A stretch of 64,000 nt of DNA. Source: Clostridiales bacterium (lineage in GTDB: Bacteria; Bacillota; Clostridia; Lachnospirales; Lachnospiraceae). Below are positions 1 through 64,000 of the stretch, one piece after another (position 1 is the first letter of the stretch; each line of letters starts with the position of its first letter). The stretch is taken from contig JAJBVD010000078.1 of NCBI GenBank assembly GCA_020859985.1, positions 25,728-89,727 on the forward strand. Reading direction: 5' to 3'. The notes beneath the pieces are model-generated. The model did not search any database. It was not told where the DNA came from and saw only the letters and a list, made by a program, of their open reading frames with translations. Made by a program: the position numbers and the translations under genes.

Positions 1-416
1 TGGTCAATATTCCGCTTCTGAAGCAGATCATCATCTGCCTGGAGGCGCTTGCGCTGGATCGCTCGGACGCCCGGCAGGGGATGAAGGTGGTACAGCAGGT
101 AGCCGAGGATGTGAAGCAGGGGAAAAAGTACATCATTTTTGCAGAAGGGACGCGAAGCCGCAACGGCAACCAGCTGCTGGATTTTAAGGGTGGCAGCTTT
201 AAAAGCGCGACAAAGGCGAAATGCCCGATCGTGCCGGTGGCGCTGGTGGATTCTTATAAGCCCTTTGACACCGGATCTCTTGAGCGGGTGACGGTACAGG
301 CGCATTTCCTTGATCCGATTCCCTATGAGGAATACAAGGATATGAAGACGACGGAGATCGCCGCGATGGTGAAAGCGCGGATCGGGGCGAAGATAGAGGA
401 GTGCGAAACGGCTTAA
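1..416 (+). CDS. plsC: 1-acyl-glycerol-3-phosphate acyltransferase, C-terminal part (PlsC family)
   Basis: The reading frame is open from the left edge (frame of position 3), so the start lies outside the window. PlsC enzymes add the second acyl chain to lysophosphatidic acid at the cytoplasmic membrane, giving phosphatidic acid. The visible part holds an LDR-DARQG-like stretch and then the FAEGTRS motif (family block III, phosphate binding), followed by a basic KGGSFKSA segment and the PIVPVAL block IV. The NHxxxxD catalytic block must be upstream of the window. A hairpin terminator follows about 90 bases after the stop, so this gene ends its transcript. Family assignment is firm from the EGTRS context; acyl-donor preference cannot be told. 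Confidence 0.88.
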   Translation, partial: VNIPLLKQIIICLEALALDRSDARQGMKVVQQVAEDVKQGKKYIIFAEGTRSRNGNQLLDFKGGSFKSATKAKCPIVPVALVDSYKPFDTGSLERVTVQAHFLDPIPYEEYKDMKTTEIAAMVKARIGAKIEECETA

Positions 417-504
417 AAAACTTAAAAAGCACATCTTATTGTGCCGGATAATAGTAGATATAACGGCATCAGAAAACTGCTTGTGAATAGAATATTTGAT
501 TTAA

Positions 505-533
505 AGGGAACCGGAATTGATCGGTTCCTTTTT
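505..533 (+). terminator. Rho-independent terminator after plsC
   Basis: A GGAACCG / CGGTTCC stem with a short loop is followed directly by five T residues. It lies 90 bases after the plsC stop. Confidence 0.8.
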
Positions 534-777
534 ATTGCGTCTGGCAGTGCTGTTTTTTGGCTTCTGATTTTCCTGCAAAATAACAATACATATTTTTCAC
601 GGAAGCGGGGATGCTATGGGAAAGAAAACGATAAAAAGAAAGACGGTAAGAGTGAAATGTGCCTGTGAAAAAAGCGTGCGCAGAAAAAACATGGACACAG
701 GAGCAAAAAATGAACGGACGGAATAAGAAAATGAGTAACTATATGAGTAAAAAGGTACGAGCACAGGAGGAAGTCAT
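534..777. other. Gene-poor gap upstream of spoVAD
   Basis: No convincing gene. A roughly 37-codon Lys/Arg-rich frame (ATG at 616) is present but has no recognisable features. spoVAC, the usual partner before spoVAD, is not here. An AGGAGG ribosome site precedes the spoVAD ATG. Confidence 0.5.
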
Positions 778-1950
778 ATGATCAATCAGATGGCAGGCAG
801 CCGGAGCATGGAATTTCAGAATGCACCGTATATTATCAGCGCAGCGTCAGTGGTGGGGCCGAAGGAAGAAGAGGGACCGCTGGGCGGCCTCTTTGATCTG
901 ACAGCACCGGAGGCAGAATTCGGGGAGGATACCTGGGAGAAAGCGGAGAGTACAATGCAGAAGGAAGCGCTGCAGACGGCAATCGGGAAAGCGCAGCTGG
1001 AAACATGTCAGGTACGCTATCTTTTTGGCGGCGATCTGCTGGCGCAGCTTATTGCGACATCTTTTGGAAATGGAGAGACGGAGATTCCGTTGTTTGGCCT
1101 GTACGGAGCCTGCTCGACCTGCGGCGAGTCGCTGATGCTGGCGGCGATGACGATAGCCGGGGGCTATGCGGACTACGCGGCGGCGGTCACATCCAGTCAT
1201 TTCGGAAGCGCGGAGAAGGAGTTCCGGTTTCCCCTGGGGTACGGGAATCAGCGCCCCCTTTCCGCTTCCTGGACAGTCACGGGAAGCGGTGCCTTTGTAT
1301 TGTCCTCCCGGTGTGCCTCGGGTGGTTCTGTTTTGAGCAGCGGCCTGAACGGACTTACCCGAACCGAAGATGAGAATGCAGCAGGTTTGCATAATGAAGC
1401 TTCCGATTCTGCGGAAGGCAAAAGTATGAATGGTCATTTCCGAAATAACGAAACAGAACCCGCTGCGGAAGGCGGTCATGTGAGGGTGCGGGGCGCGACA
1501 CCGGGGCGGATCGTGGACATGGGTGTCCGTGACAATATGAATATGGGCGCCTGTATGGCACCGGCGGCAGGGGATACGATCTGCCGGAATCTGGAGGATT
1601 TTCAACTTCAGCCCAAAGATTATGATCAGATCATCACGGGCGATCTGGGCTATATCGGACAGCATATCCTGCTTGATCTGATGAAAGAGAGAGACCTGGA
1701 TATTTCGGATCGCCATATGGACTGCGGGATTGAGATCTATGATAAAGAAAAGCAGGATACGCACGCGGGCGGGAGCGGCTGCGGCTGCTCGGCAGTTGTG
1801 CTGGCATCTTACATTCTGCCGAAGCTGGAGTCTGGCGAGTGGAAACGGGTGCTGTTTGTGCCGACCGGAGCGCTGCTTTCCAAAGTCAGTTTTAATGAGG
1901 GACAGACGGTGCCGGGTATCGCGCATGCGGTGATACTGGAGCACGCGTAA
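778..1950 (+). CDS. spoVAD: Stage V sporulation protein AD
   Basis: SpoVAD is a thiolase-fold protein of the inner spore membrane complex that takes up dipicolinic acid during sporulation and releases it at germination. The N-terminus (APYIISAASVVGPKE), the GLYGACSTCGESL block around residue 115 and the HAGGSGCGCSA block around residue 330 fit the family. The start has an AGGAGG site 7-8 bases upstream. At 390 residues it is about 50 longer than the B. subtilis protein; the excess is a polar low-complexity insertion at about residues 185-235. The stop codon lies inside a dispersed 27-bp palindrome. spoVAE follows 80 bases later; spoVAC is missing. Confidence 0.92.
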   Translation: MINQMAGSRSMEFQNAPYIISAASVVGPKEEEGPLGGLFDLTAPEAEFGEDTWEKAESTMQKEALQTAIGKAQLETCQVRYLFGGDLLAQLIATSFGNGETEIPLFGLYGACSTCGESLMLAAMTIAGGYADYAAAVTSSHFGSAEKEFRFPLGYGNQRPLSASWTVTGSGAFVLSSRCASGGSVLSSGLNGLTRTEDENAAGLHNEASDSAEGKSMNGHFRNNETEPAAEGGHVRVRGATPGRIVDMGVRDNMNMGACMAPAAGDTICRNLEDFQLQPKDYDQIITGDLGYIGQHILLDLMKERDLDISDRHMDCGIEIYDKEKQDTHAGGSGCGCSAVVLASYILPKLESGEWKRVLFVPTGALLSKVSFNEGQTVPGIAHAVILEHA

Positions 1951-1973
1951 CTGTGAAGATTCTGAACAGTTAC
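1947..1973. repeat. 27-bp dispersed palindrome, copy overlapping spoVAD stop
   Basis: Arms GTAACTGTGAAG and CTGAACAGTTAC around a 3-base centre. The TAA of spoVAD is part of the left arm, so the element inserted at, or was shaped into, the gene end. Confidence 0.8.
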
Positions 1974-2030
1974 ATGGATTGAAATAAGTCGACCGAAATC
2001 CCATTGTAATGGTAGAGAGGAAGAATTGTC

Positions 2031-2399
2031 ATGGGAGTTATTATGGACTACATCAATGCATTCTGGGTGGGCGGGCTGATCTGCGCCCTCGTCCAGATCT
2101 TACTGGAAAAAACAAAGCTGATGCCGGGACGCGTGATGGTGATTCTGGTATGCCTTGGCGCGGTGCTTGGATCCGTTGGATTATATGATAAGCTGATTGA
2201 TTTTGCCGGAGCGGGCGCGTCCGTGCCGCTTCTGGGCTTTGGAAACACGCTCTGGAAAGGTGTAAAGGAAGCAATCGACGACCATGGCTTTCTGGGGTTA
2301 TTCGAGGGCGGTCTGAAAGCGAGCGCGGTCGGGATCAGCGCGGCGCTGATTTTTTCCTATATCGCGAGCTGGATTTTTAAGCCGAAGATGAAAGAGTAA
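2031..2399 (+). CDS. spoVAE: Stage V sporulation protein AE
   Basis: A 122-residue membrane protein of the SpoVA dipicolinate channel. It shows an N-terminal hydrophobic helix (YINAFWVGGLICALVQ), a second one around residues 35-50, the conserved PLLGFGNTLWKGV region and the family's GLFEGGLKASAVGISAAL segment before a last helix. Length matches the SpoVAEb form. A GAGGAAG site precedes the ATG. It probably shares a transcript with spoVAD; a small unrecognised ORF and then a hairpin terminator follow. Confidence 0.9.
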   Translation: MGVIMDYINAFWVGGLICALVQILLEKTKLMPGRVMVILVCLGAVLGSVGLYDKLIDFAGAGASVPLLGFGNTLWKGVKEAIDDHGFLGLFEGGLKASAVGISAALIFSYIASWIFKPKMKE

Positions 2400-2523
2400 A
2401 GTATGGGCGTTTTACAGGAAAGACAGGGGACAACAGCAAATAATCATATTTTCGGGATAACGTAAAGAAAAGTCGCTCATTTTTTTGGAAGAACGCTTGA
2501 AAAATTGCTCATTTACTATAAGC

Positions 2524-2712
2524 ATGGAAGTGAAAGTGACTAATGGAATGGCAAAGTCCCTTCGCAGCCTGATCCGGAGTGAGAATTATTCAGATATCAT
2601 GTACGGGATCAAGCTGACGGCAGGAAATATTGGTTTCAGTGATAATATTTATACATTTCCGTATTTCTGCGCCTTCCTTCTGAGAAGGTATCTGGCGGAT
2701 GCGGCATGGTGA
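2524..2712 (+). CDS. Small hypothetical protein (62 aa)
   Basis: Short frame starting at an ATG inside the longer TTG-initiated ORF of the track. The end, with an aromatic run (IYTFPYFCAFLLRRYL), looks protein-like rather than random, but I do not recognise a family. It sits between spoVAE and a strong terminator, so it could be a co-transcribed small protein or a gene remnant. The ribosome site is poor. Confidence 0.35.
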   Translation: MEVKVTNGMAKSLRSLIRSENYSDIMYGIKLTAGNIGFSDNIYTFPYFCAFLLRRYLADAAW

Positions 2713-2745
2713 AAGCCATATGCGTCTTATATATTAACAGGAAAC

Positions 2746-2784
2746 AATCCGCCGGTATGAATGCCTCATATCGGCGGATTTTCC
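2746..2784 (+). terminator. Terminator closing the spoVA transcript
   Basis: A 15-bp stem (one G-T wobble) with a 5-base loop ATGCC, ending in TTCCT. The T-tract is short but the stem is long. Confidence 0.75.
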
Positions 2785-3102
2785 TATGCACACAAGCATG
2801 AGTGGAAATTAGCAGCTTTGCTGTTCACGCCCGGCGCAGCGAGTAGGGAAAAACACCCTGCTCGATTGCAAAGAAATCTTACAATGAAAACCTGGAAGCC
2901 GCAGAAAATAAAATCCATAAAATCCTGTGAATAAAGCGCAGAAAGACGCCGTGCGTGCCGGACGAAAAATATAACAATAAACCTGAAAAAACGCAGGATA
3001 ATATGTGTGAATTTCACTCTGGATTGAAATAGAAAAAAGAGATAAAATAAGTGAACAATTTGTGAAGAAATTCGTTCGAAAAGATTAAGGGGGGCGGCAA
3101 CG
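2785..3102. other. Leader region of the Mrp antiporter operon
   Basis: No gene seen. It contains small hairpins (CAGCTTTGCTG; GAGTAGGG/CCCTGCTC) and an A-rich stretch before the operon. I could not fix a convincing promoter. A GGGGGG-rich ribosome site sits just before the GTG at 3103. Confidence 0.45.
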
Positions 3103-3567
3103 GTGTATCTGCTGTACTTTATATTATGGATCATATATTTTGGCTCCGTGACGACAGAAAGCGTGTTGTTCGGGCTGGGGATCGCGGCTGCAATTTTCGC
3201 GTTTACCTGTGCTTTTCTGGATCACAGTATCAAAAAGGAACTCAGCATTTACAGGCGGCTGCCGGGGATGATTCATTATGTGTATGTGCTGGTGTGCGAG
3301 ATCGTGAAAGCAAATCTGGCGGTGATACATATGATCCTCTCTGAGGAAGAGGAACTGCAGCCGGTGCTGGTCAGCTTTCACTCGAAGCTTCAAACACCGA
3401 CCGGCCGGGCGTTTCTGGCGAATGCGATCACGCTGACGCCGGGGACGATCACGGTGTCTCTGGAAAATGAGGAGTATGTGGTTCACTGTCTGGACGAAGA
3501 TCTGGCGGAGGGGATGGATACCTCCGTGTGCGCGAAGATGTTGGAGCATCTGGAAGAAAAGGCCTGA
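3103..3567 (+). CDS. mnhE: Na+/H+ antiporter subunit E (MnhE/MrpE/MbhA)
   Basis: First gene of a ten-gene multisubunit cation/proton antiporter operon. MnhE is a small membrane subunit needed for assembly of the complex. The protein has two hydrophobic N-terminal helices, then the typical family sequence: a VCEIVKANLAV segment, a PVLVSF strand, the FLANAITLTPGTITV signature and the VHCLDED end. GTG start, preceded by AAGGGGGG. The next gene begins 25 bases downstream. Confidence 0.9.
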   Translation: MYLLYFILWIIYFGSVTTESVLFGLGIAAAIFAFTCAFLDHSIKKELSIYRRLPGMIHYVYVLVCEIVKANLAVIHMILSEEEELQPVLVSFHSKLQTPTGRAFLANAITLTPGTITVSLENEEYVVHCLDEDLAEGMDTSVCAKMLEHLEEKA

Positions 3568-3592
3568 AAAATTTTGGAGAGGAGACGATAAC

Positions 3593-4003
3593 ATGGGAGA
3601 GGGCATACCGGGACTTACGTCAGCCTATACGGTGCTGTTCACAGCGGCACTGATTTTTCTGGCAATCCTGCTGGTGTTCTGCCTGATACGGGCGATCATC
3701 GGGCCGCGGGTGGCGGACCGGCTGGTCGCCGTGAATATGATGGGAACGATCGTAATGGTCATCATCGCGATACTGACGCTGATGCTGCAGGAAGGGTATC
3801 TGGCAGACATCTGTCTGATCTATGCGATGATCAGCTTCCTGGCGGTGATCGTATTGACGAAGGTGTACATGGGCGTATATCTGGAGAAAAAGGAAATGGC
3901 CTGCCAGGCATCGGCAAAGCTGGCAGGAACAGCAGACGGTGCTGAAGCGGAGAGTATGGTATCGGACACAGCGGGAGAGGAGAAGAGTAATGGCAATGTT
4001 TGA
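3593..4003 (+). CDS. mnhF: Na+/H+ antiporter subunit F (MnhF/MrpF/MbhB)
   Basis: Three-helix membrane subunit with the family core RAIIGPRVADRLVAVNMMGT followed by GYLADICLIYAMISFLAVIVL. The ORF track starts at 3467, but the correct ATG is 3593, just after GGAGAGGAG and after the mnhE stop. The last 40 or so residues form a polar tail (KLAGTADGAEAES...) beyond the usual family end. It overlaps mnhG by 14 bases, implying translational coupling. Confidence 0.9.
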   Translation: MGEGIPGLTSAYTVLFTAALIFLAILLVFCLIRAIIGPRVADRLVAVNMMGTIVMVIIAILTLMLQEGYLADICLIYAMISFLAVIVLTKVYMGVYLEKKEMACQASAKLAGTADGAEAESMVSDTAGEEKSNGNV

Positions 4004-4484
4004 GTGGCTGCGCTTTCTGATCGGCGCGCTTCTTCTTGTACTCGGACTGGGGATTTTCGCGGTGGAGATGATCGGTGTCTACCGCTTTCGTTATGTGCTG
4101 AACCGGATGCACGCGGCGGCAATGGGAGATACGCTCGGCATTGGCTTTTCTCTGGTCGGGCTGATCGTGATGAACGGGGCGAACCTTACCTCGCTGAAGC
4201 TGTTTCTGGTGATCTGCTTTCTCTGGTTTTCTTCTCCGACGAGTTCCCACTTGATCGCGCGCCTGGAGGTGACGACGGATCCGGAGCGGGAGAAGCATTA
4301 CCGCGAGGTGCCGCTTGAGACTCTGGAAGAGGAATTAAAAGTGCGCCGGAACATGCGCATGGAAGGAAGCGCAAATGCCGGACATTTTGAAAACGCCGGG
4401 AATGCAGCTGAGTTCGGAGCAGAATCTGTGGAAACGGCTGCGGATGGTACCGCCGACAGTATGATGGAAGAGCAGGAGGCGTAG
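3990..4484 (+). CDS. mnhG: Na+/H+ antiporter subunit G (MnhG/MrpG/MbhC)
   Basis: Three predicted helices with the family pattern: a hydrophobic start (LRFLIGALLLVLGLGIF), VLNRMHAAAMGDTLG, and FLWFSSPTSSHLIAR. The real start is ATG 3990, overlapping the end of mnhF, not the ORF-track start. After the core comes an extra tail of about 75 residues with Asn, Gly, Glu and Ala that related proteins generally lack. mnhG ends 3 bases before the DUF4040 gene. Confidence 0.9.
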   Translation: MAMFEWLRFLIGALLLVLGLGIFAVEMIGVYRFRYVLNRMHAAAMGDTLGIGFSLVGLIVMNGANLTSLKLFLVICFLWFSSPTSSHLIARLEVTTDPEREKHYREVPLETLEEELKVRRNMRMEGSANAGHFENAGNAAEFGAESVETAADGTADSMMEEQEA

Positions 4485-4487
4485 ACG

Positions 4488-4904
4488 ATGCAATTTTTCA
4501 CTATTATTTTGCTGGGATTCCTTGTGGTCTGCGCGATTTCGGTCAGTCTTTCAAAGAATCTCCTGAATTCGCTGCTGATCTATATGTCATACAGTCTTGT
4601 GATGTCGATCATCTGGATTTTGCTGGAGTCGCCGGATCTGGCAATCACGGAGGCGGCGGTCGGTGCGGGAGTAACGAGCATTCTGTTTTTTGTGACGCTT
4701 AAGAAGATTCATGCGATTGCGGATGAGGACGGGGACGAAGCGGAAGCTGGGGAACCGCTTGCGGAAGCGGACGAAGCAGAAGCGGAAGCCGGGGAACCGT
4801 TTGCGGAAGCGGGCGGAGATAAAACGGAAACTGGAGTACTTCTTGCGGATACGACTGGAAAAAAAGCGGAAGGAGGCGGAAAGAATGAGCAGGAAACGCT
4901 CTGA
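4488..4904 (+). CDS. DUF4040 / MbhD-like antiporter subunit
   Basis: Three helices end in the DUF4040 signature LESPDLAITEAAVGAGVTS, known from the C-terminal part of MrpA and from stand-alone MbhD. It probably helps form the proton path between the large subunits. The last 60 residues are an acidic repeat: the pattern EAGEPLAEAD recurs 14 residues later as EAGEPFAEAG, encoded by a 42-bp direct repeat (about 4743-4814). The gene overlaps the next by 20 bases. Confidence 0.85.
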   Translation: MQFFTIILLGFLVVCAISVSLSKNLLNSLLIYMSYSLVMSIIWILLESPDLAITEAAVGAGVTSILFFVTLKKIHAIADEDGDEAEAGEPLAEADEAEAEAGEPFAEAGGDKTETGVLLADTTGKKAEGGGKNEQETL

Positions 4905-6000
4905 AGAAGAATATCAGAAAACTCGTTCGTTCCGCCTGCGTCAGTGGCTGGAGGGAGAGAAGGATCCGTTTCTGGATACGGTGGAGATGAAAGCTCCGAA
5001 TGCCCGTGAAGACGATCCGGAATCCGTACAGCGAACCGTGCCGGAGGCATCCGGAGAGACGGCTGTACATATGGACGGCAAGAAAGCAAAACGAAAAGGA
5101 ATTCTGAAGCAAAGCGGACAGGGCGCTCTGGGAATGGGCGGACTGGACATGGATGGGAAACGTATCGCGTCCGCTCCTTTATCCTACGAGGAAGAGAAGA
5201 AAGCTCGCGTCGCGACGTGGGTTTACAATTCGGACCGCAACCGCGATATGCGCGCGTTCCGGGGCATTTACCGGGCCTGTGCGGCGGTGTTCTGCGTGTT
5301 TTTGCTGATCATGCTTCTGACGGCGGTTTCCTGGCTGCCGATGGAGGGGGTGGAAGACCGGCCGGTGAACAATGAGGTTTCTGCGCGCTACATAGAAAAC
5401 GGCCTGCAGGAGACCGGTGCGGTGAATATAGTGACGGGTATGATCCTGGACTATCGTGCGTTTGATACGCTCGGTGAGTCGCATGTGCTTTTTGCGGCAA
5501 CGATGACAGTGCTGATCCTGCTGCGCCTGGATGACGATGAGGAGAAAAAGAAGCAGCACGCGAACGACCGCCTTTATGAGCCGAAGAACGATGTGATCCT
5601 GCAGACAGTCGCGAAGATTCTGGTGCCGTTTATATTTATCTTTGGTATCTATGTAATCCTCTGCGGGCACCTGGGGCCGGGCGGCGGATTCTCCGGCGGC
5701 GCGGTGATCGGCGCGGGGCTGATCCTGTATGTGAACGCATTTGGCTTTGCGAAGACGGAGCGATTCTTCACGGCAAAGACCTACATGGTCACGAGTTTTA
5801 CCGCACTGGCCTGCTATTCTCTGTCGAAATGTTATTCGTTTTATACCGGAGCGAACGGGATTGAGAGCGTGATCCCGCTGGGGACTCCGGGGGCGATTTT
5901 GAGCAGCGGCCTGATCTTTGTGCTGAATATCTGCGTCGGCATTGTGGTGGCCGGGACGATGTACACGTTCTACGCCATGTTCCGCAAGGGAGGCTATTGA
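4885..6000 (+). CDS. mnhB: MbhE-MnhB fusion antiporter subunit
   Basis: From ATG 4885 this is 371 residues. The first 130 are charged and unrecognised. A helix at about 135-155 is followed by the MbhE-like segment VNIVTGMILDYRAFDTLGE (also found at the MrpA C-terminus), a helix, and then the MnhB domain with HLGPGGGFSGGAVIGAG. MnhB is part of the ion-translocating half of Mrp complexes. The order D-E-F-like fits the MBH module of Pyrococcus. The ORF-track start at 4711 lies inside the previous gene in another frame and is not used; AGGAGG at 4871 supports 4885. Confidence 0.85.
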   Translation: MSRKRSEEEYQKTRSFRLRQWLEGEKDPFLDTVEMKAPNAREDDPESVQRTVPEASGETAVHMDGKKAKRKGILKQSGQGALGMGGLDMDGKRIASAPLSYEEEKKARVATWVYNSDRNRDMRAFRGIYRACAAVFCVFLLIMLLTAVSWLPMEGVEDRPVNNEVSARYIENGLQETGAVNIVTGMILDYRAFDTLGESHVLFAATMTVLILLRLDDDEEKKKQHANDRLYEPKNDVILQTVAKILVPFIFIFGIYVILCGHLGPGGGFSGGAVIGAGLILYVNAFGFAKTERFFTAKTYMVTSFTALACYSLSKCYSFYTGANGIESVIPLGTPGAILSSGLIFVLNICVGIVVAGTMYTFYAMFRKGGY

Positions 6001-6087
6001 GAATGCGTTTTGCAGATGTCAGTCTGACAGATTTTGTTTTGCGTTTCTGCCGGAGATTGCCTGCTTTGGGAAAGGAGACGGTTGAGG

Positions 6088-6465
6088 ATGAATATTTCAA
6101 ATCTAATTAACAATTATGAGGAAGCCGTGGCGATGCTTCTGTTTGTGATCGGGTTTTCCAATCTGCTTCTGCAGCCGAACCTGATCAAAAAGATTATCGG
6201 CATGAATATTATGGATACGGCAGTCTATCTTTTCCTTGCGCTGAAAGGCTACATAGAGGGACACAAAGCGCCGATCGTGGTGGACGGTATACAGAGCGTG
6301 GACGCCTATGTCAACCCGATTCCGAGCGGCCTGGTGCTGACCGGCATCGTGGTGTCCGTGTCGGTGTCGGCACTGATGCTCTCGCTGACCATCCGTCTGT
6401 ACCGCCGTTATCATACGCTGAATCTTGACGAGATTTCCACGCAGCTGAAGAAGGAGGGATTGTGA
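6088..6465 (+). CDS. mnhC: Na+/H+ antiporter subunit C (MnhC/MrpC, NuoK-like)
   Basis: A 125-residue NuoK-like membrane subunit with three helices. Family features are the LLQPNLIKKIIGMNIMDTAV segment, the short VNPIPSGLVLTGIVVSVS block and a charged end. ATG 6088 has an AAAGGAGACGG site upstream; the track start at 6034 has none. The stop codon shares bases with the start of the next gene (GTGATG), a typical coupled junction. Confidence 0.9.
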   Translation: MNISNLINNYEEAVAMLLFVIGFSNLLLQPNLIKKIIGMNIMDTAVYLFLALKGYIEGHKAPIVVDGIQSVDAYVNPIPSGLVLTGIVVSVSVSALMLSLTIRLYRRYHTLNLDEISTQLKKEGL

Positions 6466-7970
6466 TGGAGCTCGTTCAGAATTTTCCGTTCCTGACCATT
6501 ATTCTGGCGCTGTTTTCCGGACCGCTCTGTTCGATCTTAAAAAGCAAAGCGGCGAAATGGGTAAATACGATCGTCATCGCGCTGATCCTGGTGATGTCCG
6601 TGGCGGTGCTGATCTTTACGATCCAGACCGGCGAAGCCTATGTCTACCAGATGGGACATTTTTCCGCGCCGTGGGGCAATGAGATCCGCGTCGGTATTCT
6701 GGAAGCGCTTATGGCTGTCTTTTTCTGCGTGGTCATGCTGCTCTGTATGCTGGGCGGCCGCCGGGAGCTGGCGGAGGAAGTTGAGGAGACAAAGCAGAAC
6801 CTCTATTACGTGATGGTAGGTCTGCTGCTGTCCTCCCTGCTCGCGCTGATCTATACGAACGACCTCTTTACGGCGTATGTGTTTGTGGAGATCAACACTA
6901 TTTCAGCCTGCGGTCTGATCATGATCCGGCAGAACGGCCGCGCGATCGAGGCGGCGACGCGGTATATGATCATGAGCCTTCTCGGTTCCGGTCTGTTACT
7001 GATGGGCATTTGTTATCTGTATGACCTGACCGGCCATCTTTTGATGAGTAATATCAAAGAGCAGGTTGCCCTGCTGCAGCAGTCAGGTGAATACCACATT
7101 CCGCTGTTGATCGCCATTACGCTGATGTCGGTCGGCCTCGCGATCAAAAGCGCACTGTTTCCGTTCCACTCCTGGGTGCCGGACGCGTACGGGTATTCCA
7201 CGCTGTCGTCCGCCGCGATTTTATCCTCGCTGGTCTCCAAGGGCTATATTTTTCTGGTGATCAAGATTTTCTACAGGGTGATCGGATTTGACGTGATCCG
7301 CGAGAGCAAGGTCATTAATGTCTTATTTGTATTTGGTGTGCTGGGCATGATCTTCGGGTCGGTCAACGCGATCCGCGAAAATAACATCCGCAGGATGATC
7401 GCCTGGTCTTCGGTGGCGCAGATCGGTTATATTTACATGGGCTTCGGGCTTGGCACGACGGCGGGAATGATCGCCAGCCTGTTTCGTATTTTAAGCCATG
7501 CCGCGACCAAATCCATGCTGTTTATCTCGGCTTCGGGGCTGACGGATGTCTCAAACCATGATACGGACTTTTTCGGGCTGACCGGCTCCGGTTATCGGAA
7601 TAAGATCGCGGGCATCGCCTTTACGGTGGGTTCGCTTTCGATGGTCGGCATTCCGCTGTTTTCCGGTTTTATCTCCAAGGTGCTCTTTGCGTCTGCGGCC
7701 TATGATACATCGGGCAAGCTGATTCCGGCGATGATCGCGCTGGCATTGAGTACTCTGCTGAATTCGATTTATTTTATGAAGACGGTCATCCGGATCTACA
7801 CGCCGTCTCATCGGGCGGGGATTGCGACTGATACACGGACGATTGCGATCCGGGAGCAGCCGCAGAAAACGGTGGTACTGGTGCTGTTTATCGCGCTGAA
7901 TCTGGTGCTCGGGCTGGGCTCCCAGCCGATCGTGGATCTGCTCACGAAAGGGTTGGAGATGTTCGGATAA
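6465..7970 (+). CDS. mnhD: Proton-conducting antiporter subunit D (MnhD/MrpD), first copy
   Basis: About 501 residues of a 14-helix NuoL/M/N-type proton channel. Seen landmarks are the TM5 glutamate region (AYVFVEINTISACGLI), the lysine-bearing KSALFPFHSWVPDAYGYS around residue 225, the RRMIAWSSVAQIGY helix and the GIPLFSGFISK block. These are the residues that carry protons in this superfamily. GTG 6462 or ATG 6465 both follow an AAGGAGG site; ATG is chosen for spacing. Two further paralogues follow directly. Confidence 0.9.
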   Translation: MELVQNFPFLTIILALFSGPLCSILKSKAAKWVNTIVIALILVMSVAVLIFTIQTGEAYVYQMGHFSAPWGNEIRVGILEALMAVFFCVVMLLCMLGGRRELAEEVEETKQNLYYVMVGLLLSSLLALIYTNDLFTAYVFVEINTISACGLIMIRQNGRAIEAATRYMIMSLLGSGLLLMGICYLYDLTGHLLMSNIKEQVALLQQSGEYHIPLLIAITLMSVGLAIKSALFPFHSWVPDAYGYSTLSSAAILSSLVSKGYIFLVIKIFYRVIGFDVIRESKVINVLFVFGVLGMIFGSVNAIRENNIRRMIAWSSVAQIGYIYMGFGLGTTAGMIASLFRILSHAATKSMLFISASGLTDVSNHDTDFFGLTGSGYRNKIAGIAFTVGSLSMVGIPLFSGFISKVLFASAAYDTSGKLIPAMIALALSTLLNSIYFMKTVIRIYTPSHRAGIATDTRTIAIREQPQKTVVLVLFIALNLVLGLGSQPIVDLLTKGLEMFG

Positions 7971-7991
7971 TGAAAATAAAGAGGAGGAATT

Positions 7992-9647
7992 ATGGGCATT
8001 TGGATTTTGATTCCAATCTTTCTGCCGGTTGTCGCGGGCGTGCTGCTTTTGCTTTCTTCTGCGAAGGCGGAAGAGGAAACGCCCCCTCGCTGCGCATCGG
8101 CGGCAGAACGCGCCGGCCATTCAAAGAACGCTGCGCGTGGGGCCGGCGCTGCGAAAAGTCTCACCCGGCTGCATTGCATTACCGCGGCGGTTCTGGTGGT
8201 ATCCGCGGTTTTGGCTTTATTCGCGGCGTGGAGCGGGGATAACAGCTATACCTGGTTTGAGCTGATGGAGGGCATTCCGATCTATTTTCAGATTGACGAT
8301 GTCGGACGGCTGTTCGTCACGGTATTCAGCATTGCCTGGGTGCTGGTGTGCTTTTATGCCTTTACTTATATGAAACACGAAGGAAAAGAGCAGAGGTTTT
8401 TCGGGTTTTATCTGATTGTGTACGGAGTTCTGGTGGCGCTCTGCTTTTCGGGCAATCTGGTCACGCTGTATCTCTTTTACGAGCTGATGACGCTGACCTC
8501 GATGCCGATGGTGCTGCACTCCGGGACGCGCGAGTCGATCATGGCTGCCCTGAAATACCTGTTTTATTCCATGTGCGGCGCGTACCTTGGACTGTTTGCG
8601 ATTTTCTTCTTATATAAATACTGCGATACGCTTACCTTTACGGCGGGCGGTACGCTGAACCTGGCGCTGGCTGAGGGACATACGGGTATTCTGCTTGCGG
8701 CTGTGATGGCGGCTCTGATCGGTTTCGGAGCGAAAGCAGGTATGTTCCCGCTGCATGCGTGGCTGCCTACTGCGCATCCGGTCGCTCCGGCGCCTGCCTC
8801 GGCAGTGCTCTCCGGCATTATCGCGAAAGCGGGTGTGCTGGCGATCATTCGTGTTGTATTTTACACAGTGGGAGCGGACTTTATCCGCGGTACCTGGGTG
8901 CAGACCGCGTGGATGTCGCTGGCGCTGCTCACGGTATTTATGGGATCAATGCTCGCATTCCGGGAAAAGGTATTCAAAAAACGTCTGGCCTACTCGACAG
9001 TCAGCCAGGTGTCCTATATCCTGTTCGGCCTTTCCGTCTTATCGCCGACGGCGATGGAAGGCGCGCTTTTGCATGTGGTCTTTCATGCGTTCATCAAGTG
9101 CGCGTTGTTCCTCACGGCCGGAATCTTTATCTTCCAGGCAGGGCTGTCTAATGTAGACCAGCTGGAAGGGATTGGCAAAAAGATGCCGAAGACGCTCTGG
9201 TGCTTTACGTTTGCGTCGCTTGCCCTGATCGGCATCCCGCCGACCAGCGGCTTTATCAGCAAATGGTATCTGGCGCAGGGCGCTCTGGAGGCAGAGGTTG
9301 GCGCGTACAGCTGGGCGGGACCGGCGGTACTGCTGCTTTCCGCGCTTCTGACCGCAGGCTACCTGCTTCCGATCGTGACGAACGGATTTTTCCCGAAGAA
9401 GAAGGAGCAGGGGGAGGCTGTGCAAAAGGAAGGTGCTTCCGCACATGGCGCGACGATCACCGCGTATGCAGCCGGGAATGCTTCGGCGGCGGATGCTGAA
9501 GATGGCAGTTCAGCCGCTGCGTCTGCTGAGGTGCCTTTAGGGATGCTGATCCCGCTGGCGGCTTTTGCGGCGCTGGCCGTTCTTCTTGGCATATTCCCGA
9601 ACCCGCTGATCCGCTTTGTGGGTCAGATTGCTGCGTCGGTGCTGTGA
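7992..9647 (+). CDS. Proton-conducting antiporter subunit D-like, second copy
   Basis: A 551-residue NuoL/M/N-type protein with the expected FYELMTLTSMPMVL, KAGMFPLHAWLPTAHPVAPAP, KKRLAYSTVSQVSYI and GIPPTSGFISKWYL blocks. AGGAGG precedes the ATG. It carries two insertions unlike the family: a basic, Ala-rich loop of about 35 residues between helices 1 and 2, and an Ala/Gly/Ser loop of about 45 residues before the last helix. The tight spacing (21 bases after the first copy) puts it in the same operon. Confidence 0.88.
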   Translation: MGIWILIPIFLPVVAGVLLLLSSAKAEEETPPRCASAAERAGHSKNAARGAGAAKSLTRLHCITAAVLVVSAVLALFAAWSGDNSYTWFELMEGIPIYFQIDDVGRLFVTVFSIAWVLVCFYAFTYMKHEGKEQRFFGFYLIVYGVLVALCFSGNLVTLYLFYELMTLTSMPMVLHSGTRESIMAALKYLFYSMCGAYLGLFAIFFLYKYCDTLTFTAGGTLNLALAEGHTGILLAAVMAALIGFGAKAGMFPLHAWLPTAHPVAPAPASAVLSGIIAKAGVLAIIRVVFYTVGADFIRGTWVQTAWMSLALLTVFMGSMLAFREKVFKKRLAYSTVSQVSYILFGLSVLSPTAMEGALLHVVFHAFIKCALFLTAGIFIFQAGLSNVDQLEGIGKKMPKTLWCFTFASLALIGIPPTSGFISKWYLAQGALEAEVGAYSWAGPAVLLLSALLTAGYLLPIVTNGFFPKKKEQGEAVQKEGASAHGATITAYAAGNASAADAEDGSSAAASAEVPLGMLIPLAAFAALAVLLGIFPNPLIRFVGQIAASVL

Positions 9648-9673
9648 TGATTTTCAGTAAGGAGGACACATAA

Positions 9674-11191
9674 ATGAGTCCGATATTTCTGGCGGTGGCT
9701 GTACTGCTTCCAATCTGCGGCGGAGCGCTGATCCCGGTGCTTCCGTTCGGCAGCAGAAAACAGATGATGATATATATAGAAGGTGTGGTGCTGTTGACTT
9801 CCGCGCTGGCGATTTCGCTGCTTCTGAATCGTCCGGCGGAGCATTTTGTGCTGTTCCGGTTTACCAGCAATATTACATTAAGCTTCCGGCTGGACGGCCT
9901 GGGAAGTGTGTTTACGGCGCTGATTTCCGTGCTGTGGCCGCTGGCGACCCTGTACGCGTTTGAATATATGAAGCATGAGGAGCATGAAAAATTTTTCTTC
10001 CTGTTTTACACGGTGACCTACGGCATTACGATGGGAATCGCGTTTGCAGAAGATATGGTGACGATGTACTGCTTTTATGAGATGCTGACGCTCGTGACGG
10101 TGCCTCTGGTGCTCCATACGCTGACACGTGAGGCAGTGCTGGCCGGGCGCACCTATCTGTATTATTCGCTTGGCGGCGCGGCGTTTGCGTTTATCGGTGT
10201 GATCTTCATTCTCGTCTATGGCACCTCGCCGGATTTTGTGGCGGGCGGCGTACTGGATCTGGAGAAAATCGGAAACCGTACGAATCTGCTTCTGCTGATC
10301 TACGTTTTTTGCTTTTTCGGTTTCAGTGTCAAGGCGGCAATGTTCCCGTTCTCGGGCTGGCTGCCGAAAGCCGGCGTTGCGCCGACTCCGGTCACGGCGC
10401 TGCTTCATGCGGTGGCAGTGGTAAAGGCGGGCGCGTTCGCAACGATGCGCGTCACCTATTACAGCTTCGGAACAGAGTTTTTGCGCGGAACCTGAGCGCA
10501 GACGGTGGTGCTGATCCCGGTCATTTTTACGATCGTTTACGGCTGCAGCCGCGCTTTGAAAGAAACGCATTTAAAACGGCGCCTTGCCTGGTCGACGGTG
10601 AGCAATCTTTCTTATATCCTGTTTGGCGTTGCGCTGATGTCGCCGCTCGGCCTTGTCGGTGCGCTGACACATATGATCTGCCACGCGGTGATCAAGATCT
10701 GCTCCTTTTTCTGTGCGGGCGCGGTCATCTGCCAGAGCGGCAGAGAGTACATTTACCAGCTTGACGGCCTCGGGAAAAAGATGCCGAAGACGTTTGCCGT
10801 CTTTACCGTCTCCGGACTGGCGCTGATGGGCGTTCCCGGGCTGGCCGGTTTTGTCGGTAAATGGAATCTGGTAAAAGCTGCGCTTGACAGCACGCATCCT
10901 CTGGCGGTGGTCGGGGTGATCGCGCTGATGATTTCTGCACTTCTGACCGCAATCTACATGCTGACGATCAGTGTGCGGGCGTTTGTGCAGCCGGAAAAAG
11001 CATCTGCAAAGTCTGCGGAACAACCGAAGCCAGTGGATTGCGGAAATGTGCCGATGGAAGAGGAAGTTAAGGATCCCGGCTGGATGATGCTCCTGCCGCT
11101 GGTGCTTTTTGTGGCTGCGATGTTTGTGATCGGTCTGCATCCGCAGCCGTTGATCAATGTGTTCACGCAGATTGCATCGGCGATACAGTAG
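9674..11191 (+). pseudogene. Proton-conducting antiporter subunit D-like, third copy, interrupted by TGA
   Basis: Reads as one 505-codon frame except for a TGA at 10493-10495. The sister gene has FIRGTWVQT where this gene reads FLRGT-stop-AQT, so the stop replaces a Trp codon by one G-to-A change. Both halves are otherwise intact: CFYEMLTLVTVPLVL, KAAMFPFSGWLPKAGVAPTP, KRRLAWSTVSNLSYI, GVPGLAGFVGKWNL. The start has AAGGAGG upstream. It could be a recent nonsense mutation, a sequence error, or a TGA read through at low level. Without readthrough the protein lacks the C-terminal third. Downstream genes remain well preserved. Confidence 0.8.
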
Positions 11192-11376
11192 ACTGAGATT
11201 GTAATGATTTATGATAATACCTCGCACCTGATGCGAGATGCGGATGCATATGACTGATTCAATTACGATGCTATGTATTGCGGGAAAGCAATATGGGAAG
11301 AAAGAGCGGTAGTAACTGTGAAGGTACGAACAGTTGCGAATAGAAAGAAAATTCAGGTTCAGGAAGGAAGAAGGTC
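11192..11376. other. Intergenic gap within the antiporter operon
   Basis: The longest gap in the operon. It contains a hairpin (CCTCGCACCTGATGCGAG-like, about 11218-11240) and a copy of the 27-bp palindrome. No gene is seen. Confidence 0.6.
11312..11337. repeat. 27-bp dispersed palindrome, copy inside antiporter operon
   Basis: GTAACTGTGAAG and GAACAGTTGC arms, slightly degenerate on the right. Confidence 0.7.
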
Positions 11377-13569
11377 ATGAACTTTAATATCATATTGGCG
11401 GTGCTTGTCTTTTACCCGATGCTGGGCGGGCTGGCTGTCTGGCTTTTGAGGTCACATCTGAACAGCGCGGCGGTCAGTGCATTTACAGCAGTCACGGAGT
11501 TTCTGCTGATGCTTGGCCTTTTCATCGCTTCTGTACAGACTGGCGGCGCGGGTGCAGAGACAGCTGCTGCGGTGCAAACTGCCGCAGGCTCTGGTATCCT
11601 GTCGATTTTTGGCTCTGATACAGTGCTGTCGCTGACGATTCCTGGTATCTGCGGCATGGGACTGCATTTTACACTCGATGGCTTCCGCCTGCTTTATGGG
11701 ATGATTGCCTGCTTTATGTGGATGATGACGGCACTGCTGTGTCCGGAGTATTTTGGAGGACATGGCAGTCGGAGTGCAAATCCATCTTCCATGCATAGCG
11801 GTGTAAAACACGGCAATACAGGGACAATGGAAGAGGAGCCGTCTCCCGACCGTTTCTACGTCTTTTTCCTTCTGACACTCGGCGCGACAATGGGCGTCTT
11901 TTTGTCGGCAGATTTGTATACGACTTTCATTTTCTTTGAGATGATGTCTTTTACCTCCTACGTCTGGGTAGCGCATGAGGAAAATAATGCAGCGCTTCGC
12001 GCGGCAGACACGTACCTGACGGTGGCGGTGCTGGGAGGCCTCGTCATGCTGATGGGCATTTTCGGAGTCTGGCACGAACTGGGGACACTCACTATCTCAG
12101 AACTTCCGGCTGCGGCCGCGGCGTATGACAACAAGCCCCTGCTGTACGCACTTGGGGGCTGCATGTTATTTGGCTTTGGCGCGAAAGCAGGTGCTTTTCC
12201 GCTCCACATCTGGCTGCCGAAGGCGCATCCGGTGGCACCGGCACCCGCGTCGGCACTGCTCTCCGGCATTTTGACGAAGACCGGTATCTTCGGTGTGCTT
12301 GCAGTCACGACCGGATTGTTTTTATACGATAAGAACTGGGGATTGCTGATCCTTGCCATCGGCGCGGCGACGATGTTTGGCGGGGCACTGCTCGCGGTAT
12401 TTTCCATCAATCTGAAACGCACGCTGGCTTGCTCATCCATGTCGCAGATCGGATTTATCCTCATCGGTGTGGGAATGCAGTGCATGCTCGGCGAGGAAAA
12501 CGCGCTGGCGGTGCATGGGACGCTGCTTCACATGATGAACCACTCCATGATCAAGCTGGTGCTGTTCATGGCGGCAGGCGTCATTTACATGAATGCACAT
12601 GCCCTCGATCTGAACGTGATTCGCGGCTATGGCCGCAAGAAGCCGCTGCTGAAGGTGATATTCCTGATTGGGGCATTGGCAATCGGCGGCATCCCGCTGT
12701 TTGGCGGATACATCAGCAAGACTTTGCTGCACGAGAGCATCCTGGAGTACGGCGGAGGATTTCTTTTCCGGGCGCTGGAATACCTGTTCCTGTTCTCCGG
12801 CGGCCTGACCGTGGCTTATATGACAAAGCTGTTTGTGGCGATTTTTGTGGAGAAGAATACAGACGCAGATCTGCAGAAAACTTATGACAATCAGAAAAAA
12901 TACATGAATCCGGCAAGCACCTTTGCTCTTACAGGAAGTGCTCTGGTGCTCCTGATCTGGGGGCTGTTTCCGCACGGCATTATGGATCGCGCGGCAAAGC
13001 TTGGCCAGACTTTTATGGGACTGGAGGAATTCGGAGAGACCGTTTCCTATTTCAGCCTGAAAAACCTGTCCGGGGCGGCGATTTCCATCGGAATCGGCGC
13101 GGTGGTGTATGTGTTTGTGATTCGGAAGCTGCTGATGAGAAAGAAGAATATATACATTAACGCATGGCCGTCCTGGCTGGATATCGAGGAGCGGATCTAT
13201 CGTCCGCTGCTGATGCGCATCCTGATACCGGTTGGTCATGTGATCGCGCGGCTATTCGACAGCCTGGCGGACTTTTCCGTCGTCGGTCTGCGTAAGACGA
13301 TATACAAAGATTCGCCTGTTCCGCAGGACCGCACCAGAGGAACATGGCTGACGGACGCGGTGGGCAGCCTTCTGAATGCAGTTCAAAGACTTGCGAACCG
13401 CACATGGAGGCGCAGCAATCCGGGTACAGTTGATTATCAGCGGGAGCTTGCGCTCCGCCATGATGTCCGCCGGGAGAGCAGCACGCTTATCGGGCGCAGC
13501 CTGTCGTACGGGCTGCTTCTGGTGATCATAGGCTTTACGCTCACACTTGTGTATATTCTCTGGTGGTAA
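11377..13569 (+). CDS. Large proton-conducting antiporter subunit (MrpA/MrpD/HyfB-like)
   Basis: A 730-residue NuoL-like protein closing the operon. It has the FFEMMSFTSYVWVAH, KAGAFPLHIWLPKAHPVAPAP, KRTLACSSMSQIGFI and GIPLFGGYISKTLL blocks. Beyond helix 14 there is a long C-terminal arm: a helix near residue 575, an amphipathic stretch (residues about 600-690) and a final membrane anchor (GLLLVIIGFTLTLVYIL). Such an arm recalls the lateral helix of NuoL, but the sequence is different. It lacks the MrpA-type DUF4040/MbhE end, which here are separate genes. A Ser/His/Gly-rich loop at about residue 130 is another insertion. A terminator follows. Confidence 0.85.
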   Translation: MNFNIILAVLVFYPMLGGLAVWLLRSHLNSAAVSAFTAVTEFLLMLGLFIASVQTGGAGAETAAAVQTAAGSGILSIFGSDTVLSLTIPGICGMGLHFTLDGFRLLYGMIACFMWMMTALLCPEYFGGHGSRSANPSSMHSGVKHGNTGTMEEEPSPDRFYVFFLLTLGATMGVFLSADLYTTFIFFEMMSFTSYVWVAHEENNAALRAADTYLTVAVLGGLVMLMGIFGVWHELGTLTISELPAAAAAYDNKPLLYALGGCMLFGFGAKAGAFPLHIWLPKAHPVAPAPASALLSGILTKTGIFGVLAVTTGLFLYDKNWGLLILAIGAATMFGGALLAVFSINLKRTLACSSMSQIGFILIGVGMQCMLGEENALAVHGTLLHMMNHSMIKLVLFMAAGVIYMNAHALDLNVIRGYGRKKPLLKVIFLIGALAIGGIPLFGGYISKTLLHESILEYGGGFLFRALEYLFLFSGGLTVAYMTKLFVAIFVEKNTDADLQKTYDNQKKYMNPASTFALTGSALVLLIWGLFPHGIMDRAAKLGQTFMGLEEFGETVSYFSLKNLSGAAISIGIGAVVYVFVIRKLLMRKKNIYINAWPSWLDIEERIYRPLLMRILIPVGHVIARLFDSLADFSVVGLRKTIYKDSPVPQDRTRGTWLTDAVGSLLNAVQRLANRTWRRSNPGTVDYQRELALRHDVRRESSTLIGRSLSYGLLLVIIGFTLTLVYILWW

Positions 13570-13593
13570 CGTGCAGGCAGATTTTCTCTGTGT

Positions 13594-13628
13594 AAAAGAC
13601 CGGTCCCTTAAAGACCGGTCTTCTTTTG
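13594..13628 (+). terminator. Terminator of the antiporter operon
   Basis: Stem AAGACCGGT / ACCGGTCTT with a 9-base loop, then TCTTTT. It lies 25 bases after the stop. Confidence 0.88.
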
Positions 13629-13646
13629 AAATTATAAAACTTATTT

Positions 13647-16289
13647 TCAGATTGTTTTCATCACATCCCGGCTGCGCGTCTTTTTTGCTTCATACAGCTT
13701 CTGGTCAGCGCGGATCAGTGCTTCCTTCAGTGTGATATCGTTGTCCGGCGTGATCAGACAGGCGCCCGCCGATACGGTCAGAAGATACGGCTTGCCGCTG
13801 GTCTGGTTATAGCGGTCAAATTTCTGATATAGGGCAGAAATGATGCTTTCGCCGCTGTCAAAAGTGCAGGAGCTGACGTCACTGTCGGCTTCGGTGTCCG
13901 TATGTGGCCCGGATGTATGCATCTCGTTCACCCCGGATGGCCCGCGTACCTCCAGCAGGCAGGTGAACTCGTCACCACCGATGCGGCCTGCGATGCCTCG
14001 CCCGTCGGACAGTTCCTTTAAAGCTTTTCCTATCTGCCGGAGAGAGGAATCTCCCTCCTTGTGTCCAAAACGGTCATTGATCAGTTTCAGATTGTTCATA
14101 TCCACATAGATCACGACCTGACAGCGGCCCTCATGGCGAAGCATATCAATTCGTTCTTCTGCGAGGGCATAAAAACCGCGGACATTTAAGATACCGGTAA
14201 GCGGGTCGGACTTGGAAATCGCATCCAGCTCGATGTTGTGATCCTTCAGAGTCTCCAGATTGACCTCCAGCTGTGCCTGGATCTTTTCGTTGGCCTGCAG
14301 AAGCGAGATCATCTTGATCGCGGAGCTTAACTGATTGATCAGAAATTCCCCGTTGGAATAAAGGGCCGGCGTCATGTCGCAGATCAGGACGCCGTACACA
14401 ATCTTACCAAAGAACAGCGGAAGCATGATCTGAGCGCACTCCTTTTCCCCGGCCGGTTTTGCAAAACGGTACATCTCGGGAAGACTCTGAGGTTGTTCGG
14501 GCAGAGAAACAGACTGCACAACGCCGTCTTTCAGGATGGCTTTCAATTCCAGCTTTTGAGGCGCCTCAAATGGCTCCCGGAACAGATGCTCCTGAGGTAC
14601 CGGAAGCAGATACAGCCAGGCGTTCTGAATCTCCAGCCAGTCCAGATTCTCCAGAATGGAACAAAAGCTTTCGTCGGTACCCTGTTCAAACTGGAGGATG
14701 TTCTGTACAAACAGCTTCATATTATAGCTGGTGTCATATTCTTTGTTCATCACGGAAGCGGACTGCCGGTTCATGGTACGGATAATCTTCCGATAAAGCA
14801 TATTAAAAGCATTTCTAAGCTCAAAGCGGGAACTGGAATCTTCCTGCTGTGCCAGAAGTGCGTGGTAATACTGCTCCAGATTCGTCATCAGTCCGTCGAT
14901 GTCCGCTGCTCCGATTACGTCCGGATTCAAAAAAGCGTCAGCGGCGTCACCGATCTCGTGCAGCTGCGCCTGTATGCGCTGTATATTGGAAACGGTCTCC
15001 TTTGCGTCATTGGATTGCGAATCTCGTGATATATGTTCAGCTGCAGAGGTTTGCGGATTGTGCGGGATGCATTCAGCGGCAGACCTCTGCGGATTGTGCG
15101 GCTCGCAGGCAGCATCAGCGGCCTGCGGCCTTTGCGGTGCACATTTGGCCAGAACTGCATATTCCTCTTTGCGCATAAAGCAGGCCGCGAGACGGTCGAA
15201 AAGACGGCCATAAGCAAGCCGGACGTCGTCCATCTTAAGCTGCGCTTCCGCATGGTAATTGTGATAAAACGTATCATGAAAGCTGACATTAAGATTGCTT
15301 AAGATCTGTGCACAGCTTTTTCTTCCCTCATTTGCCTGAACGATCGAGTCGCGCAGAACAAAATGAGTGGGAATGGAGATACTTTTTATATTGGCAAAAG
15401 TGTCATTTGCCTTAACGTCAGCCGGCGCAGAAGCCGGCATGGCATCAGAAGACGATGCATCTGCCTGACAGGCTGCGTATACATCCAGAGCTAAGCGGAC
15501 AGAAGCCTCACCCAACTGCGTGGGGTCGGCCAGTATGGTAGCAAGCGGCGGCGAGGCCTTTGCCCCGGCGGGCGCGTCGTCAAAGCCCAGAATGGAAATA
15601 TCACGGCCCGGCACGATGCCCCGCCGATCAAGCTCTGTATACAGGCCGAGCGCTGTATCGTCATTGACACAGAAAATCGCATCCAGATCCGGATTCGCAT
15701 CCAGAAACGCACGGTATACCTGCTCGTTGTTGGAGGAGAGATTGCCCTCCGCAAAACGGCGCGGCGGGCAGTCGAGTCCGTTTTCGGCAAGGACACGGTT
15801 GAAGATCCCGCGCCTTTCCAGCGCGTCGGTATTATTGTCATGTCCGCCGATCATCCCGATCTTCCGGCAGCCGCAATTCCGGATCAGGTATTCCAGACCT
15901 TCCCGGATGCCGGTCTCGTTTTCAAACGTAACGCCAATATAGCCGTCAATCTTTGAGGCGATCAGCACACAGGGAATCCCGTCAAACTGCTGCAGAAGAC
16001 GGCGGATACGATCCGGCGTGGTAAAGCAGCCGATGCAGTCCGCAGCAACAATCAGGGCGTCAAGACAGCCCTTTTGAATGTATGAAAAAACAGTGCTGTA
16101 CTGATATTCGTACATCAGCTCCCGGTTGTCCGTAAGATCACGATCCAGATATTTTCCCGGAAAGATCAGGACATCCACATTGTTCACACGCGCTTCTGCC
16201 ATAATGCCGTTGCAGATGTGTTCTGTAAAATCATCCAGAATCCCGCTGACAAGTACGCCAATGGTGAGTTTTTTATCCGTGTGCTGCAT
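13647..16289 (-). CDS. LacI-type sugar-binding sensor fused to GGDEF diguanylate cyclase
   Basis: From the ATG at 16289 (GGAAGGAGGG upstream) the protein has 880 residues and no signal peptide or membrane helix, so it should be cytoplasmic. Residues 1-310 resemble the ligand-binding core of LacI/PurR repressors (IGVLVSGILDDF, IFCVNDDTALGLY, ISILGFDDAPAGAKASPPLATI) but there is no DNA-binding HTH. A helical middle region follows, then a GGDEF domain at the end (RIGGDEF, active site intact). The RxxD inhibitory site expected upstream of GGDEF is absent (DGRG instead). Around residues 385-430 is a tandem 12-residue repeat. Likely role: making c-di-GMP in response to a bound small molecule. Confidence 0.85.
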   Translation of the reverse strand: MQHTDKKLTIGVLVSGILDDFTEHICNGIMAEARVNNVDVLIFPGKYLDRDLTDNRELMYEYQYSTVFSYIQKGCLDALIVAADCIGCFTTPDRIRRLLQQFDGIPCVLIASKIDGYIGVTFENETGIREGLEYLIRNCGCRKIGMIGGHDNNTDALERRGIFNRVLAENGLDCPPRRFAEGNLSSNNEQVYRAFLDANPDLDAIFCVNDDTALGLYTELDRRGIVPGRDISILGFDDAPAGAKASPPLATILADPTQLGEASVRLALDVYAACQADASSSDAMPASAPADVKANDTFANIKSISIPTHFVLRDSIVQANEGRKSCAQILSNLNVSFHDTFYHNYHAEAQLKMDDVRLAYGRLFDRLAACFMRKEEYAVLAKCAPQRPQAADAACEPHNPQRSAAECIPHNPQTSAAEHISRDSQSNDAKETVSNIQRIQAQLHEIGDAADAFLNPDVIGAADIDGLMTNLEQYYHALLAQQEDSSSRFELRNAFNMLYRKIIRTMNRQSASVMNKEYDTSYNMKLFVQNILQFEQGTDESFCSILENLDWLEIQNAWLYLLPVPQEHLFREPFEAPQKLELKAILKDGVVQSVSLPEQPQSLPEMYRFAKPAGEKECAQIMLPLFFGKIVYGVLICDMTPALYSNGEFLINQLSSAIKMISLLQANEKIQAQLEVNLETLKDHNIELDAISKSDPLTGILNVRGFYALAEERIDMLRHEGRCQVVIYVDMNNLKLINDRFGHKEGDSSLRQIGKALKELSDGRGIAGRIGGDEFTCLLEVRGPSGVNEMHTSGPHTDTEADSDVSSCTFDSGESIISALYQKFDRYNQTSGKPYLLTVSAGACLITPDNDITLKEALIRADQKLYEAKKTRSRDVMKTI
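15010..15143. repeat. 36-bp tandem repeat inside the LacI-GGDEF gene
   Basis: Three to four copies of a 36-bp unit (starts at about 15036, 15072 and 15108, a degenerate one before) encode a 12-residue repeat of the type AAECIPHNPQTS. Confidence 0.75.
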
Positions 16290-16471
16290 GGCTGCCCTCC
16301 TTCCGTAAAATGTAAAACTATAGATGAACAAAGGTAACTATGTAAAAGTTCCGATAAAAGCCCTGATAAAGGCGGGCTTGAACAGATATTTTTTTAAAGG
16401 GTACAATTATAATGATTATATCACAGGAAAGACGAAGAAAAAAGGGGTGTGAAAAAAATCTTATAATAAAA

Positions 16472-16500
16472 TTGTAGGAACAGGAAATTGATGTTATACT
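16472..16500 (+). promoter_or_regulatory. Probable sigma-A promoter of tatD
   Basis: TTGTAG and TATACT separated by 17 bases, 51 bases before the tatD GTG. Confidence 0.6.
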
Positions 16501-16550
16501 ACCTGCATCTGTTTTTGTAAGCCAGAGCCGTATGGAGGGAGGAAAAACCA

Positions 16551-17318
16551 GTGATCTTTGACACTCACGCGCATTACAATGAAAAAGCATTTGACGCAGA
16601 CCGTGAAGAGCTGCTTTTGAAGATGGAGCCGGCTGGCGTTGCAGGGCTCGTAAATATGGGGGCGACTCTTCGTGATGTGGAGGAGAGTCAGGAGTTAGCC
16701 GCGAGGTATCCCTTTGTGTATGCGGCTGTCGGCGTTCACCCGGATGAGGTTGGCTCTCTGGATGAAGAAAAGCTGCAGCATCTCTATGAGCTCTGCGGCC
16801 GGGAGAAAACGGTGGCGGTCGGGGAAATCGGGCTTGATTATTACTGGGATAAAGAAAACCATGATCTCCAGAAAGAGTGGTTTGTGCGTCAGCTTCAGAT
16901 GGCAAAGGATACCGGGCTGCCAGTCAACATTCACAGTAGGGAGGCTGCGCAGGATACCTTTGACATTATGAAAGCGGAACATGCGGGGACGACGGGCGGC
17001 ATCATTCACTGTTTTTCGTCATCCGCGCAGATGGCGCTGGAATATGTAAAGATGGGATATTATATCGGAGTCGGCGGCGTGGTCACCTTTAAAAATGCGC
17101 GTGTTATGAAGGAGGTCGTTGCGGCGGTGCCGCTTTCAAATCTTGTGACGGAGACGGACTGCCCATATCTGGCGCCTGCACCGCACCGTGGCAAACGCAA
17201 TTCCTCTCTTTATATTCCACTGGTGATTGAAGCAATCGCGCAGATCAGGGGAATCGCGCCGCATGAGGCGGAAGAGGCGCTTTACGAGAATGCGCTGCGG
17301 GTGTATCATTTACTATAA
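16551..17318 (+). CDS. tatD: TatD family metal-dependent hydrolase
   Basis: TatD-type deoxyribonucleases use two metal ions in a TIM barrel. All ligands are visible: the THAHYN start (HxH), VGEIGLDYYW (Glu), NIHSREA (His), the IIHCFSSS block (His) and VTETDCPYLAPAP (Asp). The 255-residue length is normal. The start is GTG, with GGAGGGAGG upstream. The gene directly precedes rsmA, a common Firmicute neighbourhood. Its last codons and stop overlap the left end of an intergenic repeat that has an inverted partner 1.7 kb downstream. Confidence 0.92.
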   Translation: MIFDTHAHYNEKAFDADREELLLKMEPAGVAGLVNMGATLRDVEESQELAARYPFVYAAVGVHPDEVGSLDEEKLQHLYELCGREKTVAVGEIGLDYYWDKENHDLQKEWFVRQLQMAKDTGLPVNIHSREAAQDTFDIMKAEHAGTTGGIIHCFSSSAQMALEYVKMGYYIGVGGVVTFKNARVMKEVVAAVPLSNLVTETDCPYLAPAPHRGKRNSSLYIPLVIEAIAQIRGIAPHEAEEALYENALRVYHLL

Positions 17319-17450
17319 AAGTGTTGTCGATTGCGGGGCGCTGAACGTCCAGTGGACGTTCGTTAAGCGCCGACCGAAGCGGAGCGTAGATGCGTAGCAC
17401 GGAGCAATCGGCTTTTATAGGTAGCGGTGCCCGCAAAGAGGGCATGAAAG
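17308..17450 (+). repeat. Inverted intergenic repeat, copy 1 (before rsmA)
   Basis: Shares with copy 2 (19034-19231, opposite strand) both ends (TTTACTATAAAAGTG at the left, GGGCATGAAAG at the right) and a 28-base perfectly matching block at 17391-17418. The middle differs in length and sequence. Confidence 0.8.
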
Positions 17451-17476
17451 TTTAGAAAACAGGACAGAAAAAATAT

Positions 17477-18343
17477 ATGGAAAAGCTTGCAAATCCACAG
17501 AAAACAATCGAAATGATCCAGAAGAATCACTTTAATTTTCAGAAGCGATACGGCCAGAATTTTCTGATCGACGCGCATGTGCTGGAAAAGATCATTGCAG
17601 CTGCCGGGATCACAAAGGATGATTTTGTGCTGGAGATCGGACCCGGTATCGGTACGATGACGCAATATCTTGCGGAGGCTGCGCGGGAAGTGACGGCAGT
17701 CGAAATTGATCGGAATCTGATTCCTATTCTGGAGGAGACTCTGGCAGAATATGAGAATGTGACCGTCGTCAATCAGGATATTCTGAAAGTGGACATCGCC
17801 GCGCTGGTAAAAGAAAAAAATGGCGGACGGCCGATCAAGGTGGTCGGCAACCTGCCCTATTACATTACGACGCCGATCGTTATGGGACTGCTCGAGAGCG
17901 CGGTGCCGCTGGAAAGCATTACAGTCATGGTGCAAAAAGAGGTGGCGCTGCGGATGCAGGCGGGTCCCGGCACAAAAGACTACGGAGCACTTTCTCTGGC
18001 TGTCCAGTATTACGCGGAACCATATCTGGCGGCGAATGTACCGCCAAACTGTTTCATTCCCCGGCCCGGGGTGGGGAGCGCGGTGATCCGGCTGACCAGA
18101 CGCGAGGCTCCGGCAGTTACGGTTCAGAATGAAAAACAGATGTTTTCCCTGATCCGTGCTTCGTTTGGCCAGCGCAGAAAAACGCTTGTCAATGGCCTGA
18201 AGAATTCTTCGGAACTGAGTTTTTCTAAGGAACAGATCACAGCGGCATTTGCCAGGGTTGGCCTTGACGGAAACGTGCGGGGAGAGACATTGACTCTGGA
18301 ACAGTTTGCCGCGCTCTCAGATGCTTTGGATATGCATAATTGA
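17477..18343 (+). CDS. rsmA: 16S rRNA dimethyladenosine transferase (RsmA/KsgA)
   Basis: Dimethylates the two adjacent adenines in helix 45 of 16S rRNA late in 30S assembly. The 288-residue protein has the SAM-binding motif LEIGPGIGTMT around residue 56, the acidic VEIDRNLIP after it, the catalytic NLPYYITTP (NxPY) motif at about residue 123 and the C-terminal FGQRRKTLVNGL block. The KRYGQNFLID start is typical. It lies between two inverted repeats together with spmB. Confidence 0.95.
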   Translation: MEKLANPQKTIEMIQKNHFNFQKRYGQNFLIDAHVLEKIIAAAGITKDDFVLEIGPGIGTMTQYLAEAAREVTAVEIDRNLIPILEETLAEYENVTVVNQDILKVDIAALVKEKNGGRPIKVVGNLPYYITTPIVMGLLESAVPLESITVMVQKEVALRMQAGPGTKDYGALSLAVQYYAEPYLAANVPPNCFIPRPGVGSAVIRLTRREAPAVTVQNEKQMFSLIRASFGQRRKTLVNGLKNSSELSFSKEQITAAFARVGLDGNVRGETLTLEQFAALSDALDMHN

Positions 18344-18438
18344 TACCGCAAAGCTCATAAATATAGAAGAAGTAAACGTAAGGCTATTCCGGAATGATTA
18401 CAAAAAGGATCAGGAATTTCCGGAGGCGGAGAACGGAT

Positions 18439-18969
18439 ATGAGACTTCTTATGTATCTTTCAGAAGCGATGATCCCGTTTGCGATACTCTATATTGTGGG
18501 CTGCGGGATGATGGCAAAAGTACCGGTATACGACTGCTTTATGAAAGGGGCCAAGTCGGGTCTTCGATTAGTCGTGAAGCTTGCGCCGACATGGATCGGT
18601 CTGATGGTCGCGACCGGAGTGCTGCGCGCTTCGGGATTTCTGGATATGCTGGCCTCTGGGATCGGGCAGCTCCTTCCCAATGAGATTTTTCCTTCCGCAC
18701 TGGTGCCGCTCGGTGTGGTGAAGCTGTTTTCCTCCGGCGCAGCGACCGGACTGCTTTTAGACATTTTCAGACAATACGGAACGGATTCCCGGAACGGACT
18801 GATCGCGTCTCTGATGCTTTGCAGCACAGAGACCGTTTTTTATACGATGAGCGTCTATTTTGCGAGTGTGGGTATCAAAAAGACACGCTATACGCTGTGT
18901 GGTGCACTGCTGGCCTCTTGCGCCGGGATTGTTGCGAGTGCGATACTGGGAACAGCCATTAGCGGATAA
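18439..18969 (+). CDS. spmB: Spore maturation protein B (SpmB)
   Basis: A 176-residue nucleoside-recognition/Gate-domain membrane protein required for spore-core dehydration. Typical sequence: AKVPVYDCFMKGAKSGLRL, a TWIGLMVATGVLRASG helix, LVPLGVVKLFSSGAATGLL and CSTETVFYTMSVYFASVGIKKTRYT near the end. ATG 18439 follows GGAGGCGGAG; the ORF-track start is unlikely. Its usual partner spmA is not next to it, an unusual separation. Confidence 0.88.
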   Translation: MRLLMYLSEAMIPFAILYIVGCGMMAKVPVYDCFMKGAKSGLRLVVKLAPTWIGLMVATGVLRASGFLDMLASGIGQLLPNEIFPSALVPLGVVKLFSSGAATGLLLDIFRQYGTDSRNGLIASLMLCSTETVFYTMSVYFASVGIKKTRYTLCGALLASCAGIVASAILGTAISG

Positions 18970-19033
18970 AAATAGATTGCAGTTCTATTTTATACGTGAT
19001 AATATACTCTGATACATGGTATTTGTATCTATT

Positions 19034-19231
19034 CTTTCATGCCCGCTTCGCGGGTACCACCTGACATAAAAGCCGATTGCTCCGTGCTACGCACTCTCGC
19101 AATCGCTGCCGCTATTCGCAATCCGCGCTATTGCGCTACTTGCTCATACCGGTCAGGTCGTCTAATATCCATGCTCTTAGCCATGCAAGCATGGCACGAG
19201 CCTGTCTATTGACGACACTTTTATAGTAAAT
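19034..19231 (-). repeat. Inverted intergenic repeat, copy 2 (after spmB)
   Basis: Reverse-oriented partner of copy 1 with the same ends and a 28-base perfect block (19066-19093). It has a longer interior rich in GCG/CGC mini-hairpins. It fills most of the 320-base gap between spmB and degV. Confidence 0.8.
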
Positions 19232-19288
19232 CAGTTAGGCCGAAAGAGCACGGGGAAGAGAGACACATACGGGAAAGAGCAGGGAAAT

Positions 19289-20166
19289 ATGAAAAAGATT
19301 GCAATCGTGACGGACAGCAACAGCGGAATTACGCAGAAAGAGGCAAAAGAACTCGGGATTTATGTAATTCCAATGCCGTTTTATATCAATGGCGAGGTTT
19401 TTTTGAAGATATTAATTTAACACAGGAAGAGTTTTATCAGCATTTGGCAAAAGGAGCTGAGATTTCAACATCCATGCCGGCCATCGGTGACGTTACGGAC
19501 CTGTGGGAGTCTCTTTTGAAGGAATATGATGAGATTGTGCACATTCCAATGTCAAGCGGTTTAAGCGGCACCTGCAGCACGACCATGATGCTGGCGGAGG
19601 AATATGGCGGCCGTGTAGTCGTGGTGGATAATAAGCGGATTTCCGTGACACAGAAGCAGGCGGCGCTGGATGCGAAGCGTATGGCCGCTCTTGGCTGGGA
19701 TGCAGGTCAGATTCGCGAAAAACTGCTGGAGACAATGTACGACGCCAGTATCTACATCACGCTGGACACGCTTTATTATCTGAAGAAGGGCGGCCGTGTG
19801 ACACCCGCTGTGGCCGCGATCGGAACGCTGCTGCGCATCAAACCGGTGCTTCAGATACAGGGGGACAAGCTGGATGCATTTGCCAACGCGCGAACGAAAA
19901 AAGCGGCGCGCATGATCATGCTGGATGCCCTGCGAAAGGATATCCGGGAACGCTTTGGCGCAGAAGAGCGGATGGAGGATATTCAGGTTGCAATGGCCTA
20001 CACGGGCGGTTATACCGAAGAGGTGCAGGCCTGGAGACGGGACCTGGAAGCGGCTTTTCCGCAAAACGCGCCGGAGATGCTTGCCGATCCGCTCTCCCTT
20101 TCTGTGTCCTGTCATATCGGTCCCGGCGCGATTGGGTTCGGGTGTATGAAGAAGCTTACTCTGTGA
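19289..20166 (+). pseudogene. DegV family protein, frameshifted in a T run
   Basis: DegV proteins bind fatty acids, handing them to the FakA kinase. The start at 19289 gives MKKIAIVTDSNSGITQKEA in good family style, but after NGEVF the frame is lost at a run of seven T (19398-19404); eight T would continue into FEDINLTQEEFYQHL in the frame of ORF 19444-20166. The remainder is intact: MPAIGDVTD, HIPMSSGLSGT, the KKGGRVTPAVAAIG block and HIGPGAIGFG. One base is missing, so it is either a homopolymer sequencing error, a true pseudogene or a phase-variable/slippage site. The stop overlaps the convergent DUF885 gene by 11 bases. Confidence 0.8.
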
Positions 20167-22345
20167 GCCGCGCGATACACTGCTCCTCCAGAATATCAAA
20201 CGGAGCCGGACCGGTCTCCAGAACGGTCTGATGGAACGCTTTCAGCGTAAAACCGCTGATCGTTTCCGAAAGCGTGTCACGCAGTGAGACAAAATTCAGA
20301 TAGCCGACATAATATTGCAAATAGTTTGCTGGTGCTTCCAGAATGGCAGTGTAAAGAGATTCCGCCGTGCTTTCCGAAAAGCCGAGCTGCGTGAGGAAGG
20401 CACTGACTTCATCCGGCGTATAGCCGCGGTAGTGGATCCCGATGTCCAGAAGCGAGGCGAGGCCGAGTGTAAAGGAGCGGTTGAGCTGGCTCATCGACGC
20501 TGCGAGGGCGGAATCGCTCATACTGCCTGTGTTGATGCTTTCGGAGTTCGTGCCGGAGGTATTTGCATTGCCAGAGCCGCTGCCAGAGCCGCCTGCACTG
20601 CCTGCATATGTGCCGGAATTGCCTGTGTCGGAGTTCGTTCCGGAGGCGTATCCGGCATAGAGCGAGTAGGCGTACATCTCCACATAGGTGGCCCACCCCT
20701 CGGTGTAGCCGCCGACATCCAGAAGATGACGGATCAGGTCGGGCGACTGCGAGGCAAAATAAACATTCTGATACAGGTGGCCGGGATAGCCCTCGTGCGC
20801 GAGAGTGGTATAGAGATCCAGACCTGAATAGCCGCTTGCCGGATTGATGTAGATGACATTGGATGTGAAGTCGTCGATCGCCGGGCTCAGGTAAAAAGCC
20901 GGGCTTAAATAATCCTGCAGGGATTCATGGACGTATTTGATCTCATAGGAGACGCTCGGCAGAAGCGGGAAATCATCTGTGATCTTCGCGCGCAGATCCT
21001 CGAGCATGGCGGAGGCGTCGTCGAGTCCGGAGGCGCACATGCTGTCGGTTATGCCATCCGTTGCGCTGCTTTCCGCTGTGCTGCCGATCGTTGTGCTGCC
21101 GACCGTAGTGCTGCCGACCGTTGTGCTGCCATCCGTAGTGTTGCTGTCCGCTGTATCGGTACCGGCAGTGTCATTGCCAGCTGTGCTGTTATCTGCCGTG
21201 TCTTCTGAATCACGGTAATCTGCCGGACCATCGGTATCTGCACCGGCGCTTTCCTTCAGCAGCTCTTGCATGGCGGCATAATCCGCGACCATCTGCGTCT
21301 TGATCTGCTCTTCAATCTCCTCAATGCTGCGGCTGTCGCCGACCTGACTTTTCACCAGATATTTGTAATATTCCTGCCCGTCCGGGTAATAATACAATCC
21401 CATCTCATTCGTCCCTGTATCCTCAAGTTCAGCAAGGCCAGCCGCCAGTGCACGATACGCGGGCAGTACATAGCCGGTCAGGATCGTTTTGTTCTGCTCT
21501 TTATATGCAATCTTCTCATCGGCAGTCAGATTAGTGACTGCGTCGATTTTTTCATCAAAGATTTCAAGCAGATAGTGGTTTTCTTCGTCCGCGGCAAAAT
21601 CCAGACACTGTTCGATCACATCAAGCGCACAGTCACTGCTCATAAACAGCCCGGCGTCGGATTTATCCTGCTCGAATTCCAGAATTGAGTCAAAATAATC
21701 CGGAACCTGCGCAAGCAGCGCGAGATAATCCTCGATATCGCCTTTTGTGCGGAAGGCATATTCAGCCAGAAGAATCGGCATCTGCGCCTGTATACCAAGT
21801 GTGGGACCAAGAGGCTCGCTGTAGAGCAGAAGCTCCGCTGCATCCAGCTCCGTTTCCAGATAATCCAGAAAAATGTCATAGGTGAGCTGCCGCCTGGCGG
21901 ACAATTTTTCATAATCAAATTTCAGAAGCGTGTCAAGATCATTTTCCAGAGCCGCGTAAGAAGCCTCCCGGGCTTCCGTTGAGGCACTGCCGAGCGACAC
22001 TTCGGCATCCTCCAGTCCGTACGAGGCCGGATCCGCGACCAGATAATGAAGGTTCAGCGTATTTCCCGACAGCTCGTTGCGGAAGACATCTTCGGTAAAC
22101 GTGACGAAACGCTCTTCCTCCGATTGCAGAAAAGCGGGAGGATGCGTGACAAAATGACAGAGGGCAAGAGTGACCAAAGCGGCAATGACCGCCGGGGCAA
22201 ACAGGCGGAAAATGCGGGCGGGGCGGCTTGCACTGTCGGCTCGATTTGCATGGCCAGTTCGCCGGCTCTGATCATCAGAAGCATCTGTGAAAGAATCAGC
22301 GGAAGGAGCAATGGCCTCCTCAGAATGAAAGAATTTACGCAGCAT
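20156..22345 (-). CDS. DUF885 family membrane-anchored hydrolase
   Basis: A 729-residue protein with a membrane helix at about residues 45-62 (LFAPAVIAALVTLALCHF), so the body is probably outside the cell. It matches DUF885 proteins, thought to be zinc peptidases: LAHEGYPGHLYQ carries the HExxxH-type motif and VGGYTEGWATYVEMY follows. ATG 22345 is chosen for its CGGAG site. Two long polar insertions are present: residues about 370-425 (Thr/Ser/Asp, with 15-bp DNA repeats) and about 555-605 (Gly/Ser/Thr/Asn). Substrate unknown. Confidence 0.82.
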   Translation of the reverse strand: MLRKFFHSEEAIAPSADSFTDASDDQSRRTGHANRADSASRPARIFRLFAPAVIAALVTLALCHFVTHPPAFLQSEEERFVTFTEDVFRNELSGNTLNLHYLVADPASYGLEDAEVSLGSASTEAREASYAALENDLDTLLKFDYEKLSARRQLTYDIFLDYLETELDAAELLLYSEPLGPTLGIQAQMPILLAEYAFRTKGDIEDYLALLAQVPDYFDSILEFEQDKSDAGLFMSSDCALDVIEQCLDFAADEENHYLLEIFDEKIDAVTNLTADEKIAYKEQNKTILTGYVLPAYRALAAGLAELEDTGTNEMGLYYYPDGQEYYKYLVKSQVGDSRSIEEIEEQIKTQMVADYAAMQELLKESAGADTDGPADYRDSEDTADNSTAGNDTAGTDTADSNTTDGSTTVGSTTVGSTTIGSTAESSATDGITDSMCASGLDDASAMLEDLRAKITDDFPLLPSVSYEIKYVHESLQDYLSPAFYLSPAIDDFTSNVIYINPASGYSGLDLYTTLAHEGYPGHLYQNVYFASQSPDLIRHLLDVGGYTEGWATYVEMYAYSLYAGYASGTNSDTGNSGTYAGSAGGSGSGSGNANTSGTNSESINTGSMSDSALAASMSQLNRSFTLGLASLLDIGIHYRGYTPDEVSAFLTQLGFSESTAESLYTAILEAPANYLQYYVGYLNFVSLRDTLSETISGFTLKAFHQTVLETGPAPFDILEEQCIARLTE
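21076..21155. repeat. 15-bp tandem repeat inside the DUF885 gene
   Basis: About five imperfect units of GTGCTGCCGACCGTT, coding (minus strand) for a TTVGS-type repeat. Confidence 0.8.
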
Positions 22346-22417
22346 GGGAACCACTCCGAAAAATATGTTCAGAACAGTTTATGCGGAATGCATCCAAATC
22401 AGTCTTGAGTTTTGCGC

Positions 22418-22447
22418 TTGACGCATGGCCATATCCGGGCTTATACT
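22418..22447 (+). promoter_or_regulatory. Probable promoter of the MATE gene
   Basis: TTGACG and TATACT separated by 18 bases. This leaves a leader of about 155 bases before the MATE start. The rest of the 265-base divergent gap shows no gene. Confidence 0.55.
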
Positions 22448-22610
22448 GGAGCACGCTGGAACTGGTTAGCGTGACGGCGATAACGGAGTAAAAAACTGCC
22501 GGTTTGAAATATCATGTCAGTGAATGGCGTAATAAATGGCACTATGAGCGAGCTAAAAAAGAGCGGAAATACAATTTTCGGTTTGCACAAGGAGCGAATT
22601 TCGAAACAAC

Positions 22611-24032
22611 ATGAATATGAAAATGAAAACGAAAATAAACAACAGACAGCCGGTCAGCCGGCTGTTTTCCAACCATGATCTGCTGATCCTGATTCTGCCG
22701 CTGGTGCTGGAGCAGGCGCTTGCAATCACGGTCGGAATGGCGGATACCATGATGGTATCCAATGCGGGAGAGGCCGCCGTTTCCGGCGTGTCTCTGGTAG
22801 ATATGTTTAATAACCTGGTGTTCGCGGTGCTTTCCGCGCTTTCGACCGGCGGCGCGGTCGTGACGTCACAGTTTCTGGGAGCCAAAAAGCGCGAAAGCGC
22901 CTGCCATTCGGTGATGCAGCTGATCGTTTCGACCCTTTTGATCACGATCGTTCTTTCCATTTTGATCATACTGGGCAGGCAGCCGCTGATCCGTCTGTTT
23001 TTCGGCAGCATTGACGCGGATGTGTTTGCAGCGGCCGCGCTTTATATGGGGATTTCTGCGCTGTCTTACCCGTTTCTGGCTGTGTATAACGCTTCCGCCG
23101 CAATTTTCCGCGTGATGAATAACGCGAAGATCACGCTGAAGGTATCTGTCGTCATGAATCTGATCAACGTGGTCGGAAATGCCATCGGAATTTTCGTCCT
23201 GCATGCGGGTGTGGTCGGCGTTGCGGTGCCGTCGCTGATTTCCCGCGCGTTTGCGGCGATCGTCCTGTATGTTTTGCTGCGTAATCCGAAGCTGGAGATT
23301 CACATTGATCCGGGAAAATTCCGCTTTGATCCGAATCTGATCCGGCGCATTTACAGGATCGGTATACCGAGCGGGATTGAGAACGGCATTTTTCAGCTGG
23401 GGCGTGTCGTGGTCGTCAGCATCATTTCCGGTTTTGGTACGGTTCAGATCGCCGCAAACGGCGTAGCCAACAGCCTAGACGCCATGGGCTGTATCGGCGG
23501 ACAGGCCATGAACCTGGCCATGATCGCCGTGATCGGCCGCTGTGTCGGGGCGGGTGACGAGGAGCAGATCCGTTACTACACTAGAAAACTGATCCTCTGT
23601 ACATATGGGCTGACGCTTCTGTGTGCCGGCTCCATTCTGCTGTTTCTGGAACCGATCCTGAGTCTTTACGGACTGGGAGAGGAGACTACCGCGCTGGCGG
23701 CTCTGCTGGTGCGGATCCATGACGGGTTTGCGATCCTGCTCTGGCCGATGGCGTTTACCTTTCCAAACATGCTGCGCGCGTGCAATGACGTGAAATATAC
23801 CATGGGCATTTCGATTTTTTCCATGTGCGTCTTTCGGATCGGCATCAGCATCGTGCTGGGGCAGCAGATGGGCTACGGCGCGGTCGGAGTCTGGATCGGT
23901 ATGGTGATCGACTGGGTGTTCCGGATTCTGTGCTTTACGATCCGCTATTTCCAGGGAACCTGGCGGCTTACTATTCACGGCGAGCCTGACACTTGCTGTC
24001 AGGCTGCGCCAGAACACGTTTCGGAAGTGTGA
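22611..24032 (+). CDS. MATE family multidrug/toxic compound efflux transporter
   Basis: A 473-residue protein with twelve predicted helices in the two-bundle MATE arrangement. Typical sequences are LPLVLEQALAITVGMADTMMVSNAGEAAVSGVS at helix 1, and in the second half GIPSGIENGIFQLGRVVVVSII and NLAMIAVIGRCVGAGDEEQ. These proteins export cations or drugs against a Na+ or H+ gradient. Several ATGs follow each other at the start; AAGGAG lies about 15 bases before the first, a little far. Hairpins follow the stop. Confidence 0.9.
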   Translation: MNMKMKTKINNRQPVSRLFSNHDLLILILPLVLEQALAITVGMADTMMVSNAGEAAVSGVSLVDMFNNLVFAVLSALSTGGAVVTSQFLGAKKRESACHSVMQLIVSTLLITIVLSILIILGRQPLIRLFFGSIDADVFAAAALYMGISALSYPFLAVYNASAAIFRVMNNAKITLKVSVVMNLINVVGNAIGIFVLHAGVVGVAVPSLISRAFAAIVLYVLLRNPKLEIHIDPGKFRFDPNLIRRIYRIGIPSGIENGIFQLGRVVVVSIISGFGTVQIAANGVANSLDAMGCIGGQAMNLAMIAVIGRCVGAGDEEQIRYYTRKLILCTYGLTLLCAGSILLFLEPILSLYGLGEETTALAALLVRIHDGFAILLWPMAFTFPNMLRACNDVKYTMGISIFSMCVFRIGISIVLGQQMGYGAVGVWIGMVIDWVFRILCFTIRYFQGTWRLTIHGEPDTCCQAAPEHVSEV

Positions 24033-24077
24033 TTTCGCCCCCATGCATCGAAGATGCATTTAAAATGGGGCGAAATC
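24031..24077 (+). terminator. Hairpin after the MATE gene, possible terminator
   Basis: GATTTCGCCCC pairs with GGGGCGAAATC around an inner CATGCATC/GATGCAT stem. No T-run follows, so termination is uncertain. Confidence 0.5.
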
Positions 24078-24109
24078 GTTACATTCACAGCGCAGCTGTG
24101 AATAGTAAC
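24078..24109. repeat. Palindrome GTTAC-TTCACAG / CTGTGAA-GTAAC
   Basis: Inverted repeat with internal arms TTCACAG and CTGTGAA. It shares the core words of the dispersed 27-bp element in a different arrangement, so it may be a relative. Confidence 0.55.
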
Positions 24110-24313
24110 GCTGGCGGCGGCTGGCAATGCTTCCTTGAAAAAATGATAAGGATAAAAATAAAATTCAGGGGTTGACATTTATTAGAATTGTGGCATGGCG
24201 GATTGTAATTTTTCTCATATGGCTGATAGTTAGCTGACCTGAAAGGCCGAAAGTTTTGTATAAGGCATTTTTAGATGGATATGCTAAAAATAACCTGAGT
24301 TTACGGGATAACA
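24110..24313. other. AT-rich gap before hipBA
   Basis: No gene seen. Composition drops to AT-rich here, marking the left edge of the hipBA island. Confidence 0.5.
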
Positions 24314-24364
24314 ATGTTTAATTAAATTGACAAAATATAGAAGACGGTTTATTATATTAAACAT
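24314..24364. promoter_or_regulatory. Candidate HipB operator: 9-bp inverted repeat flanking the promoter
   Basis: ATGTTTAAT (24314-24322) and its exact reverse complement ATTAAACAT (24356-24364) bracket the -35 and -10 boxes. This is a natural arrangement for autorepression by the antitoxin. Confidence 0.6.
24327..24355 (+). promoter_or_regulatory. hipBA promoter
   Basis: Perfect TTGACA, 17-base spacer, TATTAT; 24 bases before the hipB ATG with AAGGAG between. Confidence 0.8.
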
Positions 24365-24378
24365 AAGGAGAGCTTGAT

Positions 24379-24696
24379 ATGAGTAAAAGAACAGTGGTTG
24401 TGATGCCGGAAACACAAAAAATATTAGAAACAATGGGTGAACAAATTAAAATGGCTCGATTAAGAAGAAATCTTGCCACAGAATTAGTTGCTGAAAGAGC
24501 TGGAATTAGTCGTGCCACATTATGGTCGGTGGAAAAGGGTACCCCAACAGTATCGATAGGGACTTATGCAGCTGTATTACATGCACTTGGCGGAATGGAT
24601 AAAGATTTTGAATTCGTTGCTAGGGATGATGAATTTGGAAGAAAATTGCAGGATTTAAATATTCAGACTCGTGGCAGAGCGAAAAGGGCTAAATAG
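24379..24696 (+). CDS. hipB: HipB-type HTH antitoxin
   Basis: A 105-residue protein with an XRE-type helix-turn-helix at about residues 17-75 (GEQIKMARLRRNLATELVAERAGISRATLWSVEKG). HipB antitoxins bind HipA and repress their own promoter as dimers. ATG follows AAGGAGAGC. The stop lies 2 bases before hipA. The gene is AT-rich, with A-ending codons, unlike its GC-richer neighbours, which points to horizontal gain. A perfect inverted repeat around its promoter is the likely binding site. Confidence 0.85.
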   Translation: MSKRTVVVMPETQKILETMGEQIKMARLRRNLATELVAERAGISRATLWSVEKGTPTVSIGTYAAVLHALGGMDKDFEFVARDDEFGRKLQDLNIQTRGRAKRAK

Positions 24697-24698
24697 AT

Positions 24699-25958
24699 AT
24701 GGCGGATGCAAGAATTATTTATGTATATAAGGATTGGGATACTGTTATTCCTGAAAAAATAGGAACTATTTATGTGGAAGGTGGAAAGGGAAAAGAACTT
24801 ATTTCCTTTGAATATGATGATTCCTGGCTTGAAAATGTAGACACAAGTCTTATTTTTGATCCGGATTTGATGTTATATAAAGGTCGTCAGTATGTCCCGT
24901 TAAACAAATCTGTGTTTGGAATTTTTGCAGATTCTTGTCCGGATAGATGGGGACGTACATTGATGAAACGTCGCGAAGCAATTATTGCTAAGAAAGAAGC
25001 AAGAAAACCAAAGCGTCTTACAGATATTGACTATCTCCTTGGAGTTTTCGACGAGACGAGGATGGGGGGATTACGGTTTTCTGTAAACGAAAGCGGCCCA
25101 TTTTTGTCTGATGATAAAGAATTAGCGACCCCTCCATGGACAACTCTTCGTAGATTGGAATCTGCATCATTGGCATTTGAAAAAAATGAAGATGGGATGG
25201 AAGAAAAATGGCTGAAACAATTATTAGCACCGGGATCGTCACTGGGAGGGGCGAGGCCTAAAGCATCGGTATCTGCTCCGGATGGTTCATTGTGGATTGC
25301 AAAATTTCCATCCAAACATGATGATATGAATGTGGGTGCATGGGAAATGGTCGTGCATGATTTAGCGATGATGTGCGGCCTTGATGTTCCGGAAGCAAAA
25401 GTTGAAAATTTTTCGAAGACAGGAAGCACATTTTTGATAAAACGATTTGATCGGGAGGGGAAAAGAAGAATCCATTTTGCATCCGCAATGACATTGTTGG
25501 GTAAGAATGATGGCGCGGGCGCTGCTGATGGATCAGGTTATCTTGATCTTGTTTCTTTGATAAGAAAATATGGTGCTGCTCCTAAAAAAGATTTATCAGA
25601 ATTATGGAAGCGTATTGTGTTTAATATGGCAGTTTCCAATACAGATGATCATTTGAGAAATCATGGTTTTCTCTTAACAAATGAAGGATGGCATTTGTCC
25701 CCTTTGTATGATGTGAATCCAAATCCAGAGGGAGATGTGTTATCTTTAAATGTGGATGAGAATAATAATTTAATCGATTTTGAGTTGGCATTGGATGTTG
25801 CGTCTATGTTTGGGATAGCTGAAAAACAGGCGAGGATATGCCTGGATGAGATCAGGAGTATTGTAGAAAATAATTGGAGAATATTGGCAAAAAAACATGG
25901 CCTTACAAGAGGAGAGATTGAGAGAATGGCACCAGCATTTGATATGGAATTTAAGTAA
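24699..25958 (+). CDS. hipA: HipA-type serine/threonine kinase toxin
   Basis: A 419-residue HipA-fold kinase. The N-terminal HipA_N domain (IGTIYVEGGKGKELISFEYD) is followed by the Gly-rich PGSSLGGARPKASV loop, which includes the serine that is autophosphorylated in E. coli HipA, an AKFPS lysine strand, the catalytic NMAVSNTDDHLRNHGF motif and the metal-binding LSPLYDVNP. All key residues are in place, so the toxin should be active. HipA toxins phosphorylate aminoacyl-tRNA synthetases such as GltX, halting growth; the target here is unknown. Strong AT bias matches hipB. Confidence 0.88.
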   Translation: MADARIIYVYKDWDTVIPEKIGTIYVEGGKGKELISFEYDDSWLENVDTSLIFDPDLMLYKGRQYVPLNKSVFGIFADSCPDRWGRTLMKRREAIIAKKEARKPKRLTDIDYLLGVFDETRMGGLRFSVNESGPFLSDDKELATPPWTTLRRLESASLAFEKNEDGMEEKWLKQLLAPGSSLGGARPKASVSAPDGSLWIAKFPSKHDDMNVGAWEMVVHDLAMMCGLDVPEAKVENFSKTGSTFLIKRFDREGKRRIHFASAMTLLGKNDGAGAADGSGYLDLVSLIRKYGAAPKKDLSELWKRIVFNMAVSNTDDHLRNHGFLLTNEGWHLSPLYDVNPNPEGDVLSLNVDENNNLIDFELALDVASMFGIAEKQARICLDEIRSIVENNWRILAKKHGLTRGEIERMAPAFDMEFK

Positions 25959-26225
25959 CAATTATTGTTTACCGATACCTGGATCAGGAAAACGCGGCCG
26001 GAACGTCTGAAAATCAGTCTTGTGAAAAGCGGGATATGAGGTTATAATGTGACTTGTCGGAAGGAGAGGACGCTTGCGTACTCTCACCCGACAAGTCAGT
26101 GGCAGAATCGAAAAGCTGCGAAGCAGCGGCAGATGTGCGAAGCACAGCTGGATTCTGACACTTGTCACACAGAGGAACGCAGTTCCGATAGTGTGACTTA
26201 TCGGAAGGATCTGAGGAGGGAAATT
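25959..26225. other. Multi-hairpin leader before metG
   Basis: No gene, although the ORF track extends metG into it. It contains CGACAAGT / ACTTGTC words, mini-hairpins AGCTGCGAAGCAGC and TGTGCGAAGCACA, and a direct repeat: GTGACTTGTCGGAAGGA near 26049 and GTGACTTATCGGAAGGA near 26203. I looked for a T-box and did not find its conserved bulge. Confidence 0.55.
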
Positions 26226-28310
26226 ATGAGCAAACCAAAATATTATATGACGACGGCGATCGCCTACACGTCGGGCAAGCCGCACATCGGAAATACGTAT
26301 GAGATCGTGCTGGCGGACAGCATCGCCCGTTTCCGCCGGGAGCAGGGCTATGACGTGTTTTTTCAGACGGGGACGGATGAGCACGGACAGAAGATCGAGT
26401 TGAAAGCCGCTGAGGCGGGCGTGACGCCGAAGGAATATGTGGACAAGGTGGCCGGAGAGATTCACAGAATCTGGGATCTGATGAACACTTCCTATGATAA
26501 ATTTATCCGCACGACAGACGCCGACCACGAGGCGCAGGTGCAGATGATTTTCAAAAAGCTGTATGATCAGGGCGACATTTATAAGGGCTCTTATGAGGGT
26601 ATGTACTGTACGCCGTGCGAGTCGTTCTGGACGCAGTCACAGCTTGTGGACGGCAAATGTCCGGACTGCGGCCGCGAGGTGAAGCCTGCGAAGGAAGAGG
26701 CGTATTTCTTCCGTATGAGTAAATATGCGGATCGTCTGATCGACCATATTAATACGCATCCGGAGTTTATTCAGCCGGTGGCGCGCAAAAATGAGATGAT
26801 GAACAATTTCCTGCTGCCGGGGCTGCAGGATCTGTGCGTGTCCCGCACGTCGTTTAAATGGGGCATCCCGGTCACTTTTGACGACAAACATGTCGTTTAT
26901 GTATGGCTGGACGCGCTGACCAACTACATCACAGGCATCGGTTATGACGCGGAGGGAAACAGCACGGAGCAGTTTGATAAGCTCTGGCCGGCCGACCTGC
27001 ATCTGATCGGAAAGGATATCATCCGCTTCCATACGATCTACTGGCCGATCTTTCTGATGGCGCTGGATCTGCCGCTGCCGAAGCAGGTATTCGGACATCC
27101 GTGGCTGCTGCAGGGCGGCGAGAAGATGAGCAAGTCGAAGGGCAATGTGCTCTACGCGGATGATCTCGTGGATGTGTACGGCGTGGACGCGGTACGATTC
27201 TTCGTGCTGCATGAGATGCCGTTTGAAAATGACGGTGTGATCACTTGGGAGCTGATGACTGAGCGCGTCAACTCCGAATTGGCCAACACGCTCGGCAATC
27301 TGGTGAACCGCACGATCTCCATGAGCAATAAATATTTCGGCGGCGTGGTGACGAAGACCGGTGTGACCGAGCCGGTGGATGAGGATCTGAAAGCGACCGT
27401 GCTGGCAGTACCCGCCAACGTCGTGAAGAAGATGGACGACCTGCGGGTCGCGGACGCGATCACGGAGATCTTTACGCTGTTTAAGCGCTGCAATAAATAC
27501 ATTGACGAGACGATGCCGTGGGTACTTGCGAAGGATGAGGCAAAAAAAGACCGTCTGGCTGAGGTGCTCTACAACCTGACGGAGAGCATCGCGATCGGTG
27601 CCTCCCTGCTCGAATCCTTCATGCCGGAGACCTCGGAGCGGATATTAAAGCAGTTGAACGCTGCGAAGCGCACTCTGGATTCCATGGATATGTTTGGATT
27701 GTATGAGTCCGGCACGAAGGTGACGGATAAGCCGGAGATCCTGTTTGCACGTCTGGACGGGAAGGAAGTGCTCGCTAAGGCGGAGGAGATCCGCAAGGCG
27801 CAGATGGCGGAATTCGAGGCGGAGAACGCGAAGGCGGCTGCCGCGGCAGGCGATAGCGCGCAGGGCGCAGGGACTGCTAATGGCGCGGCAGATAAGGCAA
27901 ATATGACCGGAGGTGCAGGTACTGCAGCCGGAGCAGATGCGAATGGCGACGGTGCCGCACAGGAAATTGAACTTACACTCAAAGATGAGATCACCTACGA
28001 CGATTTTGACAAGCTTCAGTTCGCGGTGGGTGAGATCATTGCCTGCGAGGAAGTGAAGAAGTCGAGGAAGCTGCTCTGCTCTCAGGTAAAGATCGGCAAT
28101 CAGGTAAAGCAGATCCTTTCCGGGATCAAGTCGGACTACTCTCCGGAGGAGATGGTCGGCAAGAAAGTGATGGTGCTGGTGAACTTAAAGCCCGCAAAGA
28201 TGGCGGGACTAGTATCAGAAGGCATGATGCTCTGTGCCGAGGACGCTGACGGGAAGCTGTCCCTGATGACGCCTGAGAGGAAGATGCCGTCCGGAGCGGA
28301 GATCTGCTGA
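26226..28310 (+). CDS. metG: Methionyl-tRNA synthetase with C-terminal tRNA-binding domain
   Basis: Class I synthetase charging tRNA-Met. The true start is ATG 26226 (GAGGAGGG upstream); the ORF-track extension is leader sequence. Motifs: TSGKPHIGN (HIGH), a CTPC/CPDC zinc knuckle near residues 127-147, GGEKMSKSKGN (KMSKS) near 300, and a WELMTERVNSELANTLGNLVNRT start of the anticodon domain. The last 110 residues are the EMAP-II-like tRNA-binding module. Between the two lies an unusual Ala/Gly-rich linker of about 50 residues. A terminator follows. Confidence 0.95.
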   Translation: MSKPKYYMTTAIAYTSGKPHIGNTYEIVLADSIARFRREQGYDVFFQTGTDEHGQKIELKAAEAGVTPKEYVDKVAGEIHRIWDLMNTSYDKFIRTTDADHEAQVQMIFKKLYDQGDIYKGSYEGMYCTPCESFWTQSQLVDGKCPDCGREVKPAKEEAYFFRMSKYADRLIDHINTHPEFIQPVARKNEMMNNFLLPGLQDLCVSRTSFKWGIPVTFDDKHVVYVWLDALTNYITGIGYDAEGNSTEQFDKLWPADLHLIGKDIIRFHTIYWPIFLMALDLPLPKQVFGHPWLLQGGEKMSKSKGNVLYADDLVDVYGVDAVRFFVLHEMPFENDGVITWELMTERVNSELANTLGNLVNRTISMSNKYFGGVVTKTGVTEPVDEDLKATVLAVPANVVKKMDDLRVADAITEIFTLFKRCNKYIDETMPWVLAKDEAKKDRLAEVLYNLTESIAIGASLLESFMPETSERILKQLNAAKRTLDSMDMFGLYESGTKVTDKPEILFARLDGKEVLAKAEEIRKAQMAEFEAENAKAAAAAGDSAQGAGTANGAADKANMTGGAGTAAGADANGDGAAQEIELTLKDEITYDDFDKLQFAVGEIIACEEVKKSRKLLCSQVKIGNQVKQILSGIKSDYSPEEMVGKKVMVLVNLKPAKMAGLVSEGMMLCAEDADGKLSLMTPERKMPSGAEIC

Positions 28311-28321
28311 GAAGAGAAAAT

Positions 28322-28348
28322 GTAACTGCTCAGTACCTTCACAGGTAC
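28322..28348. repeat. 27-bp dispersed palindrome after metG
   Basis: GTAACTGCTCAG and CTTCACAGGTAC arms; one substitution in each arm. Confidence 0.75.
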
Positions 28349-28372
28349 GAAAACAGAATAAGAAAATATACG

Positions 28373-28405
28373 AAAACCCATCGGAGCACTGCCCCGGTGG
28401 GTTTT
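28373..28405 (+). terminator. metG terminator
   Basis: AAAACCCA..CGG pairs with CC..TGGGTTTT. The A and T tracts at both ends suggest it works in both directions, for metG and the convergent GGDEF gene. Confidence 0.75.
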
Positions 28406-28430
28406 GTCATCAGCTGTATGTTATTGATAT

Positions 28431-28504
28431 TGCAGAATCTGCACTAGTATTCCATCGTTCGGATATCACGGAATCTGCGTCTATCACTCCATCGTCCGGA
28501 TATC
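28431..28504. repeat. 37-bp tandem duplication at the 3' end of the GGDEF gene
   Basis: Two imperfect 37-base units, each starting (minus strand) with GATATCCG and containing ACGATGGA and GCAGATTC. The first holds the last codons and stop of the gene. Confidence 0.7.
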
Positions 28505-29974
28505 ATAGAGCGTATACTGATCGCGGCCGCTTTCCTTGGAGATGTAGAGTGCCTTGTCGGCCTTTTCATACAAATTCTGGAAATTCTTAGCATGCTGCGG
28601 GAACAGCGCGACACCGATACTGCAGGATACAGAAAGAGTCGGTGCGGAATCGACTTTGATGGAGCGCACCATCTGACAGATCATCTCCGCGCGCTCGACT
28701 GCGGCTTCCGGCGTACTGTTTTTCATAAAGATACCGAACTCATCACCGCCAAGACGGCCGATGATGTCGCTCTCGCGGAAGATTTCTTTCAGACCGTTGC
28801 CTACTGTGCTTAAGACGATGTCTCCTATTGCGTGGCCATAACCGTCATTGATGTGTTTGAAAAGGTCGATATCCAGCATCAGAAACGCCTGCGTACCATA
28901 GCAGGCCTCGTCGGCCAGCCAGAGCTTGATGTATTCCTCCGTGGTTTTTTTATTGTTGATGCCGGTCAGGGCATCTGTTTCTGCGAAATGTACAAGGCTT
29001 CTCTGCTTGCGGAATGTAACGACAAGCAGGATCAGTACCAGCACGAGCAGTCCGGTGGCCAGCACCTGAAACAGCCTCGTCTCATAGAAGGTGAACTGGC
29101 TGTAGGAAGCGTGGGCATCGTCTGCAGAAACAACGTAGCAGAGCATCCAGTCGCTCACATCGAGGGATTCAAAAAAGCAATAGAAAGTACCTTCAGTGCT
29201 GACCATGGTAAGCAGATGGGATTCTCCTGCCTGTACATCCTCTTTCCAGTTGGACACAGAATATTTTTCTGTGCCATCTTCTGTGGAAACCGTCACAGTT
29301 CGATATTCTTTGTGCATATTAAAAATACTACTGTCTGTTTCAATCTCAAAAATCTTCGTGCCGCTCTGGGAGATCACAGAACCATCCTCCTGAGTGACAA
29401 TGAGAAACTGTCCGGTTCCTTCATAGAGTTCATTAAACAGAAGGTCGCCGAGTGCGTGGATATCATAGGAGCCGCCGAGCACGCCAACGACCGATTCATC
29501 GCTGTAAATAGGCACGCTCAATACGACGCGGATTGATCCGTCCACCTTGCTGACCACAGGCGTACTTAAAGAACGTGATCCTGCGAGAGATTTCTGAAAA
29601 TATTCCCGTTCAGAGAGATCCCGGATTGAACCATTGCTGTAATAGGCATTGCCGTCTTTGTCTATCAGAGCAATCAGACTTAAGGAGCTTTTCTCCGCGA
29701 CGCTGTAAACCAGCTGCAGAGAGTCCTCTGTAATCAGATTCTCACTCTCGCCGAGATAAGCGGCAAGCCCTTCCAGATATTCATATTGAGATTCAATCGT
29801 GGATGCAAAATGAGACTGCTCACGATTTACACTTTCAATAATGGTATCCTGCGCATTTTCCTTGATCGCCTGCCTGTAAAAATGAAAAAATACAAATATA
29901 CTGGCTACCGCAAAAACAACAAATGCGGAAAAACTGATCGCGTAGAATGGCGTAAGATTTTTATTCTTCTGCAC
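28484..29974 (-). CDS. Membrane diguanylate cyclase with extracellular Cache sensor
   Basis: A 496-residue protein. An N-terminal helix (FSAFVVFAVASIFVFFHF), a dCache-like outer domain (residues about 40-285, with DKDGNAYYSNGSIRDLSEREYFQKSL typical of Cache_1), a second helix (LFQVLATGLLVLVLILLVV) and a C-terminal GGDEF domain (GRLGGDEF). The inhibitory RxxD site is present (RESD), so product feedback is expected, unlike the LacI-GGDEF protein. GTG 29974 with GGGGAGG upstream is preferred over the track's TTG. It should make c-di-GMP in response to an outside ligand. Confidence 0.85.
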   Translation of the reverse strand: MQKNKNLTPFYAISFSAFVVFAVASIFVFFHFYRQAIKENAQDTIIESVNREQSHFASTIESQYEYLEGLAAYLGESENLITEDSLQLVYSVAEKSSLSLIALIDKDGNAYYSNGSIRDLSEREYFQKSLAGSRSLSTPVVSKVDGSIRVVLSVPIYSDESVVGVLGGSYDIHALGDLLFNELYEGTGQFLIVTQEDGSVISQSGTKIFEIETDSSIFNMHKEYRTVTVSTEDGTEKYSVSNWKEDVQAGESHLLTMVSTEGTFYCFFESLDVSDWMLCYVVSADDAHASYSQFTFYETRLFQVLATGLLVLVLILLVVTFRKQRSLVHFAETDALTGINNKKTTEEYIKLWLADEACYGTQAFLMLDIDLFKHINDGYGHAIGDIVLSTVGNGLKEIFRESDIIGRLGGDEFGIFMKNSTPEAAVERAEMICQMVRSIKVDSAPTLSVSCSIGVALFPQHAKNFQNLYEKADKALYISKESGRDQYTLYDIRTME

Positions 29975-30606
29975 GTAACTGTTCCTCCCCAAAAGGCAAA
30001 TATACTTAACGCACTTAACACGGTTTTCGTACTTTCGTTAGTATAGCATAATGTTTTAAAAAAGGGTAGAACTTTTGTGAGCAAATTGACAAAAAAATTG
30101 GATTTTACAGTTGAAATTAGTATTTTTAATATGAAATTTGAATCTGGAAGAAGGATGCGCCTGGGAATCCGGCTTTTTTTCAGGGAATCCGGTTGAAAAA
30201 CCTATGGTGCCGGAACAGCAAGCAACGTCGCCGTAAAGGTAGTTCTGTATGCTGCAGCATTTGAGCAGTCTTCCTGTCTGCCGAAAGATCGGTCAAAACG
30301 GATTTGTCAACAATGTAACCAACTGTTTTTTGCCGATTTTTGTGGAATACGTCTGTTGATTTTCAACAGGAAAATCAGTAAAATATTTGAAAGCGTTTGA
30401 AAGTATAATTGAATAATTAACACATGAATGACACAAGTAGTGCTATGCACGTAAATCTGATCACGGAATTATGTAACAACTGATCTGTTTGCGTAATAGA
30501 TGCTTGTGTTTTTTGTCGTTTAATTGAGACGGCTCCCGGTCATTCGAGACGTCAGTTATACTTTTACGAACGGCTGCACAGATTTAAAAAGAAGGAGAAA
30601 AAAGAG
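29975..30606. other. 630-base intergenic region with possible structured leader
   Basis: No gene. Notable parts: a repeated GGGAATCCGG (near 30160 and 30183), a TTGAAAAACC segment, and a 90-base stretch bounded by ACACAAG (about 30432) and CTTGTGTTTTTTG (about 30510) that could fold as one large hairpin ending in T6 upstream of the DUF2798 gene. I checked for the c-di-GMP riboswitch core and did not find it. Confidence 0.4.
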
Positions 30607-31143
30607 ATGCCCAAGAACCAGTTTCAGCGAATGATTTTCGCACTTATTACTGTTATCATTACCGTACACGGATATGTATTCTACAGCCTGTACGTCATCA
30701 ACGGAGCGACACTCATGGAAGTGACTGGCGCCGACAGCGTTCTTCATGCCATCCAGACGCAGGGAGGCGTGTATATGTTCGGCCGGATGATGCCCATATG
30801 GGCGCTGATTTTGATCGAGTTCTGCTTTGCCTACGCACTGGAGTGTATGCTTGGAAGTCCGTGTTCGTTCAAGCTCGCCTGCATGAACTTTGATCCGAAG
30901 GAGACACATCCGGTGATTTTTGAAAGCGCCGTCATCTGCGCGACGGTCGGTTTGATGGTTCCTGCGATGAGCTTTCTGGCCGCTTTGTTTTACTATCCGT
31001 ACTATAATGGCTTTCATATTTTGACGTTCCTGGCGAACTGGCTGAAGCTGGTATGTTATAATTTTCCGTTTGCATTTTTCAGCCAGTTGTTCTTTATTCA
31101 GCCGCTGGTACGGACCATTTTTAAAAAAATATTCCGGCAGTAA
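30607..31143 (+). CDS. DUF2798 family membrane protein
   Basis: A 178-residue protein with four predicted helices. MPKNQFQRMIFALITVIITVHGYVFYSLY and the repeated FESAVICATVGLMVPAMSFLA match the two-repeat DUF2798 pattern. AAGGAG precedes the ATG. Function is unknown for the family. A long leader with a possible hairpin precedes it, so its expression may be attenuated. Confidence 0.75.
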   Translation: MPKNQFQRMIFALITVIITVHGYVFYSLYVINGATLMEVTGADSVLHAIQTQGGVYMFGRMMPIWALILIEFCFAYALECMLGSPCSFKLACMNFDPKETHPVIFESAVICATVGLMVPAMSFLAALFYYPYYNGFHILTFLANWLKLVCYNFPFAFFSQLFFIQPLVRTIFKKIFRQ

Positions 31144-31160
31144 AAAGAAAGCCGGAAATG

Positions 31161-31189
31161 GCCTCTCGACGATGGCCTTCTTCTGTGAT
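31161..31189 (+). repeat. Direct repeat GCCTCTCGACGATGGCC, copy 1
   Basis: A 29-base word shared with 32304-32332 at 27 of 29 positions by eye; the core is GGCC...GGCC. Confidence 0.7.
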
Positions 31190-31429
31190 GAAATAAAATT
31201 AGATAAGGAGCTTCAGCCTGAGATAGTTGCGGTGATCGGGAAAATCACAGAATCACCGTTTCTTATGCAGAAAGGTAAGCGTGGAAGGAGGCCGATAAAT
31301 ATGTGTACCGCTTTGGAAAAATTAGAAAAAGATGCGGTCGAGCGCAGAGACAGGAAATTAATTATGAAATCAAAAAACCGTCTTGTTTTCACAGGGCGGT
31401 TTTTCAACGTTTATTGCGCATTGTTCTGA
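31172..31429 (+). CDS. Possible small gene or remnant (85 aa)
   Basis: Begins in repeat copy 1 (ATGGCCTTCTTCTGTGATG). The internal stretch INMCTALEKLEKDAVERRDR recalls the end of Rpn/PD-(D/E)XK transposase-like nucleases, which often end in MCxAL..., but the nuclease core is missing. It may be a decayed remnant. It runs across a terminator hairpin, which argues against a real protein. Confidence 0.25.
   Translation: MAFFCDEIKLDKELQPEIVAVIGKITESPFLMQKGKRGRRPINMCTALEKLEKDAVERRDRKLIMKSKNRLVFTGRFFNVYCALF
31373..31405. terminator. Bidirectional terminator between DUF2798 and PAP2 genes
   Basis: AAAACCG / CGGTTTTT stem with T-tracts on both strands (six T on the minus strand). It serves the minus-strand PAP2 gene and anything coming from the left. 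Confidence 0.75.
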
Positions 31430-31937
31430 CGCGGTGCTTTCGCGGACTGGCCAGTATTCCCAGAGCGATTCCCGTGGCCAGTCCTCCCAATACATCTGTG
31501 GGATAGTGGATGCCGACATAAAGCCTTGAAAAGGCAATCAGCGAAGCAAGTATCAGAAGCAGTATCCCATATTTTCGCGGTATATTTCTGTAGATAGCAA
31601 CTGCTGAGGCAAAGCTTGCACCTGTATGTCCGGAAGGAAAGGAAGCATCGGCGGCCGGCTGAATGATGCAGGTAAGCCCTTCGATTACTTCATAGGGGCG
31701 TGTGCGGTTAAACAGATTCTTCAGCAGCAGATTGTTGACGAGGAAGGAACTAAGAAGCGCACATGCGGAACAGATTCCTGCAGCCCTCGTCTTTTTTACG
31801 CTGAGCAATATGACAGTGAGGATAATCCAGAAGATTCCCTTATCGCCCAGATGCGTAATCGTTTTAAATATCGGATCGAGAATGGGATTCCGTATGTGTT
31901 CCTGTATAAAAAGCAAAATGGTTTCTTCCATATCCAC
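31404..31937 (-). CDS. PAP2 superfamily phosphatase (undecaprenyl-pyrophosphatase-like)
   Basis: A 177-residue membrane phosphatase. The three catalytic motifs are complete: KNLFNRTRP (KX6RP), PSGHT, and SRLYVGIHYPTDVLGG (SRX5HX3D). Five or six helices surround them. BcrC-type members recycle undecaprenyl pyrophosphate for cell-wall synthesis; others act on phosphatidic acid, so the substrate is open. Start is GTG 31937 or ATG 31931. Confidence 0.85.
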   Translation of the reverse strand: MDMEETILLFIQEHIRNPILDPIFKTITHLGDKGIFWIILTVILLSVKKTRAAGICSACALLSSFLVNNLLLKNLFNRTRPYEVIEGLTCIIQPAADASFPSGHTGASFASAVAIYRNIPRKYGILLLILASLIAFSRLYVGIHYPTDVLGGLATGIALGILASPRKHRVRTMRNKR

Positions 31938-31969
31938 AATTGACCTTTCTGGAACAAAAGTTAAAAATC

Positions 31970-32164
31970 TTATTTGTTTTCCTTAAATGGCAGTGCATTT
32001 GTGATGAAGGTTAAGGCATCAATGACTGCTTCCACAATCAACACAATTCCGGTAAATTTCCAGAGTACTGCGGTGGTTGTAAAGGGATTTGCCAGAATAA
32101 TGATGGCAAACAGTACGGTAAGCATAGCACTGATCAGGCTGATATACCAGTATTTTTTCTTCAT
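31970..32164 (-). CDS. Small DUF308/HdeD-like membrane protein (64 aa)
   Basis: Two helices with the repeat motif NPFTTTAVLWKFTGIVLIVEAVID typical of DUF308. Full family members have about six helices, so this is a short form or a remnant. It lies 32 bases upstream of the PAP2 gene on the same strand and may share its transcript. A full-length relative is at 48321-48914. Confidence 0.6.
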   Translation of the reverse strand: MKKKYWYISLISAMLTVLFAIIILANPFTTTAVLWKFTGIVLIVEAVIDALTFITNALPFKENK

Positions 32165-32459
32165 GCATCTGATCGCGGATCAGTCTGTGTATATCCTTGG
32201 CGGCAGTCAGCGGCGTGCTTGCGGTCGTAGAGAATGAAAGCTTGCATATTTATCCGAAGCTGCCGAAAAAGAATTAAAACAGCCATATAGTATTTTCGGA
32301 ATAGCCTCTCGACGATGGCCTCCTCCTGTGATACAATGAAAGCCGCGCATGCAGAATTGTGCTTCGCACAATGGCGCGCCCTACATCCATACTCGCTGCG
32401 CGAGTACGGACATGTGATAAAATAAACACAATTTATTTTTTGCCGGAGGAGGCATTTTT
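32165..32459. other. Leader region before the EF-G/NYN gene
   Basis: Holds repeat copy 2, then mini-hairpins GAATTGTGCTTCGCACAAT and TACTCGCTGCGCGAGTA. A strong GGAGGAGG site precedes the ATG. No gene is seen. Confidence 0.5.
32304..32332 (+). repeat. Direct repeat GCCTCTCGACGATGGCC, copy 2
   Basis: Second copy, 1.1 kb from the first and in the leader of the EF-G/NYN gene. Confidence 0.7.
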
Positions 32460-35400
32460 ATGGGCAATCAGGCGGAAAAAACTGAAAAAAGAAGGATATG
32501 TGCTGGTCTTTTGGCTCATGTCGATGCCGGGAAAACGACTCTGGCGGAAGGCATCCTGTACCTGACCGGAGGCATACGCCATCTGGGCAGAGTCGATCAT
32601 CAGGATGCTTTTTTTGATAATTTTGCGCTGGAACGGGAGCGAGGAATTACGATTTTTTCTAAGCAGGCGCAGGTGGTGCTGCGTCCGGGAATGAGTGCCG
32701 CGGCTGGACATACCGCTGCTGCTTCGCGTGAAGGCGCTCTGAAATCTTCGGTCTCACGTGAAAGAATACCCGGAGTAACTGCATCATGTGAAGAAACCAG
32801 AGGATGCTTTTCGCCGCGGAAAGAGGAGCCTGAAGATTCTGCCCTGTACCTGACGATTCTTGACACCCCGGGACATGTGGATTTTTCTGCGGAGATGGAG
32901 CGGACGCTGCAGGTGCTGGACTACGCGGTGCTGGTGATCAGCGGCGCGGACGGTGTGCAGAGTCATGTGGAGGCCTTATGGAGACTGCTGGCACGTTATG
33001 AGATTCCGGTGTTTCTGTTTGTCAATAAAATGGATCAGCCGGGGACGGACCGGGCGGCGCTGTTGGCGGAGCTGACGCAGAAGCTGGATGAACGCTGCGT
33101 GGATTTTTCCGGCCCGAAGGCAATCGAGAGCATGTCAGGGAGGGCTGCTTTAAAGGATACTGCTTCCAGGAGTGCCTCGTCAAAGCGGAATGTGGAAGAT
33201 GGGGGAGAGGATAGTGATTATTTTGCGTCAGAGGAGTTTCAGGAAGCCCTGGCGATGTGCGATGAGGAGCTGCTGGAAATCTATGCTTCGGGAGAGACGA
33301 TTGGGACGGAAGCAATCCGGAGTGCGATCGCAGCCCGAAAAATATTTCCCTGCTATTTCGGCTCGGCGCTGAAGCTGTGGGGTGTGCAGGAACTGCTGGA
33401 CGGAATTCGCGTCTACAGTGTTTCGAAGGAATATCCGGACGAATTTGGCGCGAGAGTTTTCAAAATCACGCGTGACGCGCAGGGAAACCGCCTGACGCAT
33501 ATGAAGATCACAGGTGGTACACTGCGTGTAAAGGATGTGCTGACGAACCGCAGAAAAGGGGAAAGCCCCGGATCCGGCGGAAAAGGAGAAAGCTCCGGAA
33601 CGGACGGATTAAGTGAGCGGGTCGGAGGAGCAGTTTGGGAAGAAAAAGTCAATCAGATACGCATTTTTTCCGGCGCGGGATATGAAGCCGTGAGCGAGGC
33701 CGGGGCGGGAAGCATCTGCGCGGTCACAGGGCTGGAGCATACCTATGCGGGAGAAGGACTGGGCGCGGAGCCGGAGGGAGAACTGCCGGTGCTGGAGCCG
33801 GTTTTGTCGTACCGGATTGAACTGCCGGAGGGGACGGATGTGCATCAGGCGTTCCGGCAGTTGAAGCAATTGGAGGAGGAAGAACCGCAGCTGCATATCA
33901 CGTGGGTGTCGGGAGCCGGGAGGCACATGACAGACGGCGGTTCTGCCCTGCGTTCTGATGAGAGGAATTCAGGAGGGCGTTCCGCCGGCGCAGCTGCCGC
34001 ACCGCAATCCGATAATACGGCACCTGGAAAAGACAGTCGGATGGGCAGCGGTACCGGCGAGATCCACGCGCAGCTGATGGGCGAGGTGCAGATCGAGATT
34101 CTGCAGAGTATGATCCGGGATCGTTTTGGCCTTGCCGTGAAATTTGGCGAGGGCAGCATTCTGTACCGGGAGACCATTGCCGCGCCGGTCGTCGGCATGG
34201 GACATTTTGAGCCGCTGCGCCATTATGCGGAGGTACACCTTCTGATGGAACCGGCGGAGCGCGGCAGCGGCCTGCAGTTTGACTCAGTCTGCAGCGTGGA
34301 TGATCTGGCTCTGAACTGGCAGCGCCTGATTTTGACGCATCTGGAAGAAAAAACGCATCTCGGCGTGCTCACCGGATCAGAGATTACGGATATGAAGATC
34401 ACACTCATCGCGGGAAGGGCGCACCAGAAGCACACAGAGGGCGGCGATTTCCGGCAGGCAACCTATCGCGCCGTGCGGCAGGGACTTTGTCGTGCGCAGT
34501 CGGTCCTGCTGGAGCCGGTATACAGCTTCCGCATGGAGGTTCCGATGGAGTCTGTGGGGCGGGCGTTGTCCGACATTCAGCGCATGTACGGCACTGCGGA
34601 GCCGCCGGAGCTGATGCAGTCGCCGCGTGGATACAAAGATGCCGGGGGAGGTGCTGCGATACCGGGGACTGCCGGAATGTCAGATGGCAGCATTTCATCA
34701 GGTAGCAGTTCTTCATCGGGCGCTGGTTCGCCGAACAGTGCTGCCGGATCAGCCGGCGGTGACTGGATGGTGATCCGGGGCACCGCACCGGTCGTGACGA
34801 TGCGCGGCTACCAGAGCGAGCTCCTTTCCTATACGAAAGGCCGCGGCCGCCTTTTCTGCCGGATGAGCGGATATGAAGAATGTCATAATGCGCAGGAGGT
34901 CATTGAGACACGCGCTTACAATGCGGAAGCGGATCTGGAGAATCCGTGCGGCTCGGTGTTCTGTGCGCACGGAGCCGGTTTCGTTGTGAACTGGGAGGAT
35001 GTGCCGGACTATGTGCACATCGCCGGGACGGACGCATTTGCGGAGAATACATTTGCAGAAGACGCGTTTTTGGAAGATGCGGAAGTGAGTCTGCGCGGGA
35101 AGAGTCTGTTGCGTGATTTTGCAGGAGACAGCAGCCGCGAAGGAAACGTATCGGGACGGGAAATGCCCCGCAGTGTACGCACCAGTGCGGCTCCGGCCCC
35201 TTCGGTTAGTGATGAAGAATTAAAGCAGATTTTTGAGCGTACCTATGGCGAATCGAAATGGGACACCAACCGTTCCCGTTATGGTTCCGGAAGTGGGACA
35301 GGCCGGACGTCGGATGCGGAGGGAACCGTCAGGGATTTCAACAGAAAACGGAAGCCCGCGCGTTTGGCGGGTGCTGAAGAATGCCTTCTCGTGGACGGCT

Positions 35401-35882
35401 ACAACGTGATTTTTGCCTGGGACGAGCTGAAGGAGTTGGCAAAGACCAGCCTGGAGAGCGCCCGCGGGCGGCTTCTCGATCTGATGAGTAATTATCAGGG
35501 CTACAAAAACAATTACCTGATCGTGGTGTTTGACGCGTACCGGGTAGAAGGCCATGCGACGGAGATTTCCCGCTATCATAATATTTATGTCGTTTTCACA
35601 AAGGAAGCGGAGACCGCCGATCAGTATATCGAGAAGACAGTGCGTCTCATCAACCGCAAATATCATGTGATCGTGGCGACTTCAGATGCGCTCGAACAGG
35701 TCATTATCCTCGGCGCGGGAGCGTCCCGTATGTCCGCGCGGGGGCTGCATGATGAAGTGGATCTGATGCTGAAGGACCTGCGCGAAAATTATATGAACGG
35801 CGTGAATACGACTTCGGGCGGTTCAAAGGCATATCTGCTTGACGGGCGGGAGGATATGCGGGAAGCGCTGCCGGAGGATTAA
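32460..35882 (+). CDS. EF-G/TetM-like translational GTPase fused to a NYN (Rae1/YacP-like) endonuclease domain
   Basis: An 1140-residue protein. Residues 1-860 are an EF-G/ribosomal-protection-type GTPase: AHVDAGKTT (G1, 19-27), ERERGITIFSKQA (switch I), DTPGHVDFSAEM (G3, about 135), NKMD (G4), then domains II-V ending in QSELLSYTKGRGRLFCRMSGYEE. Residues about 970-1115 are a NYN/PIN-like nuclease: LLVDGYNVIFAW, LIVVFDAYR, FTKEAETADQYIE, VATSDALEQ, with all four acidic positions present. In B. subtilis the stand-alone Rae1 (YacP) cuts mRNA in the ribosomal A site, the place EF-G-like factors enter. Five Gly/Ser/Arg-rich insertions interrupt the GTPase. TetM is about 640 residues and has no nuclease; antibiotic protection is therefore not assumed. 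Confidence 0.85.
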   Translation: MGNQAEKTEKRRICAGLLAHVDAGKTTLAEGILYLTGGIRHLGRVDHQDAFFDNFALERERGITIFSKQAQVVLRPGMSAAAGHTAAASREGALKSSVSRERIPGVTASCEETRGCFSPRKEEPEDSALYLTILDTPGHVDFSAEMERTLQVLDYAVLVISGADGVQSHVEALWRLLARYEIPVFLFVNKMDQPGTDRAALLAELTQKLDERCVDFSGPKAIESMSGRAALKDTASRSASSKRNVEDGGEDSDYFASEEFQEALAMCDEELLEIYASGETIGTEAIRSAIAARKIFPCYFGSALKLWGVQELLDGIRVYSVSKEYPDEFGARVFKITRDAQGNRLTHMKITGGTLRVKDVLTNRRKGESPGSGGKGESSGTDGLSERVGGAVWEEKVNQIRIFSGAGYEAVSEAGAGSICAVTGLEHTYAGEGLGAEPEGELPVLEPVLSYRIELPEGTDVHQAFRQLKQLEEEEPQLHITWVSGAGRHMTDGGSALRSDERNSGGRSAGAAAAPQSDNTAPGKDSRMGSGTGEIHAQLMGEVQIEILQSMIRDRFGLAVKFGEGSILYRETIAAPVVGMGHFEPLRHYAEVHLLMEPAERGSGLQFDSVCSVDDLALNWQRLILTHLEEKTHLGVLTGSEITDMKITLIAGRAHQKHTEGGDFRQATYRAVRQGLCRAQSVLLEPVYSFRMEVPMESVGRALSDIQRMYGTAEPPELMQSPRGYKDAGGGAAIPGTAGMSDGSISSGSSSSSGAGSPNSAAGSAGGDWMVIRGTAPVVTMRGYQSELLSYTKGRGRLFCRMSGYEECHNAQEVIETRAYNAEADLENPCGSVFCAHGAGFVVNWEDVPDYVHIAGTDAFAENTFAEDAFLEDAEVSLRGKSLLRDFAGDSSREGNVSGREMPRSVRTSAAPAPSVSDEELKQIFERTYGESKWDTNRSRYGSGSGTGRTSDAEGTVRDFNRKRKPARLAGAEECLLVDGYNVIFAWDELKELAKTSLESARGRLLDLMSNYQGYKNNYLIVVFDAYRVEGHATEISRYHNIYVVFTKEAETADQYIEKTVRLINRKYHVIVATSDALEQVIILGAGASRMSARGLHDEVDLMLKDLRENYMNGVNTTSGGSKAYLLDGREDMREALPED

Positions 35883-35918
35883 GAACAGCAGGCCGCAGAA
35901 AAATTTAAATTATTTTCT

Positions 35919-35947
35919 TGCAATCTATGCCGTGATTCTGTATGATG
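35919..35947 (+). promoter_or_regulatory. Promoter of the FGGY kinase gene
   Basis: TTGCAA, 17 bases, TATGAT. A perfect 10-bp hairpin (GCTGCGTAAT / ATTACGCAGC, 35967-35994) lies in the leader right after it, without a T-run. Confidence 0.65.
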
Positions 35948-36073
35948 AGATTATCAGTTAAGACGGCTGCGTAATGGTTCGGTATTACGCAGCGGCAAAA
36001 TAAATCGCAGGATTCGTGCGTCAGTTCCAAAAGACGGCGGTGTTCCTGCAAAAATGGACAGGAGGTTATTTCA

Positions 36074-37678
36074 ATGAGCTTCGATAAGGAAAATGCAAAG
36101 AAGACGATCGAGAACGGCAAGGCGGTTCTTGGTCTGGAGTTTGGTTCCACGAGAATCAAGGCGGTGCTGGTGGATGAGGCGAATCAGCCGATCGCTTCCG
36201 GCAGCCATGAGTGGGAAAATCAGCTGGTGAACGGTGTCTGGACATACAGCCTGGATGCAATCTGGGGCGGACTTCAGGACTGCTACAGCGATCTGGCAGC
36301 GGATGTGAGAAAGAAATACGGCATAGTGATCGAGAACCTCGCAGCGATCGGCTTCAGCGCAATGATGCATGGCTATCTTGCGTTTGATAAGAATGATCAG
36401 CTTCTGGTGCCGTTCCGCACCTGGAGAAATACGATCACAGAGCAGGCATCCAAAGAACTGCTGGATCTGTTTCAGTTCAATATTCCGCAGAGATGGAGCA
36501 TCTCCCATCTGTATCAGGCAATCTTGAATGGCGAGGAGCATGTGAAGGATGTCGCATTCTTTACGACGCTGGCGGGCTACATACACTGGCAGATGACCGG
36601 GCAGAAAGTGATCGGTATCGGCGACGCATCCGGTATGTTCCCGATCGACAGTGAGACCAGAGATTATAATCAGAAGATGATCGACCAGTTTGACGCGCTG
36701 GTCGCGCCGAAGGGCTATCCGTGGAAGCTGCGCGATATTTTGCCGAAGGCGCTTCTTGCAGGCGAAGACGCTGGTGTTCTCACGGAAGAAGGCGCGAAGA
36801 AGCTGGATGTATCCGGTATGTTAAAACCCGGCGTTCCGATCGCTCCGCCGGAAGGCGATGCGGGTACCGGTATGGCTGCGACCAACAGCGTGGCGGTCCG
36901 CACCGGCAACGTATCCGCGGGTACTTCTGTATTTGCGATGATCGTGCTGGAAAAAGAACTTTCCAAGGCATATCCGGAGATCGACATGGTGACGACGCCG
37001 ACCGGCGACGCGGTAGCGATGGTACACTGCAACAATTGCACCTCCGATCTGAATGCGTGGGTGGGCCTGTTCCGTGAGTTTTCAGAGACATTTGGCCTGG
37101 AAGTAGATATGAATCATCTGTTTGGCACCCTTTATAATAAGGCGCTCGAAGGGGATAAAGACTGCGGCGGTATCGTTGCGTACAATTATTTCGCGGGCGA
37201 GCCGGTGACCGGCCTGAATGAGGGACGTCCGCTCGTGGTGCGTACCCCGGACGCGAAATTCAACCTTGCAAACTTTATGCGCGCGAACCTGTACGCTTCT
37301 CTTTCCACGCTGAAGATCGGTCTCGATCTTCTGCTGAAGAATGAGGATGTAAAGGTAGACCGGATCATGGGACACGGCGGTCTCTTTAAGACAAAGGGCG
37401 TCGGCCAGAGCATTCTTGCGGCAGCGATGGATTCGCCGGTATCCGTGATGGAGACGGCAGGAGAGGGCGGCCCGTGGGGCATGGCGCTTCTGGCTTCTTA
37501 CCTCGTTAACAAAAAAGACGGAGAGTCTCTGGATGCGTTCCTCAATGAGAAGGTATTCGCGGGCAGCGAGGGCGTAGAGATTCAGCCGGATCCGGCGGAT
37601 GTGGCCGGTTTCGACCAGTACATTGAGAGCTACAAGTCCGGCATCGCGATCGAGAAAGCGGCGGTCGAGTCGATCTGA
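36074..37678 (+). CDS. FGGY-family carbohydrate kinase
   Basis: A 534-residue sugar kinase of the FGGY fold (xylulokinase, ribulokinase, gluconokinase group). [17 protein letters not shown] is the N-terminal phosphate loop; [10 protein letters not shown], the [12 protein letters not shown] segment and [14 protein letters not shown], and the C-terminal [14 protein letters not shown] and [16 protein letters not shown] are the adenine-binding region. No sugar-specific neighbour is present, so the substrate remains open. GGAGG lies before the ATG. Rubrerythrin follows 17 bases later. Confidence 0.85.
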
Positions 37679-37695
37679 GGATAAGGAGGGATATT

Positions 37696-38232
37696 ATGAG
37701 CAAATACGCAGGAACACAGACAGAAAAGAATCTTCAGGCGGCGTTTTCCGGTGAGTCCGAGGCGAGAAACAAATATACCTATTTTGCCTCCACGGCGAAA
37801 AAAGAAGGCTATGAGCAGATAGCAGCTCTGTTCCAGAAGACGGCGGACAACGAGAAAGAGCACGCAAAGATGTGGTTCAAGGAGCTGGAGGGGATCGGCA
37901 ATACGGCGGCGAACCTGCTTGCTGCGGCAGAAGGCGAGAATTACGAGTGGACCGACATGTATGAGGGCTTTGCAAAGACTGCCGAGGAGGAAGGCTTCAA
38001 AGAGTTGGCAGCAAAATTCCGCCTGGTAGCAGCGGTAGAGAAGCATCATGAGGAGCGTTATCGAGCACTGCTGAAGAACGTTGAGACGGCGCAGGTGTTT
38101 GAAAAGAGTGAGGTGAAGGTCTGGGAGTGCCGCAACTGCGGACACATTGTGGTAGGCACAAAGGCTCCGGAGGTTTGCCCGACCTGCAATCATCCGCAGA
38201 GTTATTTCGAGGTGCACGCGGAGAACTATTGA
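37696..38232 (+). CDS. rbr: Rubrerythrin
   Basis: A 178-residue non-haem di-iron peroxidase that removes hydrogen peroxide in anaerobes. The ferritin-like part has the iron ligands in [34 protein letters not shown] and VEKHHEERY. The C-terminal rubredoxin-like knuckle [12 protein letters not shown]...[11 protein letters not shown] holds an Fe(Cys)4 centre. AAGGAGG before the ATG. It is close enough to the FGGY kinase to be co-transcribed. A terminator lies about 120 bases downstream. Confidence 0.93.
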
Positions 38233-38235
38233 TAT

Positions 38236-38348
38236 AGGTCGCAGCTTCGTTTTGCGAAGCTGTGACGCAGGCTGCCGCATCGCCCACAGGGCGATTCTGC
38301 ATGCGGCGGCTTTCCCGATATATGTCACAGATTTGTTTTGCAAATCCG
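38236..38348. repeat. Multi-hairpin intergenic segment after rubrerythrin
   Basis: Two similar hairpins, GTCGCAGCTTCGTTTTGCG... and GTCACAGATTTGTTTTGCA..., both with a GTTTTGC loop, flank a third, CGCCCACAGGGCG. The pattern looks like a decayed tandem structure. Confidence 0.6.
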
Positions 38349-38386
38349 ACCCGCAGCTTACCATTCATGGGGGCTGCGGGTTTTTC
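38349..38386 (+). terminator. Terminator downstream of rubrerythrin
   Basis: ACCCGCAGC / GCTGCGGGT stem followed by TTTTCT. Confidence 0.85.
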
Positions 38387-38434
38387 TGTTCGAACAGCAG
38401 GCCACAGACCCGATGCTGTTCTGAACTGTTTTAC
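38387..38434. repeat. Degenerate relative of the dispersed palindrome
   Basis: GAACAGCAGGCCACAG and ATGCTGTTCTGAACTG, matching the 50454-50525 copy in its inner part. Confidence 0.6.
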
Positions 38435-38444
38435 AAAAAAACAC

Positions 38445-38473
38445 TTGCAAAATGCAATTCATTCCTTTATAAT
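38445..38473 (+). promoter_or_regulatory. Promoter of the metallo-beta-lactamase gene
   Basis: TTGCAA, 17 bases, TATAAT. It places the start of transcription near 38480, so the ORF-track start at 38262 cannot be used. Confidence 0.75.
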
Positions 38474-38573
38474 AGTCCATGAAATCGAACATATGTTTGT
38501 AATCCGCGCAAAGCAGGAGATGAGTTTCGTATCTATGAAGGTATTGAACGGTTACGTAAGGAATTGGTATGGT

Positions 38574-39875
38574 ATGAAGAAAAAGAAATTCGGAAAACCG
38601 ACACTCTTTTTTATAATCTGCTGGTTTTTGATCAGTCTTTGGCATGGGGGATTCTTCAGTGAGAACGAGCTGACAGAATATGCCGCAGGAAGTTCAAAGG
38701 CCGCAGAGAATGAGGAAGCTTCGTTTGAGATCCATATCCTTGATGTCGGGCAGGGCTTAAGCGTCCTCGTGGAAGCGGACGGATATTTTATGTTGTATGA
38801 CGGAGGAGGACGAGAATACTCTTCCTACGTGGTAGCATATCTGAAAGAGAATGGCATTGATACGCTTTCGTATCTCGTTGCCTCTCATTACGATGAAGAT
38901 CATATAAGCGGCCTGGTTGGTGTTCTCAATACGACTACGGTGAAGACTGCCCTGACCCCCGATTATGCGGCAGACAGCGACATTTATCAGTCTTTTCGCT
39001 CCATGCTGGAAAGCAGCGACGCGGCGGAAATTCATCCGGCGGCAGGCGACGCGTATCAGCTTGGCTCAGCCGTGATACAGATTCTAAGCCCTACGGCTTA
39101 TACATATGAGGATGAGAATGACAACTCTATTGCGCTACGCATTGAATATGGAGGTTTTAGCTGCATCCTTACCGGCGACGCGGGAGAAGCGGCTGAAGCG
39201 GATATGATCGCGTCAGGATACATCCTGGACTCTGACCTGTACGTTGCGGGTCACCATGGGAGCTCTTCTTCCTCCTCAGAAGCTTTTGTCAGTGCCATTT
39301 CTCCCGACTATGTCGTGATCAGCGCGGGGGCAGGCAACTCCTACGGGCATCCGACAGAAAGGACTCTGTCGACGATAAAGCAGTCCGGAGCAGAATTGTA
39401 TCGCACGGATGTGCAGGGAGAGATCATCTGTTACACGGATGGAATGAGTACAGATGGGACGAATACAGAGGGGTCAGATAGTGTAGCAGATACGGGCGAA
39501 GCGAACTGCTGGTTTAACGCAGCTGCCTGCAGCAATTGGCAGTCCGGGACGGAACTTTTGCAGGAACTGGGCGTGTCATCGGATACCTTCTCTGGATCGT
39601 CGGAAGAAACGTCATCGGGCACTTTGATCGGATCATCAGAGGAAACATCATCGGACTCCTCGTCAGACAATTCGGCAGGCACGGCAGAGGAATCCGGCAA
39701 TGAGGCGGATTCGGCTATAATGGAATACGTGCTGAATACGCGTTCCATGAAGTTTCACTATCCGGACTGTCAGAGTGTGTCTCTGATGAGTGAAGCAAAC
39801 AAGGAGACGGTCACGGCCGACAGAGAGACTCTGATAGAAGAAGGGTATTCGCCATGCGGGAACTGCCATCCCTGA
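38574..39875 (+). CDS. Secreted ComEC/Rec2-like metallo-beta-lactamase protein
   Basis: From ATG 38574 (AAGGA upstream) the protein has 433 residues with an N-terminal membrane helix (PTLFFIICWFLISLW). The hydrolase domain resembles the lactamase domain of ComEC: HILDVGQGLSVLV, YDGGGRE, SHYDEDHISGL (metal ligands), ILTGDAGE and GHHGSSSSSSEAF...NSYGHPTE. A Ser/Glu/Thr linker with a repeated GSSEETSS follows, then a C-terminal zinc-like module (FHYPDCQSV...SPCGNCHP) as seen in Ada-type domains. A nuclease or phosphodiesterase role outside the cell is likely but the substrate is unknown. ATG 38490 is an alternative start. Confidence 0.8.
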   Translation: MKKKKFGKPTLFFIICWFLISLWHGGFFSENELTEYAAGSSKAAENEEASFEIHILDVGQGLSVLVEADGYFMLYDGGGREYSSYVVAYLKENGIDTLSYLVASHYDEDHISGLVGVLNTTTVKTALTPDYAADSDIYQSFRSMLESSDAAEIHPAAGDAYQLGSAVIQILSPTAYTYEDENDNSIALRIEYGGFSCILTGDAGEAAEADMIASGYILDSDLYVAGHHGSSSSSSEAFVSAISPDYVVISAGAGNSYGHPTERTLSTIKQSGAELYRTDVQGEIICYTDGMSTDGTNTEGSDSVADTGEANCWFNAAACSNWQSGTELLQELGVSSDTFSGSSEETSSGTLIGSSEETSSDSSSDNSAGTAEESGNEADSAIMEYVLNTRSMKFHYPDCQSVSLMSEANKETVTADRETLIEEGYSPCGNCHP

Positions 39876-39881
39876 TGTCAT

Positions 39882-39908
39882 ATAACTGTTCAGTATCTTT
39901 ACAGTTAC
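39882..39908. repeat. 27-bp dispersed palindrome after the lactamase gene
   Basis: ATAACTGTTCAG and CTTTACAGTTAC arms with a 3-base centre. Confidence 0.8.
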
Positions 39909-40049
39909 GAGGATGCCTGGTGATATATTGGAATCAATTGCCGATTCGGAAAAATCCATCATCCGGAACGGATTGTCTGATTCTCAAACCGGGGTGGATG
40001 TAGTATAATCATAACAATTTTCTAAATGAGATAAAGGAGAGGACTCATT

Positions 40050-40757
40050 ATGATGATGTATTATGCAATGCTTCTGATCGGGCTGATCTATCTGGTGCTG
40101 ATGATTGTCATGCGGGTACAGCATGGATCGAACTGGCAGGCTACCGTTCTCAAAGCCTTTACCAGCTTCTTTTTCCTGATGACACTTGGTGCTGCGATCC
40201 TGACGGAACGGGTGCATCTGCAGTTTGCCGTTTTCATTGGCGGCGGTCTGCTGCTGGGGCTGCTGGGGGATATCTGGCTCGATCTGAAATATCTGTATCC
40301 CCTGGATTTGGATATCTGGACGATGATGGGCTTTCTGATGTTTCTGGTGGGCCATTTCTTTTATCTGGCGGCGGTATTTCTTACGGTTGGCATTCAGGCT
40401 GCAGCCCTGATCGCTGGACTTGTCGGCGCAATCTTTGCAATCATTTTTATTTATGTCGGAGAGAAGCCGATGCATCTTAACTATGGGAAATTTAAGACCA
40501 TATCCGCGGTCTATGGTTCGGTTCTCTTTTTTATGGCTGTGTATACGCTTGGGTGTGCAATCCTTCTGCACAATCTCGGCCTGCTGGTCATGGGGATTGG
40601 CGGCGGCCTGTTTCTGCTCTCGGATCTGGTACTCTCCAATATTTATTTTGGAGAAGGAGAGCATGGACCCGCCTGGGTCGCGGTTAATTATGTCCTGTAT
40701 TATGCGGGACAGTATATGATCGCGTCGTCTGTGCTGTGGATCGGGGATGTGTTTTAA
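40050..40757 (+). CDS. YhhN family membrane protein (lysoplasmalogenase-like)
   Basis: A 235-residue protein with about eight helices. The conserved acidic signature GDIWLDLKYL, the VGHFFYLAAV helix and LFLLSDLVLSNIYF match YhhN/TMEM86. Human TMEM86B hydrolyses lysoplasmalogens. Plasmalogen lipids are common in anaerobic Clostridia, so a lipid-turnover role is plausible. AAGGAGAGG precedes the ATG; a weak promoter (TTCTCA/TATAAT) may lie at 39981-40009. Confidence 0.8.
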   Translation: MMMYYAMLLIGLIYLVLMIVMRVQHGSNWQATVLKAFTSFFFLMTLGAAILTERVHLQFAVFIGGGLLLGLLGDIWLDLKYLYPLDLDIWTMMGFLMFLVGHFFYLAAVFLTVGIQAAALIAGLVGAIFAIIFIYVGEKPMHLNYGKFKTISAVYGSVLFFMAVYTLGCAILLHNLGLLVMGIGGGLFLLSDLVLSNIYFGEGEHGPAWVAVNYVLYYAGQYMIASSVLWIGDVF

Positions 40758-40773
40758 AAAAGATAGAAATAAG

Positions 40774-40802
40774 TTGAAAAACAGGTTAAAAGCGGTTATA
40801 TT
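40774..40802 (+). promoter_or_regulatory. Promoter of the ECF transporter operon
   Basis: TTGAAA, 17 bases, TATATT. A weak GTAAAA/TTTTAC hairpin followed by a T-run sits right after it (40803-40830) and could attenuate. No known riboswitch core is seen in the short leader. Confidence 0.65.
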
Positions 40803-40853
40803 GTAAAAGGTTGTTTTACACTTTTTTTACAAATCCTAAGAGGAGGAACGGTT

Positions 40854-41408
40854 ATGGAGAAAAAATTTGGGATCAAAGAAGTAGTTGCCATCGGTATCGG
40901 CACGGCGCTGTTCGTGGTACTGACGAATGTACAGATTCCGGTCGGGTTTATCCCGAACACAGCAATGCAGACGCGTGTACCGGTGCTGGCGTTTTTTGCG
41001 GCAATCTTTGGACCGGTAGTCGGCGGTGCGATCGGACTGATCGGGCATGCGCTTGGAGATGCGCTGTTCTATGGAAGCGTGTGGTGGAGCTGGGTATTCC
41101 CGGACGCGCTGTTTGGTCTGGCAGTCGGCCTGTTTGTGAAGCAGTATAAGGTACGCGAAGGCGGATTTGACAAAAAGGCGATCGTATTGTTCAATGTCGT
41201 GCAGGTGGTGGCGAATGCAGTGGCATGGATCCTGCTGGCGCCGATTCTGGATATTCTGATCTATGCTGAGCCGGCGAACAAGGTGTTCACGCAGGGTGCG
41301 GTGGCATGTGTATTGAATGTTGTGATCACGGCGATTCTGGGTACGCTGCTTCTGGTGGCATATTCGAAGGTGGGCGCAAAGTCCGGCAGCCTCTCGAAGG
41401 AAGAGTAA
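40854..41408 (+). CDS. ECF transporter S component, UPF0397 family
   Basis: The substrate-binding membrane subunit of an energy-coupling-factor transporter. The 184-residue protein has six helices; KEVVAIGIGTALFVVLTNVQIP and AAIFGPVVGGAIGLIGHALGDAL are the conserved UPF0397 pieces. S components bind a vitamin or other micronutrient; the ligand of UPF0397 is not known to me. The ATPase and T genes follow. RBS GAGGAGGAACGG. A palindrome remnant lies in the 106-base gap to the ATPase gene. Confidence 0.85.
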   Translation: MEKKFGIKEVVAIGIGTALFVVLTNVQIPVGFIPNTAMQTRVPVLAFFAAIFGPVVGGAIGLIGHALGDALFYGSVWWSWVFPDALFGLAVGLFVKQYKVREGGFDKKAIVLFNVVQVVANAVAWILLAPILDILIYAEPANKVFTQGAVACVLNVVITAILGTLLLVAYSKVGAKSGSLSKEE

Positions 41409-41425
41409 TTTGTACTATCGATGTC

Positions 41426-41440
41426 ACTGTTCAGAACAGT
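41426..41440. repeat. Short palindrome remnant ACTGTTC-A-GAACAGT
   Basis: Perfect 7-bp arms built from the dispersed element's words, inside the ECF operon. Confidence 0.6.
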
Positions 41441-41514
41441 AGATGGAAGGGTTACGCCGGGTATCTGATTTTTGATGCTGCGCTGAATGATTGCAAAGCT
41501 ATAAGGACTAAAAT

Positions 41515-43299
41515 ATGAATCCGATCATTGAGTTTAAAGACTATACGTTTAAATATCGGGCACAGAAGGAGCCGACTCTCCGGAATATCGATCTGACGAT
41601 CTATCCCGGGGAGAAGGTTCTGATCGTGGGACCATCCGGGTCTGGGAAATCGACTCTGGTGCACTGCATCAATGGGATGGTTCCTTTTTCATACCCCGGG
41701 GACGCGACCGGTACGCTGACCGTGAAGGATAAGGATCCTGCGAAGACGGGAATTTTCGGGATGTCGAAGATTGTCGGGACAGTGCTGCAGGACACGGACG
41801 GGCAGTTCATCGGACTGACAGTGGCGGAGGATGTCGCTTTTGCGCTGGAGAATGACTGTGTGCCGCAGGACGAGATGTTCAGCATGGTGTACGATGTCGC
41901 CGATGTGGTGGACATCCGGGAGCTTTTACCGAATTCTCCCACAGAGCTGTCCGGCGGGCAGAAGCAGCGCGTATCCATGGCGGGCGTGCTTGTGGACGAT
42001 GTGGACATCCTGCTGTTCGACGAGCCTCTGGCGAATCTGGATCCGGCGACAGGCAAGCGTGCGATCGACCTGATCGATAAGATCTGCCGGGAACGGAGCA
42101 AGACAGTTATCATCATCGAGCACCGGCTGGAGGACGCCTTGTATCGGGACGTCGACCGGATTGTGGTGATCGGAGAAGGACGCGTGGCTGCGGATTGTAC
42201 GCCGGATGAGCTTCTCGCTTCGGATATTCTGATCCGCGAGGGCATCCGTGAGCCGCTGTATGTGACGGCACTCAAGCACGCGGGCTGTACGGTGCGTGCG
42301 GAAGATCATCCGCAGCACATTGAGACGATGAATCTGGATTCCTGTAAGGATCGCGTGAAGGAGTGGTTTGAAGAGGTGGAGCTTCCAGAACCAAAGCCGA
42401 AAAAAGAATCGGCGCTGGAGGTTCTGGATCTGGACTTTTCTTACATATCCGGGCATCCGGTGCTCTCTGATATCCGTTTCCGGATTGAAAAGGGAGAGAT
42501 GCTGGCGATCGTCGGCAAGAACGGTGCAGGAAAGAGTACACTTTCCAATCTGATCTGCGGATTCTTACATCCGGATCGCGGACAGATTCTGCTCAATGGT
42601 TCTGACATTGCGGATAAATCCATCAAAGAGCGCGGGCAGGTCATCGGACTGGTGATGCAGAATCCGAATCAGATGATTTCCAAGCCGATGATTTTCGATG
42701 AGGTAGCGTTGGGACTGCGTGTGCGTGGCGTGCCGGAGGAGGAAGTGAAGGAGCGAGTCTATGACAAGCTGAAGATTTGCGGCCTTTATCCTTTCCGCAA
42801 CTGGCCGGTCTCGGCCCTGAGCTTTGGTCAGAAGAAGCGCGTCACTATCGCCTCGATCCTTGTCATGGATCCGGAGATTCTGATCCTGGATGAGCCGACA
42901 GCGGGGCAGGATTACCGGCATTATACGGAGATTATGGAGTTCTTGAAGGAGCTGAACGAGTCGCTTGGCATCACGATAGTCATGATCACCCATGACATGC
43001 ATCTGATGCTGGAATACACCGATCGCGCTATCGTGATCGCCGACGGGCAGATGATCGCGGACGACACTCCGGCAAATGTACTGACGAACGAGAGTGTAGC
43101 TGATCGGGCCTATCTGAAAAAGACGTCCCTCTACGATCTCGCGGTGCGCTGCGGGATTGAGGATGCATCCGGATTTGTTGAACGGTTTATTTATTATGAG
43201 AGGACTGTAGCGCGAAAGACGGCAAATGAAGGAACGGCAGACGGTGTTTCGAAGGACGGAAATGCAGCAGGAAAGAAGGTGACTTCGGATGGCAGGTAG
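41515..43299 (+). CDS. ECF transporter duplicated ATPase (A1-A2 fusion)
   Basis: A 594-residue protein with two ABC ATPase domains in one chain. Half 1: [39 protein letters not shown]. Half 2 from about residue 300: VGKNGAGKSTL, ALSFGQKKRVTIASI, ILILDEPTAGQD. The second signature is LSFGQ rather than LSGGQ, a difference often seen between EcfA halves. It powers the S/T membrane pair. Its end overlaps the T gene by 11 bases. A polar tail of about 30 residues follows the second domain. Confidence 0.92.
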   Translation: MNPIIEFKDYTFKYRAQKEPTLRNIDLTIYPGEKVLIVGPSGSGKSTLVHCINGMVPFSYPGDATGTLTVKDKDPAKTGIFGMSKIVGTVLQDTDGQFIGLTVAEDVAFALENDCVPQDEMFSMVYDVADVVDIRELLPNSPTELSGGQKQRVSMAGVLVDDVDILLFDEPLANLDPATGKRAIDLIDKICRERSKTVIIIEHRLEDALYRDVDRIVVIGEGRVAADCTPDELLASDILIREGIREPLYVTALKHAGCTVRAEDHPQHIETMNLDSCKDRVKEWFEEVELPEPKPKKESALEVLDLDFSYISGHPVLSDIRFRIEKGEMLAIVGKNGAGKSTLSNLICGFLHPDRGQILLNGSDIADKSIKERGQVIGLVMQNPNQMISKPMIFDEVALGLRVRGVPEEEVKERVYDKLKICGLYPFRNWPVSALSFGQKKRVTIASILVMDPEILILDEPTAGQDYRHYTEIMEFLKELNESLGITIVMITHDMHLMLEYTDRAIVIADGQMIADDTPANVLTNESVADRAYLKKTSLYDLAVRCGIEDASGFVERFIYYERTVARKTANEGTADGVSKDGNAAGKKVTSDGR

Positions 43300-44119
43300 A
43301 CTTCTTACATATATGCCCAAAGAGACATGGATTCATCGGCTTTCCGGTGTCTCCAAGATGATTTTTTTCCTGCTCTGGTCGATCACGGGTATGCTGACCT
43401 ATGATACCCGGATCCTGCTGCTGATGCTGGTGATCAGCCTGGTGATCTTCAAGGTGTCAGAGACTGAATGGAAGCAGGTCGGCACAGTGTTCAAGTTCAT
43501 CCTGCTGTTTCTGTGCCTGAATCTGTTTGCGGTCTGGTTGTTTTCCCCGTATCAGGGGACGACGGTTTACGGCACAAAAACGGTGCTCTTAAAGGTGGTG
43601 GGAGACCACGACATCACTGCGGAGCAGTTGTTCTATGAATTCAACATCATGCTGAAATATTTCACCGTGACGCCGGTGGTGCTCATGTTTATCGTGACGA
43701 CCAATCCGAGTGAATTTGCGGCGAGTTTGAACCGTCTCGGCGTCAGCTACAACATCGGCTATGCGATTGCCATCGCCCTGCGCTATGTTCCGGACGTGCA
43801 GGCAGATTTTACAAAGATCAAGCATGCGCAGGAGGCGCGCGGTATCGAGATGAGTAATAAAGCCTCTATTCCGAGCCGCATTAAGAACATGAGCGCAATC
43901 ATCTTTCCATTGCTTTTTTCCAGCATGGACCGCATTGATGTGGTCAGCAACGCGATGGAGCTGCGCGGCTTCGGCAAGAATAAAAAACGCACCTGGTATA
44001 TGGGGAAAGCACTGGAGCGGAATGATTATATTACGATTGGCTTCGCGCTGGTGTTCATGGTCGCTGGTCTCGCGATCACTTTCGCCGACGGAAGCCGATT
44101 CTGGAATCCATTTTCGTGA
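43289..44119 (+). CDS. ECF transporter T component (EcfT)
   Basis: A 276-residue membrane protein that couples the ATPase to the S subunit. The cytoplasmic coupling segment is clear: ARGIEMSNKASIPSRIKNMSAIIFPLL and DVVSNAMELRGFGKNKKRTWY hold the two A-R-G-like motifs (ARG, LRG) that touch the ATPases. Translation is coupled by an 11-base overlap. The gene ends 2 bases before the convergent ATP-grasp gene with no room for a terminator. Confidence 0.9.
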   Translation: MAGRLLTYMPKETWIHRLSGVSKMIFFLLWSITGMLTYDTRILLLMLVISLVIFKVSETEWKQVGTVFKFILLFLCLNLFAVWLFSPYQGTTVYGTKTVLLKVVGDHDITAEQLFYEFNIMLKYFTVTPVVLMFIVTTNPSEFAASLNRLGVSYNIGYAIAIALRYVPDVQADFTKIKHAQEARGIEMSNKASIPSRIKNMSAIIFPLLFSSMDRIDVVSNAMELRGFGKNKKRTWYMGKALERNDYITIGFALVFMVAGLAITFADGSRFWNPFS

Positions 44120-44121
44120 TG

Positions 44122-45318
44122 TTAATCCTGACATTTTAAAATATCATCGTAGAAGCTGCGCATCTCTTTCTGCGAATCAAACACGGCGACAAACATCTCA
44201 TTGCCCATCGCGCCGGAGAGCGCATCGGGAATGCGCTCGGCCATCTTCACATGGCTGCCGTATTTTTGAAGGACTTCGTCTTTTGAAAGGACGAAGTCTT
44301 TTCCGTCCCGGCGGCCGGCAAACGCGCAGTAGGCGTGGTCGCCGACAGGCATGGTGGAGCGGTCAAAGGCGACCATGTCGGCCCAGATCTTGTAGACGTC
44401 AGTGCTGTGCGCGAAGTCGATCATGTCGGGGGTCACGCCGCCGCTGGGACGCATATTGACTTCCAGCGCGACCAGATCGCCCTTTTTGCCGAGCCCGTCC
44501 TGATCCTGAAGCAGGCGGAAAAACTCGAAATGTACAAAGCGGCTTTTTACGCCAAAGCTTTTCACGGTCGCACGGCCAGCCGCCCGCGTGTCGTCGGGCA
44601 GGTTTTTAAGGATGTAGAAAAGGGCATTGTCGGATTTGTTCACGATATCCATGATGGATTCGGGCGTAACATTGCCGGTCTCAAACATCGGCTCGCCTTT
44701 GGAATCAATGATTGCGTCATAGGAGTTGACCTCGCCCTGCACAAATTCCTCCATGATATAGGTCGTGTTCGGCCATTTCAGATCAAAAAACTCTTCCATC
44801 TGCCTGTCGTTTTCCAGTTTGAAGGTATGTGACGCGCCCACGCCGTTGTCCGGCTTGGCTACGACAGGGTACCCTACTTTTCTGGCAAAAGCGATACAGT
44901 TCTCCAGTGTATCGACCATGTGATAGCGGGCGACCGGAATCCCTGCCTTGCGATAAAAATCTTTCATGCGGGATTTGAACTTGATATTCGGCATATCTTC
45001 GGTGTGAAAGCCGGTCGGAATATTGAAATCCGTGCGCAGCTTCGCGTCACGCTCCAGCCAGTATTCATTGTTGGATTCCAGCCAGTCGATCCGCCCGTGT
45101 TTATAGATCAGAAACGCAACTGCGCGGTACACTTCGTCTTCATTTTCGAGATTGCTTACCTTATAATATTCATTCAGGCTGTCCTTAAGGTCGTCGGTCA
45201 GCTCGTCATAGGGCGCGTCGCCGATGCCGAGCACGTTCAGGCCGTTTTTCTTGAGCTCCCGGCAAAACTGCCAGTAATTTGCCGGAAAATTTGGTGAGAT
45301 AAAAATAAAATTCTGCAT
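44122..45318 (-). CDS. ATP-grasp domain protein (carboxylate-amine ligase type)
   Basis: A 398-residue protein with an N-terminal Rossmann-like lobe (NFIFISPNFPANYWQFCRELKKNG), the ATP-grasp Lys strand GYPVVAKPDNGVGASHTF, YIMEEFVQGEVNSYDAI, and the Mg-binding LVALEVNMRPSGG. Such enzymes join a carboxylate to an amine or thiol through an acyl phosphate. The substrate is not evident. Two esterase genes lie just upstream on the same strand, suggesting a small operon that makes or trims one compound. Confidence 0.82.
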   Translation of the reverse strand: MQNFIFISPNFPANYWQFCRELKKNGLNVLGIGDAPYDELTDDLKDSLNEYYKVSNLENEDEVYRAVAFLIYKHGRIDWLESNNEYWLERDAKLRTDFNIPTGFHTEDMPNIKFKSRMKDFYRKAGIPVARYHMVDTLENCIAFARKVGYPVVAKPDNGVGASHTFKLENDRQMEEFFDLKWPNTTYIMEEFVQGEVNSYDAIIDSKGEPMFETGNVTPESIMDIVNKSDNALFYILKNLPDDTRAAGRATVKSFGVKSRFVHFEFFRLLQDQDGLGKKGDLVALEVNMRPSGGVTPDMIDFAHSTDVYKIWADMVAFDRSTMPVGDHAYCAFAGRRDGKDFVLSKDEVLQKYGSHVKMAERIPDALSGAMGNEMFVAVFDSQKEMRSFYDDILKCQD

Positions 45319-45371
45319 ATGTCTGTCCTCTTTTTTTGTTTCTTCCTCTTTTGATTAATATAAAGGCATTT

Positions 45372-45468
45372 ATGAAGCCGTATTCATGAAGCCGTATCAG
45401 TGGAGCTGAATCGGTGAAGTCGTATTATGAAGCCGTATTCATGAATCCATATCCATAAAGCCGTATTT
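45372..45468. repeat. 14-bp degenerate tandem repeat between esterase and ATP-grasp genes
   Basis: About seven units of ATGAAGCCGTATTC with drift (one unit of 13). The last unit runs into the esterase stop codon. Confidence 0.8.
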
Positions 45469-46306
45469 ACGCGGCTTCATTCTTTCCCAGCAGCCAGGGC
45501 ACGAAATAGGCCACCTGCTTATACCACCAGTCCCAGTCGTGGCTGCTGTCGTATCCCCAGAAATCAACCCAGACATGGATGCCCTTTGCGTCGAGGATTT
45601 CTTTTAGGTGGCGTGTGTACTCCGGCACCTCCCAAGGGCCCTGCCCGCAGCAAATGACGGCGCGCTTGAGGTTGTAAAGCCCGATGTACGGATGATCCTT
45701 CGGCATCCCGCCAAGGTAGTGGATCGGCGAATTCTGATAGACGAGATTGTCCATGTAGGAGCCGAAGCCATATTCCGTCGTGTAAAGACCGGAGAGCGCC
45801 AGAAGTCCGTCAAACAGATCAGGGCGCCGAAAGTAAAGGTTCGCTGCATGAGTCGCTCCCAGACTGCAGCCGAACAGCATCACACCGGACGGGTGATGCT
45901 CCCTCTCTTCGATCGGCGGCAGATTGCTTCGCCCATGCAGATTCGCTTCGCGAAGAGCGAAGCTTCCGCTCCAATGATTATATTCATTAGCCAACCGGCG
46001 GACGAACGGCACCAGTTCATCGGTGATATAGGTGATCCACTGCTCGTAGCGTTCGATGCGCCAGCGGGCGTCGCCTGCGGGGTTCGACCACGTCTCATGG
46101 TCGACCGTGTCAATGGCGCAGACCATGACTTCGCCGGAATCAATCCATGGCGCCCACGTATCTGTCATGTGAAAATTTTCAAAATCGTAAAACCGTCCGT
46201 CCTGGCAGGGAATGTAAATAACCGGGCGTCCGGCATGGCCGTACACCTTGCATTCCATCTGCCTCCCCAAGGCGGGGCTGTGTTCGTTGAAATATTGTGT
46301 CTGCAT
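45467..46306 (-). CDS. Alpha/beta-hydrolase esterase
   Basis: A 279-residue esterase. The nucleophile elbow is FGCSLGATHAA, the oxyanion region PVIYIPCQDGRFYDF, and the likely catalytic His SSHDWDWWY at the end. Between YNHWS and VMLFG there is a loop (SFALREANLHGRSN...) that close relatives appear not to have; its DNA is a GCTTCG/CGAAGC hairpin cluster like the intergenic ones. The gene lies upstream of the ATP-grasp gene and 213 bases downstream of another esterase. Substrate unknown. Confidence 0.8.
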   Translation of the reverse strand: MQTQYFNEHSPALGRQMECKVYGHAGRPVIYIPCQDGRFYDFENFHMTDTWAPWIDSGEVMVCAIDTVDHETWSNPAGDARWRIERYEQWITYITDELVPFVRRLANEYNHWSGSFALREANLHGRSNLPPIEEREHHPSGVMLFGCSLGATHAANLYFRRPDLFDGLLALSGLYTTEYGFGSYMDNLVYQNSPIHYLGGMPKDHPYIGLYNLKRAVICCGQGPWEVPEYTRHLKEILDAKGIHVWVDFWGYDSSHDWDWWYKQVAYFVPWLLGKNEAA

Positions 46307-46318
46307 AATATAACCCCT

Positions 46319-46370
46319 GTAACTATTCAGGATAGTATTCGCATTTACTGTGAAGATGCTGAACAGTTAC
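46319..46370. repeat. Long form of the dispersed palindrome (52 bp)
   Basis: Ends GTAACTATTCAG and CTGAACAGTTAC; interior contains TTTACTGTGAAGATG. It lies directly upstream of the esterase start on the minus strand. Confidence 0.75.
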
Positions 46371-46519
46371 GAATCCTTTTTTTATATTTGATTATAGTTT
46401 TTACGAATCCATGGCAGTGCGGAAACGTAATCTGGCTGTAATGAATCAGGGAGAATGAATGAACAAACGTGATCATGCGATGCATTTAAACGCCTTACGT
46501 CGTTTACTGTAAATGATCA

Positions 46520-47290
46520 TCACTCCACAGCTTCGTACAGCAGCGTATCCATGAAAAACGGAATCTGCCGTTCCCAGCTTGCTTCGCAGTGCGTTCCGCC
46601 CGGAATGATCCGGGATTCCAACAGGATACCTTTTTTCATCAGTTTTGCGGCAATCTTTCCATAGCTGCGAAGCAAATCCTGATGATTGGACAGTTCTTTT
46701 TCTCCGTAATCCATGTAGAGCACGGTGCCGGACGGCAGTTCGGCGTCCTCGATCATCTCCAGAAGTCCTTTTGGGGAAACCCAGAGCGAAGGGGAGAGCG
46801 CTGCTGCGCGTGAAAAATACGGGGAGTAATCCAGAAGAGCATACAGGCTCATCAGGCCGCCCATCGAGCTTCCGGCGATAAAGGTATGCGCCCGGTCCGG
46901 CAGCGTGCGGTAGCGCCGATCGATTTCCTTTTTGAAGGTATGTACCATCCAGTCCATGGTGATTTCACCTTTGGCTTCGATCTTTCCGAACTCTTTTACT
47001 TCAAACGGGAAAGGCGTATATTCTTTCAGCCTTCCGTGGTCCGGGCTGTGGTTGCACTCCACGGCAGCGATGATGAGTGGTGTGCCGGTGGTGTCCATAT
47101 ATTCCTTCATGCCCCAGCATTTGCCGTAGGTCGCGTCTGAATCAAAAAACACATTGTGCCCATCAAACATATAAAGAACTCCGTAGCGTCGGTCCGGCTC
47201 ATATTCATAAGAATTGGGGAGATACACGTACACGCCGCGCTCCTCCTCGCCGGTCAGTTCGGGGATCGTAATATTCCATTTATCAACCAT
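46520..47290 (-). CDS. Enterochelin-esterase-like alpha/beta hydrolase
   Basis: A 256-residue hydrolase of the esterase D/Fes type: RYGVLYMFDGHNVFFD, IIAAVECNHSPDHGRLKEYTPFPF, the nucleophile IAGSSMGGLMSLYAL and GGTHCEASWERQIPFF with the catalytic His. ATG 47290 has an ideal AGGAGG site; the longer ORF-track start does not. That ribosome site is inside a half-copy of the dispersed repeat (GCAACTATTCAGGAGG on the minus strand). Targets may be acetylated sugars or siderophore-like esters. Confidence 0.82.
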   Translation of the reverse strand: MVDKWNITIPELTGEEERGVYVYLPNSYEYEPDRRYGVLYMFDGHNVFFDSDATYGKCWGMKEYMDTTGTPLIIAAVECNHSPDHGRLKEYTPFPFEVKEFGKIEAKGEITMDWMVHTFKKEIDRRYRTLPDRAHTFIAGSSMGGLMSLYALLDYSPYFSRAAALSPSLWVSPKGLLEMIEDAELPSGTVLYMDYGEKELSNHQDLLRSYGKIAAKLMKKGILLESRIIPGGTHCEASWERQIPFFMDTLLYEAVE

Positions 47291-47544
47291 AACTGCCTCC
47301 TGAATAGTTGCGCAAAAAATTATTTGTTTTTGCGCAGAATGCAACAGATCCCGGTATGGTGTACTGAGACCGTTTACTTGAAGCACTGTGCCGCATCCAT
47401 TATACTATTCATAATTTGTAAACACAAGAAAAACAGCGCCCATACCCGGGGAAAACTGCGTCGGAAATGATTGGACATTCCCTGTGGGATGTGTTAAGAT
47501 GCTTCCAAATCAGGGTGAATCTATGATAATTAAAAGGAGATTTT

Positions 47545-47976
47545 ATGGCGGTAAAGACAAAGGAAATCATCATTCAGACCGTGATGGAGTTTGCCTTTAA
47601 AAGAGAGATGGATCGCATCATGGAGACGCACCTGGAGGCGGACAATGTCTTTGACGGTCTGTTGCAGATCGTCGAGCTGCTTCAGGAGAACCGGCGTGCG
47701 CTCCTTCACATCTACCGTTCCCTGGATCGGGCGCTTCTGCAGCATCAGCTGGATGTGATGTGTGAATATATTGTCTCCAATTATGTGCTGAAAGCAAGAG
47801 ATTATATTGATATTACGAAGCTTTCCGAGGAGGATCAGCGGCTGATGCGCAGTTATCAGAAATGCTTGTTAATGGGAATCCTTCTGGACTGGATGGAGAA
47901 CGGGATGAAAGAAGATCTTGTTGCTGATATGAAGCATGTGATGAGTGTATTGAGGCAGGTGCCGCCGCAGGTATGA
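47545..47976 (+). CDS. TetR-family C-terminal domain protein lacking the HTH
   Basis: A 143-residue protein. The first 15 residues (KTKEIIIQTVMEF) are the usual start of a TetR regulator and residues 25-143 (REMDRIMETHLEAD...LLQENRRALLHIYRSLDR) match a TetR ligand/dimer domain. The DNA-recognition helices in between, about 40-45 residues, are missing without loss of frame. It therefore cannot bind DNA in the normal way and could act as a dimerisation partner, or be a degraded regulator. ATG has AAAGGAG upstream; a terminator follows. Confidence 0.7.
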   Translation: MAVKTKEIIIQTVMEFAFKREMDRIMETHLEADNVFDGLLQIVELLQENRRALLHIYRSLDRALLQHQLDVMCEYIVSNYVLKARDYIDITKLSEEDQRLMRSYQKCLLMGILLDWMENGMKEDLVADMKHVMSVLRQVPPQV

Positions 47977-48018
47977 TTTTTTATATGATGTTCAGTACGG
48001 CAGGCCAAAGATTTGTTG

Positions 48019-48043
48019 TCACAGTAAGGTACGGAACAGTTAC
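48019..48043. repeat. Degenerate dispersed palindrome
   Basis: TCACAGTAAGGTACGGAACAGTTAC; right arm intact, left arm decayed. Confidence 0.55.
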
Positions 48044-48072
48044 AGCATGTTTCATAAACTTAGTCAAATGCG

Positions 48073-48108
48073 GAACAGTGTTCGAATTTTGGACATTGTT
48101 CTTTTTTT
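48073..48108 (+). terminator. Terminator after the TetR-like gene
   Basis: GAACAGTGTTC pairs with GGACATTGTTC (two wobbles), followed by seven T. Confidence 0.85.
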
Positions 48109-48150
48109 GTCTGTTTTTTTTCAAAAAAACGTTTGCTATAAAGTATAGAG

Positions 48151-48284
48151 GTAACTATTCAGGACAGTACCTCGCACCTGCTGCGAGGTACGTATGAAAA
48201 CGTATATTTTACAGGAAAAAGTCCCATCGCGCAGCGATTTTAAATGGACTTTTTCCCGTAACTGTGAAGGAACTGAACAGTTAC
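48151..48284. repeat. Composite 134-bp element with repeat-family ends (MITE-like)
   Basis: Left end GTAACTATTCAG, right end CTGAACAGTTAC. Inside are a CCTCGCACC...GCGAGG hairpin, a GGAAAAAGTCC/GGACTTTTTCC hairpin and a full 27-bp copy (48258-48284). It occupies the leader of the DUF308 gene. No ORF. Confidence 0.7.
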
Positions 48285-48320
48285 GTATAGTGAAAGACAG
48301 TATCGAAAGGAGGAAAGTGC

Positions 48321-48914
48321 GTGGACCAGTTAAGAACATTAAAAGTGGCTCGCAACGGCTATATCATCATTGCGCTCATTGTCTGCGTGCTTGGCGCCTG
48401 CCTGATCATAAAGCCGGACTGGCCGGTGGATACCCTCATCCGTGTGCTGGGAATCGTGTTTATCGTCGATGGAATCATCAAGATGATCGGTTACTTTTCA
48501 AAGGATTTTTATTGTCTGGCATTTCAGTATGATCTCGCGTTCGGCATCCTGATGGCAGCACTTGGAATATTGATTCTGATCCGCGGAGAAAGCTATTCGA
48601 GACTGTTGGGCGCAGTGCTGGGACTGGTGATCCTGATGGATGCGCTGCTGCGTATTCAGATGTCACTGGACGCGAAAAAATTTGGCCTGGATCTCTGGTG
48701 GAGGATTCTGCTGGTCGCGATCCTGACCGGAGTTTTTGGCATGATCCTGGTGATCGATCCATATAATGGCACAGGAGCTGCGATGCGACTGGCCGGAACG
48801 GCGGTTCTTCTGGAAGGGATCCTGAATCTGTGCGTCGCGGTTTATACGGTAAAGATTCTGGACCGGTTTTCCGACCGGCCGGAAGAAGAAAGCAGGCTTG
48901 GCGAGTCTTCCTGA
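48321..48914 (+). CDS. DUF308 (HdeD-like) membrane protein
   Basis: A 197-residue protein with six predicted helices in pairs, each with the DUF308 repeat feel (IIKPDWPVDTLIRVLGIVFIVDGI, ILIRGESYSRLLGAVLGLVILMDAL, VIDPYNGTGAAMRLAGTAVLLEGI). GTG start with AAAGGAGG. HdeD in E. coli is linked with acid resistance; the role here is unknown. The radical SAM gene follows after 157 bases. Confidence 0.82.
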   Translation: MDQLRTLKVARNGYIIIALIVCVLGACLIIKPDWPVDTLIRVLGIVFIVDGIIKMIGYFSKDFYCLAFQYDLAFGILMAALGILILIRGESYSRLLGAVLGLVILMDALLRIQMSLDAKKFGLDLWWRILLVAILTGVFGMILVIDPYNGTGAAMRLAGTAVLLEGILNLCVAVYTVKILDRFSDRPEEESRLGESS

Positions 48915-49071
48915 ATATACAGGCGGCGAATCATGTATTCAGCTAGGAAACAGGAGACAACACAAACGGGGACACCCGGTAAAATAGTAATCAGAGCAAC
49001 AGGCGGCAGCCGTTGGAAGAATAAGAATTGGAAAAAATAAAAACACAGGCAAAAGAAAAGGAGAGATTGAG

Positions 49072-50448
49072 ATGAAATTGACAGACAAGGCAAAATCAGC
49101 AGCGATTGAGGTTGTGGCAAAGCAGGCGCTGGGATATCTGGAAAAGGATCCGGAGACAAATATTCCGAAGCTGATGGATCTGGTGGACAAATATGTGCCG
49201 AAGGACTGGTACGTGGGACAGAGGAACGCGGTCCGCAATGTGCTCAAAGACAAGAACAACAACTGGTATCAGCTGATCATGCGGATGTACCAGCTGGATC
49301 CGGGCGTACGGAAAGCCTTTTTCGAGAATTTTATCATCAATGCCAGCCTGAAGGGAGGCTTGCTTCAGGAAGAAAACATGAAGGAAAACAACTGCAACTC
49401 GCCGTGGGCAATCCTGCTTGATCCGACGAGTGCGTGCAACCTGCAGTGCACCGGCTGCTGGGCTGCTGAGTACGGCCATCAGCTGAACCTGACGCTGGAG
49501 GAGATCGACTCGATCATCCGTCAGGGCAAGGAGATTGGCGTATATATGTACATATATACCGGCGGCGAGCCGACTGTGCGGAAGAAAGACCTGATTAAGC
49601 TGTGCGAGATGCATCCGGACTGTGAGTTCCTGGCCTTTACAAACGGCACCCTGTTCGATGAGGAATTCTGTGATGAGATTCTGCGCGTGAAGAACTTTAT
49701 CCCGGCATTCAGCGTGGAAGGATCTGAAGAAGCCAACGACGGCCGCCGCGGCAAGGGCATCTACCAGAAGGTAATGCACTCCATGAAACTGCTGAAAGAC
49801 CGTGGAGTTCCGTTTGGTGTTTCCACCTGCTATACGGCAGCAAATGTGGAGAGCGTCAGCAGCGAGGAGTATTTTGACCATTTGATCGACTGCGGTGCGT
49901 ACTTTGCCTGGTTCTTCCATTATATGCCGGTCGGAAACGACGCCTCCGCGGAGCTTCTGCCGAGCCCGGAGCAGCGGAAACTGATGTACAGCAAGATCCG
50001 CGAGTACCGTCAGACGAAGTCCCTGTTTACACTGGACTTCCAGAATGATGCAGAGTATGTGCACGGCTGCATAGCCGGAGGCCGGTATTACCTGCACATC
50101 AACGCGAAGGGCGATGTGGAGCCGTGCGTGTTTATCCATTACTCCAACTGCAACATCAAGAACACTTCACTGAAAGATGCCTTAAAGAGTCCGCTCTTCC
50201 AGGCGTACCACGACAATCAGCCGTTCAATGACAACATGCTGCGTCCGTGCCCGATGCTGGAGAACCCGGAGCGCCTGCGCAAGATGGTCGAGGAGACGAA
50301 CGCGGTTAATACGGATTACCAGAGCCCGGAGAGCGTGGACGATCTCTGCGACAAGACCACGCCTTATGCCGAGAACTGGAAACCGACAGCAGATGAGATC
50401 TGGGCGACGAACCCGCAGAGCACGAACCCGAAGCCGCGGAAACGCTAA
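49072..50448 (+). CDS. Radical SAM protein with SPASM-like C-terminus
   Basis: A 458-residue enzyme. A helical N-terminal domain of about 110 residues precedes the radical SAM motif DPTSACNLQCTGCW (CxxxCxxC around residue 125), the GGEP motif (YTGGEPTVRKKD), and a C-terminal Cys-rich region (GCIAGGRYYLHINAKGDVEPC, SNCNI, LRPCPM) that could hold an auxiliary Fe-S cluster. I see no small precursor peptide nearby, so a RiPP role is not supported. AAAAGGAGAG before the ATG. A palindromic repeat lies right after the stop. Confidence 0.85.
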   Translation: MKLTDKAKSAAIEVVAKQALGYLEKDPETNIPKLMDLVDKYVPKDWYVGQRNAVRNVLKDKNNNWYQLIMRMYQLDPGVRKAFFENFIINASLKGGLLQEENMKENNCNSPWAILLDPTSACNLQCTGCWAAEYGHQLNLTLEEIDSIIRQGKEIGVYMYIYTGGEPTVRKKDLIKLCEMHPDCEFLAFTNGTLFDEEFCDEILRVKNFIPAFSVEGSEEANDGRRGKGIYQKVMHSMKLLKDRGVPFGVSTCYTAANVESVSSEEYFDHLIDCGAYFAWFFHYMPVGNDASAELLPSPEQRKLMYSKIREYRQTKSLFTLDFQNDAEYVHGCIAGGRYYLHINAKGDVEPCVFIHYSNCNIKNTSLKDALKSPLFQAYHDNQPFNDNMLRPCPMLENPERLRKMVEETNAVNTDYQSPESVDDLCDKTTPYAENWKPTADEIWATNPQSTNPKPRKR

Positions 50449-50453
50449 AATAC

Positions 50454-50525
50454 GTAACTATTCAGAACAGCAGGCCACAGGTCTACGCTCCGCTTCATAT
50501 GTCGATGCTGTTCTGAACCTGTTAC
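50454..50525. repeat. Long form of the dispersed palindrome (72 bp) after radical SAM gene
   Basis: Ends GTAACTATTCAGAACAGCA and TGCTGTTCTGAAC/CTGTTAC give a long near-perfect hairpin 5 bases after the stop codon. Confidence 0.85.
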
Positions 50526-50790
50526 AAAATAACGGTTATATAAAGACAATCCCGGTGAGTGCCAGAGTGCATTTGCCGGGATTTTTACTTGAGCTTTTAT
50601 GCACACAGGCGCGTTCCCTTTTTCGCAAATGGCACTGGAAACAGGATTGAAATGATGATATAATGGCAAAAATGTTGATAGAGATTACATTTTTATATTC
50701 TAAAATGTTGATTTTAAGCATTAATTGTAAATAATTTCTGATGACAGGAAACGACTCACGCCGTTTTCTGTGATTGACCTGAGGTGTTTT
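50526..50790. other. Gap before the AAA/DUF4143 gene
   Basis: No gene. A possible weak promoter (TGGAAA, 17 bases, TATAAT ending at 50664). Sequence turns AT-rich from here to about 52.1 kb. Confidence 0.4.
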
Positions 50791-52098
50791 ATGCTGAAAA
50801 GAAAAGCGACAAAGGATATTAAAAACTGGCTCCATTCGAAGGATAAAAAATGTCTTATCGTACAGGGAGCCAGGCAGACCGGAAAAACATACATCATTGA
50901 ACAGTTTGCAAAAGAGAATTATGAGGAATTTGTTGAAATCAATTTTAAACAAATGCCCTCTGCTGCTGATATTTTTTCCGGTGATCTCACGGTGGATGCT
51001 ATGGTCATGGCCATGCGCTTCCGTTTCCCTGAGAAGAAAATCATTCCCGGAGAAACGATGATTTTTCTGGATGAAATTCAGGAGTGTCAGGAAGCGCTCA
51101 CCTCACTGAAGTTTTGGGCAATCGATAATCGCTTTGATGTGATTGCTTCAGGGTCGCTTCTGGGAATAGACTATAAACGTGCCTCGTCTTATCCGGTCGG
51201 CTATGTTGATTATCTGAAAATGTATGGACTTGATTTTGAGGAGTTCCTTTGGGGGATGGGGATTTCGGAGGATATGACAGGGAATTTTTGCAATTACCTG
51301 CACGCAGAGACTGTGATACCAGAGGCTGTCCATTCGCAGATGATGAATTATTACAGACAGTATATTGCAACAGGCGGTATGCCGGAAGCAGTACAAAAGT
51401 ATGTAAATACAAAGGATTTCAGGGACGTCGACAGGATACAGAGAAGTCTCCTGCAGGGATATCAGTATGACATAGCACATTATGCAACGGCAGAAGAAAA
51501 AGTAAAAGCAGAAAAATGTTACCTTTCTCTTGCAAAGCAGTTGTTGGATAAAGAAAACCACAAATTTCAATATAAAGAAGTGGAACATGGGGGCCGGGCA
51601 CAAAAATATTATTCAAGCGTTGAGTGGCTGCTTCGCGCAGATATGGTACATCTGTGCAAACTTGTGACAGATGTCAGATTTGATTTAGATGATTACGCAA
51701 GAGACGATTTTTTCAGGGCTTATACAACAGATTTATCATTATTGATGGCAATGAAGGACTTTTCGTTAAAACAGCATATTGTGGAAAACACCTTAGCAGG
51801 AAACTCAAAAGGGGGGATCTATGAATGTGCAATTGCAGATGCTCTGTATAAAAAAGGGTATCCGTTATATTTTTATAAAAATGAGACACTAAAAAAAGAA
51901 ATTGACGTCATAATCCAAAAAGATGGGAATGTGCTTCCTATTGAAGTCAAAAGCGGAAATACAAGGGCAGGTTCGCTCAAATCACTTATGAAAAATCATA
52001 AAGATATCTGCTTTGGATATAAGTTCGTTGATGGGAACACAGGAGTGAGCGAAGATGGTATCATTACGCTGCCGTTATATATGATTGCATTTATCTGA
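50791..52098 (+). CDS. AAA-family ATPase with DUF4143 nuclease-like domain
   Basis: From ATG 50791 (GAGGTG upstream) a 435-residue protein. The ATPase half has GARQTGKTYII (Walker A) and TMIFLDEIQECQEAL (Walker B). The C-terminal DUF4143 part ends in YFYKNETLKKEIDVIIQKDGNVLPIEVKSGN, a PD-(D/E)XK-like E-x-D...E-V-K pattern. These proteins are widespread and of unknown role, often in variable regions. Codon use is more AT-rich than the neighbours, which suggests recent gain. The ORF-track start lies outside the ribosome-site context. Confidence 0.85.
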   Translation: MLKRKATKDIKNWLHSKDKKCLIVQGARQTGKTYIIEQFAKENYEEFVEINFKQMPSAADIFSGDLTVDAMVMAMRFRFPEKKIIPGETMIFLDEIQECQEALTSLKFWAIDNRFDVIASGSLLGIDYKRASSYPVGYVDYLKMYGLDFEEFLWGMGISEDMTGNFCNYLHAETVIPEAVHSQMMNYYRQYIATGGMPEAVQKYVNTKDFRDVDRIQRSLLQGYQYDIAHYATAEEKVKAEKCYLSLAKQLLDKENHKFQYKEVEHGGRAQKYYSSVEWLLRADMVHLCKLVTDVRFDLDDYARDDFFRAYTTDLSLLMAMKDFSLKQHIVENTLAGNSKGGIYECAIADALYKKGYPLYFYKNETLKKEIDVIIQKDGNVLPIEVKSGNTRAGSLKSLMKNHKDICFGYKFVDGNTGVSEDGIITLPLYMIAFI

Positions 52099-52117
52099 CG
52101 AAAACAGGAGGAACTAC

Positions 52118-53569
52118 ATGGAACCATTGGTGAGTATCATTGTCCCGATTTACAATGCCGCGGACTACATCGGACGCTGTGTGGACAGCATCCGCAACCA
52201 GGAATATCAGAATCTGGAGATTTTGCTGGTCGACGATGGGAGCAGCGACGGCACGGCTGCAATTCTCGATGATTACGCCGGGAAGGATGCGCGAATCCGC
52301 ATCATTCATCAGGAGAACGCAGGCGTTTCTGCAAGCCGGAATCATGCACTGGAGCTTGCGCAGGGGGAATATGTACAGTTTGCGGACAGTGACGACTGGC
52401 TGACGCCGGACTCGACAAAGCTGCTGGTGCGGCCGGCGATAGAAAAGGACTGCGATCTGGTGATTGCGGATTTTTATCGTGTGAACGGCAAGCGCCTTTC
52501 ACAGAAGGGCGACATCGACGCGGACCATGTGATGGACCGCCGAGAATTTGCTTCTTATATGATTGAGAATCCGGCCGATTATTATTATGGTGTGCTTTGG
52601 AACAAGCTTTTCCGGCGCTCCATCATTGAGGAGCATCAGATCCGGATGGATGTCGAGCTTGACTGGTGCGAGGATTTTCTTTTCAATTTGGAGTATATCC
52701 GCTATGCGGAACGCCTTTATGCGGTGCAGGCGCCGGTCTATTATTATATGAAGCGAAAGGACAGCCTGGTCTCGCAGGGGGCGAGCATCAGCAACACGGT
52801 GCGGATGAAAAGTACCGTGTTCGATTATTACAATGCTTTTTACAGGGATGTCTATGAGGAAGATTATGCCGAGGTAAAGCAGAAGGTGCGCATGTTTCTG
52901 ATCAGCACGGCCATGGACGGGCTTGTTATGCCGACTGTTGTTCCGGGCAGCACCCGCCTCGGAAAGGAGCGGGTGAAACTGGCCGGGCAGTCTGTCAGTG
53001 ACACGCGCGGGGTGCTCGCTGACTTCTATTATCTGCGTAAATTGCTGGAGTATTACCTCGGACTGGGTGCGATGCTGAAAAAAATCACACTTGACGAGGC
53101 GCTGCTGCTTTTATTATTCGAAAACAACCGTCGGTTTGAGAGCCGCAAAGAGATCGCGGAGCTGACCGGGCTTAACGCGCAGAGAGTTTCCCGGGCGCTC
53201 TCCAGGCTGAAACGCGAAAAGCTTATCACCTATGAGACAGATGAGGAGGGCGGACTGGCTATCGAGGTACTGGAAAAAGCAGGGGAATATTTAAATGAGA
53301 TTGATCATGCGGTAGAGGAGTGCAGAAGAGTCTGTATGAAAGATTTTACCGGGGAAGAAGAGACTTGTGCGGAGGCGCTTATTTTAAAGGCGAATGAGAA
53401 TGTGCGTGTAAAGCTGGAGCAGGTGTCATTCCCGGCAGATCTGGAGTCTGACGATATCGCAAAAGGCAGCGCAAAGAGCCTGACGAAAAGCGGTACAAGC
53501 AACATGGGGAAGAGCAGCGGAAGAAGTGCTGCTGAAAAAACATCGGCCGAAGAGAAACACGGGAAGTAA
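52118..53569 (+). CDS. Family 2 glycosyltransferase fused to a C-terminal winged-helix domain
   Basis: A 483-residue protein from ATG 52118 (AGGAGG). Residues 1-230 are a GT-A glycosyltransferase: VSIIVPIYNAADYIGRC, LEILLVDDGSSDGT, QFADSDDWLTPDS (metal-binding DxD region), then a LDWCEDFLFNLEY acceptor segment. Residues about 325-400 look like a MarR-type winged helix: LDEALLLLLFENNRRFESRKEIAELTGLNAQRVSRALSRLKREKLI then a beta wing. The last 60 residues are polar (Ser/Lys). Joining a transferase with a DNA-binding type fold is unusual; the wing domain might instead bind protein. Follows the AAA gene by 19 bases. Confidence 0.8.
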   Translation: MEPLVSIIVPIYNAADYIGRCVDSIRNQEYQNLEILLVDDGSSDGTAAILDDYAGKDARIRIIHQENAGVSASRNHALELAQGEYVQFADSDDWLTPDSTKLLVRPAIEKDCDLVIADFYRVNGKRLSQKGDIDADHVMDRREFASYMIENPADYYYGVLWNKLFRRSIIEEHQIRMDVELDWCEDFLFNLEYIRYAERLYAVQAPVYYYMKRKDSLVSQGASISNTVRMKSTVFDYYNAFYRDVYEEDYAEVKQKVRMFLISTAMDGLVMPTVVPGSTRLGKERVKLAGQSVSDTRGVLADFYYLRKLLEYYLGLGAMLKKITLDEALLLLLFENNRRFESRKEIAELTGLNAQRVSRALSRLKREKLITYETDEEGGLAIEVLEKAGEYLNEIDHAVEECRRVCMKDFTGEEETCAEALILKANENVRVKLEQVSFPADLESDDIAKGSAKSLTKSGTSNMGKSSGRSAAEKTSAEEKHGK

Positions 53570-53576
53570 ATTTGTA

Positions 53577-53605
53577 TTGACACACGTATAAAATACGTGT
53601 AAAAT
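53577..53605 (+). promoter_or_regulatory. hicAB promoter
   Basis: Perfect TTGACA, 17 bases, TAAAAT, about 30 bases before the hicA start with AAGGGGAAGG between. Confidence 0.8.
53582..53600. promoter_or_regulatory. Candidate HicB operator
   Basis: Perfect palindrome ACACGTAT-AAA-ATACGTGT exactly filling the space between -35 and -10. Confidence 0.7.
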
Positions 53606-53633
53606 ACAAAGCAAATAAGGGGAAGGAAAGGGT

Positions 53634-53816
53634 ATGAGGTATAGCGAACTGGAGAAGAAATTAAAGAAGGCGGGATGTAAGGTGCTGCGGGAAGGAGCGA
53701 ACCATTGTATATGGTATAGCCCGATAACAGATAAAGCGTTTCCGGTCAGCCGTCATAAGACAGAAGAAGTGCCTGCGGGAACATTGAAGTCGATCATGCA
53801 GGATGCGGGCTTGTAA
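53634..53816 (+). CDS. hicA: HicA-type mRNA interferase toxin
   Basis: A 60-residue dsRBD-like toxin: YSELEKKLKKAGCKVLREGANHCIWYSP, with the catalytic His in GANHCIWY, and VSRHKTEEVPAGTLKSIMQDAGL. HicA cuts mRNA on the ribosome or free. Toxin-first order with the antitoxin downstream is usual for hicAB. Catalytic residue intact, so likely active. Confidence 0.9.
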   Translation: MRYSELEKKLKKAGCKVLREGANHCIWYSPITDKAFPVSRHKTEEVPAGTLKSIMQDAGL

Positions 53817-53849
53817 AAATGACAGAAATAATGAAAGGAGGCTTTTATT

Positions 53850-54245
53850 ATGGCAAAATATGCATATCCGGCAGTTTTTACAGAGGAAGACAATGGATAC
53901 AGTATTTGCTTTCCGGATATAGAAGGCTGCTATACAAGTGCGGAAGACATAACGGAAGGAATTGCGATGGCGGAAGATGTATTGTGTCTGACATTGTACT
54001 GGCGGGAAAAAGAAGGCAGGGAAATTCCTGCGCCTTCTGGTGTGAACGATGTGGCTCACAAAGAAAGAGAGTTTGTCTCATTGGTTGCCTGTGATACGGA
54101 CTGGTATCGCAGATTTTACGACAGCAAATCAGTGAAGAAAACCCTTACTATTCCCAGTTGGCTAAATGACCTTGCAGAACGGAGCGGCATTAATTTTTCC
54201 GGTGTTCTGCAGGAGGCATTAAAGGCAGAGTTGAGGATAGGATAA
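53850..54245 (+). CDS. hicB: HicB-type antitoxin
   Basis: A 131-residue antitoxin. The N-terminal partially degraded RNase H fold (YPAVFTEEDNGYSICFPDIEGCYTSAEDITEGIAMAEDVLCL) neutralises HicA. The C-terminal LTIPSWLNDLAERSGINFSGVLQEALKAEL is a ribbon-helix-helix that should bind the operator palindrome 250 bases upstream. A good GAAAGGAGG site precedes the ATG. Confidence 0.9.
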   Translation: MAKYAYPAVFTEEDNGYSICFPDIEGCYTSAEDITEGIAMAEDVLCLTLYWREKEGREIPAPSGVNDVAHKEREFVSLVACDTDWYRRFYDSKSVKKTLTIPSWLNDLAERSGINFSGVLQEALKAELRIG

Positions 54246-54303
54246 TGGTCCGGAATATGTTTAGATAGAAAATGAAAGGCCGGCCAGAAGATGAATCCGA
54301 TTC

Positions 54304-54330
54304 ATAACTGTTCAGTACCTTCACAGTTAC
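54304..54330. repeat. 27-bp dispersed palindrome between hicB and the ABC transporter
   Basis: ATAACTGTTCAG and CTTCACAGTTAC arms; near-consensus copy lying between the convergent hicB and ATP-binding protein genes. Confidence 0.85.
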
Positions 54331-54362
54331 TCGAATTCATAGCCTGTCCGGCATATTTGTCA

Positions 54363-55106
54363 TTACAGCACCTTATTCAGGAAATCAATCGTGCGCGGCT
54401 CCTTCGGGTTCAGCAGCACCTCCTGCGGAGTGCCTTCCTCCACGATGTAGCCGCCGTCCATGAAGAGGACGCGATCCGCGACCTCGCGGGCGAAGCCCAT
54501 CTCGTGTGTGACGATGACCATCGTCATGCCGTCTGCCGCGAGCTGCTTCATGACCTGCAGCACCTCTCCTACCATCTCCGGGTCGAGCGCGCTGGTCGGT
54601 TCATCAAAGAGCATGATATCCGGCTCCATGCAGAGGGCGCGTGCGATCGCGACACGCTGCTTCTGACCGCCGGAGAGCTGATTCGGAAAAGCGTCCGCCT
54701 TATCTTCCATGCCGACCTTGACCAGCATTTTCCGCGCACGCTCGGCAGCTTCTTCTTTGCTCGCTTTTTTCAGATCTACGGGAGCCAGTGTCAGGTTCCG
54801 CATGACGTCCATATGCGGGAACAGATTGAAATGCTGGAACACCATACCGATATTTTCCCGTAGCTTGTTGATATCCGTTTTCTTATCGGTCAGGCTCATA
54901 CCATCGACCGTGATTTCCCCGCCGGTAATCTCTTCGAGATTGTTAATGCAGCGCAGGAATGTGGATTTGCCGCTGCCGGAGGGTCCGATGACCACGACGA
55001 CTTCACCTTCATAGATGTCCGTGGAGATGTCTTTTAAGACTTCCAGTTTTTTGAAATTCTTCTTCAGGTGAGACACGTGAATTTTGACATTTCTATTCTC
55101 TGCCAC
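54363..55106 (-). CDS. glnQ: Polar amino acid ABC transporter ATP-binding protein
   Basis: A 247-residue ATPase of the GlnQ/HisP type: [15 protein letters not shown] (Walker A), [36 protein letters not shown], and [24 protein letters not shown] start at 55106; it overlaps the permease gene by 14 bases, so the two are coupled. With the permease and binding protein upstream it forms a complete importer. GlnQ-like naming reflects family, not proven substrate. Confidence 0.93.
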
Positions 55107-55770
55107 GGTTCAGCCTCCTCTCCAGTACTCTCGAAATGACGGTCAGGATCTCGATGACCACCAGATACATGACTGCGACGATGGCCCAGGTCTCGAATGT
55201 CATAAAGGTGTTCGCAACCACGTTCTTGGCGGTGTTGACCAGTTCCGGGAAACCGATGATCGACAGGATCGAAGTATCCTTCAGTGTGATGATGAACTGG
55301 TTGATGATGCTCGGGATCATTGTACGGATGGCCTGCGGCATCACGACGCGGTACATTGCGCGCCACCAGGGAAGCCCGAGGCTTCTTGCCGCCTCCATCT
55401 GCCCCTTGTCCACAGACTGGATGCCGGCGCGGATGATCTCGGACATATAAGCGCCGCAGTTCAGAGCCAGACAGATCGTACCGGCCTGCAGGGCGCTTAA
55501 AGTAAACTTGGAACCGGAGGCAACGATATTATTTATAAAGGCCGGAACGCCAAAATAGATAAAATACGCAAGAACGATCATTGGCACGCCGCGGATGGCG
55601 TCTACGAAGACACGGTTGACAGCCCGGCAGAATCTGTTTTTTGTAACGCCGAGGATGCCGAAAAAGATGCCGAGGATGCAGGCAAAGAACAGGCCGCACA
55701 GCGCGAGCAGCACCGTCTGCTGCATCGCTGCCAGCAGGAGCTGTCCGTATCTGGTAATAATCTTAATCAT
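55093..55770 (-). CDS. Polar amino acid ABC transporter permease
   Basis: A 225-residue permease with five helices. The coupling loop [35 protein letters not shown] matches the EAAR-G-L signature of His/Glu/Gln permeases. ATG 55770 is chosen for its GGAAGGGAG site; the ORF-track start falls in an intercistronic hairpin. Confidence 0.93.
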
Positions 55771-55796
55771 GAAAAAACTCCCTTCCACTTCAATCG

Positions 55797-55840
55797 AAAA
55801 GCTGCCGTAAAATCCCATACGGATCCGACGGCAGCTTTCT
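55797..55840 (-). terminator. Intercistronic hairpin between binding protein and permease genes
   Basis: AAAGCTGCCGT / ACGGCAGCTTTT stem read on the minus strand, with a short T-tract. It fits partial termination or 3'-end protection that keeps binding-protein mRNA in excess. Confidence 0.65.
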
Positions 55841-55843
55841 TAT

Positions 55844-55870
55844 GTAACTGTTCAGTGCCTGCACAGTTAC
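55844..55870. repeat. 27-bp dispersed palindrome inside the ABC operon
   Basis: GTAACTGTTCAG and CTGCACAGTTAC arms, adjacent to the intercistronic hairpin. Confidence 0.85.
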
Positions 55871-55912
55871 CTTCCCTTTTCTGTCAGGAATTCTCCGAAT
55901 CTCCGCGAAAGA

Positions 55913-56767
55913 TTACTCAGTAACGGCCTCTGTTTCGGCTTCTGCAGCTTCAGTCTCAGCCTCATCCTCTGCCAGCATAGCAGCTTCTGCTGTTGCCGCA
56001 GCGTCCTCACCAAGGTAGGTAGTGATGATCTCTGCATAGGTGCCGTTCTCAACGATGTTTGCAAGACCTGCGTTGAACATGTCAAGCAGCTCCTGGCTGT
56101 CCTCGGAGAAGATAGCGAAGCCGTACGGAGAACCTTCGTTCTCGGTATCATACAGGATCGTCATCGCAAGCTCGCCGTCCTGAATGGAAGCCGCCATGAT
56201 CGGCGTATCCTCGAAGCAGGCTACGACCTGGCCACCGAGAACTGCCTGATACATTGTCGGTGAATCTTCATAATAAGTAATCTCAAAGCCATACTCCTCC
56301 TGCAGGCTCTCTGCATAGGAAGCACCCTGTGTACCGGTCTTTACGCCAACTGTCTGGCCAGCGAGATCTTCGAAACCGGTGATCTCGGAGTCAGCTGCGA
56401 CCGTCATAGACTGTGTCGCGTTGTAATAACCGTCAGAGAAGGTCCAGCCGGACTCTTTGCGCTCGTCGGTGATGGAAGCGCCTGCGATCATGCCGTCAGC
56501 CTGTCCTGCCTGGCAAGCCGCGATAGCGGAATCCCAGCCGAGGGAATTCAGCTCGTACTCAAAGCCCTGATCTTCAGCGATCGCTGCAAGAATATCTACG
56601 TCAATGCCGACGAACTCGCCGTCATCATTTGTGTACTCGAACGGCTTAAATACAGTGTCCGTCGCGATCACCCATACCTTGGCTTCTTCTTCCTCAGCTG
56701 CTGCCGGAATGCTCATGCATCCAATGGTCATAGCTGCTGCGAGCACGACTGCTAATTGTTTCTTCAT
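55913..56767 (-). CDS. Amino acid ABC transporter substrate-binding protein
   Basis: A 284-residue secreted family 3 binding protein: signal peptide KKQLAVVLAAAMTIGCMSIPAAA, then VIATDTVFKPFEYTNDDGEFVGIDVDILAAIA and the GMIAGASITDERKESGWTFSDGYY ligand region, and QTVGVKTGTQGASYAE. The TIGC could be a weak lipobox. The last 25 residues are an Ala/Glu tail (AEDEAETEAAEAETEA), unusual for the family. Its own promoter and a leader hairpin lie upstream. Confidence 0.9.
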   Translation of the reverse strand: MKKQLAVVLAAAMTIGCMSIPAAAEEEEAKVWVIATDTVFKPFEYTNDDGEFVGIDVDILAAIAEDQGFEYELNSLGWDSAIAACQAGQADGMIAGASITDERKESGWTFSDGYYNATQSMTVAADSEITGFEDLAGQTVGVKTGTQGASYAESLQEEYGFEITYYEDSPTMYQAVLGGQVVACFEDTPIMAASIQDGELAMTILYDTENEGSPYGFAIFSEDSQELLDMFNAGLANIVENGTYAEIITTYLGEDAAATAEAAMLAEDEAETEAAEAETEAVTE

Positions 56768-56850
56768 AATGTAACACTCCTTTTCTTGATATTAAGTTGA
56801 CGGGTAAATATAGCGAACAACAATCCGAATTGTCATTCCATATGATAATG

Positions 56851-56884
56851 AAAAAAGGCGCAGCTAACACAAGCTGACGCCCTT
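56851..56884 (-). terminator. Leader hairpin with T6 ahead of the binding-protein gene
   Basis: On the minus strand GGGCGTCAGCTTG...TTAGCTGCGCC ends in TTTTTT, about 85 bases before the start codon and only about 10 bases after the inferred transcription start. It looks like an attenuator. Confidence 0.65.
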
Positions 56885-56896
56885 GTCACTTCGTCT

Positions 56897-56925
56897 ATTC
56901 TAACACCGGGATTTTATTCTGTCAA
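56897..56925 (-). promoter_or_regulatory. Promoter of the amino acid ABC transporter operon
   Basis: On the minus strand TTGACA, 17 bases, TAGAAT. Confidence 0.75.
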
Positions 56926-57207
56926 TCACAGGACAAATGAAAAATATATAAAATGTTAGAATTTCGTTACTGTTCAGGCTGCTGTTCGGGCAGATAATTT
57001 ACACGGGCTTTGAGCTGCACAGGGGAAGGAAAAACTGTCAGGAAATGGAATTGTTACGTGGAAAGGCAATATGCACAAAAACAGTCGACCATTTTTGTGA
57101 AGTTTGTGCACACTTATTTGGATTCGGATGTTATAATAACCATCGTAAAACCCCCCAATACATTATATAGTTTTTGCTACACCCCATTTGAGAGATACCT
57201 TCTCCGG
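56926..57207. other. Divergent intergenic region, possible short RNA
   Basis: No convincing protein. It contains a degenerate dispersed palindrome (GTTACTGTTCAGG near 56966), a TATAAT box at about 57131 and a CCCCCC-rich stretch that runs into a strong terminator at 57208; a transcript of about 90 bases is possible. Confidence 0.35.
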
Positions 57208-57234
57208 AAAAAGCAGCCGCTCGGCTGCTTTTTT
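57208..57234. terminator. Strong terminator upstream of the GH13 gene
   Basis: AAAAAGCAGCCG / CGGCTGCTTTTTT, perfect stem with a 2-base loop centre (CT) and T6; works on both strands. Confidence 0.85.
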
Positions 57235-57309
57235 CTGTTGCGTGAAGCTTACGTTATGAATTATAATGTTACCTGTCATTATTATTAATAGAAGCAAGAG
57301 GACCTGATT

Positions 57310-59538
57310 ATGGATCAGAAAAAGAAAAGAATGATGAAACGGCTGGATTATTTTGTTCATATGCGGCCCGTTTTTGATGTACAGTCCCTGTTTTCTGACG
57401 GGACAGAAAATTTTGTGACACCGATGGAACCAAAGCCAGGGGAAACAGTGACTATCCGTTTCCGCACGAAGCGCGACAATGTGGATGTGGTGTTTTTTAT
57501 CAGCGGGGCGATGAAAAGACCGATGGAAGTGGAGTCGAGCGATTCCCGCTTCGACTATTACGCGACAGAGATTACGGTCGGTGAGGACCCGCTTTATTAT
57601 TATTTTGAAGTGCAGGCCGGGAAGGTGCGATGCTTTTATACACGGCTTGGCGTATCGCGGAATCTGAACCAGAGCCGCCTCTTCTGTCTGGTGCCGGGAT
57701 TTTCCACGCCGGACTGGGCAAAGGGCGCAGTCATGTATCAGATTTTTACGGAGCGCTTCTGCAACGGCGACCAGTCAAATGATGTGCTGGATCAGGAATA
57801 TATCTATCTGGGAAAACCGGTGAACCGTGTGACTGACTGGGATAAGCTGCCGGAGACGGACGGCACCAGAGAGTTTTACGGCGGGGATCTGCAGGGGATT
57901 TTGGATAAGCTGGATTATCTTAAAGAATTGGGTGTGGAGGTGCTGTATCTGAATCCGATCTTTGTCTCGCCCTCGAATCACAAATATGACACGCAGGATT
58001 ACGATTATGTTGATCCGCATATCGGTGTGATTGTGACGGAGAAGGACAAGGCGCAGAGTATCGTTCAGCAAAAATTCGGGGTGACGCACAGAACTGTGTC
58101 CCAGGAAGCAGAGAAGACGGATGCTTTGACAGAGAAACGCTTCGCAAGTATGCAGTCTGCCGATAACCGGCATTCGACCCGCTATATCAGCCGCGTGACT
58201 GATCTTCGCAATCTGGAGGCAAGCAATACCTTTTTTGCACATTTTGTGGAAGAGGTACATCGGCGCGGGATGCGTGTGATCCTGGACGGCGTGTTTAATC
58301 ACTGCGGTTCATTCAATAAGTGGATGGATCGCGAACGGATCTACGAGAATCAGCCGGGCTATGAAAAGGGCGCATATGTTTCACAGGACAGCCCATATCG
58401 TTCCTTTTTTAAATTCAACAATGAGCATGAATGGCCATATAATTCTTATTATGAGGGCTGGTGGGGCTACGAGACGCTGCCGAAGCTGAACTATGAAGCG
58501 TCGTCCGAGTTGGAGGACTATATCCTAAGGGTTGCGGCGAAATGGGTGTCGCCGCCCTACAATGTGGACGGCTGGCGGCTGGATGTGGCGGCGGATCTCG
58601 GATTTTCAACTGACTACAATCACCGCTTCTGGAAAAAGTTCCGGGAAGCGGTCAAGACGGCGAATCCGGACGCGATCATTCTGGCGGAACACTATGAGGA
58701 CGCCTCCCCGTGGCTGGGCGGAGACGAATGGGATACGGTGATGAATTATCGCGCGTTTATGGAGCCGGCGACCTGGTTCTTTACCGGGATGGAAAAACAC
58801 AGCGATGAATACAAGGAGGAACTGAAAGGAAACGCGGAAAGCTTCTGGACATCCATGGCGCTGAGTATGACGGAGTTTCTTACCCCGTCTTTGGAGACGG
58901 CAATGAATCAGCTTTCGAATCACGACCATTCCCGCTTCCTGACGCGCACGAGCGGAAGACCGGGGCGCGTGGAAAAGCTGGGTGGTGAAGCGGCAGCTGA
59001 GGGAATCCGTCCGGAGGTTATGCGTGAGGCAGTCGTAATGCAGATGACCTGGCCGGGTGCGCCGACACTGTATTACGGCGATGAGGCGGGCGTTTGCGGT
59101 TTCACGGATCCTGACAATCGGCGCACCTACCCGTGGGGGCATGAGGATCAGCTGATGCTGGATTTTCATCGCCGCGTGATCGCGATGCATCGCCGTTATC
59201 CGGTGCTGAAACACGGCTCCCTGCGTTTTCTGGGCGGTGAAAAGGACTGGTTGGCTTATGGACGGTTCAGCCGGGAAAGTCAGATCGTCGTGATTTTTAA
59301 CAACCGCGATGAGCGTATGGAGCTGACGCTGCCGGTGTGGCCGGCGGGTATCACAAACGACAGCGTACTGGAGCGTATTTTTGAGACTGCGAAGGATGGC
59401 TTTACCGAAGAGGGAGCGGCCTACCCGCTCATAGGCGGTGAGCTGAAGATTGTACTCTTGCCGACTTCGGCGGTCGTTCTGGAGGCGAAGCCGAGACTCG
59501 TGCCGAGCGTGCATCTGTCTGAAACGGACTGTTCATGA
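57310..59538 (+). CDS. Glycoside hydrolase family 13 (neopullulanase/cyclomaltodextrinase-like)
   Basis: A 742-residue cytoplasmic alpha-glucan hydrolase (no signal peptide). Residues 1-125 form an N-terminal beta domain as in CBM34-type enzymes. The barrel has VMYQIFTERFCNGD, region I DGVFNH, region II DGWRLDVAAD (nucleophile Asp), region III AIILAEHYED (acid/base Glu) and region IV NQLSNHDHSRF. A loop of about 50 residues (KAQSIVQQKFGVTH...) extends domain B. RBS AGAGGACC. Malto-oligosaccharides or pullulan fragments are probable substrates. Confidence 0.9.
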   Translation: MDQKKKRMMKRLDYFVHMRPVFDVQSLFSDGTENFVTPMEPKPGETVTIRFRTKRDNVDVVFFISGAMKRPMEVESSDSRFDYYATEITVGEDPLYYYFEVQAGKVRCFYTRLGVSRNLNQSRLFCLVPGFSTPDWAKGAVMYQIFTERFCNGDQSNDVLDQEYIYLGKPVNRVTDWDKLPETDGTREFYGGDLQGILDKLDYLKELGVEVLYLNPIFVSPSNHKYDTQDYDYVDPHIGVIVTEKDKAQSIVQQKFGVTHRTVSQEAEKTDALTEKRFASMQSADNRHSTRYISRVTDLRNLEASNTFFAHFVEEVHRRGMRVILDGVFNHCGSFNKWMDRERIYENQPGYEKGAYVSQDSPYRSFFKFNNEHEWPYNSYYEGWWGYETLPKLNYEASSELEDYILRVAAKWVSPPYNVDGWRLDVAADLGFSTDYNHRFWKKFREAVKTANPDAIILAEHYEDASPWLGGDEWDTVMNYRAFMEPATWFFTGMEKHSDEYKEELKGNAESFWTSMALSMTEFLTPSLETAMNQLSNHDHSRFLTRTSGRPGRVEKLGGEAAAEGIRPEVMREAVVMQMTWPGAPTLYYGDEAGVCGFTDPDNRRTYPWGHEDQLMLDFHRRVIAMHRRYPVLKHGSLRFLGGEKDWLAYGRFSRESQIVVIFNNRDERMELTLPVWPAGITNDSVLERIFETAKDGFTEEGAAYPLIGGELKIVLLPTSAVVLEAKPRLVPSVHLSETDCS

Positions 59539-59576
59539 ATTTGTTCATTCAAGAACGGGCTTAATTGAAGAAAACA

Positions 59577-59610
59577 GGTAATTATTCAGGAGGGTACCTC
59601 GCACTTGCTG
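59577..59610. repeat. Half-copy of the dispersed element after the GH13 gene
   Basis: GGTAATTATTCAGGAGGGTACCTCGCACTTGCTG matches the left half of the 48151 element in pieces. Confidence 0.6.
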
Positions 59611-59628
59611 AAAACAGGAATTTTCGAG

Positions 59629-59655
59629 CAGCAGGCATTTGAAAGCCTGCTGTTT
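59629..59655 (+). terminator. Probable terminator of the GH13 gene
   Basis: CAGCAGGC / GCCTGCTG with an 8-base loop and a short TTT. The rest of the 380-base gap to the next start (59539-59921) shows no gene. Confidence 0.55.
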
Positions 59656-59921
59656 CGCTGCTGTTCGGAATGGTTTTCTAATTTTAAGAAAGTTTCAATT
59701 TACTTTTAACAGGACATTCCTTTTTTTCCTGCTGCAATGCGGTTATGATAGAGATAGTTTGGCAGCGAAGCGTAAGTCTCCTATACTGCATATCTGACAG
59801 ACAGCAGAAGACGGCCCTGCAAACACCTGATTTCCGGCAAGCTGAGTTAAGCCCGGATAAGAGCGGATGCAATACAGACGGCAAAGAGATAAGGCGCAGA
59901 TTAGAAAGAGGGGAATCTATA

Positions 59922-61685
59922 TTGAGAAAACGAACGATCGGACTGCTGGTGCTGGTACTGATCCTGCTTGTGGGTGTGCTTGGCACGTATATCGCTATCA
60001 GCGTACATTACAGGACGCATTTTCTGGAAAATACGACAATCAATGGGATTGACGTGTCGGATCTGACTGCGGCGGAGGCTGAAGCAAGGATTGCTGAGGA
60101 TGCTGAAAGCTACCGCCTTGTGATCACCGGAAAGGATGAGGAGCAGGCGACCATCAACGGCGCGGATTTTGATTATTGCTTTGTATCAAACGGGGAGACG
60201 CAGGAGCTTCTGGATGGACAGAGCCCATTGGCATGGATTTTCGCGTATTTTTCGGATGGACAGTCGTACTCTATGGATACCTCTGTATCGTACGATGCGG
60301 AAAAGCTGGCGGAGGCTGTGTCGGCACTCACCATGATGCAGGAGGATCAGATGACAGCACCGGAAAACGCGTACATCGCTCTTCTCGAAGACGGTACCTA
60401 TGGGATCATTGCGGAGACGGAAGGAACGCAGCTTGACGCGGAGAAGGTGCAGGAGGCGGCAAAAACTGCCGTGGATGCCGGGAAAAAGACACTGAATCTG
60501 GAGATGGCCGAATGCTATGTGACAGCGGATGTGACCTCGGAAGATGAGAGCCTGATCACGCAGGTTAGTCTTTATAATCAGTATGCGTCCATGGTGATTA
60601 ATTATTATATGAGCGGCGATGTGATTGTTTCGCTGACTTCGGATACCTTTATGGACTGGTTTTCGCTGGATGAGAACAATTCGCCTGTGTTTGATTATGA
60701 TGCCGTGGCTTCCTGGGTGGAATCGCTTGCGGATACCTACGATACGATTGGTACTTATGAGCCGTTTGTCACATCCAACGGCGAGACGGTATACGTGGAA
60801 TCCGTGACCTATGGCTGGCAGATGGACCGCGAGTCTGAGACGGCAGAGCTTTACAGCCTGCTTCTGGCGGGACAGACCGAGGGACGCTCTCCGGTGTGGA
60901 CCGTGAGCGCACTGACCCGCGGAGAAAATGACATCGGCGACACCTATGTGGAGATTGATTATACGAACCAGCGGATGTGGTACTATAAAGATGGCGGACT
61001 GCTGGTGGAGACGCCGGTCGTTACCGGTAATACCAGCGCCGGGAATGCTTCTCCGGAGGGACTTTACTATATTGTTTACAAGCAGCAGGATGCAACACTG
61101 ACCGGCGAGACTTACGAGACGCCAGTGGACTTCTGGATGCCGTTTTACGGGAATGTGGGGATTCACGATGCGGATTCCTGGCGGAGCCTTTATGGCGGTA
61201 CGATCTACATGACCAGCGGCTCCCACGGCTGCATCAACACCCCGACGGCGCAGGCACAGACCATCTATGAGAACATTGAAGCGGGAACACCGGTTGTCTG
61301 CTACAGCTCCGGCACAGACTACGACTATGGAACAGCTGCAAGCGGCACTTCCTACGTGGCGAACAGCACTTCCGGCTCAGGCGGCACTTCTGGTTCGAAT
61401 GGCTCCTCGGATTCGGGCAGCTCGGACGATGATGAGAATATCATTATTATAGAAGGAACAGATTCCACTTCCTCAGGCAGCAGTTCGACTTCTTCAGACA
61501 GCAGCGCGTCGTCGACAGACAGCAGTGATACGTCGTCTTCGGACAGCAGTACGACATCAGGGGAGGCAGATTTTGAAATCGTGATCTCGGATGAGACGAC
61601 CTGGTCGAGCGGGACATCCGACAGCTCGTCCGGTTCTTCGGGCTCCTCAGAATCATCGGACGATGCTGTTATTGTGATCGAGTAA
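59922..61685 (+). CDS. Membrane-anchored L,D-transpeptidase (YkuD) with peptidoglycan-binding repeats and Ser-rich tail
   Basis: From TTG 59922 (AGAGGGG upstream) 587 residues. A signal-anchor helix (IGLLVLVLILLVGVLGTYIAI) is followed by two PG_binding_4-like domains (TTINGIDVSDLTAAEAEARI near residue 40), a YkuD domain with YVEIDYTNQRMWYYKDG and the catalytic SHGCINTP near residue 435. L,D-transpeptidases make 3-3 crosslinks in cell wall. The last 120 residues are Ser/Asp/Gly/Thr-rich and broken by three short hydrophobic strands (NIIIIE, EIVISDE, AVIVIE). The ORF-track start lacks a ribosome site. Confidence 0.88.
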   Translation: MRKRTIGLLVLVLILLVGVLGTYIAISVHYRTHFLENTTINGIDVSDLTAAEAEARIAEDAESYRLVITGKDEEQATINGADFDYCFVSNGETQELLDGQSPLAWIFAYFSDGQSYSMDTSVSYDAEKLAEAVSALTMMQEDQMTAPENAYIALLEDGTYGIIAETEGTQLDAEKVQEAAKTAVDAGKKTLNLEMAECYVTADVTSEDESLITQVSLYNQYASMVINYYMSGDVIVSLTSDTFMDWFSLDENNSPVFDYDAVASWVESLADTYDTIGTYEPFVTSNGETVYVESVTYGWQMDRESETAELYSLLLAGQTEGRSPVWTVSALTRGENDIGDTYVEIDYTNQRMWYYKDGGLLVETPVVTGNTSAGNASPEGLYYIVYKQQDATLTGETYETPVDFWMPFYGNVGIHDADSWRSLYGGTIYMTSGSHGCINTPTAQAQTIYENIEAGTPVVCYSSGTDYDYGTAASGTSYVANSTSGSGGTSGSNGSSDSGSSDDDENIIIIEGTDSTSSGSSSTSSDSSASSTDSSDTSSSDSSTTSGEADFEIVISDETTWSSGTSDSSSGSSGSSESSDDAVIVIE

Positions 61686-61696
61686 AAAAGAAATGC

Positions 61697-61725
61697 TTGC
61701 ATTTTCAAGGATATGATGGTATAAA
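61697..61725 (+). promoter_or_regulatory. Promoter of the ZTP-regulated purine operon
   Basis: TTGCAT, 17 bases, TATAAA. The aptamer begins about 15-20 bases after the inferred transcription start. Confidence 0.8.
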
Positions 61726-61742
61726 TGATGCATTAACTGCTC

Positions 61743-61810
61743 ATACAACTGACGGGAGTGGGTCACCACAGGGGAGTATGAGAACAGAGAATGTCGACCG
61801 TCTGGGCAAA
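61743..61810 (+). ncRNA. ZTP/ZMP riboswitch aptamer (pfl motif)
   Basis: The two conserved halves are visible: ACTGACGGGAGTGGGTCACC with CACAGGGGAGTATGAG, and the 3' pseudoknot element CCGTCTGGGCA. ZTP aptamers sense AICAR (ZMP/ZTP), the substrate of the second enzyme encoded downstream, so low folate raises expression. An overlapping terminator is the switch. Confidence 0.9.
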
Positions 61811-61838
61811 TGAAATGATTTGTTCAGATGGTCTTTTT
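61795..61838 (+). terminator. Regulatory terminator of the ZTP riboswitch
   Basis: GACCGTCTGGGCAAAT pairs with ATTTGTTCAGATGGTC and ends in TTTTTC. The left arm includes the aptamer's 3' element, so ligand binding should prevent termination. Confidence 0.85.
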
Positions 61839-61861
61839 CATTTTTAAGGAGGGATGCGCAA

Positions 61862-62590
61862 ATGAAACTGTTAAATCTGGAAACAGAACTGAAGAGCAAC
61901 AGCTATCCGGGCAGGGGCATTGTGATTGGCCGGACAAAGGACGGGGCGAAAGCCGTGACTGCGTATTTTATCATGGGCAGGAGCGTAAACAGCAGGAACC
62001 GCGTTTTTGTGGAAGACGGAGAGGGAATCCGCACACAGGCGTTTGATCCGTCAAAGATGGAGGATCCGAGTCTGATCATCTACGCACCGGTTCGTGTGCT
62101 GGGAAGCAATACGATCGTGACAAACGGCGACCAGACCGATACTATATACGAGGGAATGGGCCGAGAGACGGCGCCGCTGACCTTTGAACAGTCGCTGCGC
62201 TCCCGCGAGTTTGAACCGGACGGCCCGAACTACACGCCGCGTATTTCAGGTATCCTTCATGTGGAAAATGGGGAATTTGACTATGCCATGTCCATCTTAA
62301 AGAGCGCGAACGGCAATCCGGAAGCGTGCGACCGCTACACATTCTCCTATGAGAATGCAGTTGCCGGGGAGGGACGGTTCATCCATACCTACATGAGCGA
62401 CGGCAGTCCGCTGCCGAGCTTTGAGGGTGAGCCGAAGCGTGTGGCGATCCCGGATGATATCGACGCATGCACGGATCTGCTCTGGAGCAGCCTGAACGAA
62501 GACAATAAGGTGTCGCTGTTTGTGCGCTATATTGATATCGCGACGGGTGCGTATGAAACGAGAATTGTGAATAAGAATATTGTGAGATAG
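61862..62590 (+). CDS. IMP cyclohydrolase (PurO-like)
   Basis: A 242-residue protein of the archaeal-type IMP cyclohydrolase family (FAICAR to IMP, last purine step). NSYPGRGIVIGRTKDGAKAVTAYFIMGRSVNSRNRVF near the start is its most typical stretch, with TNGDQTDTIYEG and EPDGPNYTPRISGI after it. ATG 61862 has AAGGAGGG; the ORF-track start is within the riboswitch terminator. It replaces the cyclohydrolase half of bacterial PurH, and its partner is the next gene. Confidence 0.9.
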   Translation: MKLLNLETELKSNSYPGRGIVIGRTKDGAKAVTAYFIMGRSVNSRNRVFVEDGEGIRTQAFDPSKMEDPSLIIYAPVRVLGSNTIVTNGDQTDTIYEGMGRETAPLTFEQSLRSREFEPDGPNYTPRISGILHVENGEFDYAMSILKSANGNPEACDRYTFSYENAVAGEGRFIHTYMSDGSPLPSFEGEPKRVAIPDDIDACTDLLWSSLNEDNKVSLFVRYIDIATGAYETRIVNKNIVR

Positions 62591-62604
62591 AAAGGAGAAA
62601 ACCG

Positions 62605-63789
62605 ATGAAAGAACTTGCTTTAAAATACGGATGCAATCCGAATCAGAAACCTTCCCGCATCTACATGGCGGATGGCAGTGACCTCCCGATCCAGGTGCTG
62701 TCGGGACGCCCGGGCTATATCAATTTTCTCGACGCGTTCAATGGCTGGCAGCTGGTCTGTGAGCTGAAAGCGGCAACCGGTCTTCCGGCGGCGACGTCGT
62801 TCAAACATGTATCTCCGGCCGGTGCGGCTGTGGGACTTCCGCTTACCGAGACACTGGCAAAAATTTACTGGGTAGACGATTGCGATTATAAAAACCTGTC
62901 GCCGCTGGCCTGCGCGTATGCAAGGGCGAGAGGCGCGGACCGGATGTCCTCATTTGGAGATTTTATCGCATTGTCCGATGTCTGCGACCGCGACACCGCG
63001 CTGCTGATCAAACGTGAGGTGTCCGACGGCGTAATCGCTCCGGGTTACACGCAGGAAGCGCTGGATATTCTGGCGCTGAAAAAGAAAGGCAATTACAACG
63101 TCATTCAGATTGACAAGAATTATCGTCCGGATCCGCTGGAGCACAAGCAGGTATATGGTGTGACCTTTGAGCAGGGACGTCAGGAGTTGCCGATCGACGA
63201 CGCGCTGCTTTCTAACATCGTGACTGAAAACAAAGATATCCCGGCGGAGGCGCTGGCGGATATGAAGATCGCGCTGATTGTTCTGAAATATACACAGTCC
63301 AACTCCGTCTGCTATGTAAAAGGCGGACAGGCGATCGGCATCGGCGCTGGTCAGCAGTCGAGAGTACACTGCACAAGACTTGCCGGTCAGAAAGCGGATA
63401 ACTGGTTCCTGCGCCAGTGTCCGAAGGTACTTTCCTTGCCGTTCTCCGATCAGATTACCCGCGCGGAGCGCGACAACGCAATCGACGTTTACATCGGAGC
63501 AGAATACATGGATGTCCTCGCAGATGGCGCCTGGGAGAAGATTTTCACAGAGAAACCTGAGGTCTTCACAGAAGAAGAGAAGCGCGCATGGCTCGATCAG
63601 ATGCAGGATGTCACCCTTGGTTCGGATGCATTCTTCCCGTTTTCTGACAACATCGAGCGCGCGCACAAATCCGGCGTGAAATATATCGCCGAGCCGGGCG
63701 GATCCGTGCGCGACGCGGACGTGATCGCGACCTGCAATAAATACGGGATGGCGATGGCATTCACCGGAATCCGGCTGTTCCATCACTGA
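62605..63789 (+). CDS. Stand-alone AICAR formyltransferase (PurH C-terminal type)
   Basis: A 394-residue enzyme that formylates AICAR with 10-formyl-tetrahydrofolate. Seen: the KYGCNPNQKPSRIY start, the catalytic TSFKHVSPAGAAVG (Lys-His), LKYTQSNSVCYVKGGQAIGIGAGQQSRVHC and the end PGGSVRDADVIATCNKYGMAMAFTGIRLFHH. The cyclohydrolase domain of fused PurH is absent and is supplied by the previous gene 14 bases upstream. The ZTP riboswitch ties both to the AICAR level. Confidence 0.95.
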   Translation: MKELALKYGCNPNQKPSRIYMADGSDLPIQVLSGRPGYINFLDAFNGWQLVCELKAATGLPAATSFKHVSPAGAAVGLPLTETLAKIYWVDDCDYKNLSPLACAYARARGADRMSSFGDFIALSDVCDRDTALLIKREVSDGVIAPGYTQEALDILALKKKGNYNVIQIDKNYRPDPLEHKQVYGVTFEQGRQELPIDDALLSNIVTENKDIPAEALADMKIALIVLKYTQSNSVCYVKGGQAIGIGAGQQSRVHCTRLAGQKADNWFLRQCPKVLSLPFSDQITRAERDNAIDVYIGAEYMDVLADGAWEKIFTEKPEVFTEEEKRAWLDQMQDVTLGSDAFFPFSDNIERAHKSGVKYIAEPGGSVRDADVIATCNKYGMAMAFTGIRLFHH

Positions 63790-63860
63790 TCGGGCAGTGC
63801 TGCCATCCGACACGGAGCAAATAAAGTAGTATTAGATATAGAATCAGGTATAGAAAAATG

Positions 63861-63894
63861 AAAGGTGGGGCAGAAAAGGTGCACCACCTTTTGT
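63861..63894 (+). terminator. Terminator of the purine operon
   Basis: AAAGGTGG / CCACCTTT stem followed by TTGT. Confidence 0.7.
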
Positions 63895-63932
63895 ATAACA
63901 ATTTTAGGCTATCAGGTTGTAAATTTCAATTT

Positions 63933-64000
63933 ATGATGGAACGGAGACGGCGTAAATCTACTGTAGGAATCGTAGTGGCGGAGACCACCAGAAATGTATC
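63933..64000 (+). CDS. Possible start of a further gene, cut by the window edge
   Basis: An open frame of 22 codons from ATG 63933 (MMERRRRKSTVGIVVAETTR). Valine-rich strand after a basic start is protein-like, but the ribosome site is weak and too little is visible to name it. Confidence 0.3.
   Translation, partial: MMERRRRKSTVGIVVAETTRNV

Follow-up and report, generated by a model that had tools for sequence, protein, structure and literature searches.

What is a MarR-type winged helix doing at the end of a glycosyltransferase? The question is raised by a gene in a 64,000-nucleotide stretch of DNA from a Clostridiales bacterium (hereafter the window). An earlier note had proposed that this gene encodes a GT2 glycosyltransferase (GT) with a MarR-like domain that could link envelope sugar synthesis to gene control. 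The open reading frame is intact, with an ATG at 52118 and a stop codon at 53567-53569, and can be divided as follows.

52107-52113, + strand: ribosome-binding-site-like AGGAGGA upstream of the start codon (sequence)
52118-53569, + strand: whole open reading frame, GT2-linker-MarR-tail protein of 483 residues (sequence, profiles, relatives)
52118-52792, + strand: GT-A/GT2 catalytic domain, residues 1-225 (profile, motifs, fold)
52793-52918, + strand: helical C-terminal part of the GT, residues ~226-267, where most unfused relatives end
52919-53008, + strand: linker, residues ~268-297 (low model confidence; fused-family motif)
53012-53428, + strand: predicted complete MarR domain, residues 299-437 (profile, AlphaFold model, fold search)
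Within 53012-53428: predicted helices alpha1 (residues 299-320), alpha2 (325-336), alpha3 (343-350) and alpha4 (354-366), strands 370-374 and 380-384, and helices alpha5 (386-406) and alpha6 (412-437)
53237-53266, + strand: wing region, residues ~374-383, without the DRR-type arginine motif of stand-alone relatives (alignment)
53438-53566, + strand: Ser/Lys-rich tail, residues 441-483, disordered and weakly constrained or unconstrained (model, codon comparison)

The two halves of the protein

To judge by its sequence, the N-terminal part of the reading frame is a GT2 glycosyltransferase with every catalytic motif. The Pfam profile Glycos_transf_2 matches residues 6-172 (1.5e-40; 139 bits against a cut-off of 23.3), and the signatures from which the earlier note had recognized a GT2 catalytic half, VDDGSSDGT and FADSDDW, are present at residues 38-46 and 88-94. 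DDGSxD (40-44), DSDD (90-93), NK (162-163) and a catalytic-base-type ED (185-186) are invariant or nearly so in the relatives compared (69 fused, 22 unfused). Sequence and fold searches identified CgT (5hea, a PDB entry entitled 'CgT structure in hexamer'), TarS, TarP, RmlT and K4CP as the closest solved GT2 structures. The best sequence or fold matches of the GT part include CgT/GalT1 (5hea), K4 chondroitin polymerase and E. coli PRK10073 (YibD/WaaH-type), all of which, unlike the window protein, are without a MarR domain; the window protein also misses the PRK10073 equivalog cut-off (127 versus 423 bits).

Profile searches and structure prediction confirmed the C-terminal domain as a complete MarR domain, running from alpha1 to alpha6, which is more than a winged HTH. 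Besides MarR profiles, related HTH profiles also hit the C-terminal third. The Pfam MarR_2 profile scores slightly below its gathering score with the whole protein (1.1e-5) but exceeds it with the isolated C-terminal part (2-3e-6), and is matched individually by 30 of 43 C-terminal parts from the fused family. A profile of these 43 parts matched the solved MarR proteins SlyA (3q5f, 1e-11) and 3bpv (4e-11). AlphaFold2 modelling of the isolated C-terminal part returned a winged-helix MarR fold and no other, ordered alpha1-alpha2-alpha3-alpha4-beta-beta-alpha5-alpha6 with a mean pLDDT of 92. The top Foldseek matches of this model are MarR-family proteins, and its best PDB matches include RovA, MarR and SlyA. 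The segment in which the winged-HTH pattern had been noticed, RKEIAELTGLNAQRVSRALSRLKREKLI, is located at residues 343-370. The MarR-like assignment made for residues 310-410 therefore holds but its extent does not: the domain covers residues ~299-437 and includes alpha1, alpha5 and alpha6, so that only its centre had been seen.

The window domain has the alpha1-alpha6 topology of the MarR transcription factors (SlyA/RovA, 3q5f and 4aij; MTH313, 3bpx), comprising a winged helix and a dimerization bundle. It differs from them in being fused behind a glycosyltransferase and in having lost both the DRR-type wing motif and the fixed wing length. The dimerization helices alpha1, alpha5 and alpha6 are all present in the model, and alpha1 is strongly conserved. 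The linker contains a motif, P-G-[ST]-x-[KR]-L-G-x-E-R (residues 276-285 of the window protein), that is near-invariant in the fused family. The placement of the MarR domain in the full-length model is uncertain (pTM 0.56; linker pLDDT <50).

Distribution and origin of the fusion

We found 59 loci in a genome scan, ~43 of them with an identical GT-linker-MarR layout at 43-97% identity. Among 299 Lachnospiraceae genomes, sampled at nearly one per genus, an orthologous GT is present in 42 and is fused to MarR in ~28 of these; the conservation that the earlier note had asked about is thus found in ~28 of 299 genera. One fused relative comes from another family of the same order, and a wider sample of the class contained, outside the window's family, only unfused GTs of ~280-315 residues. 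Phylogenetic analysis of the GT part puts the 69 non-identical fused sequences into one group of 70 with a single unfused member (SH-aLRT 99). This pattern, essentially one clade, indicates that the MarR domain was gained once and lost once later, and the tree of the MarR domain itself is compatible with a single origin (AU p = 0.60). The unfused member inside the clade (L140) has lost MarR and retained the GT, and there is no MarR remnant downstream of its GT.

Could the fusion be an artefact, either a lost stop codon between neighbouring genes or a chance winged-HTH-like helix pattern? Read-through fusions do happen in this GT subfamily, which has acquired other terminal domains (UDG, a small HTH and GNAT). 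However, the 69 non-identical fused sequences in one clade, the conserved linker motif and the confidently predicted fold speak against an accident of this kind. So do codon comparisons between close relatives, which indicate that the MarR part evolves under purifying selection: dN/dS is 0.02-0.11 for the GT and 0.05-0.25 for the MarR domain, and in the Ser/Lys-rich tail it is mostly 0.2-0.6, with one aberrant pair. Separate neighbouring orthologues, which the earlier note had named as evidence against a genuine fusion, were not found, since no relative examined encodes the two halves as adjacent genes. Nor does a GT of this subfamily lie within the ~6-kb flanks examined for 14 of the closest stand-alone MarR genes. 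Together, the clade, the selection, the linker motif and the fold leave an artefact with a negligible probability, and we consider it ruled out.

Three loci carry disrupted versions of the gene. In L042 (4745-6064) the MarR part is broken over two frames, with its C-terminal half in another frame from 5874 onward, through either a frameshift or an assembly error. L025 and L054 come from two contigs of a single assembly and share the gene between them, with the break near residue 233 and a stop codon close to the contig end; insertion of a repeat could be the cause.

The other fusions of the subfamily are diverse and were gained separately. Orthologous GT2s are joined to a uracil-DNA-glycosylase-superfamily domain, presumably of the DNA-deoxyinosine glycosylase type, in L168 (1154-2536) and L169 (926-2515; Pfam UDG 2.9e-11 and 1.5e-7, respectively), and by sequence likeness also in L166 (1-1206), where the gene is cut by the contig end. 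This fusion has an origin separate from that of the MarR fusion. A different, short HTH-like tail ends the GT2 in L055 (4270-5700), L170 (1649-2821), L173 (1124-2254) and L056, with an HTH_23 match in the L170 tail of 0.008 only, and in L172 (611-1999) a GNAT acetyltransferase is fused to the N terminus. The UDG and small-HTH fusions would fit a GT2 that acts at or on DNA, or is DNA-bound, with MarR recruiting it to specific DNA and the other fusions reflecting a common nucleic-acid role. We regard this as improbable. Small stand-alone UDG genes are common in Lachnospiraceae (155 of 250 genomes), and UDG also occurs inside other long reading frames, so its fusion to the GT is weak evidence for a role at DNA; the UDG, HTH and GNAT fusions appear to show promiscuous fusion more than a common DNA role. 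Examples of such long reading frames are L186 (1768-3228) and L189 (2318-3691), in which a small UDG-type protein is combined with a second domain that resembles PgeF/YfiH.

Wing, recognition helix and upstream DNA

We compared 47 non-redundant fused MarR domains with 34 stand-alone Lachnospiraceae MarR proteins, the closest found. The latter are proteins of 146-175 residues (for example, L094, L098 and L146) that align with the fused domain from alpha1 through alpha6 but are free-standing and mostly have a canonical wing: the wing motif D[RHK][RK] is present in 28 of 34 stand-alone proteins and in 2 of 47 fused domains (Fisher p = 1e-13). The arginine of this motif is described as contacting the minor groove in MarR proteins generally (PMC2650471). 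Wing length between the bounding columns is 21 residues in all 34 stand-alone proteins and ranges from 15 to 59 in the fused set, where K/E-rich inserts are frequent. The wing of the window protein, KLITYETDEEGGLAIEVLE, is without the arginine motif, and Lys/Glu-rich low-complexity inserts of up to ~40 residues lie within the MarR wing in L024, L027 and L037-L049.

The pattern of conservation also differs between the two sets. Pairwise identity in the wing is 0.12 for fused and 0.59 for stand-alone domains, whereas in alpha1 it is 0.40 and 0.22, and Y304 is invariant when the domain is fused. Conservation has thus moved from the wing to the linker and alpha1 in the fused family. The recognition helix, alpha4, is retained (identity 0.32 versus 0.39) and is more basic in fused than in stand-alone domains (+2.7 versus +1.1 charges).

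The DNA around the gene offers no obvious target for a repressor. Aligning the upstream regions of six close relatives revealed no shared operator or palindrome, only -35/-10-like hexamers. There is no conserved operon partner across the fused family. DUF308 and radical-SAM/SPASM genes upstream are common to the close clade only, and in other genera the neighbours encode MutL, DNA gyrase/topoisomerase IV subunit A, YjgF, PTS proteins, a GlgC-like nucleotidyltransferase, MatE, PLD or a histidine phosphatase, varying by genus.

Within the window, an AAA_14/DUF4143 ATPase gene (50770-52098) separates the GT gene from a terminator-like hairpin (50548-50583). The relatives L011-L014 have the radical-SAM gene immediately upstream of the GT gene, and in L011 a comparable hairpin precedes a promoter-like site. 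The ATPase gene looks like an insertion that places the window GT behind a new gene. Downstream of the GT gene is a HicAB-like pair (53634-54245; HicB_lk_antitox 2.5e-10), in which a 60-residue reading frame looks HicA-like, with a near-consensus promoter-like site at 53577.

Because the wing motif is lost, the upstream DNA shares only promoter-like hexamers and the neighbours differ by genus, the fused MarR domain is unlikely to act as a classical operator-binding repressor. The proposed link between envelope sugar synthesis and gene control is accordingly weakened, all the more as one lineage dropped MarR and kept the GT. The recognition helix is nevertheless kept and basic, so alpha4 may still bind DNA or another polyanion. 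A bifunctional 'trigger enzyme' would exploit this by binding its own or an envelope promoter in a sequence-specific manner, with repression depending on whether the GT has UDP-sugar or acceptor bound. The full MarR fold, the conserved and basic recognition helix, purifying selection on the MarR part, the canonical DNA wings of its nearest stand-alone relatives and the Lys-rich wing inserts of some members, which could still contact DNA, would all suit such an enzyme. Given that the family as a whole has lost both the arginine motif and the fixed length of the wing, and that upstream regions and neighbour genes present neither a common block beyond the hexamers nor a conserved target, we think it possible but unlikely.

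A probable role for the MarR domain within the enzyme

Structural relatives of the GT suggest another use for a C-terminal module. The wall-teichoic-acid GT2s TarS, TarP and RmlT have a GT-A catalytic domain homologous to that of the window protein, and TarS has a linker and a C-terminal oligomerization module in the same position as the MarR domain, although its module is immunoglobulin/CBM-like. The TarS module makes the trimer and has basic grooves, and without it activity remains but acceptor affinity and processivity fall (PMC5156392). We considered a teichoic-acid acceptor on the basis of the TarS/TarP likeness, but gene co-occurrence does not support it. Most carriers are without strong polyol-phosphate polymerase matches: strong Glyphos_transf matches occur in 6 of 28 carrier genomes, versus 13 of 28 (p = 0.09), and the window's own genome has two such genes. 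Polyol-phosphate wall teichoic acid is thus not supported as the general acceptor of the fused family.

Our preferred reading, to which we assign a probability of about 55%, is that the MarR fold has been repurposed and now serves an orphan cytoplasmic GT2 as a module for dimerization, acceptor binding or regulation. In an ancestor of many Lachnospiraceae, a GT2 of the CgT/TarS/TarP/chondroitin-synthase type would have gained a complete C-terminal MarR domain once, and the fused fold would then have ceased to work as a classical operator-binding repressor. The alpha1/alpha5/alpha6 bundle most likely dimerizes the enzyme, and the basic recognition helix may help to hold a polyanionic acceptor or a partner, or the domain may respond to a ligand. 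Without the piece that normally grips DNA, the MarR part is less likely to act as a gene switch than to keep the enzyme assembled or to control it. The retained basic alpha4 counts against this reading to the extent that it would also be expected of a DNA binder.

Alternatively, the MarR pocket may sense a small molecule, such as an aromatic acid or sugar intermediate, thereby controlling the GT allosterically with DNA uninvolved. MarR proteins are commonly ligand-responsive, and both the absence of the DNA wing motif and the concentration of conservation in alpha1 and the linker, beside the GT, are in keeping with a sensor. However, model confidence is low in the linker, which is probably flexible, and this argues against tight coupling of the two domains. 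We consider this reading rather improbable.

Other proteins also join an intact MarR domain to a metabolic enzyme. MarR-GNAT proteins combine it with a different enzyme, as does L102 (4615-6549), from the window's genus, in which an N-terminal MarR domain precedes a citrate synthase (MarR_2 4.9e-8; Citrate_synt 6.5e-117). Targeted full-text searches returned a single relevant match, the CA_C2195 family, and the GT-MarR fusion itself is seemingly undescribed. Like GT-MarR, CA_C2195, a polysaccharide-pathway protein, ends in a winged HTH, which has a distant MarR_2 match; unlike in GT-MarR, the domain is circularly permuted, joined to a peptidase-like enzyme and found within sugar operons (PMC4000134). 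Its authors proposed roles in substrate recognition and protein contacts (PMC4000134).

The joining of a GT2 to a full MarR domain, which became fixed a single time and persists in many genera of gut Lachnospiraceae, thus seems new to the literature. Annotation of these proteins either as 'MarR regulators' or as plain 'glycosyltransferase' would be misleading in both cases. With a wing that is lost and variable and an alpha1 that is more tightly conserved, the fused family constitutes a natural experiment on how a DNA-binding fold becomes part of an enzyme, and a simple test case for whether DNA binding survives.
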